A DNA stretch of 64,000 nucleotides from Xiashengella succiniciproducens (GTDB lineage Bacteria; Bacteroidota; Bacteroidia; Bacteroidales; Marinilabiliaceae), in NCBI RefSeq assembly GCF_023674465.1, contig NZ_CP098400.1, positions 1,516,801 to 1,580,800 of the forward strand. Direction: 5' to 3'. The first letter of the stretch is position 1. Each line of letters opens with the position of its first letter. The notes below the pieces were generated by a model. The model was not told the DNA's origin and searched no databases. It worked only from the letters and a program-made list of their open reading frames with translations. The translations under genes were made by a program, and so were the position numbers. Of the stretch, positions 1-64,000 are shown piece by piece.

Positions 1-11
1 CCCTAAACTTT

Positions 12-719
12 ATGATACAACTGCTGGGGGTATGGTTGCTAATTAGTGTTTTCCTGAAACTTACAAAAAGGAGTTTTCAGAAGTTCTTTCACGAACCTGA
101 AGAGCGTATATTCTTTTCGAAAATATACAGCTGGAGTCTGTACACGATTGGCGTATTATATATCTTATCTCAATTGGGTGTATCATTGGGTAATATCACT
201 CTGGTAATCGGTTTGCTTGCAACCGGTCTTGCCTTTGCAATCAGGGAAATCCTCCTTTCTGTATTTGGCTGGCTGATTTTGCTTCGCAAAAGGCCGTTCA
301 GGATAGGCGATTATATTAAGATTGACGGACGTGAGGGTCGGGTTCTGCATATTGGCACCTTCTATGTGAGAATAGATATGTCAGAGAAAAGGGGAGAGGA
401 CTTTACACAGATACCTAATCGCTTCTTTCTGGAGAAGAGCATTGACGTTTTGGGTAAGAGCACAATACTGGATACGATTGAGTTTCCTTTAGCATATGTG
501 CCGGCTAATTTTAGTGAGTTGACCCAAAAATTTCAGCAGGATATACTAAAGCTTGCCAAGAGTAAAGAGTATCTGAAGACTTACCTGGACGTTAAGGACA
601 ACAAGTTGTTGCTTGTGGTAGAGGTGGAGCTGGATTTTGACTCCAGATTTGAACTAAGATCACGGATAGTCGAGCTTATAAATGGCTTACTTGGCGAGGC
701 CGCTTCATTCTCAAAGTAA
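12..719 (+). CDS. MscS-family mechanosensitive ion channel, 5' end probably outside the window
   Basis: Small-conductance mechanosensitive channel, a membrane protein that opens under osmotic downshock. Visible are two hydrophobic segments (about residues 1-15 and 40-58), then a Gly/Ala-rich pore helix followed by 'RPFRIGDYIKI', the start of the MscS beta domain ('GREGRVLHIG' follows), and an alpha/beta C-terminal domain. The frame stays open to base 1, so the 235 residues are probably the C-terminal part of a longer protein and the ATG at 12 may be internal. A bidirectional terminator hairpin follows. The family call is secure; the true start is not visible. Confidence 0.85.
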   Translation: MIQLLGVWLLISVFLKLTKRSFQKFFHEPEERIFFSKIYSWSLYTIGVLYILSQLGVSLGNITLVIGLLATGLAFAIREILLSVFGWLILLRKRPFRIGDYIKIDGREGRVLHIGTFYVRIDMSEKRGEDFTQIPNRFFLEKSIDVLGKSTILDTIEFPLAYVPANFSELTQKFQQDILKLAKSKEYLKTYLDVKDNKLLLVVEVELDFDSRFELRSRIVELINGLLGEAASFSK

Positions 720-819
720 TCAGAGTCTTTTTCGGTGTGATACTGTTGGTGAAACTGACATTGCAACTGATGTAAAAGAGTTCTGATATCAACCTAAAGC
801 AATTCAAATTAAGGCATAA

Positions 820-854
820 AAAAGAGGTTGTCACTATTGTGGCAACCTCTCATC
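820..854. terminator. Bidirectional intrinsic terminator
   Basis: An 11-bp stem (824-834 with 839-849, one G-U pair, loop TATT) has an A-run on its left and a T-rich stretch on its right. It lies between the convergent MscS and beta-helix genes and can serve both. The stem resembles several other terminators in this window. Confidence 0.8.
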
Positions 855-871
855 TTTTATTTCAAACTGTA

Positions 872-2719
872 TTATTTTGCCCCGATAAAGGTTTCACCTT
901 CCTTCAGGTTCCAGCCTGCAATCTTTTGGATATGCTCTGGAATAGGAGCAGCAAACTTATGGCCTTCAAATTCGGCGACTACCTTATCGCTATCGGTTGT
1001 AGGAGCCACACCCTGATAGTTTGCATAGAAGCCACTGTTTGCTTCAAACTGAGTGAAAGCGGCCTGGAAATCTGCCAGGTCTGTTACCTTTAGGTTGCAT
1101 TCCTCATTGGCAAAAGGACTCCACGAAATAAGGGTAGTCTCACCAGTTTCAGGTAAAGTTACATATACATTATTGTCAGACACCTTCATAGCCGGATTGG
1201 GCAGACGCTCACACATATTTGCAGGCTGAGAAACATTAACCATGGGTTTTTCAAGTTCTGCGTTATGAATCATCAGATTGTTTACAAATACATGGTTTTC
1301 ACGTTCATCAACACCTGGAGCGGTATCAATGTGCCATCCGAAGTGGTCATTTCCATCGCCACGGCTGTTACGTGAAAATGCTGCAGTACTATTGATAAAG
1401 GTATTGTTGTACACCTCTGCACTTCTACTGTTAAGAATCCAGACACCCATGTCGTTGTTTACAAAAGTGTTGCCAACAACAGTAACGTGTTCTGATATTT
1501 CAAAGAAGAAACCTGCCATGCCTCCCCAGATTCTGTCTGCCGGATCTTCAATCTTGGTGCGACCAACATTTTCAACTCTGTTGTTAATAAAGATACCATC
1601 CTTGTTACCTACATCATACCACAGACCATTTGAGAATGGGTTGTCAGTAATAAGGTTTTCGCGGCATACTACCCTGTGAGTCTGGTTGAAAATCTTAACT
1701 GCAGATGGGTAGAAACCTGTCCACTTTTCTATGTTGTTTCTTCCGAAGATGTTTCTTTCAAGAAGAACATCTGAAGAAGCTACTATATAAAGACCTTCAG
1801 TATTTGAGTCTTCAATCTTGCAATTACGCATTACCATGCTGTCGCCAATAGCGAACACACAAATACGCAAACTCTTGCTGAATGTACAGTTTTCAAACAC
1901 TGTTCCAATAACGTCCTTGCCATGTTCCTCTTCGGCAGATACTCCCTGTGGATAGTAACCGTCAATATGAACCATGGTGTCAGGATACATTGTTACCAGA
2001 AGACCTTTGATAACAGGTCCTCGTCCGTCAGATGACTTACCATGAACGTCAGTCACTACCCTGTGGATAGCCTTTCTGAAAGCAGTAATCTCAACAGTCT
2101 TTCCTGAAGGATCAGCAGCCAGATAAATCTTCTTGTTATCATAGTCTACAAGGAAGGTTTCCTCATTGAGTTCTTCCTTGCTGCCTGCTGATTGCAGCAG
2201 CTGTCCGTCAATAAAGACAGCATCATTGTTAAACCTGTGCAGGGGAGTGTTTTTTTCATTCCATTGCCTTACCCACCAGCTTTCGGGTACACCGGGAAAA
2301 AGATATTCCCACTCAGTAAACCATAGTCCGTCTGCGTCTTGTTGCCAGTTGTCAGCAATCAGACAGCCTTTAATAACGGGTTTCTCATCATTGTAAGGCT
2401 GAATTGTAATACCCTGGTTGAATTCAAGGTTGCCAGTGCGGTATTCTCCACCTCGCATTACAATTGCATCACCCGTTACTACGCGCTCGATGGCAGCCTC
2501 AATACTTGTAGGTTTGTCAAGGCTTAAACCGTCGGCTGTTGGGTCACCGTCAGGTGCAACATAATAAATCGTTCCGGCAGTCTGGGGTAGTTCATAAACC
2601 TGATCAATCGGACCATATACTATTGGCTCCGATTCTTCCTGCTGAACCTGTGCACATGCTGCCAGTCCAATAATACAAAGGGCTGGGATGGTTGCTTTGA
2701 TTCCTGTGAAAAACTTCAT
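872..2719 (-). CDS. Secreted lipoprotein with right-handed parallel beta-helix
   Basis: Predicted 615-residue lipoprotein with a parallel beta-helix fold, the fold of polysaccharide lyases and related glycan-binding or -cleaving enzymes. The start at 2719 was chosen because it places a signal peptide and lipobox (LAAC) at the N terminus; a longer reading from 2800 would bury it. After the lipid anchor comes 'YYVAPDGDPTADGLSLDKP', typical of DUF1565-like proteins opening such helices, then many Asn-rich turns such as 'ENCTF', 'ERNIFGRNN', 'VVGNTFVNN' and 'EVYNNTFINS'. No catalytic set could be assigned, so the substrate is unknown. It stands alone, with no SusC/SusD pair beside it, so it is not part of a visible polysaccharide utilisation locus. 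Confidence 0.8.
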   Translation of the reverse strand: MKFFTGIKATIPALCIIGLAACAQVQQEESEPIVYGPIDQVYELPQTAGTIYYVAPDGDPTADGLSLDKPTSIEAAIERVVTGDAIVMRGGEYRTGNLEFNQGITIQPYNDEKPVIKGCLIADNWQQDADGLWFTEWEYLFPGVPESWWVRQWNEKNTPLHRFNNDAVFIDGQLLQSAGSKEELNEETFLVDYDNKKIYLAADPSGKTVEITAFRKAIHRVVTDVHGKSSDGRGPVIKGLLVTMYPDTMVHIDGYYPQGVSAEEEHGKDVIGTVFENCTFSKSLRICVFAIGDSMVMRNCKIEDSNTEGLYIVASSDVLLERNIFGRNNIEKWTGFYPSAVKIFNQTHRVVCRENLITDNPFSNGLWYDVGNKDGIFINNRVENVGRTKIEDPADRIWGGMAGFFFEISEHVTVVGNTFVNNDMGVWILNSRSAEVYNNTFINSTAAFSRNSRGDGNDHFGWHIDTAPGVDERENHVFVNNLMIHNAELEKPMVNVSQPANMCERLPNPAMKVSDNNVYVTLPETGETTLISWSPFANEECNLKVTDLADFQAAFTQFEANSGFYANYQGVAPTTDSDKVVAEFEGHKFAAPIPEHIQKIAGWNLKEGETFIGAK

Positions 2720-2937
2720 GTTATAAGCTGTTTTTGGTTTATATGATTGAAAATTGATTCCAAATTGGCGGGAAGGTTTAAGATCTTCCAATAATAGCAA
2801 AAAAATATGAATATTTCAGGATTGTAGCCCTTGAATATTTACATGAAGGCTTTCGGCAAGAAGATTATGAATTTACATCACCCTTTTGTAACATTTATTG
2901 GGGTGAAGTTGTCTTACCCATAAAAATATTATTTCAT

Positions 2938-3564
2938 ATGAGACTTATTACGAATATCATCAAAGCGTTTTTTCTGCTTTTTGCCGGGCTTTTCATCTTT
3001 TTCATGCTAAAGATGGACAAACCTGGCGCGGTAAACTATCCTTTTAGTCAAGCATCCTCAGTTGAGATTCAGTCGATCTCAGCAACAATTAGCAAACTGC
3101 AGCAAGTCTATCAATTGCGCGATGTGTCTAAAATCGATGATTGTATAAATAACACAATGGACTCTAGTTCAATCTTTATTCTTGGCACCAGTCCAAACGA
3201 GATTTTCAGAGGGAAACAGGGCGCTTCTAATTTACTTTGGGGCGACTGGAAATATTGGGGCGATGTTCGTTTTGACTTAAATCGGCTTTGTGTAGATACT
3301 ATCGGCCAGAATATAGCTTATGTTGTTTTCCCGGGCACTGTAAAAATCGATATTTGGGGCATGACTTTTCCGCTGCAGGTTTCTGGAGTTATGCTCAATA
3401 TCGATGAGCGATGGGTGTTTACCAAGATGCAGTTTCAATATGCATTGAATACAAACTATATCGTTTTTGCAAAAATAGCAGCAATAGGAACCTTATGTGC
3501 GCTTGTGCTTCTATCTATTATGCTATTAGTTTGTCTTGCATACAGCCGTAATAAAGTTGACTAG
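2938..3564 (+). CDS. Membrane protein with NTF2-like (SnoaL-type) domain
   Basis: A 208-residue protein with an N-terminal hydrophobic helix (about residues 5-24), a soluble part of about 130 residues, and a C-terminal helix (about 174-200). The soluble part has the pattern of NTF2/SnoaL domains: a helix with 'KLQQVYQLRDVSKIDD', a strand with 'IFILGTSPNEIFRG', then a curved sheet ending 'GVMLNIDERWVFTKMQFQYA'. Two helices flanking such a domain suggest it is held in the membrane. Function unknown. It is divergent from the beta-helix gene, and no partner gene points to a role. Confidence 0.6.
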   Translation: MRLITNIIKAFFLLFAGLFIFFMLKMDKPGAVNYPFSQASSVEIQSISATISKLQQVYQLRDVSKIDDCINNTMDSSSIFILGTSPNEIFRGKQGASNLLWGDWKYWGDVRFDLNRLCVDTIGQNIAYVVFPGTVKIDIWGMTFPLQVSGVMLNIDERWVFTKMQFQYALNTNYIVFAKIAAIGTLCALVLLSIMLLVCLAYSRNKVD

Positions 3565-3669
3565 TACATAAATCGGACGAAGTTGTGCCACCGAACCATA
3601 CCAAATAAAGAATTACAAACGAACCTAGGTAGAGGCTATGGGTCATGTATAGAGTTTTACCGGCTATTT

Positions 3670-5214
3670 TTACTCAACATCAGTACTTATCACTCCCTTT
3701 CTTTTAAATTTTCTGCGATATAGTATGTAACCGCTAATGACAACAACAACTCCGGCAAGTCCTGCAAGTGGAACTATCAGAATGTAAAAATCACCCAGAA
3801 TTGCAGAGAAAAAGCGCCCTGTATGTATCTCAAGCGCTACATTCCACAACGACAGCCCTTCATTATCGGTTAATATTTCGGGCATGGGAGGGAAGTCGTT
3901 GTCATGCCAAAGGGGAGTAGCCCCTTTGTCATAGTCCATCATGTAACGTAGGCCGCTGGGATCTGTTATTAAGCCGGCGACTTTAAAGTCGCCTGTAGGC
4001 CTTCCACCTTTCTCATAGTGTTCTTCACCAGTGACATAGTTGATAATAACCGGATTGGATGGATTCCATGTAAATAAGCCACTAAAGGATCCGATCAGAT
4101 ATGCCCCATTTTCGAATGGTTCAAATACTGTAATTCCCATTACACTTACCGGGGGCTGGTTTTCGAAGGGTTCAAGACTGAAATCATCTCTGTTCAAAGT
4201 GAACATACCATCGAGGGTTGAGACAAGCATTTGATCTTTGTCATTGTCATATAGCAGATCACGTAGTTTGTCGTACCAGGGGTTAGGCTGATCGAGGTTT
4301 GAATATTTGACAGGAGGTACTTCAACATTTGCAATTGCTATAAGGAAGGGAGGACGAAGGAAAATACCCGTCAGATACATAATAGCAAGAAAGACAAAGG
4401 TCAGCTCACCTATTTTGTTGTGCCATCTAAGTGACCAGGAAGCAACACCAATAAGTTTCCTTCTTGGTTTCCCTGCCAGTTTGCGTCGCTTTATCCAATC
4501 TGGAAAGAAGAACCAGATAATGCCTGTTAGTGACAGAAATATTGTGACAAGTCCAAGGAGATCTGCAAAGAGTTGTCCAGGCAGTCCGAGTATCTCACCT
4601 GAATGAGTCTGCCATAAAGTCTTCATCAGACTTACCGTATTACGATAATCATCAGGAGCCTTTAGCTCAATACGCTCCAGTTGGGTAGCCGGACCAGCAG
4701 ATATTCCCCTGTACAGGAAGGAGCGGCTAAGTATATAGACAGTATCTCCAATACTCTCAATACCGACAAAGCGGGTGCTTCCTTCCACTGTAGGCATCCT
4801 TTGCCAGAAACCTGAATTGGAATCCCATGCAAAAAGACCAAACTGGGTTGCTGCATAGATATGTCCCAGATGGTTCTGATGAAGATCAAAGACCCTTCTG
4901 TTGTCGGATCCCATTGGGATTCCTGCATTGAAAGGTCTGAAACTACCAAATTCTCCGTCGCATTTCCATATTCCGATAGCCCCATAGACAAGCAATGAGT
5001 CATCAGGCAGTCGGATGCTGCCCTTGACGGAGGCATTGTTCCAGTTGTTGTATCTGTAACTGCCAGGAAGATCTTTCCTTTTGATATCAATGTGGGAAAA
5101 GGCTTCTCTGTGATTTAGAAATATCCCTGTGATGCCGAAGTAAAGCAGAAAAAATGACAATATTAACCCAGGCCATCTGTGTAGCTTCTTATAAGGTTTC
5201 CAGTTCTTATTCAT
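3670..5214 (-). CDS. PepSY-associated transmembrane protein
   Basis: A 514-residue inner-membrane protein of the PepSY_TM group. The start at 5214 gives 'MNKNWKPYKKLHRWPGLILS', the usual opening of the family: a basic stretch with KLHRW directly before the first helix (about 15-33). Further helices follow near the middle ('FADLLGLVTIFLSLTGIIWF', then a helix after 'SWSLRWHNKIGE') and at the C terminus after 'LEIHTGRFF'. The loops after the first and third helices contain repeated 'GLFAWDSNSG' / 'GLFTWNPSNP' elements that look like propeller-type strands. It lies 81 bases downstream of the nitric oxide reductase on the same strand and may be cotranscribed. PepSY proteins are often linked to iron uptake or reductase functions; a role here is inference. 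Confidence 0.8.
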   Translation of the reverse strand: MNKNWKPYKKLHRWPGLILSFFLLYFGITGIFLNHREAFSHIDIKRKDLPGSYRYNNWNNASVKGSIRLPDDSLLVYGAIGIWKCDGEFGSFRPFNAGIPMGSDNRRVFDLHQNHLGHIYAATQFGLFAWDSNSGFWQRMPTVEGSTRFVGIESIGDTVYILSRSFLYRGISAGPATQLERIELKAPDDYRNTVSLMKTLWQTHSGEILGLPGQLFADLLGLVTIFLSLTGIIWFFFPDWIKRRKLAGKPRRKLIGVASWSLRWHNKIGELTFVFLAIMYLTGIFLRPPFLIAIANVEVPPVKYSNLDQPNPWYDKLRDLLYDNDKDQMLVSTLDGMFTLNRDDFSLEPFENQPPVSVMGITVFEPFENGAYLIGSFSGLFTWNPSNPVIINYVTGEEHYEKGGRPTGDFKVAGLITDPSGLRYMMDYDKGATPLWHDNDFPPMPEILTDNEGLSLWNVALEIHTGRFFSAILGDFYILIVPLAGLAGVVVVISGYILYRRKFKRKGVISTDVE

Positions 5215-5295
5215 ATTGTGAGGACATATTTTCAATAAGAAGGTCTGAAACGGCTGTTTCAGACCTTCCATAGGTAGATTTAGTGAAGATAGATA

Positions 5296-7539
5296 TTAGT
5301 TACGTTTTTCTATACTCCAACCGGTTCTAAGTCCAATGACGAACCACACCAGTGCAAGAGTACCTATTGCAAAAAGAGTATCTCCGATTACCCTAAGCCA
5401 TTTGAATACAGTAATATAATCCTGTTGCATAAATTCAGCTGAGCGGGCGTACCAAAGTCCTTCCTGTACGCTTGCAACTGTTTGTGCAAGACCAATCGGA
5501 AGCAGGCTAAGAGTTACCATTGCCAACAATCCGATATTGATCAGCCAGAAAGCATATTTGATCCAGGTGTCCTTCCATTTCAGATCCGTGTTCATATCAC
5601 GCAGTACGAAAAGCATAAGTCCGATACCCAGTATACCATATACTCCAAAGAGGGCAGCGTGACCGTGAACAGGTGTAGTATTTAGTCCCTGCATATAATA
5701 GAGGGCAATAGGAGGATTAATAAGAAAGCCGAAAATACCTGCACCGACCAGGTTCCAGAATGCTACTGCAATAAAGCAATATATTGGCCACTTGTAAGAA
5801 CTAATCCAGTCACTGCTCCTTGATAGTTTCATATGATCATAGGCCTCATAACCGACAAGGACCAGAGGTACTACCTCAAGTGCACTGAATGTTGCACCAA
5901 TGGCCATGATGGCAGTAGGTGTTCCTGTGAAATAAAGGTGGTGGAAGGTACCTAGTATACCACCCGACAGAAAGATAATAGTAGTGAAGAGTACTGCAGC
6001 AGTTGCCATTTGTGCACGTAGCAGTTTCAGTCTGACAAAGAGGAATGACATCACAGCTACTGCAAAGACCTCGAAGAAACCTTCTACCCAAAGGTGAACC
6101 ACCCACCATCTCCAATACTCGGCAATAGCAAGATTGGTCTGCCTTCCCCACATAAGACCTGCACCATAGAACAGAGCAATGGCGACACAGGCAATCAGGA
6201 ACATTATTAGAAGATGGTGATTGCCGGCTTTTTGCTTAATTGCTGGAATAATGGCTCTACCCATCAGGAATAGCCATATAAATAGTCCGGCAAACAGAAA
6301 CCACTGCCAGAATCTGCCAAGATCAACATATTCATAGCCCTGGTGACCAAACCAGAAATTCTCAACAAGTCCCAGTTTCTGCATGATGCCCATCCACTGG
6401 CCTGCAAGCGATCCAAGTACTATTACTAACAAGGCATAGAATAAGAGGTCTACACCTAGTTTCTGAAACTTAGGCTCCTTACCAACTATAGTCGGTGCAT
6501 AGTATAAGCCAGTTGCCAGCCACGATGTTGCTATCCAGAATATTGCCAGCTGTACGTGCCATGTGCGGGAAACGGAGTAGGGGAGCCAGTCGGCAAGCGG
6601 TATTCCATAAAATCCAAGACCTTCTACTCCGTAGTGAGCCGTCACTACTCCCATGACTACCTGGACTAATATCAGGAAGGTTACTATTATGAAGTATTTC
6701 AGCGTAGCTCTTTGTGAAGGAGTTTGTGCTAAGTTTGCAACCGGTGAAGCCGGAGGTGCTACTATCGGTTCCTCTTCCTTTGTGGAGGCATAGTACCACA
6801 CCATTAAGCCAATGCCTGCAAGCAACAGGATAACACTGAACCCGGTCCATAATATCATTGAACCTGTAGGAGTGTTTGCTACCAGTTTTTCAGGCGGCCA
6901 GTTGTTAGTATAGCTGATTTCCTGTCCTGGTCTTTGAGCGACACAAGCCCATGAGGCCCAGAAAAAGAAGGCATTGAGCTGATGCACCCTCTCCGGATCC
7001 TTTAGTGAGTTTGCCGGAATTGCATAAGCCTCTCTAAGGTGATCCATTGAAGGATTGTCAGTAAAGAGTCCGGCATAGTATCGTGAGTTATAGGCTATAG
7101 CCTCAGCTCTAAGGGACGAAACAGTAAGAACCCCGGTTTCCCTGTCATAGGTATTGGTTCTTAGATCCTTTTGGAGAAGTACCTGTAAGGCTGCTTGCTG
7201 ATCACCCTCCAGTTCATCATAAGCTTTCCCATGACTGGCAATAGATAGTGCATCCAGCATATAAACAGCTTCTCTGTGAAGCCAGTCAGCTGTCCAGTCT
7301 GGAGCCTGGTAAGCTCCATGGCCCCAGATTGTTCCAACCTGTTGGCCTCCGAGCGACTGCCATACATTCTGGCCATCTTTAATTTCCTGTCCTGAAAATA
7401 GCACTTCTCCTGTAACAGTTACTACCTTTTCGGGAACAGGTGGAGCTTCACGATAGATTTCCCTACCATAATAAAGCAATACGGCAAACGAGATTGTGAT
7501 TACCGCAATGAATCCGATCCATAGTCTTCTTGTTTTCAT
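5296..7539 (-). CDS. norZ: Quinol-dependent nitric oxide reductase, single chain (qNOR)
   Basis: Reduces two NO to N2O at the inner membrane with electrons from quinol. The 747 residues fit the fused qNOR type: an N-terminal helix (9-25), a NorC-like periplasmic domain (about 30-225) with no CXXCH haem c motif, a second helix (about 228-250), and a NorB core from about 280. Catalytic features are complete: haem ligand His in 'TWHVQLAIFW' (328), 'HLWVEGFFE' with His482, Glu486 and Glu490, the non-haem iron pair His533-His534 in 'TFHHLY', and 'HGHAALFG' with His625 and His627. Keeping His and Glu in the 'HLWVEG' element argues against an NO dismutase. It has its own promoter-like box and is followed by the PepSY gene. 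Detoxification or partial denitrification are both possible. Confidence 0.95.
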   Translation of the reverse strand: MKTRRLWIGFIAVITISFAVLLYYGREIYREAPPVPEKVVTVTGEVLFSGQEIKDGQNVWQSLGGQQVGTIWGHGAYQAPDWTADWLHREAVYMLDALSIASHGKAYDELEGDQQAALQVLLQKDLRTNTYDRETGVLTVSSLRAEAIAYNSRYYAGLFTDNPSMDHLREAYAIPANSLKDPERVHQLNAFFFWASWACVAQRPGQEISYTNNWPPEKLVANTPTGSMILWTGFSVILLLAGIGLMVWYYASTKEEEPIVAPPASPVANLAQTPSQRATLKYFIIVTFLILVQVVMGVVTAHYGVEGLGFYGIPLADWLPYSVSRTWHVQLAIFWIATSWLATGLYYAPTIVGKEPKFQKLGVDLLFYALLVIVLGSLAGQWMGIMQKLGLVENFWFGHQGYEYVDLGRFWQWFLFAGLFIWLFLMGRAIIPAIKQKAGNHHLLIMFLIACVAIALFYGAGLMWGRQTNLAIAEYWRWWVVHLWVEGFFEVFAVAVMSFLFVRLKLLRAQMATAAVLFTTIIFLSGGILGTFHHLYFTGTPTAIMAIGATFSALEVVPLVLVGYEAYDHMKLSRSSDWISSYKWPIYCFIAVAFWNLVGAGIFGFLINPPIALYYMQGLNTTPVHGHAALFGVYGILGIGLMLFVLRDMNTDLKWKDTWIKYAFWLINIGLLAMVTLSLLPIGLAQTVASVQEGLWYARSAEFMQQDYITVFKWLRVIGDTLFAIGTLALVWFVIGLRTGWSIEKRN

Positions 7540-7570
7540 GTGTTGTTTGATTTAGTTAAAGGCTTTCAAA

Positions 7571-7578
7571 CAAAAATA
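7571..7578 (-). promoter_or_regulatory. Candidate promoter -7 box for norZ
   Basis: On the minus strand this reads TATTTTTG, matching the Bacteroidota -7 consensus TAnnTTTG, 31 bases before the norZ start. A TTTG-type -33 element at standard spacing was not evident. I saw no clear binding site for a known NO-responsive regulator in the 216-base divergent gap. Confidence 0.45.
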
Positions 7579-7755
7579 GAAAAGAAAATATATAAAAAGA
7601 TGCGCATATCCACAATTGTTGAAATTTTTATTTATTCTATATTAGCTCTCTGATAGTGAAGATAGCAAGTCAGGCAGCAAATGTCAAATAATCTGGATAT
7701 TGCAGAAAACAGGTAGGAGTAATGAACTAATGATTAACATATAAACATTAAGATT

Positions 7756-8208
7756 ATGATAATAGACAAACTAGAGAATGCATCACGTTATTTCATGCTT
7801 CATCCATCATTGGAACAAGCTTTTGATTTTATTGAGTCGATGGAGGATGATGATTTCTTTACGGGAAAGCGTGAGATCGTTGGAGATCACCTGTATTGTA
7901 GCGGGATTTCAGGCGAAACTAAGGGATTTGATGAGAATATCTGGGAAGCTCATGAGAGGTACCTGGATATTCATTATGTGCTTGAGGGAAAGGAAAGAGT
8001 GTTCTTTGCAGATCCTGAAGAGGTAAAGGTCAAGGAGGCCTATAATGAAGAAAAAGACCTGACCGTTTATGAAGGAGAAGGGAAAGAATACCACATTCCT
8101 GCTGGAGGTTTTGTGATATTCTTTCCTGGTGAGATTCACAAGACAATGGTGAGTTCCGGTCAGCCGGAACCCGTTAAAAAGCTTGTTATAAAGCTTGAAC
8201 TGGCTTAG
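7756..8208 (+). CDS. YhcH/YjgK/YiaL family (DUF386) protein
   Basis: A 150-residue cupin-like protein of the YhcH/YjgK/YiaL family, members of which act in sialic acid and other sugar catabolism or as EbgC-type accessory subunits. Recognisable features are 'WEAHERYLDIHYVLEG', carrying the His/Glu metal-binding positions, and 'PAGGFVIFFPGEIHKTM' near the C terminus. Length is typical. No sugar catabolic operon surrounds it. Its 3' end overlaps the convergent M3 peptidase gene by 23 bases. The exact substrate cannot be told from sequence. Confidence 0.9.
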   Translation: MIIDKLENASRYFMLHPSLEQAFDFIESMEDDDFFTGKREIVGDHLYCSGISGETKGFDENIWEAHERYLDIHYVLEGKERVFFADPEEVKVKEAYNEEKDLTVYEGEGKEYHIPAGGFVIFFPGEIHKTMVSSGQPEPVKKLVIKLELA

Positions 8209-10339
8209 GAGTATCCAGCAGTCCGCTTCTTTTTAGCAGTGCGTCAACTGAAGGCTTTTCACCTCTGAATCTGACATAAAGATCCATTGGGTGCTCAGTA
8301 CCTCCCTTTGATAAGATACATTCGCGGAATCTTTCGGCAGTAGCACTGTCAAAGATTCCGTTTTCTTTGAATACCGAGAAGGCATCAGCATCGAGAACTT
8401 CAGCCCATTTGTAACTATAGTAACCGGCAGCATAGCCTCCGTCAAAGATATGGCTGAAAGCAGTACTTACACAGCTTCCTTCAACTTCTGGGAAGAGCTC
8501 TGTTTTAGCCATAGCCTTCTTTTCAAATTCAATAGGATCTTCTGTAATTGGTGTGGTTACAGTATGCCATCCCAAATCGTTGAATCCAAAACCAAGTTGG
8601 CGAACAGATGCGTAACCGCTTTGGAAGTTATCAGAATTAATAATCTTCTCAATCAGTTCAGCAGGTATTGTCTCACCGGTTTGATAGTGAGTTGCACACA
8701 TTTCAAGCCATTCTCTCTCAAGAGCCCAGTTTTCCATGATCTGAGATGGAAGTTCAACGAAATCCCGGTAAACACTTGTTCCTGCAAGACTTTCGTAAGT
8801 AACATCGCTAAGCATGCCATGCAATGCGTGACCAAATTCATGTAGGAAGGTTGTTACTTCATAGAAAGTAAGCAGTGAAGGACGTGAAGGCGATGGTTGG
8901 GTAAAGTTGCATACTATAGAGATATGCGGTATAACTCTTTCTCCATTTACCTTATGTTGTTCCCTGAAAGAGGTCATCCAGGCTCCACCTTGTTTTGATT
9001 TGCGTGGGTGGAAGTCGGTATAGAAAATAGCAAGTATAGTACCGTCCTTATCGTAAACCTCATAGGCTTGTACATCAGGATGATAAACAGGTATTTCCTT
9101 ATTTTCCTTAAATGTAAGGCCATATAACTTATTGGCCAGACCAAAGACGCCTTGCTTTACATTTTCTAGTTGGAAGTAAGGTCTGATCATCTCGTCATCA
9201 AGGTCGAAAAGCGAACGACGGAGCTTTTCGGAATAGTATGAAAAGTCCCAACGTTGCAGTTCATCGTTAAGTCCTGACTTTTTTGCAAAATTACTTACTT
9301 CAATCACGTCATTCTTTGCATGCGGATATGACTTCTCGTACAGCTGATTGAGCAGGTCGTATACATTAGCAGCATTTTGAGCCATTCTTTCTTCAAGTGC
9401 ATAATCTGCATGAGAAGCATAGCCGAGCAGATTGGCCTTTTCAAGACGAAGATTGGCAATCTTCACCATGATGGCCTTGTTGTCGTATTCGTTGTTATTG
9501 TTGGCTCTTGATAAAGATGCCCTTTGAAGCTTTTCACGTAGGTCTCTGTTATCTGCATACTTCAGGAAGGGACCCATACTAGGGGCATGTAAAGTAAACA
9601 TCCAGCCTTCCTGCCCTTCGCTTTCAGCCAGGTGCTTGGCGTTTTCAATTTCAGACTCAGGAAGACCAGCAAGATCAGCAGTATCAGTAATAAGAAGTTT
9701 AAAACTGTTGGTTTCTGCCAGTAGGTTTTCTGCGAATTGCAGAGAAAGCTGTGACAGTTCTGCAGTGATCTCCCTATACCTTTGTTTTTCAGCTTCTCCA
9801 AGAAGAGCTCCCCCACGTACAAAGGTTTTGTATACCTGATTGAGGAGCATACTTTCTTCAGTATTCAGGTTAAGCTCATCCTTCTTGTCGTATACGGCTT
9901 TTACTCTGGCAAACAGTTCCTCGTTAAGCCAGATATCATTGCTATACTCAGAAAGAAGGGGAGATACTTCGCGGGCAACTTTCTGTATATCCTCACTTGT
10001 TTCAGCCTCATTGAGATTGAAGAATACAGAACTAATACGGGTTAGAAGTTTACCGCTATTCTCGAGAGCTTCTATTGTATTTGCAAAACTGGGTTCTTCA
10101 GTATTGCTGATGATTGCTTTGATATCTTCTCGTCCATGTTCCATTGCAACCTTAAAGGCTGGAACGTAATGCTCTGCTTTTATCTTGTCGAAAGGAACGG
10201 TCTGATACGGCGTGTTAAAGTCCTCAAGCAAAGGATTGTAGTCTGACATCTTGCTATTGTTTTTACAACAGGTTAATAATGCAATGCAACCAAAACCAAG
10301 AATAATACGTTTTGGTTTTAAGAAATTTCTAATCAACAT
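8186..10339 (-). CDS. M3 family zinc metallopeptidase (Dcp/oligopeptidase A type), lipoprotein
   Basis: Cleaves short peptides, probably at the cell envelope. The 717 residues carry an N-terminal hydrophobic stretch ending 'LLTCC', a lipobox with Cys24, so the enzyme is predicted to be lipid-anchored outside the cytoplasm. The zinc motif is HEFGH at 500-504, within 'TTFLHEFGHALHGMLSDV', and a downstream 'ELPSQIMENWALE' supplies the third zinc ligand Glu as in the family. Length matches Dcp-type peptidases plus a leader. It is monocistronic, overlapping the 3' end of the convergent YhcH gene by 23 bases. Confidence 0.93.
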   Translation of the reverse strand: MLIRNFLKPKRIILGFGCIALLTCCKNNSKMSDYNPLLEDFNTPYQTVPFDKIKAEHYVPAFKVAMEHGREDIKAIISNTEEPSFANTIEALENSGKLLTRISSVFFNLNEAETSEDIQKVAREVSPLLSEYSNDIWLNEELFARVKAVYDKKDELNLNTEESMLLNQVYKTFVRGGALLGEAEKQRYREITAELSQLSLQFAENLLAETNSFKLLITDTADLAGLPESEIENAKHLAESEGQEGWMFTLHAPSMGPFLKYADNRDLREKLQRASLSRANNNNEYDNKAIMVKIANLRLEKANLLGYASHADYALEERMAQNAANVYDLLNQLYEKSYPHAKNDVIEVSNFAKKSGLNDELQRWDFSYYSEKLRRSLFDLDDEMIRPYFQLENVKQGVFGLANKLYGLTFKENKEIPVYHPDVQAYEVYDKDGTILAIFYTDFHPRKSKQGGAWMTSFREQHKVNGERVIPHISIVCNFTQPSPSRPSLLTFYEVTTFLHEFGHALHGMLSDVTYESLAGTSVYRDFVELPSQIMENWALEREWLEMCATHYQTGETIPAELIEKIINSDNFQSGYASVRQLGFGFNDLGWHTVTTPITEDPIEFEKKAMAKTELFPEVEGSCVSTAFSHIFDGGYAAGYYSYKWAEVLDADAFSVFKENGIFDSATAERFRECILSKGGTEHPMDLYVRFRGEKPSVDALLKRSGLLDTPKPVQAL

Positions 10340-10521
10340 ACGTATGGTATCGTTTAAGTAATTGTTAGTAAAAAACTATGCAATTTTACGCATTCATCAC
10401 CGTAAGTCAAAGTTACTTGATATTAGTATAAGCTGATTTTTGTCATGTTTGGTGAGGATGGTACAATTAATACTTAAGAATTATCGTTATTATTATCTAT
10501 TGTTAACCTAATATTAAACAA

Positions 10522-10845
10522 ATGAAAAGTAGTAGAAAGCTGCCATTATTAGTATTGCTGGCCTTGTCAGTATCTGCAGTAGGACAGAAGAAGGTGACTG
10601 ATTTTCTTGAGATGGGTAAGGATGCAGCTGGGATCATGACCAAGGAGTATCTCAGACCTTACGGTGAGATGCTTGGTAAGTCACTTAACGGTGGATGGTA
10701 TAATTCAGCATCTATCCACAAGCTTGGTGGCTTTGATTTCAATGCAGGGTTAAAGTTACAACTGGGCTTTTTGGCCTTATATGGTGACTATACCTTTGGT
10801 GATTACTCAATGTTATCAGCCGGGTTGGGAATAAGTTTCCGCTAA
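10522..10845 (+). CDS. Short secreted protein resembling an internally shortened DUF6588 protein
   Basis: A 107-residue protein with a signal peptide (cleavage near 'SAVGQ'). The segment 'YLRPYGEMLGKSLNGGWYNS', then 'SIHKLGGFDF', resembles the N-terminal motif of DUF6588 outer-membrane proteins of Bacteroidota. The end, 'LGFLALYGDYTFGDYSMLSA' then 'GLGISFR', resembles the last beta-hairpin of the same family. Those proteins are, from memory, around 300 residues, so the middle appears to be missing. It keeps an intact frame and is followed by a strong terminator, so it is likely expressed. Family link is by eye only. Confidence 0.55.
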   Translation: MKSSRKLPLLVLLALSVSAVGQKKVTDFLEMGKDAAGIMTKEYLRPYGEMLGKSLNGGWYNSASIHKLGGFDFNAGLKLQLGFLALYGDYTFGDYSMLSAGLGISFR

Positions 10846-10855
10846 CCAGTAAAAA

Positions 10856-10895
10856 AACTAAGAGGTTGTCTCCCGGGAGATAGCCTCTTTTTATT
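10856..10895 (+). terminator. Intrinsic terminator after the short DUF6588-like gene
   Basis: Stem 10862-10872 pairs with 10878-10888 (11 bp including two G-U pairs) and is followed by a T-run. An A-run on the left could make it work in both directions, but only the plus-strand gene ends here. Confidence 0.8.
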
Positions 10896-10931
10896 TGCAG
10901 GCCCGTTCTGGCTTATTATCTGGTAATAACA

Positions 10932-10939
10932 TATCTTTG
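10932..10939 (+). promoter_or_regulatory. Candidate promoter -7 box for the DUF2807 gene
   Basis: TATCTTTG fits TAnnTTTG, with its last base 21 bases before the GTG start at 10961. It implies a very short leader. Confidence 0.45.
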
Positions 10940-10960
10940 CCTTATTAAAATAAGTCTTAG

Positions 10961-11731
10961 GTGAGGAAGTTACTCCTGATTCTGGTTTCTACTTTTTTTG
11001 TTGCCTGCGAGGGAATTCTCAATATTGAAATAATTGGGGATGGGCAGCCGTCTGACCCTATTTTGCAAAGGGTTGGGCAATTTACTTCCATTGACTTATA
11101 TGACTCTTTTGAACTTGAAATCAGATCCTCAGACAAGCAGGAAGTCTATATACAGGCAGAGAGTAATATTGTAAGGTATGTAAATGCCGATGTTACTGAT
11201 GGACGACTTTTTATTCAGCGTCTTCCCAATTACGACCTGGTTCCACGCTTCCCTATCAAAATAATCGTTACCACTCCGGTACTCGAAGAGGTTAATATAT
11301 ACGGAAACGGGAAGCTTCTTATTGATTCACTTGAAACTCCAGCTCTCAAATTGAATATTTATTCACGTGCAAAATCAGAATTGCAGGATGTCCTTATAGA
11401 TCAATTGCAGCTATTGTCCAATAGCGGGGGCAGTGTAGCATTAGACGGAGTATTCAGGGATCTTAGTTTCAGGCAGGCCGGCTCAGGTACTTCAACGATT
11501 ACTGGTTATTCGGATATTGCCAGAATAATTCAGGAAGGCTCTGGAATTATTACTGCAAATGATCTGTATGCGAATAATATAAATGTGAGCCTCTTTGGTT
11601 CCGGACTTATTTACTGCAGAGGTCTTGACGGCTTTTCAGTTCTGATAAATGACAATGGTCTTGTGTATTACACAGGTGCCGAACCAGATCTTATAGATAT
11701 CAAGGGTAGCGGCAACCTTGTTCGCTTCTGA
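10961..11731 (+). CDS. DUF2807 (head GIN domain) lipoprotein
   Basis: A 256-residue predicted lipoprotein: a short basic start, hydrophobic stretch and lipobox 'FFVAC'. The mature part has the beta-solenoid pattern of the head GIN domain (DUF2807): 'FTSIDLYDSFELEIRSSDKQ', then repeated strands such as 'VNIYGNGKLLID', 'QAGSGTSTITGY' and 'VSLFGSGLIYCRGL'. These proteins are common in Bacteroidota envelopes, and their function is not established. The start is a GTG, since no in-frame ATG lies close by. Monocistronic. Confidence 0.88.
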   Translation: MRKLLLILVSTFFVACEGILNIEIIGDGQPSDPILQRVGQFTSIDLYDSFELEIRSSDKQEVYIQAESNIVRYVNADVTDGRLFIQRLPNYDLVPRFPIKIIVTTPVLEEVNIYGNGKLLIDSLETPALKLNIYSRAKSELQDVLIDQLQLLSNSGGSVALDGVFRDLSFRQAGSGTSTITGYSDIARIIQEGSGIITANDLYANNINVSLFGSGLIYCRGLDGFSVLINDNGLVYYTGAEPDLIDIKGSGNLVRF

Positions 11732-11849
11732 TCTTTCCACAACCGTATTACTTTTCCAATTATCGAGGATTCCTTTGTCAAAACTATATTAGGTTTTGAT
11801 TTCAATTCTCTGTTTTTAGCAATAGAATGTAATGTAAAACTCAAAAAAT

Positions 11850-11881
11850 TAAATATTCTGTAAGTTAAATCAGAATATTTA
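11850..11881. promoter_or_regulatory. Inverted repeat directly upstream of the gdhA -7 box
   Basis: Perfect 11-bp arms, TAAATATTCTG and CAGAATATTTA, are separated by 10 bases, so the half-sites lie about two helical turns apart centre to centre. The repeat ends two bases before the gdhA -7 box and covers the -33 region, the place expected for a dimeric regulator's operator. No regulator can be named. Confidence 0.5.
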
Positions 11882-11883
11882 TT

Positions 11884-11891
11884 TATTTTTG
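11884..11891 (+). promoter_or_regulatory. Candidate promoter -7 box for gdhA
   Basis: TATTTTTG matches TAnnTTTG, 47 bases before the gdhA ATG, directly downstream of an inverted repeat. Confidence 0.5.
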
Positions 11892-11938
11892 ACCTTCGTT
11901 TTCGCACCACATTTATAAACTATTATAAGGCAACAAGA

Positions 11939-13294
11939 ATGAAGAATCATGAGTCCCGCTATGTGGAGGACTTCATGGCAAGTGTTATTGCCAGGAATCC
12001 TTCCGAACCTGAATTCCATCAGGCAGTAAGAGAAGTAGTTGAAAGTTTGGCTCCCTTTGTATTAGAGAATCCGGTTTTGATGAAGAACAAGATTCTTGAA
12101 CGTATGGTTGAGCCTGAAAGGGTTGTAATGTTTCGTGTACCCTGGTTGGATGACAAAGGTGAGTTTCAAATCAACCGTGGTTTCCGTGTACAGATGAACA
12201 GTGCCATTGGTCCATACAAGGGTGGTATCCGATTCCACGCTTCTGTAAATCTTGGAATCCTGAAGTTTTTAGCCTTCGAACAGGTATTGAAAAACAGTCT
12301 GACCTCCCTGCCCATGGGTGGTGGTAAAGGTGGATCTGACTTCAATCCCAAGGGAAAATCCGACAATGAAGTTATGAAGTTCTGTCAGTCCTTTATGACT
12401 GAGCTGTACCGTCATATTGGTCCGGATACTGACGTTCCCGCTGGTGATATTGGTGTAGGTGGTCGTGAAGTAGCTTATATGTTTGGTCAGTACAAACGTC
12501 TTAGAAATGAATTTACCGGAACCTTTACAGGTAAAGGACTGGATTTCGGAGGAAGTCCACTTCGTCCCGAAGCAACAGGTTACGGAACAGTATATTTCGC
12601 GTCAGAAATGCTTAAGACCAGAGGTGAAAGTTTCAAGGGCAAAACTGTTGCAATCAGTGGTTCAGGAAATGTTGCGCAATATGCAGTAGAAAAAGCTCTG
12701 GAAATGGGAGCAAAGGTCGTAACTCTGTCAGACAGTAACGGAACAATCTATGATCGTGAAGGTATTACTGCTGAAAAACTAGATTATGTAAAAGTTTTGA
12801 AGAATGCAATCCGTGGCAGGATCAAGGAATATGCAGAAAAATATCCTTCAGCTGAGTATTGGCCAAACGAACGCCCATGGAAAGTGAAAGCTGATATCGC
12901 ATTACCATGTGCTACACAGAATGAGCTAAACGGTGATGATGCACAAACTCTGGTAAGCAATGGCTGTTTCTGTGTTGCAGAAGGTGCAAATATGCCTTCT
13001 ACACCTGAAGCAATCAAGGTATTTCTTGACAACAAGATCCTTTATGGTCCAGGTAAGGCAGCCAATGCAGGTGGTGTTGCAGTTTCCGGACTTGAAATGT
13101 CACAAAACTCAATGCGTCTGCAATGGACCAAGGAGGAAGTTGATGCCAAACTGAAGTCAATTATGACGAATATTCATGCATCTTGTGTGAAGAATGGAAA
13201 AGACGCAGATGGTTTTGTAAACTATGTAAACGGAGCCAATATAAGCGGTTTTATCAAAGTAGCAAACTCAATGCTGGCTCAAGGTCTGGTATAA
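11939..13294 (+). CDS. gdhA: NADP-type glutamate dehydrogenase
   Basis: Interconverts 2-oxoglutarate plus ammonia and glutamate, the main ammonia assimilation step. The 451 residues match the hexameric GDH family (about 445-450). Visible are 'NSAIGPYKGGIRFH' (87-100) for substrate binding, 'PMGGGKGGSDF' (125-135) with the active-site lysine, 'DVPAGDIGVGGREV', and the Rossmann motif 'AISGSGNVAQYA'. The coenzyme call (NADP) rests on overall similarity to the biosynthetic type, not on a decisive residue. It has its own promoter with an inverted repeat and its own terminator, so it is monocistronic and probably regulated by nitrogen status (inference). Confidence 0.95.
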   Translation: MKNHESRYVEDFMASVIARNPSEPEFHQAVREVVESLAPFVLENPVLMKNKILERMVEPERVVMFRVPWLDDKGEFQINRGFRVQMNSAIGPYKGGIRFHASVNLGILKFLAFEQVLKNSLTSLPMGGGKGGSDFNPKGKSDNEVMKFCQSFMTELYRHIGPDTDVPAGDIGVGGREVAYMFGQYKRLRNEFTGTFTGKGLDFGGSPLRPEATGYGTVYFASEMLKTRGESFKGKTVAISGSGNVAQYAVEKALEMGAKVVTLSDSNGTIYDREGITAEKLDYVKVLKNAIRGRIKEYAEKYPSAEYWPNERPWKVKADIALPCATQNELNGDDAQTLVSNGCFCVAEGANMPSTPEAIKVFLDNKILYGPGKAANAGGVAVSGLEMSQNSMRLQWTKEEVDAKLKSIMTNIHASCVKNGKDADGFVNYVNGANISGFIKVANSMLAQGLV

Positions 13295-13318
13295 TTCAGC
13301 CTCCAAATACGCTAAATA

Positions 13319-13357
13319 AGAACACCCTCAAAACCGCAGTTTTGGGGGTGTTTCTAT
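13319..13357 (+). terminator. Intrinsic terminator of gdhA
   Basis: A 14-bp stem (13321-13334 with 13339-13352, one mismatch or G-U pair, loop CGCA) is followed by a T-rich stretch. It lies 26 bases after the gdhA stop and ends 20 bases before the 3' end of the convergent UpxY gene. Confidence 0.85.
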
Positions 13358-13372
13358 TATTGCCTTAGCTAT

Positions 13373-13900
13373 TTACCTTTGCTCAGAGAGGGCTTCTTCA
13401 CTTACAGTATCGCTGTGAAGATCAACCACAAGCGAATAGCCAATATGGCTAATATGCAGATACAGTTTCCGGGTTCCCTTTATATTTGTAACAACTCCCG
13501 TAACCCCTTTAAGTGGGCCGGAGGTGATAGTAATAGTCTGCCCTTTTTGGATCCTTCCAACCTGTATACTGAAATCCAGCTTGTTTTCCACAGTCTTGCG
13601 CATTGCCTCAATTTCGTGATCCGGAATTACAACTGCCTCACCCTTGTGACAAACGTAACCAACAATGCCTTTGACCTCGAAAACACGACGATATTCAGAT
13701 TCAGGAATACTGATAAAAATATAGGAACTAATGACGGGAACCTCGATCCATCTTTTCCTGTCACTCCATCGTCTGAGTTCCCGTTTTAGCGGTAAATAAG
13801 CTTCAATACCCAAATTCCTAAACTGCTCCAGCACTTTTTTTTCGGCTCTGGGCTTGGTATATAAGGCATACCACTTATTGCCCTCAGTATCTGTTTTCAA
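13373..13900 (-). CDS. UpxY-family transcription antiterminator (NusG paralogue)
   Basis: A 175-residue NusG-like protein. The N-terminal NGN domain starts 'WYALYTKPRAEKKV' and continues 'GIEAYLPLKRELRRW'. A C-terminal KOW element reads 'ITSGPLKGVTGVV'. In Bacteroides, UpxY proteins sit at the front of capsular polysaccharide operons and promote read-through of that operon. Here the gene stands alone between gdhA and gyrB, and no polysaccharide operon follows on its strand. It could act on a remote locus or be a leftover. The housekeeping nusG would normally sit by ribosomal genes, so this is a paralogue. Confidence 0.85.
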   Translation of the reverse strand: MKTDTEGNKWYALYTKPRAEKKVLEQFRNLGIEAYLPLKRELRRWSDRKRWIEVPVISSYIFISIPESEYRRVFEVKGIVGYVCHKGEAVVIPDHEIEAMRKTVENKLDFSIQVGRIQKGQTITITSGPLKGVTGVVTNIKGTRKLYLHISHIGYSLVVDLHSDTVSEEALSEQR

Positions 13901-14069
13901 TCCCGTGAATATTATTAGTTGGTTCTCAAAAATAAGAAATATTGGTCATGAAGGGAGATTCCAAATCTTAAAATTAACCATCATTTTAGATGTAATAAGG
14001 ACTTTAATCAGTTATTCCCCACTTATTCACAATGGGTTTTTGTGATAAATATAACATATTGATAATTAA

Positions 14070-16151
<2,082 letters not shown>

Positions 16152-16175
16152 GAACTGTTAGTAATTTGATATATT

Positions 16176-16213
16176 TGAAGCCTTTCCGGTATCTGCCGGG
16201 AAGGCTTTTTTCT
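16176..16213 (+). terminator. Intrinsic terminator between gyrB and the glycosyltransferase
   Basis: A 12-bp stem (16178-16189 with 16196-16207, one mismatch) is followed by a run of T, 26 bases after the gyrB stop and just before the next start. A TATATTTG string at 16170-16177 abuts it, so the downstream gene may have its own promoter overlapping the terminator. Confidence 0.8.
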
Positions 16214-16217
16214 TAGT

Positions 16218-17309
16218 ATGGATTCAAAGAGAATAGTAATTACAGTATCGAATAATCTTGTGACCGACAACCGTCTGGCAAAGACTGCCGCAAGCCTCGA
16301 GGCTTGCGGATGCGAGGTACTCTTGCTTGGCCGTAGATGGCCCGGTGGCAGTATTCCGCCAGGAAGGGCAGGGAAGGTGAGGAGGTTCAGGCTTTTTTTC
16401 AACAGGAATTTAGGCTTTTACAGCGAACTCAATGTCAGACTGTTCTTTTATCTGTTGTTTGTAAAGGTTGATGTAATCTGGGCCGTGGACCTGGATACAC
16501 TTCCAGCTGCTTATTTGGCTGCCAGGATGAGGGGGAAGAAACTTATCTACGACAGTCATGAGTATTTTACCGAACTTCCTGAATTGCAGGATCGTCCCAT
16601 TGTAAAGCGGGCATGGACCTACTTACAGGACCACCTGATCACAAAGGTTGATGTTGTAATTACAGTTTCCGGCAGTATAGCAGATGCATACCGTGATAGA
16701 TACGGTGTGGATGCCGTCCTAGTAAGGAATATGCCTCTCAGACCGATAGCTCCAATGTCCATCAGGGAGCTTGGAGATGGTCCGGTGATCTATTACCAGG
16801 GTGCCATGAACGTGGGTCGTGGACTTGAGGAAGCCATAAGGTCACTTAAGTTCCTGCCGGGCTACAGAATGATAATAGCCGGAAGAGGCAGCCATGAAGA
16901 AACTATCCGTGAAGAGGCGAGGAGACTGGGTTTTGAGGACAGAATCACCTTTACTGGGATGTTACCTTTTGAGGCTCTGGCAGATGAAGCCCGCAAAGCA
17001 CATGTGGGGCTGTGCCTGATGACCAAAGAGGCTTTGAATCATTATTATGCATTGCCAAACAGGCTCTTTGACTATCCGGCCTTGGGGTTGCCTGTTGTTG
17101 CAAGTGCCTTTCCGGATATTTCCAAGATAGTTGAGAAGTACAAGATAGGTCTGCTTGTGGATGACCTGCAGCCAGAAACACTGGCTGCAGCGATAAGAGA
17201 AGCCTGTGAGAACCGAGAGCTGAGAAAGCTGTGGAAATCAACACTTCCGGCTGCTGCTGAGCAATTAAACTGGGAGAAGGAAGCTGAGGTATTTAAAAAG
17301 CTGATTTGA
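16218..17309 (+). CDS. Glycosyltransferase family 4 protein
   Basis: A 363-residue GT-B enzyme that would move a sugar from a nucleotide donor to a glycan or lipid acceptor at the cytoplasmic face of the membrane. The N-terminal domain has 'TDNRLAKTAASLEACG' and 'VDLDTLPAAYLAARMRGKKL'. The C-terminal donor domain has 'IYYQGAMNVGRGLEEAIRSL', 'ITFTGMLPFEAL' and 'NRLFDYPALGLPVVAS', the last being the usual nucleotide-sugar binding stretch. It stands alone between gyrB and the convergent sigma factor gene, so neither donor nor acceptor can be inferred. Confidence 0.85.
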   Translation: MDSKRIVITVSNNLVTDNRLAKTAASLEACGCEVLLLGRRWPGGSIPPGRAGKVRRFRLFFNRNLGFYSELNVRLFFYLLFVKVDVIWAVDLDTLPAAYLAARMRGKKLIYDSHEYFTELPELQDRPIVKRAWTYLQDHLITKVDVVITVSGSIADAYRDRYGVDAVLVRNMPLRPIAPMSIRELGDGPVIYYQGAMNVGRGLEEAIRSLKFLPGYRMIIAGRGSHEETIREEARRLGFEDRITFTGMLPFEALADEARKAHVGLCLMTKEALNHYYALPNRLFDYPALGLPVVASAFPDISKIVEKYKIGLLVDDLQPETLAAAIREACENRELRKLWKSTLPAAAEQLNWEKEAEVFKKLI

Positions 17310-17423
17310 GCAGGCAATCTATATTCCTGTGTGAGAAGCGTATTGAAGTGGAATTTGAATAGGAAATATAAGATTCTTGACAAAACTGATTTGAAATGAG
17401 TACAGTGTATGAAATAAATATAT

Positions 17424-17455
17424 AAAAAAAAGAGGCCCGGAGGCCTCTTTTTAGC
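17424..17455. terminator. Bidirectional intrinsic terminator
   Basis: A perfect 8-bp stem (17430-17437 with 17442-17449, loop CGGA) has an A-run on the left and a T-run on the right. It sits between the convergent glycosyltransferase and sigma factor genes. Confidence 0.85.
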
Positions 17456-17457
17456 TT

Positions 17458-18318
17458 TTATCCTAAATAGGATTTCAAGAGTTTACTTCTTGATGTATGT
17501 CTCAGGCGTCTTATCGCCTTTTCTTTAATCTGTCTAACCCTTTCACGAGTCAAACCGAAGCGTTCACCTATCTCTTCCAGAGTCATTTCCTGACATCCGA
17601 TACCGAAGAAATACCTGATGATATCGCTTTCCCTTTCAGTAAGAGTGGCAAGAGCTCTCTCAATTTCCCTTGAAAGAGATTCGTTAATCAGTGAACGGTC
17701 AGCGTTTGGTGAATCGCTGTTGATAAGTACATCCAGCAAGCTGTTGTCCTCACCTTCAACAAAAGGTGCGTCTACTGAAATATGACGACCAGCAACACGC
17801 ATGGTGTCTGCCACCTTTTCAGCTGGCAGGTCAAGTTCCTCTGCCAACTCTTCCGGTGAAGGTTTACGCTCGTGCTCCTGTTCAAATTTAGAGTAGGCCT
17901 TGTTAATCTTGTTAAGTGAACCTACCTGATTAAGTGGAAGGCGTACGATACGTGATTGTTCGGCCAATGCCTGAAGGATGGACTGACGAATCCACCATAC
18001 AGCATAGGAAATAAACTTAAAACCTCTGGTTTCATCAAACTTCTCAGCAGCCTTGATCAAACCGAGGTTGCCCTCGTTAATCAAGTCAGGTAAGCTAAGT
18101 CCCTGGTTTTGATATTGCTTTGCAACAGAAACCACGAAACGCAGATTGGCTCTGGTCAGCTTCTCAAGAGCTGCCTGATCGCCTTTTTTTATCCGCTGCG
18201 CTAACTCAACTTCCTCCTCAACAGATATAAGTTCCTCACGACCAATCTCTTGAAGATACTTATCCAGTGACGCGCTTTCGCGGTTTGTTATTGATTTTGT
18301 TATTTTTAATTGTCTCAT
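17458..18318 (-). CDS. rpoD: Primary RNA polymerase sigma factor (sigma-70 family)
   Basis: The housekeeping sigma factor of Bacteroidota, 286 residues, much shorter than the proteobacterial version because region 1.1 is absent. Region 1.2 is '[20 protein letters not shown]'; region 2 has '[20 protein letters not shown]' and '[15 protein letters not shown]'; region 3 follows; region 4 has '[20 protein letters not shown]'. Upstream is a clear Shine-Dalgarno sequence (GGAGGG, 3 bases from the ATG), unusual in this window, and a TACTTTTG -7 box. Sigma factors of this group recognise TTTG and TAnnTTTG, consistent with the boxes noted elsewhere here. Confidence 0.95.
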
Positions 18319-18337
18319 ATTCCCTCCAAATTCGCCG

Positions 18338-18345
18338 CAAAAGTA
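18338..18345 (-). promoter_or_regulatory. Candidate promoter -7 box for rpoD
   Basis: On the minus strand this reads TACTTTTG, 19 bases before the rpoD start. The same eight bases occur at the rpsA promoter. Confidence 0.45.
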
Positions 18346-18418
18346 CTATAAATAATTAAGTAAAGCAATATCTAAACTGGACACTTGTGCTGATAATTCT
18401 ATTCCTTTCGGCTTAATG

Positions 18419-19882
18419 TCATTCCTGAATGTTTATCGCATAGTATGACACCTGTCCGTTTGGATAGATACCTGTGAGGAACAATCCGTCATTTAGTACC
18501 TCAATTACTTTTTTAAGATCTTCCTCGCTGTTTATCGGCACACGATTGGCCTGAGTAATTATATACCCTTCCTTGATTCCGGCTTCCTTGAATTTTCCTG
18601 ATGTTAGTTTAACGACTTTGATACCATTGCGGATTCTCAACTTATTCTTTTCTGCATCAGAGACGCGTTCAAATGTAGCTCCAAGTTTGGATAACTTACT
18701 TGTGGTCTTGACCAACTCAGTATTACCGTGAATATTACGTAATTTGACAGTAAAAGGTTTTCTTTTTCCGTCACGAATTACTTCAACCTGAATATTATCA
18801 CCTGGTCGGAACCTGCTGACTTTTTCCTGGAGTTCTGGTATGCTGTTGACTTCCTCACCGTTGACAGTGATAATAACATCTCCATCCTTTATTCCTGCAG
18901 CCTCAGCACCTGATCCGGGTATTACTCCGTTGATGTAAACTCCTCTTACTTTTTCCATCTTTAGTTCAGCGGCACGCTCACTTGTCATTTCACCTAAGGT
19001 GATGCCGATTACACCTCTCTGAACTTCACCATATTCCATAAGGTCTTTTACCACCTTCTCAACAATGCTTGAAGGTACTGCGAAGCTGTAGCCTGTAAAT
19101 GAACCGGTTCTTGAGGCAATGGCAGTGTTGATTCCAACCAGTTCACCATTTGTGTTTACTAGAGCTCCACCACTGTTACCAGGGTTTACAGCAGCATCTG
19201 TCTGCAGGAAGGATTCTATGCTCAATTGCCCCAGTATCTGGATCTGTCTTGACTTAGCACTTAAGATACCGGCAGTTACAGTAGAAGTAAGGTTGAATGG
19301 ATTACCCACTGCAAGGACCCATTCTCCAACTTTCAGGTTGTCAGAACTGCCAAACTTAAGGTAGGGCAGATCAGCTGCATCTATCTTGAGCAGGGCTATA
19401 TCAGTACTCGGGTCGGATCCTACCTTGACAGCCTTAAAACTACGCTTGTCATTTAGGGTTACCTGAATATCAGACGCATCTTCAATTACATGATTATTAG
19501 TGACTATAAAACCATCACTGGATAAGATAACACCCGAACCGGCTCCCATAACTGGACGCTGCTGAGGTTCACCAAATGATCCTCTTGGACCGAAAAAGAA
19601 TTCCAGGAAGGGATCCTGAAAACTCATACCTGGCACTGTTGTGGTTCCTTTTGTAGTAACGTGAACAACAGCATGAATAGACTTCTCGGCCGCATAGGTC
19701 AAATCCGGATAGTTTCCCTGTGGAGCGTCCGGTAATGAAGCAAAACGGGCAGATGGACTGACATATACCGGTACTTCTACTTGTTCCTTTTCTGACCCGA
19801 AAAACATGGAGTAAGCTAAAACTCCAAGAAATGCACTGACAATGGCAATAGTAAAGGTTGTAAGCAGTTGTTTGGTATTCAT
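18419..19882 (-). CDS. htrA: Do/HtrA-type serine endoprotease (DegP/DegQ-like)
   Basis: Periplasmic protease and chaperone for misfolded envelope proteins. 487 residues from the ATG at 19882; the codon at 19891 is TTG and was rejected. After a membrane or signal segment (about 7-29) the trypsin-like domain shows the triad: His in 'VTNNHVIEDA', Asp in 'STDIALLKI', Ser in 'NPGNSGGALVN'. Two PDZ domains follow, the first with 'GVYINGVIPGSGAEAAGIKD' and the second near the C terminus. No cognate regulator sits next to it. Confidence 0.93.
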   Translation of the reverse strand: MNTKQLLTTFTIAIVSAFLGVLAYSMFFGSEKEQVEVPVYVSPSARFASLPDAPQGNYPDLTYAAEKSIHAVVHVTTKGTTTVPGMSFQDPFLEFFFGPRGSFGEPQQRPVMGAGSGVILSSDGFIVTNNHVIEDASDIQVTLNDKRSFKAVKVGSDPSTDIALLKIDAADLPYLKFGSSDNLKVGEWVLAVGNPFNLTSTVTAGILSAKSRQIQILGQLSIESFLQTDAAVNPGNSGGALVNTNGELVGINTAIASRTGSFTGYSFAVPSSIVEKVVKDLMEYGEVQRGVIGITLGEMTSERAAELKMEKVRGVYINGVIPGSGAEAAGIKDGDVIITVNGEEVNSIPELQEKVSRFRPGDNIQVEVIRDGKRKPFTVKLRNIHGNTELVKTTSKLSKLGATFERVSDAEKNKLRIRNGIKVVKLTSGKFKEAGIKEGYIITQANRVPINSEEDLKKVIEVLNDGLFLTGIYPNGQVSYYAINIQE

Positions 19883-20027
19883 GTCTCTCAAGTTTTATGG
19901 TTTTACAAAAGAGCCTCAAATCGCGTGCCCTGAGGTCTTAATTAACAGATTTTAACTGGTGGTATATTAGAATTATAACAAAACAAAAGCAGTATTGTTA
20001 ATCTCCTTTAGAAGGAACATTCTTTAT

Positions 20028-20035
20028 TATCTTTG
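20028..20035 (+). promoter_or_regulatory. Candidate promoter -7 box for dapF-uvrB
   Basis: TATCTTTG fits TAnnTTTG, 34 bases before the dapF start at 20070. It supports that start over the longer frame from 19995, which would begin upstream of the promoter. Confidence 0.45.
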
Positions 20036-20069
20036 TATTTTGCACCAATATACCAACAACCTACTTTCT

Positions 20070-20882
20070 ATGAGTTCAATCAGATTCAGCAAGTACCACG
20101 GAACAGGAAATGACTTTGTAATAGTTGACAACCGAAACAGGGTCTTTGATTCTGACAATAATGACTTTGTCATGCATATCTGCCACAGGAGGTTTGGTGT
20201 GGGTGCAGATGGTTTTATGTTGCTTGAGTCTTCTGATAAAGGTGCATTTGCAATGCGTTATTACAACAGTGACGGAAGGGAGAGCACTATGTGTGGCAAC
20301 GGAGGCCGCTGCCTCGTTGCCTTTGCCCGTCAACTTGGACTTGTGAAAGATGGAGAACTTGTAGAGTTTGAAGCTATTGATGGTCTTCACCATGCTGTTT
20401 GCATGGGTGATATTATAAGCCTGAAGATGGTAGATGTTAAGGGTATTGAGGAACTTGATGGTGGTTTCTACCTTGATACAGGGTCCCCGCATTTTGTCAG
20501 GTACGTTGATGATCTTCAGGGAACTGATGTATATAAAGAAGGGAGTAAGCTTAGATACAGCAATATGTTTGGTGACGGTGGTGCCAATATAAATTTCGTT
20601 AGGTACAACAAGGCAGGACATATTTCCTTGCGTACTTATGAAAGAGGTGTAGAGGACGAGACCTGGTCGTGCGGTACTGGTACTGTAGCTTCCGTTCTGA
20701 CGTCCTACTACCGTTTTGGTGGACCTCTGATTTGGGATGCTGATGTGAAGGGTGGTAAGCTGAAGGTTAGTTTTACTCCTGCCGGAAGAGGTTTATTCAC
20801 CGACATCAGGCTTGATGGTCCTGCAAAGTTTGTTTTTGAGGGTACATTGGATAATTTCTTGAAGCAACAGGATGGAATATAG
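20070..20882 (+). CDS. dapF: Diaminopimelate epimerase
   Basis: Converts LL-diaminopimelate to the meso form for lysine and peptidoglycan synthesis. 270 residues, a normal length. The opening 'FSKYHGTGNDFVIVDN' and the two catalytic cysteines, Cys75 in 'MCGNGGRC' and Cys201 in 'WSCGTGT', are intact. The ATG at 20070 is chosen from the family's N terminus and a promoter box just upstream. Its 3' end overlaps uvrB by 11 bases, suggesting translational coupling. Confidence 0.95.
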   Translation: MSSIRFSKYHGTGNDFVIVDNRNRVFDSDNNDFVMHICHRRFGVGADGFMLLESSDKGAFAMRYYNSDGRESTMCGNGGRCLVAFARQLGLVKDGELVEFEAIDGLHHAVCMGDIISLKMVDVKGIEELDGGFYLDTGSPHFVRYVDDLQGTDVYKEGSKLRYSNMFGDGGANINFVRYNKAGHISLRTYERGVEDETWSCGTGTVASVLTSYYRFGGPLIWDADVKGGKLKVSFTPAGRGLFTDIRLDGPAKFVFEGTLDNFLKQQDGI

Positions 20883-22896
20883 ATTGGTATCGGATTTTAA
20901 GCCCACAGGGGATCAGCCGGATGCAATACGACAACTGGTTGAGGGGTTCAGATCAGGACTTAATCAACAGACCCTACTTGGGGTTACTGGTTCTGGAAAG
21001 ACCTTTACTATTGCAAATGTACTTTCGCAGCTAAACAAACCGGCACTGGTACTAAGCCACAACAAGACCCTGGCAGCCCAGTTGTATAGTGAGTTTAAGC
21101 AGTTCTTTCCTGAAAACCTTGTTGAGTACTTCGTATCCTATTACGATTATTATCAACCCGAGGCCTACCTGCCAGTGACAGATACCTATATTGAAAAGGA
21201 CCTTTCGATAAATGATGAGATTGAGAAATTACGACTGAGTGCTACCTCCTCCCTGATGTCAGGGAGGAAGGATGTGATAGTCGTTTCTTCAGTTTCCTGC
21301 CTTTACGGTATTGGAAATCCTGATGATTTTCATGCAAATGTAATCTCTGTAAAAAGGGGAGATAAGATCAGCAGGAACCAGTTTCTTAGAAAACTGGTTG
21401 ATGGGCTTTATTCACGTAATGAGACTGAGTTTGACCGCGGCCATTTCAGGGTTAAGGGTGATACGGTTGATATCAATCTTGCCTATGCTGACCATGCCTG
21501 TCGTATTAGTTTCTGGGGTGATGAGATTGAGTCGATAGAGACTTTTGATCCAGTAAACAACCTGCGTCTTGGCATTCATGATGAGCTACTTATCTATCCT
21601 GCAAATATCTTTGTTACAAGTAAAGAGCGTATTAATCAGGCAATGAGGATGATGCAGGATGACCTTGTTGCCAGGGTTGAAGAACTTAAAAGGGATGGTA
21701 AGAAGCTGGAGGCCAAGAGACTGGAGGAGAGGGTCAACTATGATATGGAGATGATTAAGGAACTTGGTTATTGTTCGGGTATAGAAAACTACAGCCGCTA
21801 CTTTGATGGCAGGGCTCCCGGAACTAGGCCATTCTGCCTTATTGATTTCTTCCCGGATGACTTTATTACAATAATCGATGAGAGCCACGTTACAATCCCT
21901 CAGATCAGGGCTATGTATGGTGGCGACTACAGTCGCAAAAGGAATCTGGTGGATTACGGTTTCAGACTTCCGGCGGCATTGGACAACAGGCCACTGAGGT
22001 TTGAAGAGTTTGAAGAACTTGCCCAGAGGGTTATATACGTTAGTGCAACTCCGGCTGAGTACGAGATAGAAAAGAGTGAGGGTATAATAGTAGAACAGCT
22101 GATTCGTCCTACTGGTCTGCCGGATCCAAGGATAGAGGTTCGTCCAAGTCTGAACCAGATAGACGACCTGATGGAGGAGATAAGGCAGAGATGTGCGAGG
22201 GACGAGAGGGTTTTGGTTACCACCCTTACTAAGCGTATGGCAGAGGAGTTGACAGACTACCTGACAAGGATGGGAGTGAGGTGCCAGTACATACACTCGG
22301 ACGTGGAGACTCTGGAACGTGTCAAGATTATGGAAGCACTACGTGAGGGAATGATTGATGTTCTTGTTGGTGTCAACCTGTTGCGTGAGGGACTTGACCT
22401 TCCGGAAGTTTCCCTGGTTGCAATTCTTGATGCCGACAAGGAAGGCTTCCTTCGTTCTGCAAGATCACTTACACAGACTGCTGGTCGGGCTGCACGTAAT
22501 ATTAATGGTCTTGTTATTATGTATGCCGATACTATTACTGGATCTATGCAGGAAACAATTGATGCAACCAATTACAGAAGAGAAAAGCAGCTAAACTACA
22601 ACAAGCAGCATGGTATCACACCTACTCCAATTGTAAAGAAGAGGGGTGCTGTAATACCTGGACAGACTGCAGCTGCACCCTCTGCTTATGTTGAACCTGA
22701 GTCTGTTGATGTAGCAGCCGATCCTGTAGTAGCTCTGATGAGTCCAAAGGCGCTTGAGAAAGCAATTGACAAGGCTAAAAGGAATATGGAAGCTGCGGCT
22801 AAGGAACTGGACTTTATGGCTGCTGCCTTTTATAGGGATGAGATGTTCAGACTTCAGGAACTGCTAAAAGAAAAGAAGGCAGAAGAGAAAAAATAG
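20872..22896 (+). CDS. uvrB: UvrABC excinuclease subunit B
   Basis: DNA-damage verification helicase of nucleotide excision repair. 674 residues. Motifs include Walker A 'GVTGSGKTFT', the beta-hairpin region 'YYDYYQPEAYLP', Walker B 'TIIDESHVTIPQ', 'GVNLLREGLDLPEVSLVAIL', 'SLTQTAGRAARN', and a C-terminal UVR motif ('KAKRNMEAAAKELDFMAAAF') that binds UvrC or UvrA. The start overlaps the end of dapF, so the two form an operon. A strong terminator follows. UvrA and UvrC are not in the window. Confidence 0.96.
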   Translation: MEYRLVSDFKPTGDQPDAIRQLVEGFRSGLNQQTLLGVTGSGKTFTIANVLSQLNKPALVLSHNKTLAAQLYSEFKQFFPENLVEYFVSYYDYYQPEAYLPVTDTYIEKDLSINDEIEKLRLSATSSLMSGRKDVIVVSSVSCLYGIGNPDDFHANVISVKRGDKISRNQFLRKLVDGLYSRNETEFDRGHFRVKGDTVDINLAYADHACRISFWGDEIESIETFDPVNNLRLGIHDELLIYPANIFVTSKERINQAMRMMQDDLVARVEELKRDGKKLEAKRLEERVNYDMEMIKELGYCSGIENYSRYFDGRAPGTRPFCLIDFFPDDFITIIDESHVTIPQIRAMYGGDYSRKRNLVDYGFRLPAALDNRPLRFEEFEELAQRVIYVSATPAEYEIEKSEGIIVEQLIRPTGLPDPRIEVRPSLNQIDDLMEEIRQRCARDERVLVTTLTKRMAEELTDYLTRMGVRCQYIHSDVETLERVKIMEALREGMIDVLVGVNLLREGLDLPEVSLVAILDADKEGFLRSARSLTQTAGRAARNINGLVIMYADTITGSMQETIDATNYRREKQLNYNKQHGITPTPIVKKRGAVIPGQTAAAPSAYVEPESVDVAADPVVALMSPKALEKAIDKAKRNMEAAAKELDFMAAAFYRDEMFRLQELLKEKKAEEKK

Positions 22897-22928
22897 CGTT
22901 TGGGGAATCCAGTTGATCATAGGCAGAT

Positions 22929-22972
22929 AAAACAAAAGAGGCTGTCCGCTGGAGCTGCCTCTTTTGTTGTTC
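22929..22972. terminator. Bidirectional intrinsic terminator
   Basis: A perfect 12-bp stem (22931-22942 with 22957-22968) has A-rich and T-rich sides. It lies between uvrB and the convergent outer-membrane protein gene. Confidence 0.85.
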
Positions 22973-22988
22973 AATATTTATCCTATAA

Positions 22989-23828
22989 CTATCTTCTTCT
23001 TTGTGGTGATCTGCTTCTGCTCTTAGGCAACAGGAACTTCCTTGTCTTTTGATAGCTTGCACGGTTGTACCTGGAGTCATTTCTAAAATAGCTATTGGCG
23101 ATGTTAATCTTTACACCCATAGTAACTGTATAGTAAAAGTCAAATGGGTCTGTAGTATGTTCAATACCCCTCGGTTCCCAGCTGTCGTACCAGACATCGT
23201 GTCCGTCAAGTTGGTCACTGAAGGGAAGGTTTCCGGTAAACTCAAGATTAGCACTTAACATTGGGCTAAGCCATAATGATACACCAGCACCTGCACCCAC
23301 AAAAGGAGTTACTCCACTAGGTTCACGCCATACTTCACCTGGAACGGCTCCTTGTGTCCCTGCACTTGCAGGTCCCCAGGTTTCAGTAGCACTAAAGTAA
23401 ATAACACCAAATTGAGCGAGTCCATATGGTTGGAAGGTTCTTTCCCTAAAATAGCCCATCAAGTGGTTTAATGGAAAATATGTGGCTCCAAAACCAAGCT
23501 CCGCATAGAAATTCTTGAATGATGCGTAAGTTGTATTTGTGATAGGATAAACCTGATCTCCTTTCATTTTTCCTCCAAGTAAAGAGGCTCTCATACCTAC
23601 TGACCTTGTCATTTCCCTTTCTACAGTAAGACCTACTGTATAACTGGTCCTCGACTCATCTACCAGGTCACCAAAAAACAGATTTACTCCTGCTTTGGGA
23701 GTAATTGTCAAACCTGCAGCGAGGTCGAAAGGATTTCTCGAGTAGCCCCTACGTAGCTGGCTAAATACTGGTTGTGACAGTAAGGCCACAATGAGCAGGA
23801 GTGTGATGTTTTTGCTATATCTGTACAT
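22989..23828 (-). CDS. Outer-membrane beta-barrel protein
   Basis: A 279-residue protein with a signal peptide (cleavage near 'QPVFSQ') and alternating strands typical of an eight- or ten-stranded barrel, such as 'GLTITPKAGVNLFFGDL', 'SYTVGLTVEREMTRSVGM', 'FYAELGFGATYFPL' and 'YGLAQFGVIYFSA'. The last strand, 'FYYTVTMGVKINI', is followed by about 30 residues ending in a Ser/Arg-rich tail (SRSRSPQRRR), so the protein does not end in the usual terminal aromatic residue. Function unknown. Monocistronic. Confidence 0.75.
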   Translation of the reverse strand: MYRYSKNITLLLIVALLSQPVFSQLRRGYSRNPFDLAAGLTITPKAGVNLFFGDLVDESRTSYTVGLTVEREMTRSVGMRASLLGGKMKGDQVYPITNTTYASFKNFYAELGFGATYFPLNHLMGYFRERTFQPYGLAQFGVIYFSATETWGPASAGTQGAVPGEVWREPSGVTPFVGAGAGVSLWLSPMLSANLEFTGNLPFSDQLDGHDVWYDSWEPRGIEHTTDPFDFYYTVTMGVKINIANSYFRNDSRYNRASYQKTRKFLLPKSRSRSPQRRR

Positions 23829-24003
23829 CTATATAAAGGCCATTGTTTCGGTCAGATACTCAAATTTCGCTGTAAATTTGGTGAAAACTTTGATAACTAC
23901 AAAGATTCAAACAATTCTTAGAACGAAAATTACAGCATTTTGTTTCCTTTTTTTATAAACGACAAGAATCGCATGACCAACTCCTGCCTCAGTTCCCTGA
24001 ATC

Positions 24004-25908
24004 TTAATTCAGGTATTCCACCAAATTACCAAGGTTTACCTCATATATAGCCTCCCTGCCCCCCGGCTTATACATTATTTCTATCTCTCCGGAATATTTC
24101 TCTTCCACTGCCCGCCTTACAATTTTCATAGTACTGTTTAGCATCCTGTTGGCCTCACTGAAAGGTTCCGGTGCGATAAACCAAACCGTTGGTAACCAAC
24201 GCTGGGGAAACATATCCTGCAATTTACCACCTTTTTTGAATTCCGCCAGTTCTTTTTGTATTTGATCAAGAATAATTTTCTTCTTCTCTGCATCTGTCTT
24301 TGAACCTGCATGTTTTAACAAAGTCCTGACAGCGTCTTTATTTGGCACCAGTATGGCTGTTGTATAGGCACACTGATTGTTGTAAAGTACTACCTGATCA
24401 ATTGATTTGCAGTGATCCACTATTGCTTCCTCAATACCTTCAGGACTGTATTTTTCACCGTCATGGGATATAAGCAGACTTTTATAACGACCAAGAACGT
24501 ATAAATAACCTTCTTTGTCAAGATAGCCCATGTCTCCGGTATACAACCATCCGTCCTTCAGAGCATCAACAGAGGCTGCCGGGTTCTTCCAATAGCCCAG
24601 CATTACATTTTCTCCACGCACTACGATCTCTCCTGAAACACCGAGGGGCAGTTCCTTTCCGTTTTCATCACAAATCTTGATTTCAAGATTACGAACGACC
24701 CGTCCTGATGATCCCATCTTATGGTGATCAGGAGTATTTGCAGAAATAATAGGAGCAGCTTCACTCAACCCATAGCCCTGATACATTGGTATACCCAGCG
24801 CATAAAAGAATCTTTGAAGTTCGATATCCAACAAAGCTCCACCTCCTATAAAGAATTTCAGCTCTCCTCCAAGTCCCTCACGAACACTTGAGAAAAGTAT
24901 CTTGTCGAACAACACACCCAGAGGTTTGGTTAGTCTTTTCAGACCTTTGCCCTTATTGTCACCTGTACCATTGTACCAGTATGCATGAGCAAGCGCAGCC
25001 CTGAACAATAACCAGGCAAACTTACCTTTTGATTGTACGCCCTTCTCAATGTTCTTTCTGAAATTCTTTGCAAGTGCAGGTACACTCATCAGTACATGAG
25101 GTTTAATCTCATGGATATTTGCTGCGAAGTTCTTAAGTGTTTCGTTGCTGGTTCTTCCTGCCTTTACAGCAGCTATTGAAGCACCCCTGTACATAAAAGC
25201 ATACAAAGCTGCAGTATGAGCGAATGCATGATCCCAGGGAAGAACTACGAGCGTACGGAAGTGAGATGGAATATCTATAAAGCTAAAGGCCTGTTCGACA
25301 TTTGCGGTATAATTGCGATGTGACAGCATAATACCTTTGGGATCTGCTGTAGTTCCTGATGTATAGGAAATGTTTGCTAGATCATTTGGTTTGACCTCAG
25401 CTCTACGTGAGTCCAGTAATTGAGAATCCTTATCCAGGAATTCCACTCCCTTTGTAAGAAGCTCAGCCCAGCTCAGTTCCCTCTCTTCGATGCCTTCAAA
25501 CTCATCAAAGACAATTACACTTTCGAGTGCCGGAGTCTTATCCTTTATAGCTCTGATCTTTGCTACCTGAAAGCCTGAAACTACAACAAAGCGGCTTTCG
25601 GAGTGATTAATTCTGAAGACAAGGTCATTGGCCTCTTCCAGTTTCACTGAAAGGGGCACATTGACACCACCTGCATACAGTATTGCAAGTTCACAAATTA
25701 GCCAATCTCGCCGTCCCTCAGAAAGAAGGGAGACACGGTCTCCCTTTTGTAATCCAAGTGCCATAAAACCTGCAGCATATTTCCTGACAAGGTCATGGAT
25801 TTCTTTATAGCTTGTTGGTTCAAACTGACCGTTAGTCTTCTCCCAAACCAGTGGATTGTCAGGAAATAACCCGACCTTCTCCTCAAAATAATCAATTATG
25901 CTAAGCAT
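24004..25908 (-). CDS. Long-chain acyl-CoA synthetase (AMP-forming ligase)
   Basis: Activates fatty acids to acyl-CoA through an acyl-AMP. 634 residues from the ATG at 25908 (the codon before it is TTG). Motifs are the P-loop 'SYTSGTTADPKGIMLSHRN', 'YQGYGLSEAAPIIS', and 'GWLYTGDMGYLDKEGYLYVL'. Length and the 'EGIEEAIVDHCKSIDQVVLY' C-terminal region fit the FAA1-like group found in Bacteroidota. It starts 15 bases after galM on the same strand, so the two are probably cotranscribed, although no metabolic link is evident. Chain-length preference cannot be told. Confidence 0.9.
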   Translation of the reverse strand: MLSIIDYFEEKVGLFPDNPLVWEKTNGQFEPTSYKEIHDLVRKYAAGFMALGLQKGDRVSLLSEGRRDWLICELAILYAGGVNVPLSVKLEEANDLVFRINHSESRFVVVSGFQVAKIRAIKDKTPALESVIVFDEFEGIEERELSWAELLTKGVEFLDKDSQLLDSRRAEVKPNDLANISYTSGTTADPKGIMLSHRNYTANVEQAFSFIDIPSHFRTLVVLPWDHAFAHTAALYAFMYRGASIAAVKAGRTSNETLKNFAANIHEIKPHVLMSVPALAKNFRKNIEKGVQSKGKFAWLLFRAALAHAYWYNGTGDNKGKGLKRLTKPLGVLFDKILFSSVREGLGGELKFFIGGGALLDIELQRFFYALGIPMYQGYGLSEAAPIISANTPDHHKMGSSGRVVRNLEIKICDENGKELPLGVSGEIVVRGENVMLGYWKNPAASVDALKDGWLYTGDMGYLDKEGYLYVLGRYKSLLISHDGEKYSPEGIEEAIVDHCKSIDQVVLYNNQCAYTTAILVPNKDAVRTLLKHAGSKTDAEKKKIILDQIQKELAEFKKGGKLQDMFPQRWLPTVWFIAPEPFSEANRMLNSTMKIVRRAVEEKYSGEIEIMYKPGGREAIYEVNLGNLVEYLN

Positions 25909-25923
25909 CAAACTAACAGGGTT

Positions 25924-26961
25924 TTATTGTTCGGTACTGAATTTAAATACTGTAGTATGATCAAAAGGTTTTCCAGGCTTTGTTATACAGTCCGGGAAGT
26001 TTGCTTTGTTTGGCGAATCCGGGAAATACTGAGTCTCGAAGCAGAATCCCTCAAAGCTTTCAAATTTGCGACCTGATCTGCTATGGCTTCCGTCCAGATA
26101 GTAACCAGCATAAAACTGCATACCAGGAAGGGTAGTAAAAACCTCAAGTACGCGGCCTGATACGGCTTCCTTTGCAACAGCTGCACGTGAGAGTTCTCCT
26201 TCCTTCAGATTAAGAACAAAGTTATGGTCATAAGTATTTTCAGGAAGCTGGGCAATGCGTTCACCAATTCTGTGAAAGCTTGTGAAATCAAAGGGAGTAT
26301 TCTTAACAGAAGCAATCTCACCTGTTGGAATAGCCTCTATTGCAGGGGTGTAATGATCCGCGAGGATCATTACTTCATGATCCAGAATATTTCCTTTCTT
26401 ACCTGAAAGATTAAAATATGCGTGGTTGGTAAGGTTTACCGGGGTTGCCTGATCAGCTTCTGCAAAATAATGGATAATCAGTTCGTTTTCCTCAGTTAGC
26501 TTATAGCTTACCTTAACATTGACGTTGCCTGGATATCCCTCGTCATTATCCGGACTAAAAAGCTTAAATACAAGTGTGTCGCCTTCAATGCTACTGTCCC
26601 AAAGCTTCAGAAAATAACCTGCAGGACCACCGTGAAGGTGATTGGGGCCATTGTTTGTTGCCAGAGTATAGGTCTTACCATCCAGAGTAAAACGTCCATT
26701 GGCAATGCGGTTTGCAAAGCGTCCGACTACGGCACCAAGGAAGGGGCAGTTGCCTAGATACTCTTTAGACAGATAATGCGCAGGATCATCAAAGCCAAGA
26801 GAGATTTCAGCCGGATTTCCATTCTTGTCTGGAGTTACGATGCTTGTTATTGTTGCACCTATATTTGTTATTTTGACGCTGGTACCTTTACCATTCTTAA
26901 GTTCAAAATGCTTGATGGCAGGGTTAGCCAGATTCTGAATCTTCAGTTCTTGTATGTTCAT
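25924..26961 (-). CDS. galM: Aldose 1-epimerase (mutarotase)
   Basis: Interconverts alpha and beta anomers of galactose, the first Leloir step. 345 residues. Family motifs: 'GRFANRIANGRF' with the substrate-binding Arg, 'NNGPNHLHGG' with an active-site His, 'VNLTNHAYFNLSG' with the second catalytic His, and a C-terminal 'FEGFCFETQYFPDSPN' with the catalytic Glu. There is no signal peptide, so it is cytoplasmic. It is divergent from galK across a 159-base region with inverted repeats, which suggests shared control. Confidence 0.95.
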   Translation of the reverse strand: MNIQELKIQNLANPAIKHFELKNGKGTSVKITNIGATITSIVTPDKNGNPAEISLGFDDPAHYLSKEYLGNCPFLGAVVGRFANRIANGRFTLDGKTYTLATNNGPNHLHGGPAGYFLKLWDSSIEGDTLVFKLFSPDNDEGYPGNVNVKVSYKLTEENELIIHYFAEADQATPVNLTNHAYFNLSGKKGNILDHEVMILADHYTPAIEAIPTGEIASVKNTPFDFTSFHRIGERIAQLPENTYDHNFVLNLKEGELSRAAVAKEAVSGRVLEVFTTLPGMQFYAGYYLDGSHSRSGRKFESFEGFCFETQYFPDSPNKANFPDCITKPGKPFDHTTVFKFSTEQ

Positions 26962-26990
26962 TATTCTTTTGTTTAAGTGTACGAGTTAAG

Positions 26991-26998
26991 CAAAAATA
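26991..26998 (-). promoter_or_regulatory. Candidate promoter -7 box for galM
   Basis: On the minus strand this reads TATTTTTG, 29 bases before the galM start. Confidence 0.45.
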
Positions 26999-27010
26999 TG
27001 AAAAATCAGC

Positions 27011-27078
27011 AAATTCCAACAATTCAATGAAAGCTGGGTAGGGGATATTTTTAGTATCCCGGATGATGTTGGCAATTT
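27011..27078. promoter_or_regulatory. Inverted repeats in the galM/galK divergent region
   Basis: An outer pair, AAATTCCAACA (27011-27021) and TGTTGGCAATTT (27067-27078), is complementary apart from one extra base. An inner pair, GGGATA (27042-27047) and TATCCC (27055-27060), lies between them. The set fills the space between the two -7 boxes, a likely place for a regulator of galactose genes. This is inference. Confidence 0.45.
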
Positions 27079-27084
27079 TAAATG

Positions 27085-27092
27085 TAAATTTG
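27085..27092 (+). promoter_or_regulatory. Candidate promoter -7 box for galK
   Basis: TAAATTTG matches TAnnTTTG, 28 bases before the galK start. Confidence 0.45.
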
Positions 27093-27120
27093 CCACTTAC
27101 AGATAAAGCTCATAAATACT

Positions 27121-28284
27121 ATGGATTTACTTGCATTAAAGAAGCATTTTAAGAAGTTATACGGCAAAGACGCCGACTATCTTTTCTTTTCACCCGGGAG
27201 GGTTAACTTGATTGGTGAACACACCGATTATAACGGAGGCTACGTATTCCCCTGCGCCATCAACTATGGCACTTACTTACTTGCGAGTAAGAACGATGGA
27301 TGCGGGATGCGTTTTGCAAGCACGAATATGGAGCTGAAAGCTGATATTACATGTGCAGCCCTGAGTCAAAAGCAGCCAGGGGGAGCATGGGTTAATTACC
27401 CTTTGGGGGTGATGCATGAGTTTTCCAAACTGGGCGTTAAAATCGAAGGTCTTGATCTTATTTATAGCGGTAATATTCCCAATGGTGCAGGTCTGTCGTC
27501 CTCGGCATCTATAGAGATGGTAACTGCGGTTATGCTCAACGAACTCTTTAACAAGGGCGCTCTTGAGATGATGGAGATGGTAAAACTTTCTCAGAGGGCA
27601 GAAAACCAGTTTGTCGGTGTCAACAGCGGTATCATGGACCAGTTTGCCGTCGGTATGGGCCTTGCTGACCATGCACTTGCACTCAAGTGTGATACACTTG
27701 AATACCATAGAGTACCTCTAAAACTGCAGGGATGCAGGATTGTTGTAAGTAATACAAACAAGCGCAGGGGACTGGCTGATTCAAAATATAATGAGAGAAG
27801 GGCCGAATGCGAGAAGGCACTTGAAGAGATGAACAGCGAGGGTAAGTACAATTATCTCAGTGATTTGGGTGTAGAATTATTTGATTCACTTAAGGGCAAA
27901 TTGTCTTCTGATGTGTTATTAAGAAGAGCCCGTCACGTTATCACAGAAAACCAACGAGTACTGGATGCGATGACAGCTCTTGAGAAGAATGATCTAGCTG
28001 AATTTGGTCGCCTGATGAATGCCTCTCATGTTTCCCTGCGCGATGACTATGAAGTAACAGGTAAGGAACTTGATGCTCTGGTTGAAGAGGCTTGGAAGAT
28101 TGAAGGAGTTTACGGTTCACGTATGACAGGTGCCGGTTTCGGTGGCTGCACCGTATCTATCGTGAAAGAGGAAGCTATTGACAGGTTTATCGAGCAGGTC
28201 GGTAAGGGGTATGAAGCACGTACCGGACTAAAGCCTGATTTTTACATTGCTGAGGTGGGAGATGGAGCTCGCAGACTTGAATAG
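27121..28284 (+). CDS. galK: Galactokinase
   Basis: Phosphorylates galactose to galactose-1-phosphate with ATP. 387 residues, typical of the GHMP kinase family. Visible are the galactokinase signature 'GRVNLIGEHTDYNGGYVFP', the ATP loop 'IPNGAGLSSSASIEM', the region 'VNSGIMDQFAVGMG' with the catalytic Asp, and motif 3 'GSRMTGAGFGGCTVS'. It is divergent from galM. A galactose-1-phosphate uridylyltransferase and a UDP-glucose epimerase are not present here, so the rest of the Leloir pathway must be encoded elsewhere. Confidence 0.96.
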   Translation: MDLLALKKHFKKLYGKDADYLFFSPGRVNLIGEHTDYNGGYVFPCAINYGTYLLASKNDGCGMRFASTNMELKADITCAALSQKQPGGAWVNYPLGVMHEFSKLGVKIEGLDLIYSGNIPNGAGLSSSASIEMVTAVMLNELFNKGALEMMEMVKLSQRAENQFVGVNSGIMDQFAVGMGLADHALALKCDTLEYHRVPLKLQGCRIVVSNTNKRRGLADSKYNERRAECEKALEEMNSEGKYNYLSDLGVELFDSLKGKLSSDVLLRRARHVITENQRVLDAMTALEKNDLAEFGRLMNASHVSLRDDYEVTGKELDALVEEAWKIEGVYGSRMTGAGFGGCTVSIVKEEAIDRFIEQVGKGYEARTGLKPDFYIAEVGDGARRLE

Positions 28285-28291
28285 ATTTCCA

Positions 28292-28299
28292 TATATTTG
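28292..28299 (+). promoter_or_regulatory. Candidate promoter -7 box for purL
   Basis: TATATTTG, an exact TAnnTTTG match, lies 39 bases before the purL start and 7 bases after the galK stop. It suggests that purL has its own promoter. Confidence 0.45.
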
Positions 28300-28338
28300 T
28301 GGCACAATTGAAGTTTAAACCCTACAAAATACAATTTC

Positions 28339-31300
28339 ATGGTTCTTCTTTTTGAGGGCAAATCCTCACAGCTTATCATCGCAGTTCATACCTCTATTGA
28401 ACACTCGAAAACGGATCTCAGCAAACTGGAATGGCTTTTTAGCGGAGCCCGCTTGCTTGACTCTAAATCAGTTGACGGATACTTTGTAGGTCCGCGCAGG
28501 GAGATGATTACTCCCTGGAGTACCGGTGCTGTAGAAATCACCCGTAATATGGGCCTCAATGGCATTATCAGGATTGAAGAATTTTTCAAGGTGAGTGGCA
28601 AGGATGCAGAATATGATCCAATGTTGCAGCGTTTGTACAATGGATTGGATCAGGATGTCTTTACTATTAACAGGAAGCCTGAACCAATAGTATATATAGA
28701 TGATATTGCCGCCTATAATGAAAAAGAAGGTTTAGCTCTTAGTGATGACGAGGTAGAATATCTCAACCAGCTGTCGAAGAACCTTGGTCGCCTGCTTACT
28801 GACAGTGAGGTCTTCGGATTCTCGCAGGTCAACTCAGAGCACTGCCGTCACAAGATATTCAACGGTACCTTTATCATCGATGGTGAGGAAAAGAAGAGTA
28901 CCCTTTTTCAACTAATCAAACGCACATCAAAGGAGAACCCCAACTACCTGGTATCAGCATATAAGGACAATGTTGCCTTTGTAGAAGGACCACTTGCCGT
29001 GCAGTTTGCACCGCGCACACATGACAAAGCCGACTTCTTTGAGCAGAAGGCATTTGAGTCTGTATTGTCTCTAAAGGCTGAGACCCATAATTTCCCAACA
29101 ACTGTTGAGCCCTTTAACGGAGCTGCAACAGGTACAGGTGGCGAAATCCGTGACCGTATGGCAGGAGGTAAGGGAGCTCTTCCTTTAGCCGGTACTGCTG
29201 TTTACATGACAGCTTATCCACGCACGGACGGGGAGAGGGAATGGGAAACAGGTATGCCCGAGCGTCCATGGTTGTATCAGACACCAAGGCAGATCTTGAC
29301 AAAGGCTTCAAATGGTGCGAGCGACTTTGGAAATAAGTTTGGCCAGCCCCTGATCTGCGGTTCCCTTCTTACCTTCGAGCATATGGAGAATGGTAAGAAG
29401 TTTGCCTTTGACAAGGTAATAATGCTTGCCGGAGGTATTGGTTACGGTAAAAAGAGAGATGCATTAAAGGATACTCCAACATCAGGTGACAAAGTTATAG
29501 TGATGGGTGGTGACAACTACCGTATTGGTATGGGTGGAGGTGCCGTTTCTTCAGTAGCTACTGGAGAATATGACAATGCAATCGAATTGAATGCAGTACA
29601 GCGTTCTAACCCTGAAATGCAAAAGCGGGTTCTGAATGCCATAAGGGCCATGGTTGAAAGTGATGACAACAAGATAGTTTCCATCCACGATCACGGTGCC
29701 GGTGGGCACCTTAACTGCCTTTCAGAACTGGTAGAGGCGACAGGTGGCACTATTGAAATTGACAAGTTGCCCATTGGTGATCCAACACTTTCAGCCAAGG
29801 AAATCATTGGTAACGAGTCACAGGAGAGAATGGGACTTGTACTCAAGGAACAAGATACTGAGACATTAAAGCGCATTGCAGAGAGAGAGCGCGCTCCATT
29901 ATATGTTGTCGGTGAGACAAGCGGTGATATGCAGCTGAAGTTTACTGACAGCAAAGGAAATGCGCCTATCAACCTGCAATTATCGGATATGTTTGGTAAT
30001 CCTCCTAAGACTGTTATGGAGGACAGAACAGTAAATGAAGAATTTGCTCCGTTAAGCTACGATCCAAAACTTATTGGCAAGTACCTTGAGAACGTTCTAC
30101 AGCTTGAAGGTGTAGCATGTAAGGACTGGCTCACAAACAAGGTTGACAGGTCGGTTACCGGACTTGTAGCCAAGCAGCAGACAGCCGGTGAGTTACAGTT
30201 GCCTCTCAACAATATGGGGGTTTCTTCTATTGACTACAGAGGTAAGGATGGAATAGCCACCTCTATAGGTCATGCTCCTGCAGCAGCTCTTATTGATTCT
30301 GGTAAGGGTTCTAAGCTTGCTGTAGCCGAGGCACTGACAAATATAGTTTGGGCTCCTATGACTCACGGACTAAAGGGAGTGAGTTTGAGTGCAAACTGGA
30401 TGTGGCCTTGCAGAAACCCAGGTGAAGACGCAAGACTTTACAAGGCTGTTGAGACCCTTAGTGATTTTGTTGTTGAGCTTGGTATCAATGTCCCAACCGG
30501 TAAGGACTCTCTTTCAATGACCCAAAAGTACAAAGATGGTGATAAGGTATTATCCCCGGGCGCTGTACTTATAAGTGCTGCAGGTCAGGTAGAGGATGTA
30601 AGGAAGTGTGCCGAACCGGTTCTTAAGAAGGATCCGGCCACTGTACTGCTATATATAGACTTTTCTCTTGACGGCTTCAAGCTTGGAGGAAGCAGTTTTG
30701 CCCAGGCTATAAGGCAGTTGGGTAATGAAGCCCCAACGGTAAATGATGCCAAATATTTTGCAAAGGCTTTTGAAGCAATTCAGGAACTTGTAAAGGAAGG
30801 CCTGATACTAGCAGGACATGACGTATCTGCCGGAGGTCTTATTACAGCTCTATTGGAGATGTGCTTTGCAAATACTGATTTTGGTCTGAATATCGACCTG
30901 ACTGCTATAGACGAGAAGGATCCGGTTAAAGTACTGTTTAGCGAAAAACCTGCTGTTGTAATTCAGGTTATGGATCGTGCAAAGGTTGAAGCTATTTTAG
31001 CTAAGTACGGGGTTGGTTCTGTAGTAATTGGTAGTCCTGTTGAAGGACGTACTGTTAAGGTCAACACTAAGGATAGCGATCTTAGTTTCGATATAGATGC
31101 ACTCAGAGATATTTGGTTCAAATCGTCTTACCTGCTGGACAAATACCAGAGTGGAGAGAAGAAGGCACTTGAGAGATATCAAAACTACAAGCAGCAACCA
31201 TTGACATATAGATTTCCCAAAGGCTTTGAAGGAACCTACAGTTCGCTGGGTATCGACAAGTATTTAAAGGGTGCTGAGAGAAAGGCCAAGGCCGCTATTA

Positions 31301-32037
31301 TTCGTGAACAGGGTGTAAATGGTGATAGAGAAATGGCATATTCACTGTATCTGGCAGGTTTTGACGTTAAGGATGTTCACATGACCGACCTGATCAGTGG
31401 CAGGGAAGACCTTTCTGATGTTGATTTTATTGTGTTTGTAGGAGGATTCAGTAACTCAGACGTACTTGGTTCCGCAAAGGGATGGGCTGGTTCCTTCCTA
31501 TACAATGAAAAGGCAAAGAAAGCCATTGAAGCCTTCTATGCCAGGGAAGATACTTTGAGCCTGGGAATATGTAATGGTTGTCAGGTAATGGTTGAACTTA
31601 ACCTGCTATATCCCGAACATAAGGAAAGAGTCTTTATGTCACACAATGATTCGCACAAGTTTGAAAGCGGGTTCGTAAGCCTTGAGATAGGAGAAAACAA
31701 CTCAGTAATGCTGGGTTCTCTTTCCGGTTCACGCATCGGGGTATGGTATGCTCACGGTGAGGGTAAGTTTAACTTCCCCTTATCTGCAAACAACTATAAC
31801 ATAGCTGCTTTCTATGGTTATAAAGACTATCCGGCAAATCCGAATGGCAGTGATTTGAATACTGCTGCTATCTGTTCGCACGATGGACGCCATCTTGCAA
31901 TGATGCCACACCCGGAAAGGGCAATCCTTCCATGGCAATGTGCCCATTACCCGGCAGAAAGGCGCAGCGATGAGGTGTCTCCCTGGATGCAGGCCTTTGT
32001 CAACGCACGTGTCTGGATAGAAAACAGAAAGAAATAA
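28339..32037 (+). CDS. purL: Phosphoribosylformylglycinamidine synthase, long single-chain form
   Basis: Fourth step of purine synthesis: FGAR plus glutamine and ATP gives FGAM. At 1232 residues it is the large fused form, with PurS-like, PurL synthase and PurQ glutaminase parts in one chain. Synthase motifs include 'QVNSEHCRHKIFNG', 'ETHNFPTTVEPFNGAATG' and 'VSIHDHGAGG'. The glutaminase has the nucleophile Cys in 'LGICNGCQVM' and the His/Glu pair in 'PHPERAILPWQ'. A stem with a TTCG loop follows 13 bases after the stop, inside the end of queF. Confidence 0.97.
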   Translation: MVLLFEGKSSQLIIAVHTSIEHSKTDLSKLEWLFSGARLLDSKSVDGYFVGPRREMITPWSTGAVEITRNMGLNGIIRIEEFFKVSGKDAEYDPMLQRLYNGLDQDVFTINRKPEPIVYIDDIAAYNEKEGLALSDDEVEYLNQLSKNLGRLLTDSEVFGFSQVNSEHCRHKIFNGTFIIDGEEKKSTLFQLIKRTSKENPNYLVSAYKDNVAFVEGPLAVQFAPRTHDKADFFEQKAFESVLSLKAETHNFPTTVEPFNGAATGTGGEIRDRMAGGKGALPLAGTAVYMTAYPRTDGEREWETGMPERPWLYQTPRQILTKASNGASDFGNKFGQPLICGSLLTFEHMENGKKFAFDKVIMLAGGIGYGKKRDALKDTPTSGDKVIVMGGDNYRIGMGGGAVSSVATGEYDNAIELNAVQRSNPEMQKRVLNAIRAMVESDDNKIVSIHDHGAGGHLNCLSELVEATGGTIEIDKLPIGDPTLSAKEIIGNESQERMGLVLKEQDTETLKRIAERERAPLYVVGETSGDMQLKFTDSKGNAPINLQLSDMFGNPPKTVMEDRTVNEEFAPLSYDPKLIGKYLENVLQLEGVACKDWLTNKVDRSVTGLVAKQQTAGELQLPLNNMGVSSIDYRGKDGIATSIGHAPAAALIDSGKGSKLAVAEALTNIVWAPMTHGLKGVSLSANWMWPCRNPGEDARLYKAVETLSDFVVELGINVPTGKDSLSMTQKYKDGDKVLSPGAVLISAAGQVEDVRKCAEPVLKKDPATVLLYIDFSLDGFKLGGSSFAQAIRQLGNEAPTVNDAKYFAKAFEAIQELVKEGLILAGHDVSAGGLITALLEMCFANTDFGLNIDLTAIDEKDPVKVLFSEKPAVVIQVMDRAKVEAILAKYGVGSVVIGSPVEGRTVKVNTKDSDLSFDIDALRDIWFKSSYLLDKYQSGEKKALERYQNYKQQPLTYRFPKGFEGTYSSLGIDKYLKGAERKAKAAIIREQGVNGDREMAYSLYLAGFDVKDVHMTDLISGREDLSDVDFIVFVGGFSNSDVLGSAKGWAGSFLYNEKAKKAIEAFYAREDTLSLGICNGCQVMVELNLLYPEHKERVFMSHNDSHKFESGFVSLEIGENNSVMLGSLSGSRIGVWYAHGEGKFNFPLSANNYNIAAFYGYKDYPANPNGSDLNTAAICSHDGRHLAMMPHPERAILPWQCAHYPAERRSDEVSPWMQAFVNARVWIENRKK

Positions 32038-32043
32038 AACTAC

Positions 32044-32928
32044 TTACTGACGGATCAGCTTTTTCGAAAGCTGATCCGCACTGGTAAGTGCCAGCGGCAG
32101 GAGAGAGGCCTTGCTTGCACGAACCGGGCAAATATCGATTCCCCCTCTTCTTGTATAGATTGTAGTCACCATTAAATCTTCAGGAGCAAAAGCATCTACA
32201 AGCCTTTTGTAAATCATCTCACAGATTTCTTCGTGAAAATGATTCTCATTTCGGATCGAAACAAGGTATTTGAGCAATGAGAGCTTATCGGGCAGCATAT
32301 TTCCCTTTATGTAAATAAAGGCACTTCCCCAGTCGGGTTGGTGGGTAATCTTGCAGTTGCTGCGAAGCAGGTGGCTTGCCACTCTCAACTCCTTTTCATT
32401 TCCTGATGAGGTTTGAAACAGGGCTGGAGTTTCCGTATATGCAACAAACTCAGTAGTTTCTATTTCAGGCAGCTCCTCGAGGAGCTGCCAGTCTGCAAAG
32501 TCAGCACCTCCTTCACTTGCATAGGCAGGAAAGAAGGTGACTATCACACTGGTTTCAAGTACTGAGGATAGATCCTTTTTGATTAGGTCTTTAACTATAG
32601 TGATACCTTCCTCGCGGGTAGAGCCAAAGCGGCTCATATTAAAGCCGTTAAGGTAAAGTTTGAAAGACTTGCTTTCAACTATTGATGGACTGTCGGCTGG
32701 GTAGATCAATTTGATAACACCTGCTACAGGCAGGCCCTTTTCGGTCAGGAAACTCAGTTCCCATGCATGCCAGACATCCACTCCGACAAAGGGGAGATTG
32801 CTGTTGTCAAGGCCATAGATCTCCCTGTTGAGGGAGCGGGGAACTGCAACCAGATACTCAGGTGAGTACTGTTGCGGGTATTCTACTCTCTGACCAAGGT
32901 ATTTACCTTCGATAGGATTCTTTTCCAT
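32044..32928 (-). CDS. queF: NADPH-dependent 7-cyano-7-deazaguanine (preQ0) reductase, long type
   Basis: Reduces preQ0 to preQ1 in queuosine synthesis. 294 residues, the long tandem-fold type. The QueF signature 'ESKSFKLYLN' (85-94), the catalytic Cys192 in 'RSNCKITHQPDW' and Asp199 are present, as is 'NHFHEEICEMIY' for substrate binding. Last gene of queC-queE-queF, with 16 bases between queE and queF. A 12-bp hairpin lies in its final codons. Presence of QueF means the pathway goes to preQ1 and tRNA queuosine, not only to archaeosine-type products. Confidence 0.95.
   Translation of the reverse strand: MEKNPIEGKYLGQRVEYPQQYSPEYLVAVPRSLNREIYGLDNSNLPFVGVDVWHAWELSFLTEKGLPVAGVIKLIYPADSPSIVESKSFKLYLNGFNMSRFGSTREEGITIVKDLIKKDLSSVLETSVIVTFFPAYASEGGADFADWQLLEELPEIETTEFVAYTETPALFQTSSGNEKELRVASHLLRSNCKITHQPDWGSAFIYIKGNMLPDKLSLLKYLVSIRNENHFHEEICEMIYKRLVDAFAPEDLMVTTIYTRRGGIDICPVRASKASLLPLALTSADQLSKKLIRQ
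32051..32078. terminator. Hairpin in the 3' end of queF, possible terminator for purL and/or queF
   Basis: A perfect 12-bp stem (32051-32062 with 32067-32078) has the loop TTCG on the plus strand. It is 13 bases past the purL stop and inside the last queF codons. No T-run follows directly on the plus strand; on the minus strand a TTTTATTT stretch starts about ten bases later. Terminator function is uncertain. Confidence 0.45.
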
Positions 32929-32944
32929 AGCTTAAACCCTTTAT

Positions 32945-33805
32945 CTACACTCCCTGGCGGTTGCCAAAGAGGTCTATATGTATACGTGGTGAGTAGCGCC
33001 AGCCATTCCTTACTGCCATTTCCATAGTTAGTCTGGCACTTTTCCGGAGTTCTTCGGATGCCGAACCAAGGGGCATCAGGAGGATGTCGCCTGGCTTCCA
33101 GGAATGAAGCTTTCCTAAAAACTCCTCCTTGATTTCATGTTCATCTTCAGGACGTCCGATAACAAACTTAAGTTGAAAATCCTTGCCATTATTGCGGGCA
33201 AAGTCAATAAAGGACTGGATTACCTCAAGATTTTTTCGTTTCTCGGGGTGGTACTTGAAAGGACCTGACATCTGCAGTCCAAGTGCACTAAGCTTTTCAG
33301 CATCAGGATCCGAATTGCGCAGTTTAGGCGATATGCTATAGAGGTCGATAAATCCTGCAAGTTCCCTGCTAAAGATTGTTCCGTTTGTCTCTATTGAGAT
33401 ATGCAGTCCCAATTCACCCTTTATCCTTCTAGTAAGTTCTATAAGCGCATCCTTCTGCAACATGGGTTCACCTCCGGTTATTACCACGTGCTTTGTCTCA
33501 TCCAGGTTTGCTTGCAGCAGTTCCATCAGTTCGCCCACCTCAATACGCACCACCTCTCTGGTATCAAAAGAAGCAAAGGGTGTGTCGCAGCGGCTGAATG
33601 AGCCGTCTTCCAGTCTCCAGATACATCTGAGATTACATCCGGACAGTCGGATAAACAGGGAGGGCATACCCGCAAGTTTTCCTTCACCCTGGATGGTTCC
33701 CGGAACTGAAAAACCAGTTGATGGAGGTACAGGCAAGGGATTGCCATGTCTGTCCCTGGTGATTGGGAAGAGGGCTTCCCCGGCCAGAGTTAGAATCTTG
33801 TCCAT
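32945..33805 (-). CDS. queE: 7-carboxy-7-deazaguanine synthase, radical SAM enzyme
   Basis: Makes the deazaguanine ring from 6-carboxytetrahydropterin using S-adenosylmethionine and a 4Fe-4S cluster. 286 residues. The N terminus has 'FSVPGTIQGEGKLAGMPSLF', and the cluster motif is Cys57-x3-Cys61-x11-Cys73, followed by 'DTPFASF'. The usual spacing is CX3CX2C, so nine residues are inserted before the last cysteine. 'VVITGGEPMLQ' is the SAM-binding GGE motif, and 'HISIETNGT' follows. It starts 2 bases after queC, in the same operon. The function is supported by neighbours on both sides. Confidence 0.95.
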   Translation of the reverse strand: MDKILTLAGEALFPITRDRHGNPLPVPPSTGFSVPGTIQGEGKLAGMPSLFIRLSGCNLRCIWRLEDGSFSRCDTPFASFDTREVVRIEVGELMELLQANLDETKHVVITGGEPMLQKDALIELTRRIKGELGLHISIETNGTIFSRELAGFIDLYSISPKLRNSDPDAEKLSALGLQMSGPFKYHPEKRKNLEVIQSFIDFARNNGKDFQLKFVIGRPEDEHEIKEEFLGKLHSWKPGDILLMPLGSASEELRKSARLTMEMAVRNGWRYSPRIHIDLFGNRQGV

Positions 33806-33807
33806 TA

Positions 33808-34479
33808 TCAGGATTTTAGTGCAGGGTCATCAATACCGGCTTCGCTGAAGGCGCGGGCTCTAAGCAGGCAACTGTCGCACTTACCACAGGGGTTTTCTCC
33901 ACCACGATAGCAGCTCCAGGTCAGGTCGAAGGGCACACCAAGACTTAGACCCAGTTTTATCTCCTCGCTCTTCGTCATAGAGATAAAGGGAGCATGAATA
34001 GTAATGTGCCTTTTGTGCTCAGCCGCCATAACAGTGCCCTGGTTGATAGCATTTTGCATTGCATCTATAAAAGTCTGGCGGCAGTCAACATATCCTGAGT
34101 AGTCAGCCTGACTTACACCAATAAAGATGTCGCAGGCCCCTATAGCCTCTGCGTAGGATGCGGCTATCGAAAGAAAGACCATATTGCGGGCGGGAACATA
34201 AGTTACGGGAATATCGGTCCTGTTAACATCGCCATCCTCTACTTCCATATTCATGTCTGTAAGAGAAGAACCTCCCCATTGGCCAATGTTGATACTCACA
34301 ACCCGGTGCTCCGTGGCACCGGCTGCTTTGGCAAGAGCTTCAGCAGCATTGAGTTCCTTATTATGTCTTTGACCGTATTCAAAACTTAGCGTGAACAATT
34401 CATATCCTTCACTTTTGGCAAGCCATAAGGCCACCGCAGAGTCTAAGCCCCCTGATAATAGAATAACTGCACGTTTCAT
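33808..34479 (-). CDS. queC: 7-cyano-7-deazaguanine (preQ0) synthase
   Basis: Converts 7-carboxy-7-deazaguanine to preQ0 using ATP and ammonia. 223 residues. The PP-loop '[12 protein letters not shown]' (7-18) binds ATP. Four cysteines (190, 198, 201, 204) in '[15 protein letters not shown]' form the zinc site. '[19 protein letters not shown]' is typical of QueC. It leads the queC-queE-queF operon. QueD, needed for 6-carboxytetrahydropterin, is not in this cluster. A candidate preQ1 riboswitch precedes the gene. Confidence 0.96.
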
Positions 34480-34506
34480 TTTTTAAAGCTTAATGCAGCC
34501 GAACAT

Positions 34507-34546
34507 CCATAGTTTTATTTAAAGACAGGATGGTTTCGAACTGTCT
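34507..34546 (-). promoter_or_regulatory. Candidate preQ1-I riboswitch ahead of queCEF
   Basis: Read on the minus strand, a 6-bp stem (AGACAG with CTGTCT) encloses the loop TTCGAAACCATC. An A-rich tail TTAAATAAAACT is followed by ATGG, which can pair with CCAT in the loop. This is the H-type pseudoknot layout of preQ1 class I aptamers (short stem, loop with an ACC element, A-rich tail ending AAAAC..GG). It sits 10 bases past a TATCTTTG promoter box, in the leader of the operon that makes preQ1. Recognised by eye; no covariance model was run. The ATGG lies 27 bases before the queC ATG, and no terminator stem with a T-run was seen, so the mode of control is unclear. Confidence 0.6.
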
Positions 34547-34556
34547 GTTAGTTTTG

Positions 34557-34564
34557 CAAAGATA
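34557..34564 (-). promoter_or_regulatory. Candidate promoter -7 box for queCEF
   Basis: On the minus strand this reads TATCTTTG. It would start a transcript that includes the complete candidate preQ1 aptamer. Confidence 0.5.
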
Positions 34565-34578
34565 GTCTTTTAAACGGT

Positions 34579-34600
34579 AACAGGGCATAAAAGCCCTGTT
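34579..34600 (-). terminator. Terminator-like hairpin after the large secreted protein gene
   Basis: A perfect 8-bp stem, AACAGGGC with GCCCTGTT, starts 7 bases after the stop of the 1488-residue gene. The T-run on the minus strand is weak. It separates the five-gene operon from the queCEF promoter. Confidence 0.6.
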
Positions 34601-34607
34601 CTTAGTT

Positions 34608-37600
34608 TTATTCATCTGTAGGTTCTTCTGTTTCAGCATCCCCCTGAGGTGTCTCTGGAGCCGCTATCTGGCTCAGGAAGCGTTTTAGACGACTTTCAGG
34701 AGCAAGCGTAAAGTAGTAAGACTTATCGACGATCCTTGTCTTTGGACGCCTGTCTTCAGGTTTGAGTGCCTGAACATGAGCATTGTACTGCGGATCGGAT
34801 GAACGGGTATTCATTACTCCGTTACGGTAGCTGAAATAATAGTAACGTCCCTTACTAGGTTCTATATAAAAGTCAAGCGAGTTTCCTGCCCTGCTGAAGG
34901 CAATCTCTGCCTTGATTATTACCTTCCTATTGACCGGTTTGTTGCCAATCCATGCAACATAAGCCTCAGAATCGGCAATATAACTGCGTCTGGTTTGACT
35001 CCAGGTCCAGTTTAAGTCATCTACTGCTATCAAATATTGCAGGTCAACAGGTATGGATTTCATTTCTTCAACACCTTGAACTTCCCTTGCAATATCAGTT
35101 GCCGTGGCCTTACCAAATATTTCTGCCATTCTGGCTATTGCGCCCGCAGATTCGAAATGCTGCGCTCCTCCTGATTCACCACTTACGATTCCATTGAAGA
35201 CCATTTCTTTAGTTAATTCTTCAAGGAAGAAGTCCAAGGTAAAAAAGGAGTTTATCTCAAGTGAGTCAATAGCTCTGTTATGCTTTATAAATCCGGCTGC
35301 CATAGTACTGACCGAACCTAGATCCAGTCCCATGTTAATCCTGCCAAAACCGGATACGTAGCATCCTGAGTTGCTAAATCTTAGAATGTTACCGGTTGTA
35401 TCAGGTACAGCAAGCTTTGACGCATCTGAGACAGTAAATGCATCCAGATACTTATCAAAATACAAAATACCTGTGGCAGGTAATATAGGCACATCACTAT
35501 GGAAAAGTCTATCTTCCATAAAGGCACTGTACACAATGTTAGAATCCCTGTTCAGGTATATACTGCTAAAGATATTTTCATTTTCAATATTTTGAACCTG
35601 TTTAGCCAAAGGTATTCTAACATCTGAAGGATCTATCTCGGATTCGAATTTGACGTAGTCCTGAGGACCCAACTCATGGCAATCATGTAGCATCTGGGCT
35701 CCTCCCTTGAATTTAAGAAGAGGTTTTCCTGCACTGAGACCTACCTGTCCCTTAAAGCCGAAATGCTTATTGAATGAGAAGAATTCCTTTTCACTAATTA
35801 CTCCTTCGGCGCTTGTTTTCCCTTCTTTAGAAACTGTAATACTATTAAATGAGATTGTTTTTTTATTGCCATCTCCGTTTGTAAAGTCATAGAGTCCCTG
35901 AGCCTGATACTGCATCTTACCCTCAATACTGACTCTTGCATTATAAAAACTATGAATAGTATCGTTCAGGATAATTCTTACCGAATCGAGGACATCAAGT
36001 ACAGCATCTCTATTAATTGTCACATTACCGTCATTAAGAATCATCCGGGCATCGGCCACATTGATTTCCTTCACTTCTTTAGCATATATCTTACCTGCTT
36101 CAACATCATAGAGTGCAATTGGAACAATAAAATCAAGCGAATCCTGACGTCTGTGTGTTGATACGAAGCGATTACCTTTCGAACCTGACAAACCAAGGTG
36201 GATAGAGTTATTGTCCATGTCCCAGGAGAACTGGTTAATAAAGGCAATATAACGTTGGTCGGTAAACTCAACCTTGCTTCCTGAGTCCCTTGACATGAAG
36301 GAGCCTTTACGTTCCTTAAAGTCTATCGTTGATAGTAGGTTCTCAGTTTTAAAGTTGACTGCACTGGTTGCGGATGATTGAGTCAGACTGAAATCCGATG
36401 AGTCAGCCATTACAACATGGTGTCCCAATTGCAGGTTTTTGGCCTTTAGAACTCCATTTGGCATTACAAGGCTACCATCTCCTTCAAGACCATTTGGAGT
36501 AAGTATCAGGTTGCCTTCCAGACTTGTTTCTCCGGCATAAAGCGTAAACGGTTCCTCCTGCATCCTTAGATCCATGTGGTCCTCGAACGGAAAGTAGTTG
36601 ACTGTTACGTAAGTACCACTAACATCCGGATACTCGATACCTGTTTCTGCTGGTGCAATCTCAAACTTTTCAGCAAGTCCAAAAGCCCTGTCAGGCAGGA
36701 AGGTAAATTCATCAGAAGTAGCTATTCCAGTGAGCCAGTTTAAACTTCCCTTACCTTTAAGTCCATCGTTGCTGAGATCAATGGTATTTGAGAATGTAGC
36801 ATCCTTACCATAGATTGTGTATCCATCTGATGGACTTTGCTTAACAAAACCCAGAGAATAGTCGGGTCTTACTGTGAGGGTTTCTTCAAAATCAGGGAAA
36901 ATATTCGATTTGAAGACACCGGTAAAAGTAATATTCTTCTTTGTAAGCTGGCTTAGACTATCTATCTCGAATGGGTCAAGCATGAAATAGAAGGACTCCC
37001 TGTTATATTTACCGCCCTGGATTGCAGGGTTGTCATAATACACATATGAGTTTGTATTGCTTGTGAGCCTTGGGTATTCCGGAAATTCTTCCTTTCCAGA
37101 CTTATTGTCGGGTTTGTCAATTTCAAGATATCCAGAGAGCTGGGCTACTGTATTATTAATCTTTATTATGGCAGGACGTCCATAGTAGTCAAAGCTTTCA
37201 GTCTGAACATTCATAGACATGGAATCAATGATGTTCAGGTTAATTCTGAAATCCTTATAATCAAACTCAAAACTGTTCCCAAACAGGGTTATCAAACCAG
37301 AGGATATTGAACCATCAAAGCCGAAGTTCCTGTCCTTTTTCAAGGTAAGATGCTTATTTGTAGGGAAGAAAACTACATTTTGCCTGTCACTGATTGATAC
37401 TGCAGATACGCCATTAAGCTCCATGTCATAGTTTTTCAGGTCGAGGACGGCATTTGGTTGTGAACCCGGAGTTTCTGATTTAAAGCGTATTACGTCATAA
37501 TCCTTTGTTCCGGCCCTGAATGCCAGGAAATCACGAAGTCGATCCCTGATTTCAATAGTATCATTGGTGACATTGTAACCTACAAAGCCGTGAAAAGACA

Positions 37601-39074
37601 AGCCTATTACCTGCTGCCTTATCTGATGCTCTGGCATATTGAGGAACCTGGCATAGTCACGGGCAGTGAACTTGTCAGTTTTGTATGCACGGGAACAATT
37701 CAACAGCCCCTGCAACGGATGGATAGCATCCATACCCTGCAATTGGTAGAAGAACTCTTCCCTGAAGTAGCTGATTGATTCGAAGAAAGCATGATTCTCA
37801 GCAGCCCCGGTAATCATCCTCAGTTCGATACCAGGACTACCTATCTGCCACTTGATCATACCCGCATCCATACTGATATTGTGGTAGGTATTAAAGAAGG
37901 GGCTCTGAGCTAGTCCGTTTCCATCCCTTATCAGGTGTAGTTCCTTATTTTCTGCCATGTATTTAAAGAGCAGACCGGGGTGGTAGATATAACCATCATC
38001 CAAATACATTGTGATTTCAGTGTCGCTGCCCACAATCTGGTCCTTACGGAGTATGAATCCCTCTGATTTGGCAGTAATAAAGAGGGTATCATTGCGAAAA
38101 ATATTGATAACAGCAGGATTCTGACTATTACCAGAGCCTATAAACTTTGAGCCGTGCTGTGAAAATCCACCTTCAAAGTTAAAGTTGGGTTGGATATTAT
38201 TTATCTGGTATCTCTGTTCGTATGATTCAAATTTAGGATAGGTTGAGTTTTCAGGGTTTCTGATCTGCATCAAACGGTGCTGTATCCTTCCTTGTAGCGG
38301 ATAATTGAAGTACTCCGAGTTTCTGAATTCCACATTCTCTATTTCAAATGTGTTGCGGGACATCTCAATCTTATAATCTCCGAAAGTAGCATAAACTCTG
38401 TCAGCCGGAAGTCCACTCTGTTCCCATGTAACCTTGCCACCATTACCACTCCATACCCCACTCATCAGGTTTACCATACCTGAAGTATTGTAGATAAAGA
38501 TACTGTCGTTTTGAGATCGGCAGGTTATAGTAGTATTGCTTACACGAGCATATAAAGTATCAGTATATTCAAAGGTTATGTCAGGAACCGAACTCGTCCA
38601 CTTCAATGCAGCTGTGGAGTACAGAATGCTTTCATTGAGCAGGTTTCTTACATGCTCATTTAGTTTGTTAAGATGTCTAAGCGGTGAGCGCTGGTCTTTA
38701 AGCATGGCAAAGACTGCGCTGTGCCACACATCAAAGCTGGACTGAGGATGCTTGTTTGCAACAAAGGTCTGGACAGTAAGTAGATAGCTGTTGAAATCCG
38801 GATATGCCTTCCCCTTTTTCTGCATTATCAGATCAGAGGCTTCAATTATCTTGTTTTTTAATTCGGACGTGGTTTGAGGATCATTCCAGAAGATGCTGAA
38901 ATCCCTGAAGAAATCTTTACTACCACTATTTTCTGAAGCTTTGAATACTTCTTCAAGCAACTTCAGATAATTATCTTGTCCACCGGATGAGAATTGTCCG
39001 GCAGCTTGAACCCTTGTTAGTGGTAAAGTGGTTATTAACAGTAATATAGTAAGATAGTGTAGATATTTCTTCAT
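34608..39074 (-). CDS. Very large secreted beta-rich protein of unknown function
   Basis: A 1488-residue protein I cannot assign to a named family. The start at 39074 has a strong Shine-Dalgarno sequence (GGAGGAGG) directly upstream and gives a clean signal peptide ending 'LTRVQAAG'. An ATG at 39092, overlapping the stop of prmA, is the alternative. The first 200 residues look helical ('FRDFSIFWNDPQTTSELKNK'). The remainder is a long series of short strands and turns with few cysteines, like a beta-solenoid or sheet-stacking envelope protein, then a helical stretch and an acidic tail (DAETEEPTDE). There is no lipobox, no barrel-type C terminus and no recognised sorting domain. It is the last gene of the DUF1599-DoxX-tpiA-prmA operon. 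A periplasmic or surface role is inference. Confidence 0.7.
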   Translation of the reverse strand: MKKYLHYLTILLLITTLPLTRVQAAGQFSSGGQDNYLKLLEEVFKASENSGSKDFFRDFSIFWNDPQTTSELKNKIIEASDLIMQKKGKAYPDFNSYLLTVQTFVANKHPQSSFDVWHSAVFAMLKDQRSPLRHLNKLNEHVRNLLNESILYSTAALKWTSSVPDITFEYTDTLYARVSNTTITCRSQNDSIFIYNTSGMVNLMSGVWSGNGGKVTWEQSGLPADRVYATFGDYKIEMSRNTFEIENVEFRNSEYFNYPLQGRIQHRLMQIRNPENSTYPKFESYEQRYQINNIQPNFNFEGGFSQHGSKFIGSGNSQNPAVINIFRNDTLFITAKSEGFILRKDQIVGSDTEITMYLDDGYIYHPGLLFKYMAENKELHLIRDGNGLAQSPFFNTYHNISMDAGMIKWQIGSPGIELRMITGAAENHAFFESISYFREEFFYQLQGMDAIHPLQGLLNCSRAYKTDKFTARDYARFLNMPEHQIRQQVIGLSFHGFVGYNVTNDTIEIRDRLRDFLAFRAGTKDYDVIRFKSETPGSQPNAVLDLKNYDMELNGVSAVSISDRQNVVFFPTNKHLTLKKDRNFGFDGSISSGLITLFGNSFEFDYKDFRINLNIIDSMSMNVQTESFDYYGRPAIIKINNTVAQLSGYLEIDKPDNKSGKEEFPEYPRLTSNTNSYVYYDNPAIQGGKYNRESFYFMLDPFEIDSLSQLTKKNITFTGVFKSNIFPDFEETLTVRPDYSLGFVKQSPSDGYTIYGKDATFSNTIDLSNDGLKGKGSLNWLTGIATSDEFTFLPDRAFGLAEKFEIAPAETGIEYPDVSGTYVTVNYFPFEDHMDLRMQEEPFTLYAGETSLEGNLILTPNGLEGDGSLVMPNGVLKAKNLQLGHHVVMADSSDFSLTQSSATSAVNFKTENLLSTIDFKERKGSFMSRDSGSKVEFTDQRYIAFINQFSWDMDNNSIHLGLSGSKGNRFVSTHRRQDSLDFIVPIALYDVEAGKIYAKEVKEINVADARMILNDGNVTINRDAVLDVLDSVRIILNDTIHSFYNARVSIEGKMQYQAQGLYDFTNGDGNKKTISFNSITVSKEGKTSAEGVISEKEFFSFNKHFGFKGQVGLSAGKPLLKFKGGAQMLHDCHELGPQDYVKFESEIDPSDVRIPLAKQVQNIENENIFSSIYLNRDSNIVYSAFMEDRLFHSDVPILPATGILYFDKYLDAFTVSDASKLAVPDTTGNILRFSNSGCYVSGFGRINMGLDLGSVSTMAAGFIKHNRAIDSLEINSFFTLDFFLEELTKEMVFNGIVSGESGGAQHFESAGAIARMAEIFGKATATDIAREVQGVEEMKSIPVDLQYLIAVDDLNWTWSQTRRSYIADSEAYVAWIGNKPVNRKVIIKAEIAFSRAGNSLDFYIEPSKGRYYYFSYRNGVMNTRSSDPQYNAHVQALKPEDRRPKTRIVDKSYYFTLAPESRLKRFLSQIAAPETPQGDAETEEPTDE

Positions 39075-39088
39075 AGACCTCCTCCACA

Positions 39089-39931
39089 TCATTGAGAGAG
39101 TTCATAGGTTAGAGCAGTCCAATTGTTCTTTTCCTTCCTGTTTGTTAACCTTAAGTTAAGGCTTTTTGCTTCTTCGTCAATGACATTGAAGTCGGACTCG
39201 TAAAAACCGCTGAAAAGAATCAGTCCTCCTGGCTTCAGCTGCTTTAAATAAGCTTTCATGTCGGCCAACAGGATATTTCTGTTGATATTTGCAATAATAA
39301 TATCAAACATACCCTCACCGGAAAGAATGGAAGCATCCCCCTGTTTGATGATGATGTTACCTGTAGAGTTGAGCTGACAGTTTTCCTCACTGTTGCGGAT
39401 ACACCACTCATCTATGTCAATCGCAAGGATTTCTGACGCCCCCCTTTTTGAAGCAAGAATAGCCAGAATACCGGTTCCACAACCCATATCCAACACCCTA
39501 TGTCCGGTCACATTTATCTCCAGAATAGATTCAATCATCATCGAAGTTGTCTCATGATGTCCGGTACCAAAGGACATCTTCGGTTCGATAATAATCTCAA
39601 TAGGGATTTCAGGTTGTGCAGGATGGAAGGGACTACGCACAATACACTTATCATCAATGACGATGGGCTGATAGTAATTCTTTTCCCATTCCTCATTCCA
39701 GTCCTTGTCTTCAAGTTCAGAGATACTATACTCGACGTTCGTGTCATCAAAAGGAAGTTTCACATCGTCTAACAGTTCCTGACGAAATTCGGCATGCTGG
39801 ATATAGGCCTCAAGTCCGGTTTCAGTTTCCATAAAGCTTTCAAAACCGACATCAGCCATCAGGGCTGTGAGGATTTCTGCCTTTTCGGAAGTAAAGGGGC
39901 TAATGGTTGCAACTACCTTGGTGTATCGCAT
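39089..39931 (-). CDS. prmA: Ribosomal protein L11 methyltransferase
   Basis: Methylates ribosomal protein L11. 280 residues. The N-terminal L11-recognition domain ends near 'DWNEEWEKNYYQPIVI'. The methyltransferase domain has 'FGTGHHETT', the SAM motif 'VLDMGCGTGILAI', and 'IIANINRNIL', an N-[IV]-NR type active-site stretch typical of PrmA. It follows tpiA by 64 bases, with a hairpin between, and its stop codon overlaps the first possible ATG of the next gene. Confidence 0.94.
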   Translation of the reverse strand: MRYTKVVATISPFTSEKAEILTALMADVGFESFMETETGLEAYIQHAEFRQELLDDVKLPFDDTNVEYSISELEDKDWNEEWEKNYYQPIVIDDKCIVRSPFHPAQPEIPIEIIIEPKMSFGTGHHETTSMMIESILEINVTGHRVLDMGCGTGILAILASKRGASEILAIDIDEWCIRNSEENCQLNSTGNIIIKQGDASILSGEGMFDIIIANINRNILLADMKAYLKQLKPGGLILFSGFYESDFNVIDEEAKSLNLRLTNRKEKNNWTALTYELSQ

Positions 39932-39951
39932 AGTGTGGGGATATGAGAGAA

Positions 39952-39990
39952 GAAGAACAGATAAGGCCTACCGGCCTTATCTGTATTTGA
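39952..39990 (-). terminator. Hairpin between tpiA and prmA, possible partial terminator
   Basis: A perfect 11-bp stem (39958-39968 with 39973-39983) lies just after the tpiA stop. On the minus strand a TTCTTCTTCTC stretch follows. Since prmA begins shortly after with no obvious promoter, this may reduce transcription rather than stop it. Confidence 0.6.
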
Positions 39991-39995
39991 AAAAA

Positions 39996-40751
39996 TTAGA
40001 ATGCTGTGATAATAGCAAGGAAGTCATCTGCCTTCAGAGAAGCACCACCGATAAGACCTCCGTCCACATCGGGATTAGAGAATAGTTCTTTAGCATTACC
40101 AGCGTTACAGCTACCGCCATAAAGGATAGTTGTGTCGTCTGCAATCTCTTTTCCATACTTTTCGCTGATCAGGCTACGGATAAATGCATGGATTTCCTGC
40201 GCCTGAGCAGGAGATGCAGTCTTACCAGTACCGATAGCCCAAACTGGTTCATAAGCAATTACAATCTTCTTGAATTGATCAGCAGTAAGGTGGAACAGTG
40301 AGTCAGCCAGTTGTTGTTTTACAACTTCAAAGTGCTTTTCTGCCTCACGTTCTGCAAGTACTTCACCAACGCAAAAGATTGGTTGCAGATCATTAGCAAG
40401 TGCCAGGTCAGTCTTTTCCTTAAGGATGGCAGCAGTTTCACCGTAGTATGCACGACGTTCTGAGTGACCCAGGATTACCCAGTTGGCACCGGTTGATTTA
40501 ACCATAGCTGCTGATACTTCACCTGTAAAGGCACCTGATACCTTGTTGGCGCAGTTTTGAGCTGCAACCTGAACCTTTGCATTATCAACGGTTTTTACAA
40601 CTTCAGTAATATGAACAAATGGAGTGCCCAGAATAACCTGGCACTTTGTAGTTGTGGCAGCCACGCGGCTGTTTACTTCTTTTGCAAGAGCAACACCCTC
40701 CTGAAGGGTGAGATTCATCTTCCAGTTTCCTGCAACAATGTTCTTTCTCAT
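39996..40751 (-). CDS. tpiA: Triose-phosphate isomerase
   Basis: Interconverts dihydroxyacetone phosphate and glyceraldehyde-3-phosphate in glycolysis. 251 residues. Motifs: 'GNWKMNLT' with the catalytic Lys, 'ILGHSERR' with the catalytic His, '[15 protein letters not shown]' with the catalytic Glu and the mobile loop, and '[10 protein letters not shown]' plus 'GGLIGGASL' for phosphate binding. It starts 5 bases after the DoxX-type gene, so they are cotranscribed. Confidence 0.97.
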
Positions 40752-40756
40752 TTTTT

Positions 40757-41986
40757 CTATTTTGTAGTTTTACTTCTGAAAATTATCAATGGTATTAATA
40801 ATACGCCAGCTATACAAAGCCAAATAATCAGCCTGGACCTGCAACTTATACTCTGAGTCAGAGCATAGGAGAGTGGATTTTCCAGAATTGACACTTCGGG
40901 CAAATCGTTATAGTGCCATTTCCCTGCCACTGTTCCATCATATAGTAGTACCAGACCTGGATTCGACCTGATAATGGTTTTGAGCAGGGTCTCATCAGCC
41001 TGAAGATAAGACAGCATCAGCCCGTTGGCTTTATCAAAGTTTTCCATTGCATCGTTACCCGATGCTGTAACTATATGGAACGAGATATTCTTAATTCTCG
41101 CGTTTTCTGCTAATTCACCGATTCTGCCTGCTACAGTGTCCGAGATCTTAGCCAGATCAGGGGAAATCACTAGAAATACCGGTCCCTTTGTGTTAATTAG
41201 TTCATGATGAACTTCCTCACCACTCTCAGCTGAGAAAATCGAGAAGTTGTAAAGCGGAGGGGTATAGCCTTCCTTTATCACCTTAGTCTCACTGTCGACA
41301 TAGACCCATGATTCGTCGTCATAGGGGTAGTTGTCCACGTTGAAAGTTTGCCTTACTCCGTCTTTCTCTAGGATAAACAGGGTTTCGTACTCAGGCTGTT
41401 CGGCCCCTTCGGGAATACGCATCCCAGCTGGGATGTTGGTTCCGGTTTTATATGGACGAAAATCAATTACAGGCAGGTGCCTGTAATTGTAAACACTGAA
41501 ACTTATTATTGCAACCAAAGCAATTATAGCAGTGGTTGCATTAGCAAGGACTGTATATCTGTTTTCGTAGCTGTTACGGAACTTGAACATAAAGAATACT
41601 GCAGCCATAAGGATTACATTCTTACCGAAGGTCTCCCAGTTGGTCAGTTTGATAGCATCTCCAAAACAGCCACAGTCGCTGACAGGATTAAAGATTGCGA
41701 TGTAGAGTGTAAGAAGAGTAAAGAAAGCAGTCATTATAAGTGCAGCCAGGGAGGTAATACGCATGTAAAGCTTGCACAACAGGAAGAATCCTATCAGGAA
41801 TTCAAGTGATGCCAGGGCTATTGACAGTCCCAGTGCAAGTGGAGCCAAGGCATCCATACCAAAGGCCACGAAGTAGTCCTCAAACTTGACCGCACCTCCG
41901 ACAGGGTCAATAGCCTTGACTATTCCGGAAAAGATAAAGGTCAGGGCAGGGATCAGACGGCAAATACACAAGAGGGTCTTTTTCAT
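40757..41986 (-). CDS. BT_3928-type DoxX/MauE-like membrane protein with thioredoxin-like C-terminal half
   Basis: A 409-residue inner-membrane protein of the Bacteroidota group named after BT_3928. The first 165 residues hold four helices of the DoxX/MauE type, with the paired cysteines in '[20 protein letters not shown]' that in MauE-like proteins handle disulfide chemistry. The C-terminal half is extracytoplasmic and shows a thioredoxin-like pattern ('[13 protein letters not shown]', then '[21 protein letters not shown]') but no CXXC, followed by a last helix near 385-403. It lies between DUF1599 and tpiA, an order I believe is conserved in Bacteroidales. A redox role is inference. Confidence 0.85.
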
Positions 41987-42012
41987 GGTCGTCCGGTTTT
42001 GCAGTTTAATAA

Positions 42013-42570
42013 TTATGCCTCCTCAAACTCAAGTTTTATAAGGGCAAATATCGCGTAGTTGATAATATCCAGGTAGTTGGCATCAATACCTTCAGAGATA
42101 AGCGTCTTACCCCTGTTGTCTTCTATCTGTTTGATGCGGTATAGCTTCATAAGAATAAGGTCGGTAAGGGAACTGATACGCATGCTTCTCCAGGCCTCAT
42201 CATAGTCATGGTTTTTGTTGTCCATCAGACTTTTGGCCTTTGTAACCTGCGCTGTATAGAGTTTTAGAGCATCTTCATGAGACATTTCCGGATCATCGCT
42301 GGGGCCCAGTTCAAGTTGAATAAGTCCCATAGCAGCATAATTGACAATACCAATAAATTCAGGTCTGATGTCCTCATTTACCAGTGCCACACCCTTTGTT
42401 TGAATACTTCTGATACGACGTGCTTTAATAAAGATTTGATCCGTTACCGATTCTGTTCTTAGAATGCGCCAGGCGGTACTGTAATCATGCATCTTCTTTT
42501 CAAAAATCTCCCTGCATACCTCTGCCGCATGCTTATACTGTTGATCAGTGTTTTGAGGACGTTCCGACAT
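42013..42570 (-). CDS. DUF1599 protein with two tandem domain copies
   Basis: A 185-residue protein made of two similar halves: 'HDYSTAWRILRTESVTDQIF' with 'GIVNYAAMGLIQLELG', and 'HDYDEAWRSMRISSLTDLIL' with 'DIINYAIFALIKLEFEE'. This is the DUF1599 pattern, all-helical and without known activity; I recall related domains described as associated with nucleotide modification. It is the first gene of the tpiA-prmA operon and is divergent from folP. No signal peptide, so cytoplasmic. Confidence 0.85.
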   Translation of the reverse strand: MSERPQNTDQQYKHAAEVCREIFEKKMHDYSTAWRILRTESVTDQIFIKARRIRSIQTKGVALVNEDIRPEFIGIVNYAAMGLIQLELGPSDDPEMSHEDALKLYTAQVTKAKSLMDNKNHDYDEAWRSMRISSLTDLILMKLYRIKQIEDNRGKTLISEGIDANYLDIINYAIFALIKLEFEEA

Positions 42571-42658
42571 AGAGAAACAGTTGTTTGTTAGAGCCTATTG
42601 TTAAAGCCGTAAAAGTACCAAAAAATGCTTAAGTATGAAAGTTTACTCCAATTTACCC

Positions 42659-42666
42659 TATCTTTG
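42659..42666 (+). promoter_or_regulatory. Candidate promoter -7 box for the folP-cdaA operon
   Basis: TATCTTTG fits TAnnTTTG, 33 bases before the folP start. Confidence 0.45.
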
Positions 42667-42699
42667 TAAAGTATGTTAAAAACAAGATCTGAATAGTAG

Positions 42700-43578
42700 A
42701 TGACCATTAAGCATAGTATGTTTCTTAGGCCTTCGCAAACCATCAATTGCAGAGGGCAATTGATTGACATTTCAACCCCAGCGGTAATGGGGATAATTAA
42801 TATCACTCCGGATTCATTTTTCAGCGGAAGCCGATTCAATTCAGAAGCTGCTATACTAGAAAGAGTTGGGCAGGTTGTTGATGAAGGTGGAAGCATGGTT
42901 GATGTGGGTGCGTATTCAAGTCGACCAGGAGCAGAGAATGTCAGTGCTGATATAGAACTTGCCAGGCTCTTGCCTGCACTTAAGGTGATCAGGGATAGGT
43001 ACCCGAATCTTATTGTGTCGGTTGATACCTTTAGGGCTGAAGTTGCTGAAAGGGTTGTAACTGAAGGGTTTGCTGATATTATCAATGATATTTCAGGAGG
43101 TGAGATGGACGGGGCAATGTTTGATACAGTTGCCCGCCTCAAGGTGCCATATATACTGATGCATATGCAGGGAACACCCGACACCATGCAGCTAAATCCT
43201 ACATACAGGGATGTAGTTGCTGATGTTTCACTGTGGTTGTCAGAGAGGGTTGACAAACTCCGTTCAATGGGTGTAAATGATATAATAATTGATCCCGGAT
43301 TCGGCTTTGGCAAGACCGTTGAACATAATTACAGTGTGCTTAACCGCCTGGATGAGTTCAGACTATTTCAGCTCCCGTTACTTGTTGGTTTGTCACGCAA
43401 GTCGATGATATACAAGGTTCTGGATGGCGATCCGGAGGGTTCGCTAAACGGAACAACGGCTCTAAATACAGTTGCTCTGCTAAAGGGAGCCAACATTTTA
43501 CGTGTACATGATGTAAAGGAAGCAGTTGAATGTGTTAAATTAGTGAGCGAATTAAAAAGCGTAAGCAAAACGAGTTGA
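42700..43578 (+). CDS. folP: Dihydropteroate synthase
   Basis: Joins p-aminobenzoate to dihydropterin pyrophosphate in folate synthesis; the target of sulfonamides. 292 residues. Signatures are 'VMGIINITPDSFFSGSR' at the N terminus, 'MVDVGAYSSRPGA', 'IINDISGG', 'ILMHMQGTPDTMQ', 'IIDPGFGFGKTVEHN' and 'LVGLSRKSMIY'. First gene of a four-gene plus-strand operon; cdaA starts 4 bases after its stop. Confidence 0.96.
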   Translation: MTIKHSMFLRPSQTINCRGQLIDISTPAVMGIINITPDSFFSGSRFNSEAAILERVGQVVDEGGSMVDVGAYSSRPGAENVSADIELARLLPALKVIRDRYPNLIVSVDTFRAEVAERVVTEGFADIINDISGGEMDGAMFDTVARLKVPYILMHMQGTPDTMQLNPTYRDVVADVSLWLSERVDKLRSMGVNDIIIDPGFGFGKTVEHNYSVLNRLDEFRLFQLPLLVGLSRKSMIYKVLDGDPEGSLNGTTALNTVALLKGANILRVHDVKEAVECVKLVSELKSVSKTS

Positions 43579-43582
43579 CAAG

Positions 43583-44365
43583 ATGACCTTTCTCGAGATA
43601 AGGCTTATAGATCTGATAGACATTGTCCTTGTGGCCTGGCTGCTGTATTGGTTATACAAGCTGATCAAGGGTACCGTGGCAGTTAATATATTCATAGGAA
43701 TCTTTGCCTTTATACTGTTTTGGTTGATGATCAAGGCCCTCAATATGCAATTGTCAGGAGCCATACTTGACAACCTTGTAAATGTTGGGGTGATTGCAAT
43801 AATAATAGTCTTTCAGCCTGAGATAAGGCGTTTTCTGCTTCTCCTTGGATCGAAATACAATATAGGTAACAGATTTTCTGTTGATAGTCTGTTTGTTAGT
43901 AGTTCTCCGGGGATGTTGAGCTTTCAGATTAAGCCATTGGTCAGCACTTGTGAGGAGTTGTCCAGATCCAAGACTGGGGCTCTGATAGTTATTACAAGGC
44001 GTTCCGAACTTTTGGATTACGTTGAAACGGGGGAGCTGATTAATGCTGTGATTTCTAAGACCCTTTTAAAATCAATATTCTTTAAAAATAGCCCCTTGCA
44101 TGACGGAGCAGTCATAATCAACCAGAGCAAAATCAAAGCTGCAGGATGTATACTTCCTGTGTCCCAGAACATGGATTTGCCCAAGAATGTAGGACTACGT
44201 CACAGGGCAGCAATGGGTATCACGGAATCGACTGATGCAGTTTCAATAGTTGTTTCTGAAGAGACCGGTCGTATGTCATTCTTCGTTGGGGGTAAGGGCT
44301 ATTATAACCTCAGTACTGAGGAGCTCGAGAAGAAGGTAGTGGAGAGTATGGCTAATATTAAATAA
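43583..44365 (+). CDS. cdaA: Diadenylate cyclase, membrane-bound
   Basis: Makes cyclic di-AMP from two ATP. 260 residues with three N-terminal helices (about 10-28, 33-50, 63-80) and a DisA_N catalytic domain. The active-site motifs 'LHDGAVII' (DGA 174-176) and 'GLRHRAAMG' (RHR 206-208) are intact. In many Bacteroidota cdaA follows folP, as here (4-base gap). Regulators such as CdaR/YbbR or GlmM are not adjacent. Confidence 0.95.
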   Translation: MTFLEIRLIDLIDIVLVAWLLYWLYKLIKGTVAVNIFIGIFAFILFWLMIKALNMQLSGAILDNLVNVGVIAIIIVFQPEIRRFLLLLGSKYNIGNRFSVDSLFVSSSPGMLSFQIKPLVSTCEELSRSKTGALIVITRRSELLDYVETGELINAVISKTLLKSIFFKNSPLHDGAVIINQSKIKAAGCILPVSQNMDLPKNVGLRHRAAMGITESTDAVSIVVSEETGRMSFFVGGKGYYNLSTEELEKKVVESMANIK

Positions 44366-44374
44366 CCTGTTTTA

Positions 44375-45241
44375 ATGGTAGTTGCAATATGCGGAAGTAG
44401 CGGACTAATAGGTACAGCTGTAAAGCAGGCCCTTGAAGCCAGGGATTGCAGGATAGTACCCGTTACACGTACCGATATTGCTTCCGGTAGCGATCATTTG
44501 AAAGATTTGCTTGATGGATGCGATGCGTTGGTCAACCTAGCCGGTGTTTCAATTGCAGGAAGATGGACTGAGGCCCGCAAAAAGGAAATATACGAGAGCC
44601 GGGTTCTTACTACAAGGAGACTTGTTGAAGCAGTTAATTCACTTGAAAAACCACTGGCTGATTTTATTACTGCCTCAGCAGTTGGTATTTACGACAGTGT
44701 AGAAGTTCATGATGAGTTTTCAACAAGCTATGCATCAGGCTTCCTTGCTGATCTCTGTATTGACTGGGAACATGAAGCCCTTAAAGTTGATGCAGAAAAG
44801 ACCCGTCTGACCATATTCCGGCTTGGAGTTGTGCTTTCAGCATCCGGTGGGATGCTGAAAAAAATGTTGCCTCCATTCAGACTGGGACTTGGAGCCAGAA
44901 TTGGCAAGGGTGATTTTTATATGCCATGGATTCATATAGATGATGTTGTAAAAGCCATAGTAGGTACTATTTTTAAGCCAATAGCAACAGGGGTATATAA
45001 CCTTGTGGCACCCGAAATCGTAACAAACCGTGAATTTACCCTTCAGCTTGCAGCTGTAACAGGTAAAGCGGCTTATCTTACCCTTCCCGCAAAACTTGTT
45101 AGCCTTGTCATGGGAGAAGCGTCCCAACTGTTACTTGAAGGCCAGCAAGTAATACCCCAGCGGCTTCTGGCTGATGGATTTGAGTTTTCTTACCCTACCC
45201 TTGAGTCGGCCTTGAGAAAGGAACTTATTGGTAAAAACTGA
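44375..45241 (+). CDS. TIGR01777-type NAD(P)-binding epimerase/oxidoreductase
   Basis: A 288-residue extended short-chain dehydrogenase related to YfcH. It has 'AICGSSGLIGTAVKQAL' for nucleotide binding, 'LVNLAGVSIAGRWTEARKKE', 'FITASAVGIYD' with a Tyr in the active-site area, and 'MPWIHIDDVVKAI'. The C-terminal DUF1731 segment is 'QQVIPQRLLADGFEFSYPTL'. Substrate unknown. Starts 9 bases after cdaA, in the same operon. Confidence 0.9.
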   Translation: MVVAICGSSGLIGTAVKQALEARDCRIVPVTRTDIASGSDHLKDLLDGCDALVNLAGVSIAGRWTEARKKEIYESRVLTTRRLVEAVNSLEKPLADFITASAVGIYDSVEVHDEFSTSYASGFLADLCIDWEHEALKVDAEKTRLTIFRLGVVLSASGGMLKKMLPPFRLGLGARIGKGDFYMPWIHIDDVVKAIVGTIFKPIATGVYNLVAPEIVTNREFTLQLAAVTGKAAYLTLPAKLVSLVMGEASQLLLEGQQVIPQRLLADGFEFSYPTLESALRKELIGKN

Positions 45242-45261
45242 GTCCAAAAACCTGAGAGGAG

Positions 45262-46260
45262 ATGAATTTTAAGAAATGGTGGAAGAAAGCCAGAAGGGGA
45301 ATAAAATATCCTATTCTGGTCTTCCTTATTAAGTCTTTTGTGCTAGTTGTACGTTTAGTACCCCGAAAGGCAGTCCTGGCATTTTGCAGAGCAGTAGGTC
45401 AACTTGCATTTACTATGGCTCGGTCAAACCGCAAAAAGACAGTAAATAATCTGAGTCATATTTATGGTAACAAGCTTAGTCAGGTTGAGATAAAAGACCT
45501 GGCCAGGTCTGTGTTTGTTCACCAGGCGATGAATTTCGGAGATTATATAAAGACTTTGCATTGTACGACACGTGAAGGATTTGCCGGGATTATAGATATC
45601 GAAGGGGAGGAACATCTCAAAGCTGCTTATGAACAGGGTAGGGGAGTAATCTGCCTGATGAGTCATACAGGTTCCTGGGAGTTTTCTGCAATTATTCTTC
45701 CGGTGATGGGGTACTCAACATCGGCACTTAGTCGCCCGCTACCAAATCCCAGAATCGATAAACTAATTGTAGAGGCCCGTCAGCGCAGAGGCATGAAGAA
45801 CATAAGCAGGGGTAAGGCCTATCCCAAACTTATCGATGCAATCAACAGTGGTGACTGCCTGATTATTATGATAGATCAGGACACTACAGCTCCGAGTGTA
45901 TTTGTTGACTTCCTTGGAAGACGCGCCTATACCCCTGTTGGCGCTGCAAGGCTTGCACTTGACACAAAGGCCCCCGTGGTGCCTATGTTTATGAGGAGAA
46001 AGGCTGATAATACGCATCAGTTTACTATACTTCCACCTGTTGACCTTATCGATACTGGAGACAGAGAGAATGATCTGCTTGAGAACACAAGAGTTTACTC
46101 AAATATTATCAGTGATTTTATTGACAAATATCCTGACCAGTGGGTATGGATGCACGAGAGATGGAAGACCACCCCAGAGTCTCAAAAACTATTCGTTGAA
46201 AAGCTTGAAGCAAAAAAGAGGGCAGAGAAAGAGCGGCTTTTAAAAGAAGGCCATAAATAA
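45262..46260 (+). CDS. LpxL/HtrB-like lipid acyltransferase
   Basis: Member of the lysophospholipid/lipid A acyltransferase family, which adds a secondary acyl chain to lipid A or a related lipid at the inner membrane. 332 residues, with one N-terminal membrane stretch (about 16-34). The HX4E catalytic motif is His135 to Glu140 ('SHTGSWE', where Ser replaces the common Asn). 'IMIDQDTTAPSVFVDFLG' and 'PVVPMFMRR' are typical. Last gene of the folP operon, ended by a strong terminator. Confidence 0.9.
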   Translation: MNFKKWWKKARRGIKYPILVFLIKSFVLVVRLVPRKAVLAFCRAVGQLAFTMARSNRKKTVNNLSHIYGNKLSQVEIKDLARSVFVHQAMNFGDYIKTLHCTTREGFAGIIDIEGEEHLKAAYEQGRGVICLMSHTGSWEFSAIILPVMGYSTSALSRPLPNPRIDKLIVEARQRRGMKNISRGKAYPKLIDAINSGDCLIIMIDQDTTAPSVFVDFLGRRAYTPVGAARLALDTKAPVVPMFMRRKADNTHQFTILPPVDLIDTGDRENDLLENTRVYSNIISDFIDKYPDQWVWMHERWKTTPESQKLFVEKLEAKKRAEKERLLKEGHK

Positions 46261-46292
46261 CGGACGACACATAAGAGCCCAACACTACATAG

Positions 46293-46324
46293 CAAAAAAG
46301 GCTGCCCGAAGGCAGCCTTTTTGA
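46293..46324. terminator. Bidirectional intrinsic terminator
   Basis: A perfect 12-bp stem (46295-46306 with 46311-46322, loop CGAA) includes the A-run and T-run. It lies between the acyltransferase and the convergent pckA. Confidence 0.9.
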
Positions 46325-46341
46325 ATTTATACAGACTTGTA

Positions 46342-47946
46342 TTACAGCTGTGGACCGTAAGGAACAAGAGCCTTTGCATCTGGGTTGCTTGTGAATTTTT
46401 CGAAGTTCTTAACAAAGCGACCTGCAAGGTCAACTGCTTTTTCTTCCCATTGCTTAGAATCAGCATATGTGTCTCTTGGATCGAGAATAGCCGGATCAAC
46501 TGCAGGAAGAGCTGTTGGAACAGCAAAGTTGAAATAAGGAATAGTCTTGGTATCAGCATTGTCGATTGAACCATCAAGGATAGCGTCGATAATACCACGG
46601 GTATCCTTAATAGAAATACGCTTTCCTGAACCATTCCATCCTGTGTTAACCAGATAAGCCTTAGCACCAACCTTTTCCATTCTCTTTACAAGTTCACGTG
46701 CATATACAGTTGGGTGCAGTGAAAGGAATGCAGCACCAAAGCATGCAGAGAAAGTAGGAGTAGGTTCAGTGATACCACGTTCTGTACCGGCTAGCTTAGC
46801 TGTAAAGCCTGACAGGAAGTAGTATTGAGTCTGCTCTGGAGTCAGAATAGAAACAGGAGGTAATACACCGAATGCATCAGCAGAAAGGAAGATAACCTTC
46901 TTAGCATGTCCTGCCTTTGATACTGGCTTAACGATGTTAACAATGTGATTGATCGGGTAAGAAACACGAGTGTTTTCAGTAACTGACTTGTCATTGAAAT
47001 CAATCTTGCCGTCAGCTGATACAGTTACGTTTTCCAGCAGAGCGTCACGCTTGATAGCATTGTAGATATCAGGTTCGTGTTCCTTGCTCAGGTTGATTAC
47101 CTTAGCGTAGCAACCACCTTCGAAGTTGAAGATACCATCATCATCCCAACCGTGTTCGTCGTCACCAATCAGCAAACGCTTTGGATCAGTTGAAAGGGTT
47201 GTCTTACCTGTACCAGACAGACCAAAGAAGATTGCAGTCTCATCCTTTTCGTTAGTGTTGGCAGAGCAGTGCATTGAAGCTATACCCCTCAATGGAAGCA
47301 GGTAGTTCATATATGAGAACATACCTTTCTTCATTTCACCACCATACCATGTATTCAGGATAACCTGGATCTTTTCTTTCAGGTTGAATACGATAGCAGT
47401 CTCTGAGTTAAGACCAAGTTCCTTATAGTTCTCAACCTTTGCCTTAGAAGCGTTGATAATGATGAAATCAGGCTCGCCGAAGTTCTTCAGTTCTTCTTCG
47501 GTTGGACGGATAAACATATTGGTCACGAAGTGAGCCTGCCATGCAACTTCCATGATAAAGCGAAGTTTCAGACGGGTATTTTCGTTAGCACCGCAGAAAG
47601 CATCAACTACAAATAGACGCTTGTTTGACAGACAGTCAACAGCAAGCTTCTTGATTTCTTTCCATGCAGCTTCGGTAACAGGCTTATTGTCGTTCTTGTA
47701 TGCATCTGATGTCCACCAGATAGTATCCTTAGATACTTCGTCCATTACAAAGAACTTGTCCTTGGGTGAACGACCAGTGTACTCACCAGTCATTACATTA
47801 ACAGCACCCAGTTCAGTTACCTGGCCTCTTTCAAAGCCTACAAGACTTGGTTTTGTTTCTTCTTCGAAAAGCAGATCGTATGAGGGGTTGTAAACGATTT
47901 CCTTTACACCTTGAATCCCATACTTAGTCAAATCAACATTTGCCAT
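46342..47946 (-). CDS. pckA: Phosphoenolpyruvate carboxykinase (ATP)
   Basis: Interconverts oxaloacetate and PEP with ATP/ADP. In anaerobic Bacteroidota it often runs toward oxaloacetate, conserving energy on the way to succinate. 534 residues. Motifs: '[14 protein letters not shown]', the ATP-type P-loop '[14 protein letters not shown]' (241-254), '[20 protein letters not shown]' and '[10 protein letters not shown]'. It has its own promoter with a perfect 34-bp palindrome just upstream, which suggests tight regulation. Confidence 0.97.
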
Positions 47947-48014
47947 ACTTAGATTTATTTAATTATTTGACATTATACCCATAGCATGAAGGTGGTTTAA
48001 CTTTACCACCGTCA

Positions 48015-48022
48015 CAAAGATA
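48015..48022 (-). promoter_or_regulatory. Candidate promoter -7 box for pckA
   Basis: On the minus strand this reads TATCTTTG, 68 bases before the pckA start. It lies just downstream of a long palindrome. Confidence 0.5.
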
Positions 48023-48028
48023 TAAAAG

Positions 48029-48062
48029 AATAATATTAAAGAAATATTTCTTTAATATTATT
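48029..48062. promoter_or_regulatory. Perfect 34-bp palindrome in the pckA promoter region
   Basis: The half-site AATAATATTAAAGAAAT is followed directly by its exact reverse complement, with no spacer, for 17 paired bases. It starts 6 bases upstream of the pckA -7 box and so covers the -33 region. A perfect match of this length is unlikely by chance even in AT-rich sequence. An operator for a dimeric or tetrameric regulator is the simplest reading. The rest of the 234 bases between pckA and the tRNA genes holds only the tRNA terminator. Confidence 0.65.
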
Positions 48063-48127
48063 TCTACAAAATCTTTCGATTTAACATTTTTTTAGGAATT
48101 AAGCTGTCAAATCGTAGTTATTAACGA

Positions 48128-48171
48128 CAATAAATAAAAAAGCCTTGATAACCAAAGTTATCAAGGCTTAC
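48128..48171 (-). terminator. Intrinsic terminator of the tRNA-Asp pair
   Basis: A perfect 13-bp stem (48140-48152 with 48157-48169) is followed on the minus strand by TTTTTTATTTA, 11 bases after the second tRNA. Confidence 0.9.
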
Positions 48172-48180
48172 TTTGCTTTG

Positions 48181-48254
48181 CGGTCTGGACGGGACTCGAA
48201 CCCGCGACCCCCGGCGTGACAGGCCGATATTCTAACCAACTGAACTACCAGACC
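48181..48254 (-). tRNA. tRNA-Asp (GTC), copy 2
   Basis: A 74-base cloverleaf on the minus strand: acceptor GGTCTGG with CCAGACC, discriminator G, anticodon loop CTGTCAC (anticodon GTC), T-loop GGTTCGAGTCC. The 3' CCA is not encoded. Identical to the copy 42 bases upstream. Confidence 0.97.
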
Positions 48255-48296
48255 AAAGTCTTAAGCAAATTATCTTTTAACAATATTCTAGTTTTG

Positions 48297-48370
48297 CGGT
48301 CTGGACGGGACTCGAACCCGCGACCCCCGGCGTGACAGGCCGATATTCTAACCAACTGAACTACCAGACC
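48297..48370 (-). tRNA. tRNA-Asp (GTC), copy 1
   Basis: Same 74-base sequence as the other copy. It is the promoter-proximal gene of the pair; a TATATTTG -7 box lies 30 bases upstream. CCA is not encoded. Confidence 0.97.
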
Positions 48371-48400
48371 AGAATCTTGTGCCTTTCTTTAAAGACGCTG

Positions 48401-48408
48401 CAAATATA
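48401..48408 (-). promoter_or_regulatory. Candidate promoter -7 box for the tRNA-Asp pair
   Basis: On the minus strand this reads TATATTTG, an exact TAnnTTTG match, 30 bases before the first tRNA. Confidence 0.55.
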
Positions 48409-48517
48409 AATGTTCTTTTGATTATTTCAATAAGCTGGACGCATTTTTTACAGTCATTTTTCATGATTTTTCGCTGTGGTGCTGATACTGAACAAGTAGA
48501 GCAGTGTAGTTTTTACA

Positions 48518-48552
48518 CAAAAAAAGGCTACCACTACTGTGGCAGCCTTCCA
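48518..48552 (-). terminator. Intrinsic terminator of the aroQ-pyk operon
   Basis: An 11-bp stem with one mismatch (48524-48534 with 48539-48549) is followed on the minus strand by a T-run, 24 bases after the pyk stop. Confidence 0.85.
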
Positions 48553-48573
48553 TATTGCTATTCGTTGCAACGA

Positions 48574-50004
48574 CTACTCGTTGTAACGGTCAATCTTATT
48601 TACAAGACCTTTGACTGTAATAATTTCAAGATAGGTAGTACCTCCACCAATTCCGAAACTTCCTCCCAGATAAGTAACCAGGTCATTATCGTCAAGGATT
48701 TCTTTCTTCTTCAACTTGTCTACAGTCTTCCTCATAATCTCGCCCTTAGAGCTACCAGGTTCTGTAAGCCTTGGGAATACTCCATAGGAGAGGGCTAGTT
48801 CCCTTCCAACCCTCTTGTTGTAGCACAGAGCTACCACTGGTTGAGGACCTCTGAATGCAGCAAGGTAACGGGCAGTTTTTCCGGTTAGACTATCAGTAAG
48901 AACGGCCTTGATGGGCAGTTCCTTAGAAGCCTTAACAGCAGTATCAGCCAGATATGCAGTAATATCATTCTTCACAAGGTCAACCGGAATGTCATTGCGC
49001 GCACCCTTTGCTAGTTCCACTTCCTTGGCAATGCTTGCCATGGTAGCAACAGCTTCAACAGGATATTTACCGTAGGCAGTCTCACCACTTAGCATGATAG
49101 CATCAGTGCGGTAGTATATTGCATTAGCAATATCAGTTACTTCAGCACGTGTAGGACGAGGATGCTTAATCATGCTATGCAGCATTTGAGTAGCTACAAT
49201 AACAGGCTTCTTAGCCTCAACACACTTACGAATCAGTTGTCTTTGAACCAGAGGAATCTTTTCCTGACCGATCTCGATAGCCAGGTCGCCACGTGCTACC
49301 ATTACGCCATAGACGTTCTCAAGAATTTCGTCGATATTCTCAACACCTTCCTGATTTTCAATCTTGGCAATAATCTTTATAGGACTATCGTGCTCATCAA
49401 GAATCTTTTGTATTGCCTTCACATCGTCAGCATTGCGAACAAAGGAGTGAGCAATGAAATCAATGTCTTTTTCAATACCAAACTTAATGAACTCTATATC
49501 ACGTTCTGTAAGAGAAGGAAGGTTGATGCGAACACCTGGGATATTAACACTCTTCTTACTACCAAGAGTACCGTTATTCAGAACTTCGCATTTAAGCATT
49601 CCATTTGTAACATCCCTTACTACAAGGTCAATCTCACCATCGTCGAAAAGGAGGTGGCTGTTAACACCTACATCCTCAGCAATATTTGGATAGGAGACAC
49701 AGATGACTTCCTTGTCACTCTTGCCAGATGGATCTCCCTTAATATATACGATGTCACCCATTTCCAGAACAATGTCGTTGTCGCAACGGGTAGTCCTGAT
49801 TTCTGGACCCTTTGTATCCATCAACAGAGCAATCTTCTCCGATACCTGGCGGACATTGTTTATAACACGCTCCAACCCCTCGAAGTCGACATGGGCAGTA
49901 TTCATACGTACTACATCCATGCCAGCTTTGTATAACTTCTTTACAAAATCCACATCGCATCTGAGATCAGATACGGTGGCCACAATCTTAGTGTGTTTTT
50001 TCAT
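48574..50004 (-). CDS. pyk: Pyruvate kinase
   Basis: Last step of glycolysis, PEP plus ADP to pyruvate plus ATP. 476 residues. Motifs: 'MDVVRMNTAHVD', 'MDTKGPEIRT', 'IIAKIENQEGVENIDEIL' with the catalytic Lys, 'GVMVARGDLAIEIG' and 'DAIMLSGETAYGKYPVEAV'. The C-terminal domain is present, ending 'TYLEIITVKGL'. It follows aroQ by 37 bases on the same strand, so the two are probably cotranscribed. Confidence 0.97.
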   Translation of the reverse strand: MKKHTKIVATVSDLRCDVDFVKKLYKAGMDVVRMNTAHVDFEGLERVINNVRQVSEKIALLMDTKGPEIRTTRCDNDIVLEMGDIVYIKGDPSGKSDKEVICVSYPNIAEDVGVNSHLLFDDGEIDLVVRDVTNGMLKCEVLNNGTLGSKKSVNIPGVRINLPSLTERDIEFIKFGIEKDIDFIAHSFVRNADDVKAIQKILDEHDSPIKIIAKIENQEGVENIDEILENVYGVMVARGDLAIEIGQEKIPLVQRQLIRKCVEAKKPVIVATQMLHSMIKHPRPTRAEVTDIANAIYYRTDAIMLSGETAYGKYPVEAVATMASIAKEVELAKGARNDIPVDLVKNDITAYLADTAVKASKELPIKAVLTDSLTGKTARYLAAFRGPQPVVALCYNKRVGRELALSYGVFPRLTEPGSSKGEIMRKTVDKLKKKEILDDNDLVTYLGGSFGIGGGTTYLEIITVKGLVNKIDRYNE

Positions 50005-50041
50005 CGGGAAAAATAGTTATCAGAATTAATCAGTAATTATG

Positions 50042-50467
50042 CTAAATCAAAATGTCCTTTATATAAGACAACGCCATCCTGTACGATTCAAGTCCAAATC
50101 CGCAGATAACTCCTTCAACTACAGGTGATAGATAGGAATGATGACGGAATGCTTCGCGCCTGAACACATTGGAAATATGTACTTCAATTGCTTTGGCTGG
50201 AACTGCCGAAAGGGCATCGGCTATGGCAGGAGAACTGTGGGTATAAGCCCCTGCATTAATAATAATTCTATCTGCAGAAAAACCTTCCCTTTGGATGCAA
50301 TCAATTATTTCGCCTTCGTTATTTGACTGAAAGTAGTTTATCTCAAACTGCGGAAAGTCTTTCCTGAGTTGGTCTAGGTAGGATTCGAAAGTAGTACTTC
50401 CGTAAATTTCGGGTTCTCTAACTCCTAATAGATTTAAATTAGGACCGTTTATTATTACTATCTTCAT
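50042..50467 (-). CDS. aroQ: 3-Dehydroquinate dehydratase, type II
   Basis: Third step of the shikimate pathway. 141 residues, the short dodecameric type. 'IINGPNLNLLGVREPEIYG' carries the catalytic Arg and Tyr, 'YFQSNNEGEIID' the active-site Asn, 'INAGAYTHSS' and 'EVHISNVFRREAFRHHS' the catalytic His. It is divergent from xerD and followed by pyk. Confidence 0.96.
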   Translation of the reverse strand: MKIVIINGPNLNLLGVREPEIYGSTTFESYLDQLRKDFPQFEINYFQSNNEGEIIDCIQREGFSADRIIINAGAYTHSSPAIADALSAVPAKAIEVHISNVFRREAFRHHSYLSPVVEGVICGFGLESYRMALSYIKDILI

Positions 50468-50491
50468 AATGTCAATGCTTCAAAGGCGCTG

Positions 50492-50499
50492 CAAAAATA
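50492..50499 (-). promoter_or_regulatory. Candidate promoter -7 box for aroQ-pyk
   Basis: On the minus strand this reads TATTTTTG, 24 bases before the aroQ start. Confidence 0.45.
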
Positions 50500-50548
50500 G
50501 GACAAGACTTTGAAATAAAAAATATGTCTTTTGTTAAACTTTTACCAG

Positions 50549-50556
50549 TAATTTTG
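50549..50556 (+). promoter_or_regulatory. Candidate promoter -7 box for xerD
   Basis: TAATTTTG fits TAnnTTTG, about 106 bases before the xerD start; TTTTG lies 15 bases upstream of it. The distance to the gene is longer than for the other boxes. Confidence 0.3.
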
Positions 50557-50662
50557 CCCAAATAGATAAAATAATTTGCACTTTTAATTAAATATTGCCT
50601 TTTATCATTTTGAATCTGAGTTTTTGTTTCTCTCTTTGAAAAAGAGTAAATAAAATACTGTT

Positions 50663-51562
50663 ATGAATTGGGAATCGGAAATTAATGAGTTTAGGAATTA
50701 CTTGAGGTTGGAAAAGGGATTGTCGGATAACTCCATACATGCTTATATTACTGATCTTTATAAACTGGTGTCCTATCTCAGAAGCAATGGGTTGGATAAT
50801 GGACCTGAGACAGTCACCCTCAACGAACTGAAGGGGCTGATTGAATGGATAAGTAATAGAGGTATCAGTCCAAGGACTCAGGCAAGGATTATTAGTGGAA
50901 TTAAGTCTTTTTATAAATTCCTCCTGATAGAGGAGCGTATTGAAAAAGATCCGACTGCTCTGCTTGAGGCACCACGCATTGGAAGGAAACTTCCAGAAGT
51001 TCTTAGTGTAGAGGAAATAGATGCCATTATTAATGCTGTTGACATTAGAAAACCTGAAGGACAGAGAAATAAAGCCATCCTTGAGACTTTGTATAGCTGT
51101 GGGCTAAGGGTGTCCGAATTAATTGACCTGAAGGTATCAAATCTCTTTTTCGAGTCTGGATTTATTAAGGTAGAGGGTAAGGGTAGTAAGGAAAGACTTG
51201 TACCAATTAGTAACAAGGCAATTAAAGAGATTAATCTTTATATTAGTGAATACAGGCGTGTACTTAAGATACACCCTCCTCATGAGGACATTCTTTTCTT
51301 AAACAGAAGGGGAAGAAAGTTGTCGAGGGTTATGATCTTTACCATAATTAAGAATATAGCAAGGGATCTTAATATCACCAAGAACATTAGTCCTCATACT
51401 TTCCGTCATTCATTTGCCACTCACCTTGTAGACGGGGGAGCCAACCTTAGGGCAGTACAGGAAATGCTGGGGCACGAATCAATTATTACAACAGAGATTT
51501 ACACCCACCTTGACAAGGACTACCTAAGTGATACAGTATCACATTATCATCCACGAAACTAA
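50663..51562 (+). CDS. xerD: Tyrosine recombinase XerD
   Basis: Chromosome dimer resolution at dif together with XerC. 299 residues. The N-terminal SAM-like domain (about 5-90) is followed by the catalytic domain with the full set: Arg149 ('YSCGLRVSEL'), Lys173 ('GKGSKERLVP'), His245 and Arg248 ('PHTFRHSFATHL'), His271 ('LGHESI') and Tyr280 ('TEIYTH'). Length and sequence fit the housekeeping XerD and not an integrase of a mobile element. No dif site was recognised nearby. Confidence 0.93.
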   Translation: MNWESEINEFRNYLRLEKGLSDNSIHAYITDLYKLVSYLRSNGLDNGPETVTLNELKGLIEWISNRGISPRTQARIISGIKSFYKFLLIEERIEKDPTALLEAPRIGRKLPEVLSVEEIDAIINAVDIRKPEGQRNKAILETLYSCGLRVSELIDLKVSNLFFESGFIKVEGKGSKERLVPISNKAIKEINLYISEYRRVLKIHPPHEDILFLNRRGRKLSRVMIFTIIKNIARDLNITKNISPHTFRHSFATHLVDGGANLRAVQEMLGHESIITTEIYTHLDKDYLSDTVSHYHPRN

Positions 51563-51566
51563 GCTA

Positions 51567-52115
51567 CTAAGACGGGAAGGCTCCAAAAAAGCTGAAATGG
51601 ACCTTCCCATATTTTCTGATACTGTGAAATCTGGGATGTGCAGAAAAGTCCTTGCTGGGTCCATGTTCCATGATTAACAGCCCCTCAGGAGCTAATACTC
51701 CTGTAGCCAGCACCAGATCTATAATCTTTTCACTGCCGGGCAGATCAAAGGGTGGATCTGCAAATACCATAGACACTGATAGGTTTTGCGTATTGCTCAA
51801 AAATCTGAATACGTCTCCCTTTACTGGATGTATTACGTCCTGAAGTTTTAGGTCCTCAACAAGCTTTTTGATATACTTATAGTGCACAAAGTCCTTTTCA
51901 ACACAGGTCACGCTCAATGCACCGCGAGATGCAAATTCTAAGCTGATAGCACCCGTACCGGCAAAAAGGTCCAGAATCCTACATTCTTCGAAATCAAAAT
52001 AGTTGCTAAGGATATTGAACAGAGCCTCACGAGCTACCTCTGTTGTGGGTCTGGCTCTGAAACTTTTGGGAGGCTCGAAGCGCCTGCTCTTTAAAAATCC
52101 ACCTGTTATACGCAT
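51567..52115 (-). CDS. rsmD: 16S rRNA (guanine(966)-N(2))-methyltransferase
   Basis: Methylates G966 of 16S rRNA. 182 residues. It starts 'MRITGGFLKSRRFEPPK', then 'RPTTEVAREALFNIL', the SAM motif 'ILDLFAGTGAISLEFASRGA', and the catalytic motif 'VFADPPFDLP'. It overlaps the end of the DUF3822 gene by 10 bases, so the two are translationally coupled. Confidence 0.94.
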   Translation of the reverse strand: MRITGGFLKSRRFEPPKSFRARPTTEVAREALFNILSNYFDFEECRILDLFAGTGAISLEFASRGALSVTCVEKDFVHYKYIKKLVEDLKLQDVIHPVKGDVFRFLSNTQNLSVSMVFADPPFDLPGSEKIIDLVLATGVLAPEGLLIMEHGPSKDFSAHPRFHSIRKYGKVHFSFFGAFPS

Positions 52116-52948
52116 AAAGGAAGACTTAGCATATTATAAAACTCGGGCGTGTCAAGACTACGAAACTGATGTGAGTATTGAAACTGATGAGGCATATTAC
52201 TGTGTCTTACCTTTTTTATATAGTCTGACAACAAGTTCTCTAGTTCACTGAACCTTGGATGACGGCCAAACATCAGAACTTCAGTGGTCTGGGAATTGAG
52301 TTTCAACTGCTCAAAAACGAAAAGGCAGAAGTAAAGGAAGTCACTCTCGCTTTTAATTGGAAACGAATTGCACAGTTTGAGATTGTTTTCCCTAAATACC
52401 AACAGATCGAAATACTCATTCTCCAGATTAATTATTACAAAGGGCTTTTCCGAATCTGCCATTGTTGCCAGGTTACCCTCTATAATGGGGGTATACTGCT
52501 GATACAGCGAAGGAGCAGGAAATTGTCTGCGTAGTATGCGCTCAAGTTCATGATTTACAGCAAAGATATTGAAGGCATCAGCCATCCTTACTTTGTTGGT
52601 TGCAACACCTTGACTATCCGACAATGTATGGCTGAAAGAAAGCCATTTAATTTCGTCACCATTTTCGTATAGTGAACTAGGAACAAGGGTTGCTATGTTG
52701 GTTGGAAGCAACACCATACATTTCTTGTAGGGGAGGTTGAGCTTCTCAACAGAAGCAAAACATTCCTCTACCTGAGGTATAAGCGCCTGCTTTCCATCCA
52801 GAGGGATATGTTGCATCTGGATGTACTTGTTGCGTACCGGGTCCAGTATACAAAAAGAAAATCCATCCAGAGTGATCTGGATGGATATAAAATATGATGA
52901 ACTTATAACCGGATCAAAACTTTCGTCAACGATAGAAAAAGCCTTCAT
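52106..52948 (-). CDS. DUF3822 family protein
   Basis: A 280-residue cytoplasmic protein of the DUF3822 family, found next to rsmD in many Bacteroidota. It opens 'FSIVDESFDPVISSSYFISI' and contains 'MVLLPTNIATLVPSSLYE' and 'FVIINLENEYFDLLVFREN', a two-lobed pattern reminiscent of actin-like ATPase folds such as PilM, though no nucleotide motif is clear. Downstream of the pseudopilin-like gene (14 bases) and overlapping rsmD. Function unknown. Confidence 0.85.
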   Translation of the reverse strand: MKAFSIVDESFDPVISSSYFISIQITLDGFSFCILDPVRNKYIQMQHIPLDGKQALIPQVEECFASVEKLNLPYKKCMVLLPTNIATLVPSSLYENGDEIKWLSFSHTLSDSQGVATNKVRMADAFNIFAVNHELERILRRQFPAPSLYQQYTPIIEGNLATMADSEKPFVIINLENEYFDLLVFRENNLKLCNSFPIKSESDFLYFCLFVFEQLKLNSQTTEVLMFGRHPRFSELENLLSDYIKKVRHSNMPHQFQYSHQFRSLDTPEFYNMLSLPLCV

Positions 52949-52962
52949 GTCATAAGAAAGTT

Positions 52963-53595
52963 CTACTCCCAGTTTCCGGCATTGTTATTAGCCTCGGTAA
53001 GTGAACCAACACGTAATCCAGGAAACCTGTTAAGTTTAACATCCACTTCTCTCAGGTTGATAATCTCTTGTTTTTCAAGTCCCTGAAGGAAAACTTCATA
53101 AGGTACCTTTGCTTCAAACACTTCAACATCTACTCCTGAAGCAGTGCTAAGAACATTGGTTCCCAATTCAAATTCTGCCTTGTCGGTAAATGGAACATAG
53201 CGGAGAGAATCAGCTATCCATGTCTTAGTCTTAAACAGGGTGTCAATAACATTCACATATGCTGTATCCCTCTTGATAATACCCAACTCAAGAGCCTTAA
53301 GTTCGGTCATACCTGCAAGAATCATACTGTCATTAAGAGAACCTTCCATTCTTACAACAGGTATCTGACCGTTGGCAACAAAGTCCGAAAGCGTATCAAA
53401 ACTAGCTGTATACTTTCCGTTGACCAACTTATACGCAACTTGCGCACTTCTGATGTCCTTAAGCCTGTCGATTACTTTTTCAGTTCTAATATTATATTCT
53501 CTTTGAAACTTAACAGGCCTCATTATGCTCTCATAAACCAGAAAAGCCAGGAATCCGATAACGATGATCAGTAGAATTTGAAATGTCGTTTTCAT
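52963..53595 (-). CDS. Membrane-anchored pseudopilin-like protein of unknown function
   Basis: A 210-residue protein with one N-terminal helix (about 5-23) followed by 'RTEKVIDRLKDIRSAQVAYK', then 'VNGKYTASFDTLSDFV'. This amphipathic helix and the 'GKYTASFDTL' turn resemble the start of type II secretion pseudopilins such as GspG. There is no prepilin peptidase site before the helix, so it is more likely a fixed membrane anchor. The rest is a set of short strands ending 'NNNAGNWE'. First gene of a three-gene operon with DUF3822 and rsmD. Confidence 0.6.
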   Translation of the reverse strand: MKTTFQILLIIVIGFLAFLVYESIMRPVKFQREYNIRTEKVIDRLKDIRSAQVAYKLVNGKYTASFDTLSDFVANGQIPVVRMEGSLNDSMILAGMTELKALELGIIKRDTAYVNVIDTLFKTKTWIADSLRYVPFTDKAEFELGTNVLSTASGVDVEVFEAKVPYEVFLQGLEKQEIINLREVDVKLNRFPGLRVGSLTEANNNAGNWE

Positions 53596-53623
53596 TAGGT
53601 AATTATTTAATTTAATCTTTGCA

Positions 53624-53631
53624 CAAAACTA
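53624..53631 (-). promoter_or_regulatory. Candidate promoter -7 box for the DUF3822-rsmD operon
   Basis: On the minus strand this reads TAGTTTTG, 28 bases before the first gene. The divergent helicase promoter would overlap this region. Confidence 0.4.
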
Positions 53632-53680
53632 TAAAATAATATTGTATCAAGTATTATTATTGTCAGTACTATTTTTCAAT

Positions 53681-55105
53681 ATGCAAAAGCAACTCTTTAA
53701 GAAAAAATTCATATCCAATTTTTCCTTTTTACCAACACAGTCTCAGATTGATGCAATTGAGGCTCTGAGCGGTTTTCTGTCCGAAAGTGGGGCTCAAAGT
53801 CTGTTCATCCTGAGAGGTTATGCAGGCACTGGCAAAACTACATTAATGCGCTCATTTGTCCAAACACTTTATGAATTTAATATCAAAACAGTATTGCTTG
53901 CTCCTACGGGAAGGGCAGCAAAGGTTCTAAGTAATTATGTAGGGTTGCCATCCTATACTATACACAAAAAGATATACAGACAAAGTCGTTTCCAGGACGG
54001 CTTTGGAAGCTTTAACCTTAATGACAATCTTCATAAGAACACTATTTTTATAGTTGACGAGGCCTCCATGATCTCCAATGAAAGCAGTGGAAACTCAGTC
54101 TTTGGGACCGGACGACTTCTGGATGATCTTATCTCTTATGTATATGGGGGAGATAACTGCCGCCTTGTTCTGCTTGGCGATACAGCCCAGCTTCCTCCAG
54201 TGGAGACTTCTCTGAGTCCTGCTCTTGATAAAGGTGAATTAGCTGGCTATGCATCCGAGGTATGGGAAACTGTGCTTACTGATGTGCTAAGACAGGAGGA
54301 AAACAGTGGGATACTTGCGAATGCTACAAAATTAAGGGAGATGCTTGATCAGGATGAGGAACTAAGCGGTTTTCCCATAATTGATATTGACGACTATACT
54401 GATATCAGAAGGATCTCCGGAGGCGACCTTATCGAGGAAATTAATTACTGTTACGACAACTATGGCCTTGAAGAGACTCTCATTATTACCAGGAGTAACA
54501 AGAGAGCTAACCTTTACAATCAAGGTATAAGAAATACAGTTTTACACAAGGAGGAGGAACTGGCTCCCGGGGATTTCCTACTAATAGTGAAGAACAACTA
54601 TCATTGGATTAAGGAACACGAGGAGATTAGCTTTATTGCAAATGGTGATATTGCAAGGGTCATTAGGATTAAAAAGTACCATGAATTGTATGGTCTCAGG
54701 TTTGCTGATATCACTTGCGAATTGACTGACTATCGTAATGTGGAGATTGATACAAGGGTGATACTCGACACTATTCATAGTGAAGGACCCGGCCTAAATC
54801 ATGAACAGCAGGAACTCTTTTACAGTGCTGTGATGGAGGATTATCAAGACATCTCTGTCAAGCGCAAGCGTTATGAGGCCCTGCGGTCGGATGAGTTTTA
54901 TAATTCCCTGCAAATTAAGTTTGCCTATGCAATGACCTGCCATAAGGCACAAGGTGGTCAGTGGAAGGCTGTGTTTGTTGATCTTGGGTATTTCACAGAG
55001 GAACACCTGTCAAGGGATTTCCTCAGGTGGTTGTATACAGCCTTTACAAGGGCCACTGAAAGGCTGTATCTTGTAAATTTCCCAAAGGAGTTCTTTAAAT
55101 ATTAA
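53681..55105 (+). CDS. RecD-like superfamily 1 DNA helicase
   Basis: ATP-dependent helicase, 474 residues from the ATG at 53681 (an upstream TTG was rejected). Motifs: 'PTQSQIDAI' (Q-like), Walker A 'GYAGTGKTTLM', 'LLAPTGRAAKVLS', Walker B 'FIVDEASMIS', 'LVLLGDTAQLPPV', and the UvrD_C_2 segment 'MTCHKAQGGQWKAVFVDLG' with 'LYTAFTRATERLYLVNF'. It is similar to RecD2/Dda-type enzymes but shorter than RecD2 and without its N-terminal domain. A repair role is inference. Confidence 0.9.
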   Translation: MQKQLFKKKFISNFSFLPTQSQIDAIEALSGFLSESGAQSLFILRGYAGTGKTTLMRSFVQTLYEFNIKTVLLAPTGRAAKVLSNYVGLPSYTIHKKIYRQSRFQDGFGSFNLNDNLHKNTIFIVDEASMISNESSGNSVFGTGRLLDDLISYVYGGDNCRLVLLGDTAQLPPVETSLSPALDKGELAGYASEVWETVLTDVLRQEENSGILANATKLREMLDQDEELSGFPIIDIDDYTDIRRISGGDLIEEINYCYDNYGLEETLIITRSNKRANLYNQGIRNTVLHKEEELAPGDFLLIVKNNYHWIKEHEEISFIANGDIARVIRIKKYHELYGLRFADITCELTDYRNVEIDTRVILDTIHSEGPGLNHEQQELFYSAVMEDYQDISVKRKRYEALRSDEFYNSLQIKFAYAMTCHKAQGGQWKAVFVDLGYFTEEHLSRDFLRWLYTAFTRATERLYLVNFPKEFFKY

Positions 55106-55129
55106 GAATTATAGCTTGTCCATATACAG

Positions 55130-55172
55130 AACTGCCCCCCAAAAGTTTAGCGTAAAACTTTGGGGGGCAGTT
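55130..55172. repeat. GC-rich palindrome resembling fused insertion-sequence ends
   Basis: AACTGCCCCCCAAA (55130-55143) and its exact complement (55159-55172) enclose a short AT-rich core that is itself nearly complementary. The outer AACTGCCCCC and AAAAGTTT elements recall terminal repeats of IS3-type elements as I remember them. There is no transposase. It may also end transcription of the convergent helicase and mutase genes, but no T-run follows. Confidence 0.5.
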
Positions 55173-55254
55173 CAAATCCAGTAAAACCTCTTCTCAGTAT
55201 TTGCGAAATAAATATGGTGTCGCCCTCCGGGCAGTAACTTTAAGTCGCGATATT

Positions 55255-57000
55255 TTAGTTCAGTTTTAGATCTGCCACTATGTGATCAATCTTCATATTA
55301 CCTTCATCCACGGCTTTTGCAAATTCTTCACGACCTTTCATAGGAACTTTCACCTCAAAATAAAACTTTATCTTGGGTTCTGTTCCAGATGGACGGACAG
55401 ATACCTTGGCACCCTCTTCAGTAAAGAATTGCAGTACATTTGAATATGCTGGAAGGTCTATCACCTTTACTTCTCCGGTAATAGGATTGGTAGCCTTAAG
55501 TACCGAATAGTCCTTTATCAGTGATACCCTTGAGCCTCCAAGTGTTTTTGGGGGATTTTCCCTGAACTGCTTCATCATAGCATTGATCTCATCGGCTCCT
55601 GATTTTCCTTTTCTAACCACCGAAATAAGTCTTTCCTGTGAAAAGCCATATTCAGTGTAGATATCCTGAAGGAGCTCATAAACGCTGCGACCGTTACTGC
55701 GCGCCCAGGCTGCAATCTCGGCTATCATTGAAATAGAACCTACAGAGTCCTTGTCTCTAACATAGTCGCCCGGCAGGAAGCCATAGCTTTCCTCACCACC
55801 GCAAATATACTTCTTTGTGCCTTCCTGTTCCCTTATAACAGATGCTATCCACTTAAAGCCGGTATAAGTATCAAAGTACTCTACTCCATTCTTTTCTGCA
55901 ATTTCCTTTAGCAGTTCACTTGTTACTATGGTCTTTACAATGAATTCATTTCCCTTCAAAAGGCCTCTCTGCTTCCACTGAGATACCATATACCACGTGA
56001 GTAGAGCTGCGGTCTGGTTGCCATTGACCGGGATAAACTCACCCTTGTCATTCCTTATAGCAATGCCAAGCCTGTCCCCATCCGGGTCAGAAGCCGCAAC
56101 AAGGTCTGCACCTTCGGCTATAGCTTTTTCAATTGCCAGTCTTAGTGCTGCAGTCTCCTCCGGGTTGGGTGATTCTACTGTGGGGAAGTTACCACTTACT
56201 ACCATTTGCTCGGGAACTGTAATCACATTTGTGAAACCCAGTTGACGTAAAGCTTCTGGCACCATTTTATATGTAGCACCGTGGATGGGGGAGAAGACTA
56301 TCTTCATATCCTTCTGTTGCGTGATTACATCGGGATTGAGAGCTATACTCCTAACTGCATCAATAAAGGCCTGATCAACACTCTTGTCAGCCATCCTTAT
56401 CAGTTCCTTGTTGCCATCAAACTTTATTTGCTTAACAGAGGATACACTTCTGACTTCTTCTATTATGTTATTGTCATGTGGCGCTACTATCTGAGCCCCA
56501 TCATTCCAATATACCTTGTAGCCATTGTATTCCTTGGGGTTGTGCGAAGCCGTAATTACAATACCGCTCTGACATTTTAGGTGCCTGATGGCAAATGATA
56601 CTTCCGGTGTTGGTCTCAGTTCATCAAAGAGATAGGCGATAATTCCATTTGCAGCAAAGATACCGGCTGCCTTTTCAGCAAAAAGCCTGGAGTTGTTCCT
56701 ACAATCATGACCAATTACTACTTTCTTTTCCGGTAGATTGGCAAACTCCTTGTTTATGTAATTGGCAAGTCCCTGGGTAGCGGCACCGATTGTGTAGATA
56801 TTGACACGGTTGCTACCAGCACCCATGATGCCACGCAGTCCGCCTGTACCAAACTCAAGATCCTTGTAAAAAGAGTCGATTAGCTCAGTTGTGTCAGGAT
56901 TGTCAAGCATCCTTTTGACCTCGGCCCTGGTGGCTTCGTCATACTCTTCTCCAAGCCACGATTGGGCTTTCTTTCTTACCAATGATAGTATGTCTTCCAT
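55255..57000 (-). CDS. Phosphosugar mutase (phosphoglucomutase/phosphomannomutase family)
   Basis: Interconverts hexose 1- and 6-phosphates. 581 residues from the ATG at 57000, which gives 'MEDILSLVRKKAQSWL'. The phosphoserine loop is 'GIVITASHNPKEYNGYKVYW', the metal loop 'AASDPDGDRLGIAI', the sugar loop 'CGGEESYGFLPG' and the phosphate loop 'VRPSGTEPKIKFYF'. Length fits the PgcA-like, long alpha-phosphohexomutases. It ends the rfb operon and could supply glucose-1-phosphate to RfbA. Confidence 0.93.
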   Translation of the reverse strand: MEDILSLVRKKAQSWLGEEYDEATRAEVKRMLDNPDTTELIDSFYKDLEFGTGGLRGIMGAGSNRVNIYTIGAATQGLANYINKEFANLPEKKVVIGHDCRNNSRLFAEKAAGIFAANGIIAYLFDELRPTPEVSFAIRHLKCQSGIVITASHNPKEYNGYKVYWNDGAQIVAPHDNNIIEEVRSVSSVKQIKFDGNKELIRMADKSVDQAFIDAVRSIALNPDVITQQKDMKIVFSPIHGATYKMVPEALRQLGFTNVITVPEQMVVSGNFPTVESPNPEETAALRLAIEKAIAEGADLVAASDPDGDRLGIAIRNDKGEFIPVNGNQTAALLTWYMVSQWKQRGLLKGNEFIVKTIVTSELLKEIAEKNGVEYFDTYTGFKWIASVIREQEGTKKYICGGEESYGFLPGDYVRDKDSVGSISMIAEIAAWARSNGRSVYELLQDIYTEYGFSQERLISVVRKGKSGADEINAMMKQFRENPPKTLGGSRVSLIKDYSVLKATNPITGEVKVIDLPAYSNVLQFFTEEGAKVSVRPSGTEPKIKFYFEVKVPMKGREEFAKAVDEGNMKIDHIVADLKLN

Positions 57001-57026
57001 GTCTCTTATGTTTATTTGTTCCAACC

Positions 57027-57905
57027 TTAACAGCCGATTTCCCCAAACGCCTCTAAACATTTCTTTAGGCTGTCGGTCCAGTAAGGTATTTCAATATTGT
57101 AAGTTTTTCTAATACTACTGCTATCCAGTACAGAGAATGAAGGTCGGGTGGCCGCTGTTTTATACTCTGCAGATAGAATTGGTTTGACTCTTGTATTCCT
57201 GCCTGCAAAAGTAAAAATTGCCCTGGCAAAATCATACCAGCTGCAGACTCCAAGATTTGAATAATGGTAAATACCGGGAATAAAGGCCTTATCATTATGT
57301 GAACCAACTTCAAGTATTTTAAGTATAGCCCCTGCCAGATCATCAGCATAAGTAGGAGCTCCTACCTGATCGTAAACCACTGACAATTCCTCCCTTTCAC
57401 CGGCAAGCCTTAGCATTGTTTTGACAAAGTTATTCCCATATCGTGAATAAAGCCAGGAGGTTCTGATGATTAGGTGCCTTGGATTTGCCTCTGCAACAAG
57501 TTTTTCTCCTTCTAATTTTGTAGCACCATATACTGATGACGGTGCTGTTGGCATATCTGGAGCAAGTGGAGTATTGGCATTTCCACCGAATACATAGTCG
57601 GTCGAAATATGTATTATACCAGCTCCATTTTCCTTAGCGTAACGGGCTATCCATCCAGGTGCCAATGCATTTATGGTACGGGCTGTTTCTCTTTCAGTTT
57701 CAGCCTTATCGACGGCTGTATATGCTGCACAATTGACCACATAATCAAAATCCACAGAGCTCATGAAATTCTTTACGTTCTTCTCAGAGCTAAGGTCAAG
57801 TTCTTCCATCCTGGTGACTCTGAACTCAGCAAAACCACAACTAGCCGAAAGCTCGGAAATGGTTGAACCAAGCTGGCCTTCACCACCAACTACAAGTACT
57901 TTCAT
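57027..57905 (-). CDS. rfbD: dTDP-4-dehydrorhamnose reductase
   Basis: Last step of dTDP-L-rhamnose synthesis. 292 residues. 'VVGGEGQLGSTISE' binds NADPH, 'VNCAAYTAVDKAETERE' and 'HISTDYVFGG' are family marks, and 'SSVYGATKLEGEK' carries the catalytic Tyr and Lys. It lies 28 bases after rfbC and 26 bases before the mutase in one operon. Confidence 0.95.
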   Translation of the reverse strand: MKVLVVGGEGQLGSTISELSASCGFAEFRVTRMEELDLSSEKNVKNFMSSVDFDYVVNCAAYTAVDKAETERETARTINALAPGWIARYAKENGAGIIHISTDYVFGGNANTPLAPDMPTAPSSVYGATKLEGEKLVAEANPRHLIIRTSWLYSRYGNNFVKTMLRLAGEREELSVVYDQVGAPTYADDLAGAILKILEVGSHNDKAFIPGIYHYSNLGVCSWYDFARAIFTFAGRNTRVKPILSAEYKTAATRPSFSVLDSSSIRKTYNIEIPYWTDSLKKCLEAFGEIGC

Positions 57906-57933
57906 ATCTATTGATTTAACTTGTTACTATTAA

Positions 57934-58494
57934 TTACTCGTAGAAAGAGAAGTTCTTTTCAGCCTCCTCAAAAAAGGGCAAAGTCTTGTCCTTGGGTGAA
58001 ACAACTGCATCCCTTATATCTATTTGCCAATTAATGCCAAGGGAAGGGTCATTGAAGTTAATGCCTCGTTCAGCTTCATGATTGTATACACTGGAGCACT
58101 TGTAATAAAAGATAACTTCGTCGCTCAGGGCGACGAAGCCGTGAGCAAAGCCACTAGGGATGAAAAACTGTATCTTGTTTTCTTCAGATAGTTCTATAGC
58201 ATAATGCTTTCCAAAAGTAGGCGAGTTATCTCTCAGATCTACTGCCACGTCCATCACTTTACCCCTGATTACCTGGACGAGTTTGGCCTGACCATGTGGG
58301 GCAAGCTGGTAATGCAATCCCCTGATAGTGTTTTTAACCGAAGACGATAGGTTCTCCTGTACAAAATCACAATCTATGCCCAAAGCCTTATAATCAGGTT
58401 TGTTGTACAATTCAAGGAAATAACCCCTGGCATCTGTAAACACTTTTGGTCTGATAATCTTAAGACCTGGAATATTTGTTTCTTCGACTTTCAT
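57934..58494 (-). CDS. rfbC: dTDP-4-dehydrorhamnose 3,5-epimerase
   Basis: Third step of dTDP-L-rhamnose synthesis. 186 residues from the ATG at 58494, 13 bases after the rfbA stop; the frame extends to 58518 but that start would overlap rfbA and add unusual residues. Family marks: 'RGYFLELYNK', 'SVKNTIRGLHYQLAPHGQAK' with the catalytic His, 'DLRDNSPTFGKHYAIELS', and 'IPSGFAHGFVALSDEVIFYY'. Confidence 0.95.
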   Translation of the reverse strand: MKVEETNIPGLKIIRPKVFTDARGYFLELYNKPDYKALGIDCDFVQENLSSSVKNTIRGLHYQLAPHGQAKLVQVIRGKVMDVAVDLRDNSPTFGKHYAIELSEENKIQFFIPSGFAHGFVALSDEVIFYYKCSSVYNHEAERGINFNDPSLGINWQIDIRDAVVSPKDKTLPFFEEAEKNFSFYE

Positions 58495-58507
58495 TTTACA
58501 AAATCCA

Positions 58508-59401
58508 TTATAACTCATTGCGTATTTCAGTCAAATCCTGTTCAGCAATCTTTAACAGGTATTTACCATATTCGTTCTTAGATAGCGGAGCAGCAAGTTT
58601 CAACAGCTGATCCTTACCTATCCATCCTTTTTTATATGCTATTTCTTCCAGTGATGCGATCTTAAGACCTTGTCTCTTTTCAATTGTGGCTATAAAGTTT
58701 GATGCCTGAAGCAAGCTGTCATGGGTTCCGGTATCAAGCCAGGCCATACCACGTCCCAGTAATTTGACATGCAGGCTTCCTTCATTTAGGTACAGGCGGT
58801 TAAGGTCTGTTATTTCTAGTTCACCTCTTTTACTTGGCTTTAGTGCCTTTGCTTTTGCCACTACATCCGGACCGTAAAAGTATAATCCTGTTACTGCATA
58901 ATTGGATTTAGGTGCTTCGGGCTTTTCCTCGATGCTAATTACTTTTCCTTCCTTGTCAAATTCAACAACTCCATATCTTTCAGGGTCATTTACATTATAG
59001 CCGAAAACTAAAGCTCCATTTGAAAGCTTCGAAGCTTCCTTCATTGCGATGCTCAAATTTACGCCATAAAATATGTTATCACCCAGGATAAGACAAACAG
59101 GACTATTATCAATAAACTTTTCACCAATCAGGAAGGCTTGGGCCAGTCCATCCGGAGAAGGTTGTTCTTCATAACTGAATGATAAACCCAGATCAGAGCC
59201 ATCGCCCAGTAATCTCTTATACAAAGGAAGGTCATCCGGAGTTGAGATAATAAGTATTTCCCTTATTCCCGCTAGCATCAGCACTGATAAAGGATAGTAT
59301 ATCATTGGTTTATCATATACAGGGATAATCTGCTTAGAAATGCTTTTTGTAGCAGGATAAAGGCGGGTTCCAGATCCACCTGCAAGAATGATTCCTTTCA
59401 T
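58508..59401 (-). CDS. rfbA: Glucose-1-phosphate thymidylyltransferase
   Basis: First step of dTDP-L-rhamnose synthesis: dTTP plus glucose-1-phosphate. 297 residues. '[20 protein letters not shown]' is the nucleotide-binding signature, with '[20 protein letters not shown]', '[10 protein letters not shown]' and '[19 protein letters not shown]'. It lies 29 bases after the UDP-glucuronate decarboxylase. The second-step enzyme rfbB is missing from the cluster. Confidence 0.96.
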
Positions 59402-59430
59402 AGTGTATTATTTAATTATAGATTCAGGTA

Positions 59431-60375
59431 TTAGGCTTTACTCAGCAATTTATCGAAGTATTCAACAGTCAACCTGAGCCCATTTCGAAGTTGTACCCTG
59501 GGCTCCCATCCATCAAGCATCTCCTGGGCCAGGGAAATATCTGGTTTTCTTTGAGTCGGGTCATCCTGGGGCAATGGTTTGTGAATAATTTTCGAGGATG
59601 AGCCTGTGATATCAAGTACTTCCCTGGCAAGCTCAAGCATTGAAAACTCGTTTGGATTGCCTAGGTTGACAGGACCAATAATATCATTTCCGGTATTCAT
59701 CATTCTTACCATACCTTCAATCAGGTCATCGACATACTGAAAACTTCTGGTCTGAGTACCATCACCAAAGATAGTAATTGGCTGTCCAGTTAGGGCTTGT
59801 ACTATAAAATTGGATACCACCCGGCCATCATTGGGGTGCATCCTTGGCCCATAAGTGTTGAATATTCTGATAATCTTAATCTTAACACTGTTTTGTCTGT
59901 GATAGTCCATAAACAGGGCCTCAGCACATCTTTTCCCTTCATCATAGCATGAACGAATTCCAATTGGGTTTACATTGCCCCAGTAGGATTCTTTCTGTGG
60001 ATGAACCTGAGGGTCTCCATATACTTCACTCGTAGAAGCCTGCATAATTTTGGCCCTTACGCGTTTTGCAAGTCCCAGCATATTGATTGACCCCATTACC
60101 GAGGTCTTAATAGTCTTTATGGGATTGTACTGATAATGAACAGGAGATGCAGGACAGGCAAGGTTGTATATTTCATCAACTTCTGCAAAATATGGATGTG
60201 TCACATCATGGCGTACCAGTTCAAAAAACGGATTGTCAACCAGATGTACTATGTTTGACTTGCTTCCGGTGAAGTAATTATCCAGGCAAATAACATCATT
60301 CCCATCGGCTAACAGTCTGTCACACAAGTGTGACCCTATAAATCCGGCACCGCCGGTGACCAGAATCCTCTTCAT
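59431..60375 (-). CDS. UDP-glucuronate decarboxylase (UDP-xylose synthase type)
   Basis: Extended SDR that turns UDP-glucuronate into UDP-xylose. 314 residues. '[18 protein letters not shown]' binds NAD. '[20 protein letters not shown]' and '[11 protein letters not shown]' are typical of this subgroup, and the catalytic Tyr-x3-Lys is in '[13 protein letters not shown]'. '[19 protein letters not shown]' also fits. I prefer this over dTDP-glucose dehydratase (RfbB) because of 'ACPASP' and the shorter length. It leads the rfb operon. Confidence 0.9.
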
Positions 60376-60393
60376 AATCTATAATTTCGTTCC

Positions 60394-60401
60394 CAAAATT
60401 A
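60394..60401 (-). promoter_or_regulatory. Candidate promoter -7 box for the sugar-nucleotide operon
   Basis: On the minus strand this reads TAATTTTG, 18 bases before the UDP-glucuronate decarboxylase start. Confidence 0.45.
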
Positions 60402-60423
60402 AGTTATTAAAATTATTATTCAA

Positions 60424-60480
60424 CCAGTAAAAACCGTGGGAACTCAAAATATTGTGTTATTTTGAGATTGTAATTACTGG
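60424..60480. promoter_or_regulatory. Nested inverted repeats between the sugar-nucleotide operon and rpsA
   Basis: The outer pair is CCAGTAA (60424-60430) with TTACTGG (60474-60480). The inner pair is CTCAAAATA (60443-60451) with TATTTTGAG (60458-60466), 6 bases apart. The whole set lies between the two divergent -7 boxes. It could be an operator. Protein partner unknown. Confidence 0.45.
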
Positions 60481-60498
60481 ATATTCAAACAAAAGTGA

Positions 60499-60506
60499 TA
60501 CTTTTG
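60499..60506 (+). promoter_or_regulatory. Candidate promoter -7 box for rpsA
   Basis: TACTTTTG, 20 bases before the chosen rpsA start. The same box occurs ahead of rpoD. Confidence 0.5.
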
Positions 60507-60526
60507 CAGCGTTTTTTAGAAACATA

Positions 60527-62377
60527 ATGTCTAACTTATTAGCAGAAGACTTAGTTAAAATGGCAGAATTAGAAAATGAAAAAAAGGCAGTTAAAGCTAC
60601 AGCTGTAGAATCAGCAATTGAAGGCTTTGACTGGGAAAGCTTTGAGACTGATGCTGTATCAGGCGGTAGGGAAGAGCTTGAAAAAATGTACAATGAGACC
60701 TTATCGACAATTTCTGAAAAAGAAGTTATCGATGGTACTGTTATCGCGATGAATAAGCGCGAAGTTGTAATCAACATTGGTTACAAGTCTGACGGTATTG
60801 TAAGCCGTAACGAATTCCGTTACAACCCGGAACTAAAGGTTGGTGATAAAGTAGAAGTTTTTGTTGAAAGCCAGGAGGACAAGAAAGGTCAACTAGTTCT
60901 TTCACACAAGAAGGCTAGAGCGTTGCGTTCATGGGATCGCGTAAACGAAGCTCTGGAAAAAGACGAAGTTATCAAGGGTTACATCAAGTGTCGTACCAAG
61001 GGTGGTATGATTGTGGATGTATTCGGTATCGAAGCCTTCCTTCCAGGTTCTCAGATTGATGTTAAGCCCATACGTGACTATGACGTATTTGTTGGCAAGA
61101 CAATGGAATTCAAGGTTGTTAAGATCAACCCCGAATTCAAAAATGTTGTTGTTTCTCACAAGGCTCTTATCGAAGCAGAGCTTGAACAACAAAAGAAAGA
61201 GATTATTTCTAAACTTGAAAAAGGTCAGGTTCTTGAAGGAACAGTTAAGAATATCACATCTTATGGAGTATTCATTGACCTTGGCGGCGTAGATGGATTG
61301 ATCCACATCACTGACTTGTCATGGGGTCGTGTTTCACATCCAGAAGAAATTGTACAACTTGATCAGAAGTTGAATGTAGTTATCCTTGACTTCGACGATG
61401 AAAAGAAACGTATCGCTCTTGGATTGAAGCAGCTTACTGCACATCCATGGGATGCTCTTGATGCCAACCTGAAAGTAGGTGACATCGTTAAGGGTAAAGT
61501 AGTGGTTATGGCTGACTATGGTGCATTTGTTGAAATTGCACCAGGGGTTGAAGGTCTGATCCACGTTTCTGAAATGTCTTGGTCACAACACTTGCGTAGC
61601 GCTCAGGACTTCCTGAAAGTTGGCGAAGAAGTTGAAGCAATCATTCTGACTCTTGACCGTGACGAAAGGAAGATGTCTCTTGGTATCAAGCAATTGAAAC
61701 CAGATCCATGGGATAATATCGAAGAAAAGTATCCTGTTAACAGCAGGCACACAGCCAAGGTTCGCAACTTTACCAACTTTGGTGTCTTTGTTGAAATTGA
61801 AGAAGGTATCGATGGTTTGATCCATATCTCAGACCTGTCCTGGACCAAGAAAATCAAGCATCCCGCTGAGTTTACAAACATCGGTGATGACATTGAAGTA
61901 GTGGTTCTTGAAATAGACAAAGAAAACCGTCGTCTAAGTCTGGGTCACAAGCAATTGGAAGAAAACCCATGGGATGTGTTCGAAACAATTTTCACTGTGG
62001 ACTCAATTCATGAGGGTACAATAGTTGACATTTTCGATAAAGGTGCCGTAATTGCATTACCATACGGAGTTGAAGGATTTGCCACACCTCGTCACCTTGT
62101 TAAGGAAGATGGTACACAGGCAAAGGCTGAAGAAAAACTTGCGTTTAAGGTAATTGAGTTCAACAAAGCTGCTAAGCGTATAATTTTGTCACACTCACGT
62201 ATCTTCGAAGACGAAAGAAAGAGTGAAGAGCAAGCTGCAAAGGCTGAGCAAGCCAAAGCAGCTGCCAGCACCAAGAAGAATGTGAAGAAGCTGAAAGACA
62301 ATCTCGAAAAGACAACGCTTGGCGACATTTCTGAGTTGGCTGCTTTGAAAGACCAGATGGAAGCTGACGAAAAATAA
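60527..62377 (+). CDS. rpsA: 30S ribosomal protein S1
   Basis: RNA-binding ribosomal protein that helps mRNA bind the 30S subunit. 616 residues from the ATG at 60527, just past the promoter box; an ATG at 60560 ('MAELENEKKA') is a good alternative. Six S1 domains can be seen, opening at 'EVIDGTVIAMNKREVVI', 'EVIKGYIKCRTKGGMIV', 'QVLEGTVKNITSYGVFI', 'DIVKGKVVVMADYGAFV', 'SRHTAKVRNFTNFGVFV' and 'SIHEGTIVDIFDKGAVI', then an Ala/Lys-rich tail. In bacteria with few Shine-Dalgarno sites S1 is thought to matter especially for initiation. Confidence 0.96.
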   Translation: MSNLLAEDLVKMAELENEKKAVKATAVESAIEGFDWESFETDAVSGGREELEKMYNETLSTISEKEVIDGTVIAMNKREVVINIGYKSDGIVSRNEFRYNPELKVGDKVEVFVESQEDKKGQLVLSHKKARALRSWDRVNEALEKDEVIKGYIKCRTKGGMIVDVFGIEAFLPGSQIDVKPIRDYDVFVGKTMEFKVVKINPEFKNVVVSHKALIEAELEQQKKEIISKLEKGQVLEGTVKNITSYGVFIDLGGVDGLIHITDLSWGRVSHPEEIVQLDQKLNVVILDFDDEKKRIALGLKQLTAHPWDALDANLKVGDIVKGKVVVMADYGAFVEIAPGVEGLIHVSEMSWSQHLRSAQDFLKVGEEVEAIILTLDRDERKMSLGIKQLKPDPWDNIEEKYPVNSRHTAKVRNFTNFGVFVEIEEGIDGLIHISDLSWTKKIKHPAEFTNIGDDIEVVVLEIDKENRRLSLGHKQLEENPWDVFETIFTVDSIHEGTIVDIFDKGAVIALPYGVEGFATPRHLVKEDGTQAKAEEKLAFKVIEFNKAAKRIILSHSRIFEDERKSEEQAAKAEQAKAAASTKKNVKKLKDNLEKTTLGDISELAALKDQMEADEK

Positions 62378-62410
62378 TGTTGGAAGAGTTAAACCTAACA
62401 GATTGTTGTA

Positions 62411-62770
62411 ATGGATTTTAAAATTGACAGACTGGATGATTTTATCCTTGTACAGGTATTGAAAGAAAAACTCGATACCACCATTGCTCCAGGCTTGAAA
62501 TCAGAACTGGTGCTATTGGCTGGTAACAATGAGAGGAATATTCTCTTGGACCTGAGCAAATGTAATTACTGTGATTCGTCCGGTTTAAGCGCCATTTTAG
62601 TTGCAAATCGGTTATGCAAGAACAGTGAAGGAGTTTTCGTACTGTCAGGCCTTCAGCCAGCAGTTGAAAGGCTAATCTCAGTAAGTCAGCTCGACACTGT
62701 AATAACAATTGCTCCAACTGCCGATGATGGAATTGAAATGATGCGTAAGTCAATCAAATCAAAACAATGA
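62411..62770 (+). CDS. STAS-domain protein (anti-sigma factor antagonist type)
   Basis: A 119-residue single STAS domain. 'NILLDLSKCNYCDSSGLSAI' contains the serine (DSSGL) that is phosphorylated in SpoIIAA/RsbV-like antagonists. Partners of this class are anti-sigma kinases and PP2C phosphatases, none of which is adjacent. It lies 33 bases after rpsA and 8 bases before rnz, so it is probably cotranscribed with rnz and perhaps rpsA. Role unknown. Confidence 0.9.
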   Translation: MDFKIDRLDDFILVQVLKEKLDTTIAPGLKSELVLLAGNNERNILLDLSKCNYCDSSGLSAILVANRLCKNSEGVFVLSGLQPAVERLISVSQLDTVITIAPTADDGIEMMRKSIKSKQ

Positions 62771-62778
62771 TGTTTTAG

Positions 62779-63717
62779 ATGCGATTTTCTGTTACGATAC
62801 TGGGATGTAACTCTGCGTTGCCAACATCGGAAAGAAACCCAACCGCTCAGGTGCTCAATGTATCTGAGCGGTTTTTTTTAGTTGATTGCGGTGAAGGCAC
62901 ACAGATGCAACTGCGGAAAAATAAAATCCGCTTTACCAGAATAAGCCATGTCTTTATTTCCCATCTACATGGGGATCACTGTTTCGGCCTCCCGGGCTTG
63001 TTATCTACATTAGGTTTGCTTGGGCGCACAGCCGACCTGCATATTTATGGACCATCTGATACTGAAAAGGTCTTTGGTCCTATACTTGCCTTTTTTTGTA
63101 GGGATATGAAGTATAAGGTCTGCTTTCACTCGGTTGATACCGACAAGTCAGAACTTGTATATGAGGACAAGCGGGTGGAGGTGTTTAGTATTCCTCTTAC
63201 ACACAGGATCCCGGCTTGTGGATATCTTTTCAGGGAGAAGGAGGCTGAACGACATATTATAAGAGAAAGTCTTGATTTTTACAATATCCCTGTTAAATGG
63301 ATACCCCTGATAAAAAAAGGACTGGACTATGTGAGTGAAGATGGTACTGTAATACCTAATAGTGTGCTTACAAAACCATCTGCTAAGGCACGGTCTTATG
63401 CATTTTGCTCTGACACAAAGTATTCGGAAGCCATTATTCCTGTGATAAAGGATGTCGATTTATTATATCATGAAGCCACTTTCCTGTCTGACAATGAAGG
63501 TCTGGCTGATATGACATTTCACAGTACAGCCAGACAGGCTGCAGAAATTGCAAAAAAAGCTGGTGTTAAAAAACTTATACTTGGACATTACAGCACCAGA
63601 TACAAGAACACTGACCTGTTCAGAAAGGAGGCTGCAGAAGTTTTTCAGGAGTCTTACCTTGCTGAAGATGGAATGACGTTTGATATTCCCAATTCTGGCA
63701 GGGACAGTGAATTTTAA
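62779..63717 (+). CDS. rnz: Ribonuclease Z
   Basis: Zinc endonuclease that removes 3' trailers from tRNA precursors. 312 residues of the metallo-beta-lactamase fold. 'FLVDCGEGTQMQLRK' and the metal motif 'FISHLHGDHCFGLPGLL' are intact, with further ligands in 'YAFCSDTKYSEAI', 'DLLYHEATF' and 'KLILGHYSTRY'. The tRNA-Asp genes in this window lack encoded CCA, so such processing is needed. Starts 8 bases after the STAS gene. Confidence 0.95.
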   Translation: MRFSVTILGCNSALPTSERNPTAQVLNVSERFFLVDCGEGTQMQLRKNKIRFTRISHVFISHLHGDHCFGLPGLLSTLGLLGRTADLHIYGPSDTEKVFGPILAFFCRDMKYKVCFHSVDTDKSELVYEDKRVEVFSIPLTHRIPACGYLFREKEAERHIIRESLDFYNIPVKWIPLIKKGLDYVSEDGTVIPNSVLTKPSAKARSYAFCSDTKYSEAIIPVIKDVDLLYHEATFLSDNEGLADMTFHSTARQAAEIAKKAGVKKLILGHYSTRYKNTDLFRKEAAEVFQESYLAEDGMTFDIPNSGRDSEF

Positions 63718-63718
63718 T

Positions 63719-63726
63719 TATATTTG
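63719..63726 (+). promoter_or_regulatory. Candidate promoter -7 box for guaA
   Basis: TATATTTG, an exact TAnnTTTG match, starts right after the rnz stop and ends 38 bases before the guaA ATG. Confidence 0.5.
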
Positions 63727-63764
63727 CACTTCATTTTTCCAACCTCAGATCATAAACCAAACAG

Positions 63765-64000
63765 ATGCAAAACAAGATCATCATTCTGGATTTCGGTTCC
63801 CAGTATACTCAGCTTATTGCGCGTAGGGTAAGGGAGTTGAACGTGTACTGCGAGATATTGCCGTATTATAGGATCCCTGAGCCCGATGACACTACTAAGG
63901 GTATTATCCTATCAGGAAGTCCTTACAGTGTAACTGACGAAAAGGCTCCTGCACCTGACCTTACCAAGGTTTTGGGCAAAGTTCCGTTGCTGGGTGTATG
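63765..64000 (+). CDS. guaA: GMP synthase (glutamine-hydrolysing), N-terminal part only
   Basis: Converts XMP to GMP. Only the first 78 or so residues are inside the window and the frame is open to the right edge. '[20 protein letters not shown]' is the start of the class I glutamine amidotransferase domain of GuaA, followed by '[17 protein letters not shown]' and 'LLGV', which leads into the nucleophile Cys region just past the edge. It has its own promoter box. Confidence 0.93.

Follow-up and report, generated by a model that had tools for sequence, protein, structure and literature searches.

The queC leader and its operon

Three genes of the preQ1 pathway lie in series on the minus strand of the 64,000-nt stretch of the Xiashengella succiniciproducens genome analysed here (the window). 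The first, queC (33808-34479, ATG at 34479), encodes 7-cyano-7-deazaguanine synthase and matched TIGR00364 with 219 bits, above the cut-off. It is followed by a queE-like radical SAM gene (7-carboxy-7-deazaguanine synthase, 32945-33805), for which QueE models were the best matches at 65 bits, under their cut-offs, and by queF (preQ1 synthase, 32044-32928), with 266 bits for TIGR03138 (cut-off 293) and PF14489 over its cut-off at the same place. These matches bear out the queC-queE-queF operon of the original prediction, and since queF is the final gene, the last product of the operon is preQ1. In the radical SAM motif of the queE-like product, GCNLRCIWRLEDGSFSRCDT, the gap ahead of the last cysteine is longer. 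Between an upstream gene of 1494 aa and the que promoter, a hairpin (AACAGGGC-TTTTAT-GCCCTGTT, 34579-34600) is probably a terminator.

Read on the minus strand, the queC leader consists of TATCTTTG, 10 nt, AGACAG, UUCGAAACCAUC, CUGUCU, UUAAAUAAAA, CUAUGG, 27 nt and the queC AUG. TATCTTTG (34557-34564) is a -7 promoter box of the Bacteroidota type, TAnnTTTG, and the 10-nt gap between it and the stem is the distance that had been predicted. AGACAG (34541-34546) and CUGUCU (34523-34528, CTGTCT in DNA letters) are the 5' and 3' strands of stem P1, in which six of six base pairs form. The 12-nt loop (34529-34540, DNA letters TTCGAAACCATC) contains CCAU (34530-34533), the 5' strand of the second helix, P2. 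The A-rich strand L3 (34513-34522, DNA letters TTAAATAAAA), which measures 11 nt if P1 is taken as 5 bp, leads to the CUAUGG tail (34507-34512, CTATGG), where A34510-G34507 are the 3' strand of P2 with an AUG inside; CCAT at 34533-34530 is complementary to ATGG at 34510-34507. The stem, loop, A-rich tail and complementarity described from the sequence beforehand were therefore correct base for base. The 27-nt spacer before the queC start codon (34480-34506) is too short for a terminator hairpin.

At gathering scores, Rfam found two tRNAs only in the 64-kb window and nothing in the queC leader. With the threshold lifted, RF00522 (preQ1-I) ranked first among 4227 Rfam families in the leader, on the right strand and in the right register, in keeping with the predicted class, whereas RF01054 (preQ1-II) and RF02680 (preQ1-III) gave no match in the Rfam searches of the window and leader. 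Nowhere in the 3.1-Mb genome did RF00522 find a better site than the leader (E 0.26 genome-wide; by our own arithmetic about 1e-5 when scaled to one strand of the 200-nt leader). The covariance-model check proposed with the prediction thus held for family and site but nearly failed on score, since 19.3 bits is about half of the gathering score of 39 bits. The fit is poor because the A-rich strand of the RF00522 consensus is shorter and aligning the leader takes 4 inserted nt in this strand; as shown below, RF00522 does not fit the subgroup, with its CAG stem, to which the element belongs.

The folding free energy of the leader was unremarkable and by itself uninformative (z -0.82, MFE folding without pseudoknots). 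The MFE fold paired CGAA-AC-CAUCC of the aptamer loop and P1 with GGAUGUUCG just past the tail (34500-34537, minus strand). This complementarity was present in the window and in its nearest relative, and might represent an anti-aptamer structure restricted to the window's genus.

Conservation and covariation among relatives

The leaders of 29 relatives of the same family were gathered through QueC, with the RNA motif not used, and 27 of them carried the motif upstream of queC. We aligned 25 aptamers, the window's and those of 24 relatives, and built a covariance model (R1) on this alignment; the model from the relatives' queC leaders scored 69.1 bits on the window, which is part of the training set. 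Of 71 family genomes, 62 had exactly one R1 site each, while RF00522 exceeded its cut-off in none, and queC followed the aptamer in 56 of the 57 family leaders examined. Rfam-based annotation therefore misses the subgroup nearly entirely, and for this reason under-annotation probably affects the queuosine regulons in these Bacteroidales and in the Clostridia that have this form as well.

Both helices of the predicted H-type pseudoknot covaried clearly across relatives, the test that had been named with the prediction. P1 was paired in 99.3% of the cells of the 25-aptamer alignment; its inner four pairs were invariant, and the two outer pairs changed on both sides (A-U/C-G and G-C/A-U). The A-rich L3 between P1 and P2 was confirmed in the aligned aptamers. 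The window and 25/25 aligned aptamers (two with CCA) have both the UU that follows the P1 5' strand and the tail C, a motif that had also served to collect them.

A larger set of 184 distinct aptamers, for which the search pattern imposed the P1 sequence in the named-genome part and left it free in the queC-derived part, had a nearly invariant inner stem, CAG/CUG. L3 counted from a 5-bp P1 was 11 nt in 184/184, and UC stood ahead of the 3' strand of P1 in 184/184, the finder having allowed AC too. Loop lengths fell into classes of 11-15 nt. Among the 42 members of the 15-nt class, two additional pairs of P2 covaried nearly perfectly: loop position 9 and tail position 6 were C-G in 26, U-A in 12 and G-C in 2, and loop 8 and tail 7 were G-C in 33 and A-U in 7. 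Each of these position pairs was thus Watson-Crick in 40/42, which was equalled in 0 of 20000 shuffles (a figure that is not a probability, related sequences not being independent events); shifted P2 registers gave 0-2. In the shorter loop classes ACUAU goes with AUAG and AAC(A)U with A-GUU, and loops without CC mostly occur with tails without GG. Because loop and tail change in matching ways across relatives, we consider the CCAU-AUGG pairing real.

Of 58 family leaders, 49 had a TAnnTTTG box upstream of the stem, where shuffled sequence gave 1.8, and in 46 of the 49 it was located 5-24 nt upstream. As the box sits just upstream of P1, the mRNA probably starts at the aptamer.

Class assignment and distribution

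In the published signature of type I preQ1-I riboswitches, UU follows the 5' strand, UC stands ahead of the 3' strand and the tail has a conserved C (PMC11625349); the window element shows all three. Mapping to the Carnobacterium structure (PMC8752633) places U34540/U34539, U34530, C34529 and C34512 at the ligand-site bases U6/U7, U16, C17 and C31, the last being the β-site C. The contacts of the Carnobacterium RNA with its two stacked preQ1 molecules (G5, U6, U7, U16, C17, C31) and the ceiling bases (C8, A12, U32) are all retained, and the complete list of type I bases (G5, U6, U7, C8, G9, A11, A12, U16, C17, C18, C31, U32, A33) is found in the window. The likeness to the Carnobacterium antarcticum type I riboswitch extends to the H-type pseudoknot, a G-C pair closing P1, queuosine genes downstream, UU after the 5' strand, a 12-nt loop, UC before the 3' strand, an A-rich L3 and the CUA tail (PMC8752633; PMC11625349). 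Types II and III of preQ1-I, preQ1-II (RF01054) and preQ1-III (RF02680) share the ligand and pathway, but types II and III have AC before the 3' strand, where the present subgroup always has UC.

Differences from the Carnobacterium type I RNA were also found. P1 has 6 bp with invariant CAG/CUG inner pairs here and 5 bp there, and L3 has 11 nt here and 8 nt there, a mismatch of size that is not stated as class-defining. In the crystal, P2 is formed by G9/C10 against A33/G34 (PMC8752633), whereas the covarying Watson-Crick P2 of the present RNAs joins CC(A)U with A(n)GG, closer to the specificity C; with covariation this strong, the register of type I P2 seen in the crystal has an alternative that can be tested. 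Canonical RF00522 members in Clostridia genomes that also have the CAG-stem form (L307, L308) have the loop UUCG...UC, the A-rich strand, the CUA(n)GG tail and the CC/GG pairing in common with the CAG-stem RNAs, and differ in their GG/CC closing pairs, 8-nt L3 and scores of 39-52 bits, against about 18-29 for CAG-stem members. Considering structure and pocket bases, we file the element as a putative variant subgroup of preQ1-I type I that lies under the Rfam threshold. The guess that it might be a sequence variant holds up. A Bacteroidota example had also been expected to be of interest, but Bacteroidota, together with Chlorobiota and Actinomycetota, are among the phyla with type I preQ1-I riboswitches, and Bacteroidota are listed for type II as well (PMC11625349), so the phylum is not new for the class. 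For the subgroup with CAG stem and long L3, we found no description in the literature searched, and the type I alignment of McCown 2014 may contain it. It is tempting, although rather speculative, to regard these RNAs as a separate preQ1-I subtype with a pocket geometry of its own (P2 as CC(A)U with A(n)GG beside the specificity C), possibly with another stoichiometry or specificity, serving as the principal queuosine switch in several families of Bacteroidales and in many Clostridia.

In an even sample across the order, R1 matched in 18 of 295 genomes, with strong matches in six families, and across the phylum in 3 of 395, two of them weak; the CAG-stem form is patchy outside the window's order. 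Elsewhere in the order, nine of ten leaders had queC or a yhhQ-type transporter gene next, and the tenth an HGD-D gene opening a que operon. RF00522 searched on 296 Bacteroidota at E<=1 returned mostly background and one real canonical member (L039). A search of viral contigs gave one match. A sequence pattern scan of species genomes found at least 120 loci, mainly in Clostridia, plus a Treponema and Bacteroidales. A gene of the queuosine set lay downstream in 120/120 of the matches listed, against 2/109 on the upstream side; some seeds of this test were drawn from the same loci, but QueD, QueE, QueF, QueT and the queuosine precursor transporter had independent identifications. Behind the listed matches lie queT, queD and queC, among further genes of the queuosine set. 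Where Clostridia genomes were tested, the CAG-stem form (about 18-27 bits there) stood side by side with canonical RF00522 members scoring 39-52 bits, both kinds in one genome. An intermediate form occurs in Oceanirhabdus (L301, approximately 434-392, minus strand), combining the stem CGCAG/CUGCG with a 9-nt L3; it scores 34.3 bits against RF00522 and 46.2 against the family model.

In five genomes, four Clostridia (L146, L169, L174, L206/L314) and one Bacteroidales (L105/L313), the aptamer heads an operon of an HGD-D gene (PF06050), a BadF/BcrA-type ATPase gene (the pair at L146:3137-4897, L314:5659-7415 and L313:6020-7767, and also in L169 and L174) and then que genes. QueF exceeded its cut-off in 0/5 of these genomes and in 11/12 comparison genomes; the single weak QueF match, in G757, one of the five, overlaps a FolE match. 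The pair is a candidate for an ATP-driven, non-orthologous replacement of QueF as preQ0-to-preQ1 reductase, and in the literature searched we found no paper connecting an HGD-D/BadF-type pair with a QueF role. A replacement of QueG or QueH by the pair was rejected, all five genomes having QueG or QueH, and on that account they seem to complete queuosine.

Proposed mechanism and alternative readings

The anatomy, conservation, covariation, promoter and operon observed at the locus make it highly probable that a cis-acting preQ1-I-type riboswitch, with the type I signature and of the CAG-stem subgroup, forms the 5' end of the queC-queE-queF mRNA, with preQ1 as the presumed ligand whose binding would lower expression. 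The model that we consider most likely is one in which the P1 hairpin forms and the A-rich strand runs along it, preQ1 would occupy the pocket between P1 and P2, and the loop CCAU would then hold the tail AUGG, closing the pseudoknot. The closed pseudoknot would block initiation of queC translation, which is the likeliest output in the window because the start codon is 27 nt past P2 and there is no terminator between them.

The same fold might serve another 7-deazaguanine (preQ0 or queuine), or hold one ligand only, since P1, L3 and P2 differ from those of the studied type I RNAs. The 11-nt instead of 8-nt L3, the invariant CAG/CUG inner pairs and a P2 with covariation between CC(A)U and A(n)GG, in extended form in 15-nt loops, are in its favour, as are the Clostridia salvage genes (a QueL-like lyase and queT) that are predicted to be controlled by the aptamer too. 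We nevertheless regard it as unlikely, because the type I pocket for two ligands retains all its α- and β-site bases, C31 and U7 included, and the operon in the window ends in queF, with preQ1 as its product.

It is more doubtful still that the aptamer acts by hiding the AUG of P2 (34510-34508), where a short leader ORF with coupling to queC would begin, in place of the start region of queC itself. In the window that AUG does open MDVRLH*, whose end is 10 nt ahead of queC, and L002, the nearest relative, has an 11-codon ORF with an end that overlaps the queC AUG. But the pattern is confined to the closest relatives, many others having CUAGG tails and no AUG; the frame and length of the ORF after the aptamer differ in near relatives (L003/L004, L009/L011, L012/L014), and the AUG is also needed for pairing with CCAU. 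Nor do we accept a leader peptide after the aptamer as a general feature: although long ORFs do turn up by position, their frames break between near relatives.

The nearly invariant CAG/CUG inner stem could also suit a non-riboswitch element at the 5' end of the mRNA, a conserved RNA or a site bound by a protein, but the covarying pseudoknot, the intact type I pocket bases and the association with queuosine genes across phyla make this very improbable. A chance stem without function, which the Rfam score under the cut-off and the ordinary folding energy might have suggested, is refuted by the comparison with relatives: the element stands in the same place, with compensatory changes, in 62 of 71 family genomes.

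For the preferred reading, a preQ1-I-type riboswitch ahead of queC, leaders form three groups by the spacing between CUA and the queC start: 12 have 3-7 nt, the window and its nearest relative have 31-32 nt, and the third group has 82-352 nt. Leaders of the first group fit direct occlusion of the start, and for the first two groups a ligand-stabilised P2 by the initiation region would be the simplest translation repressor. When locked and free aptamers were folded, no clear change of accessibility was seen at the queC start, in a run in which the tail was incompletely locked. These bacteria rarely use Shine-Dalgarno sequences, and the leaders with a start codon 3-7 nt behind the tail provide a simple system in which to study how a riboswitch controls their translation.

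The long leaders, with 82-352 nt, may work through a different platform, for instance termination. Some of them (e.g., L105) contain hairpin-plus-U-run sequences, which could terminate transcription. In the first 40 nt past the tail, many long-spacer family leaders (L003-L022) have GGGC(C)CAUG...CAUGnGCAAAAAUG in common, and this sequence could form a small hairpin beside P2, a possible expression platform.
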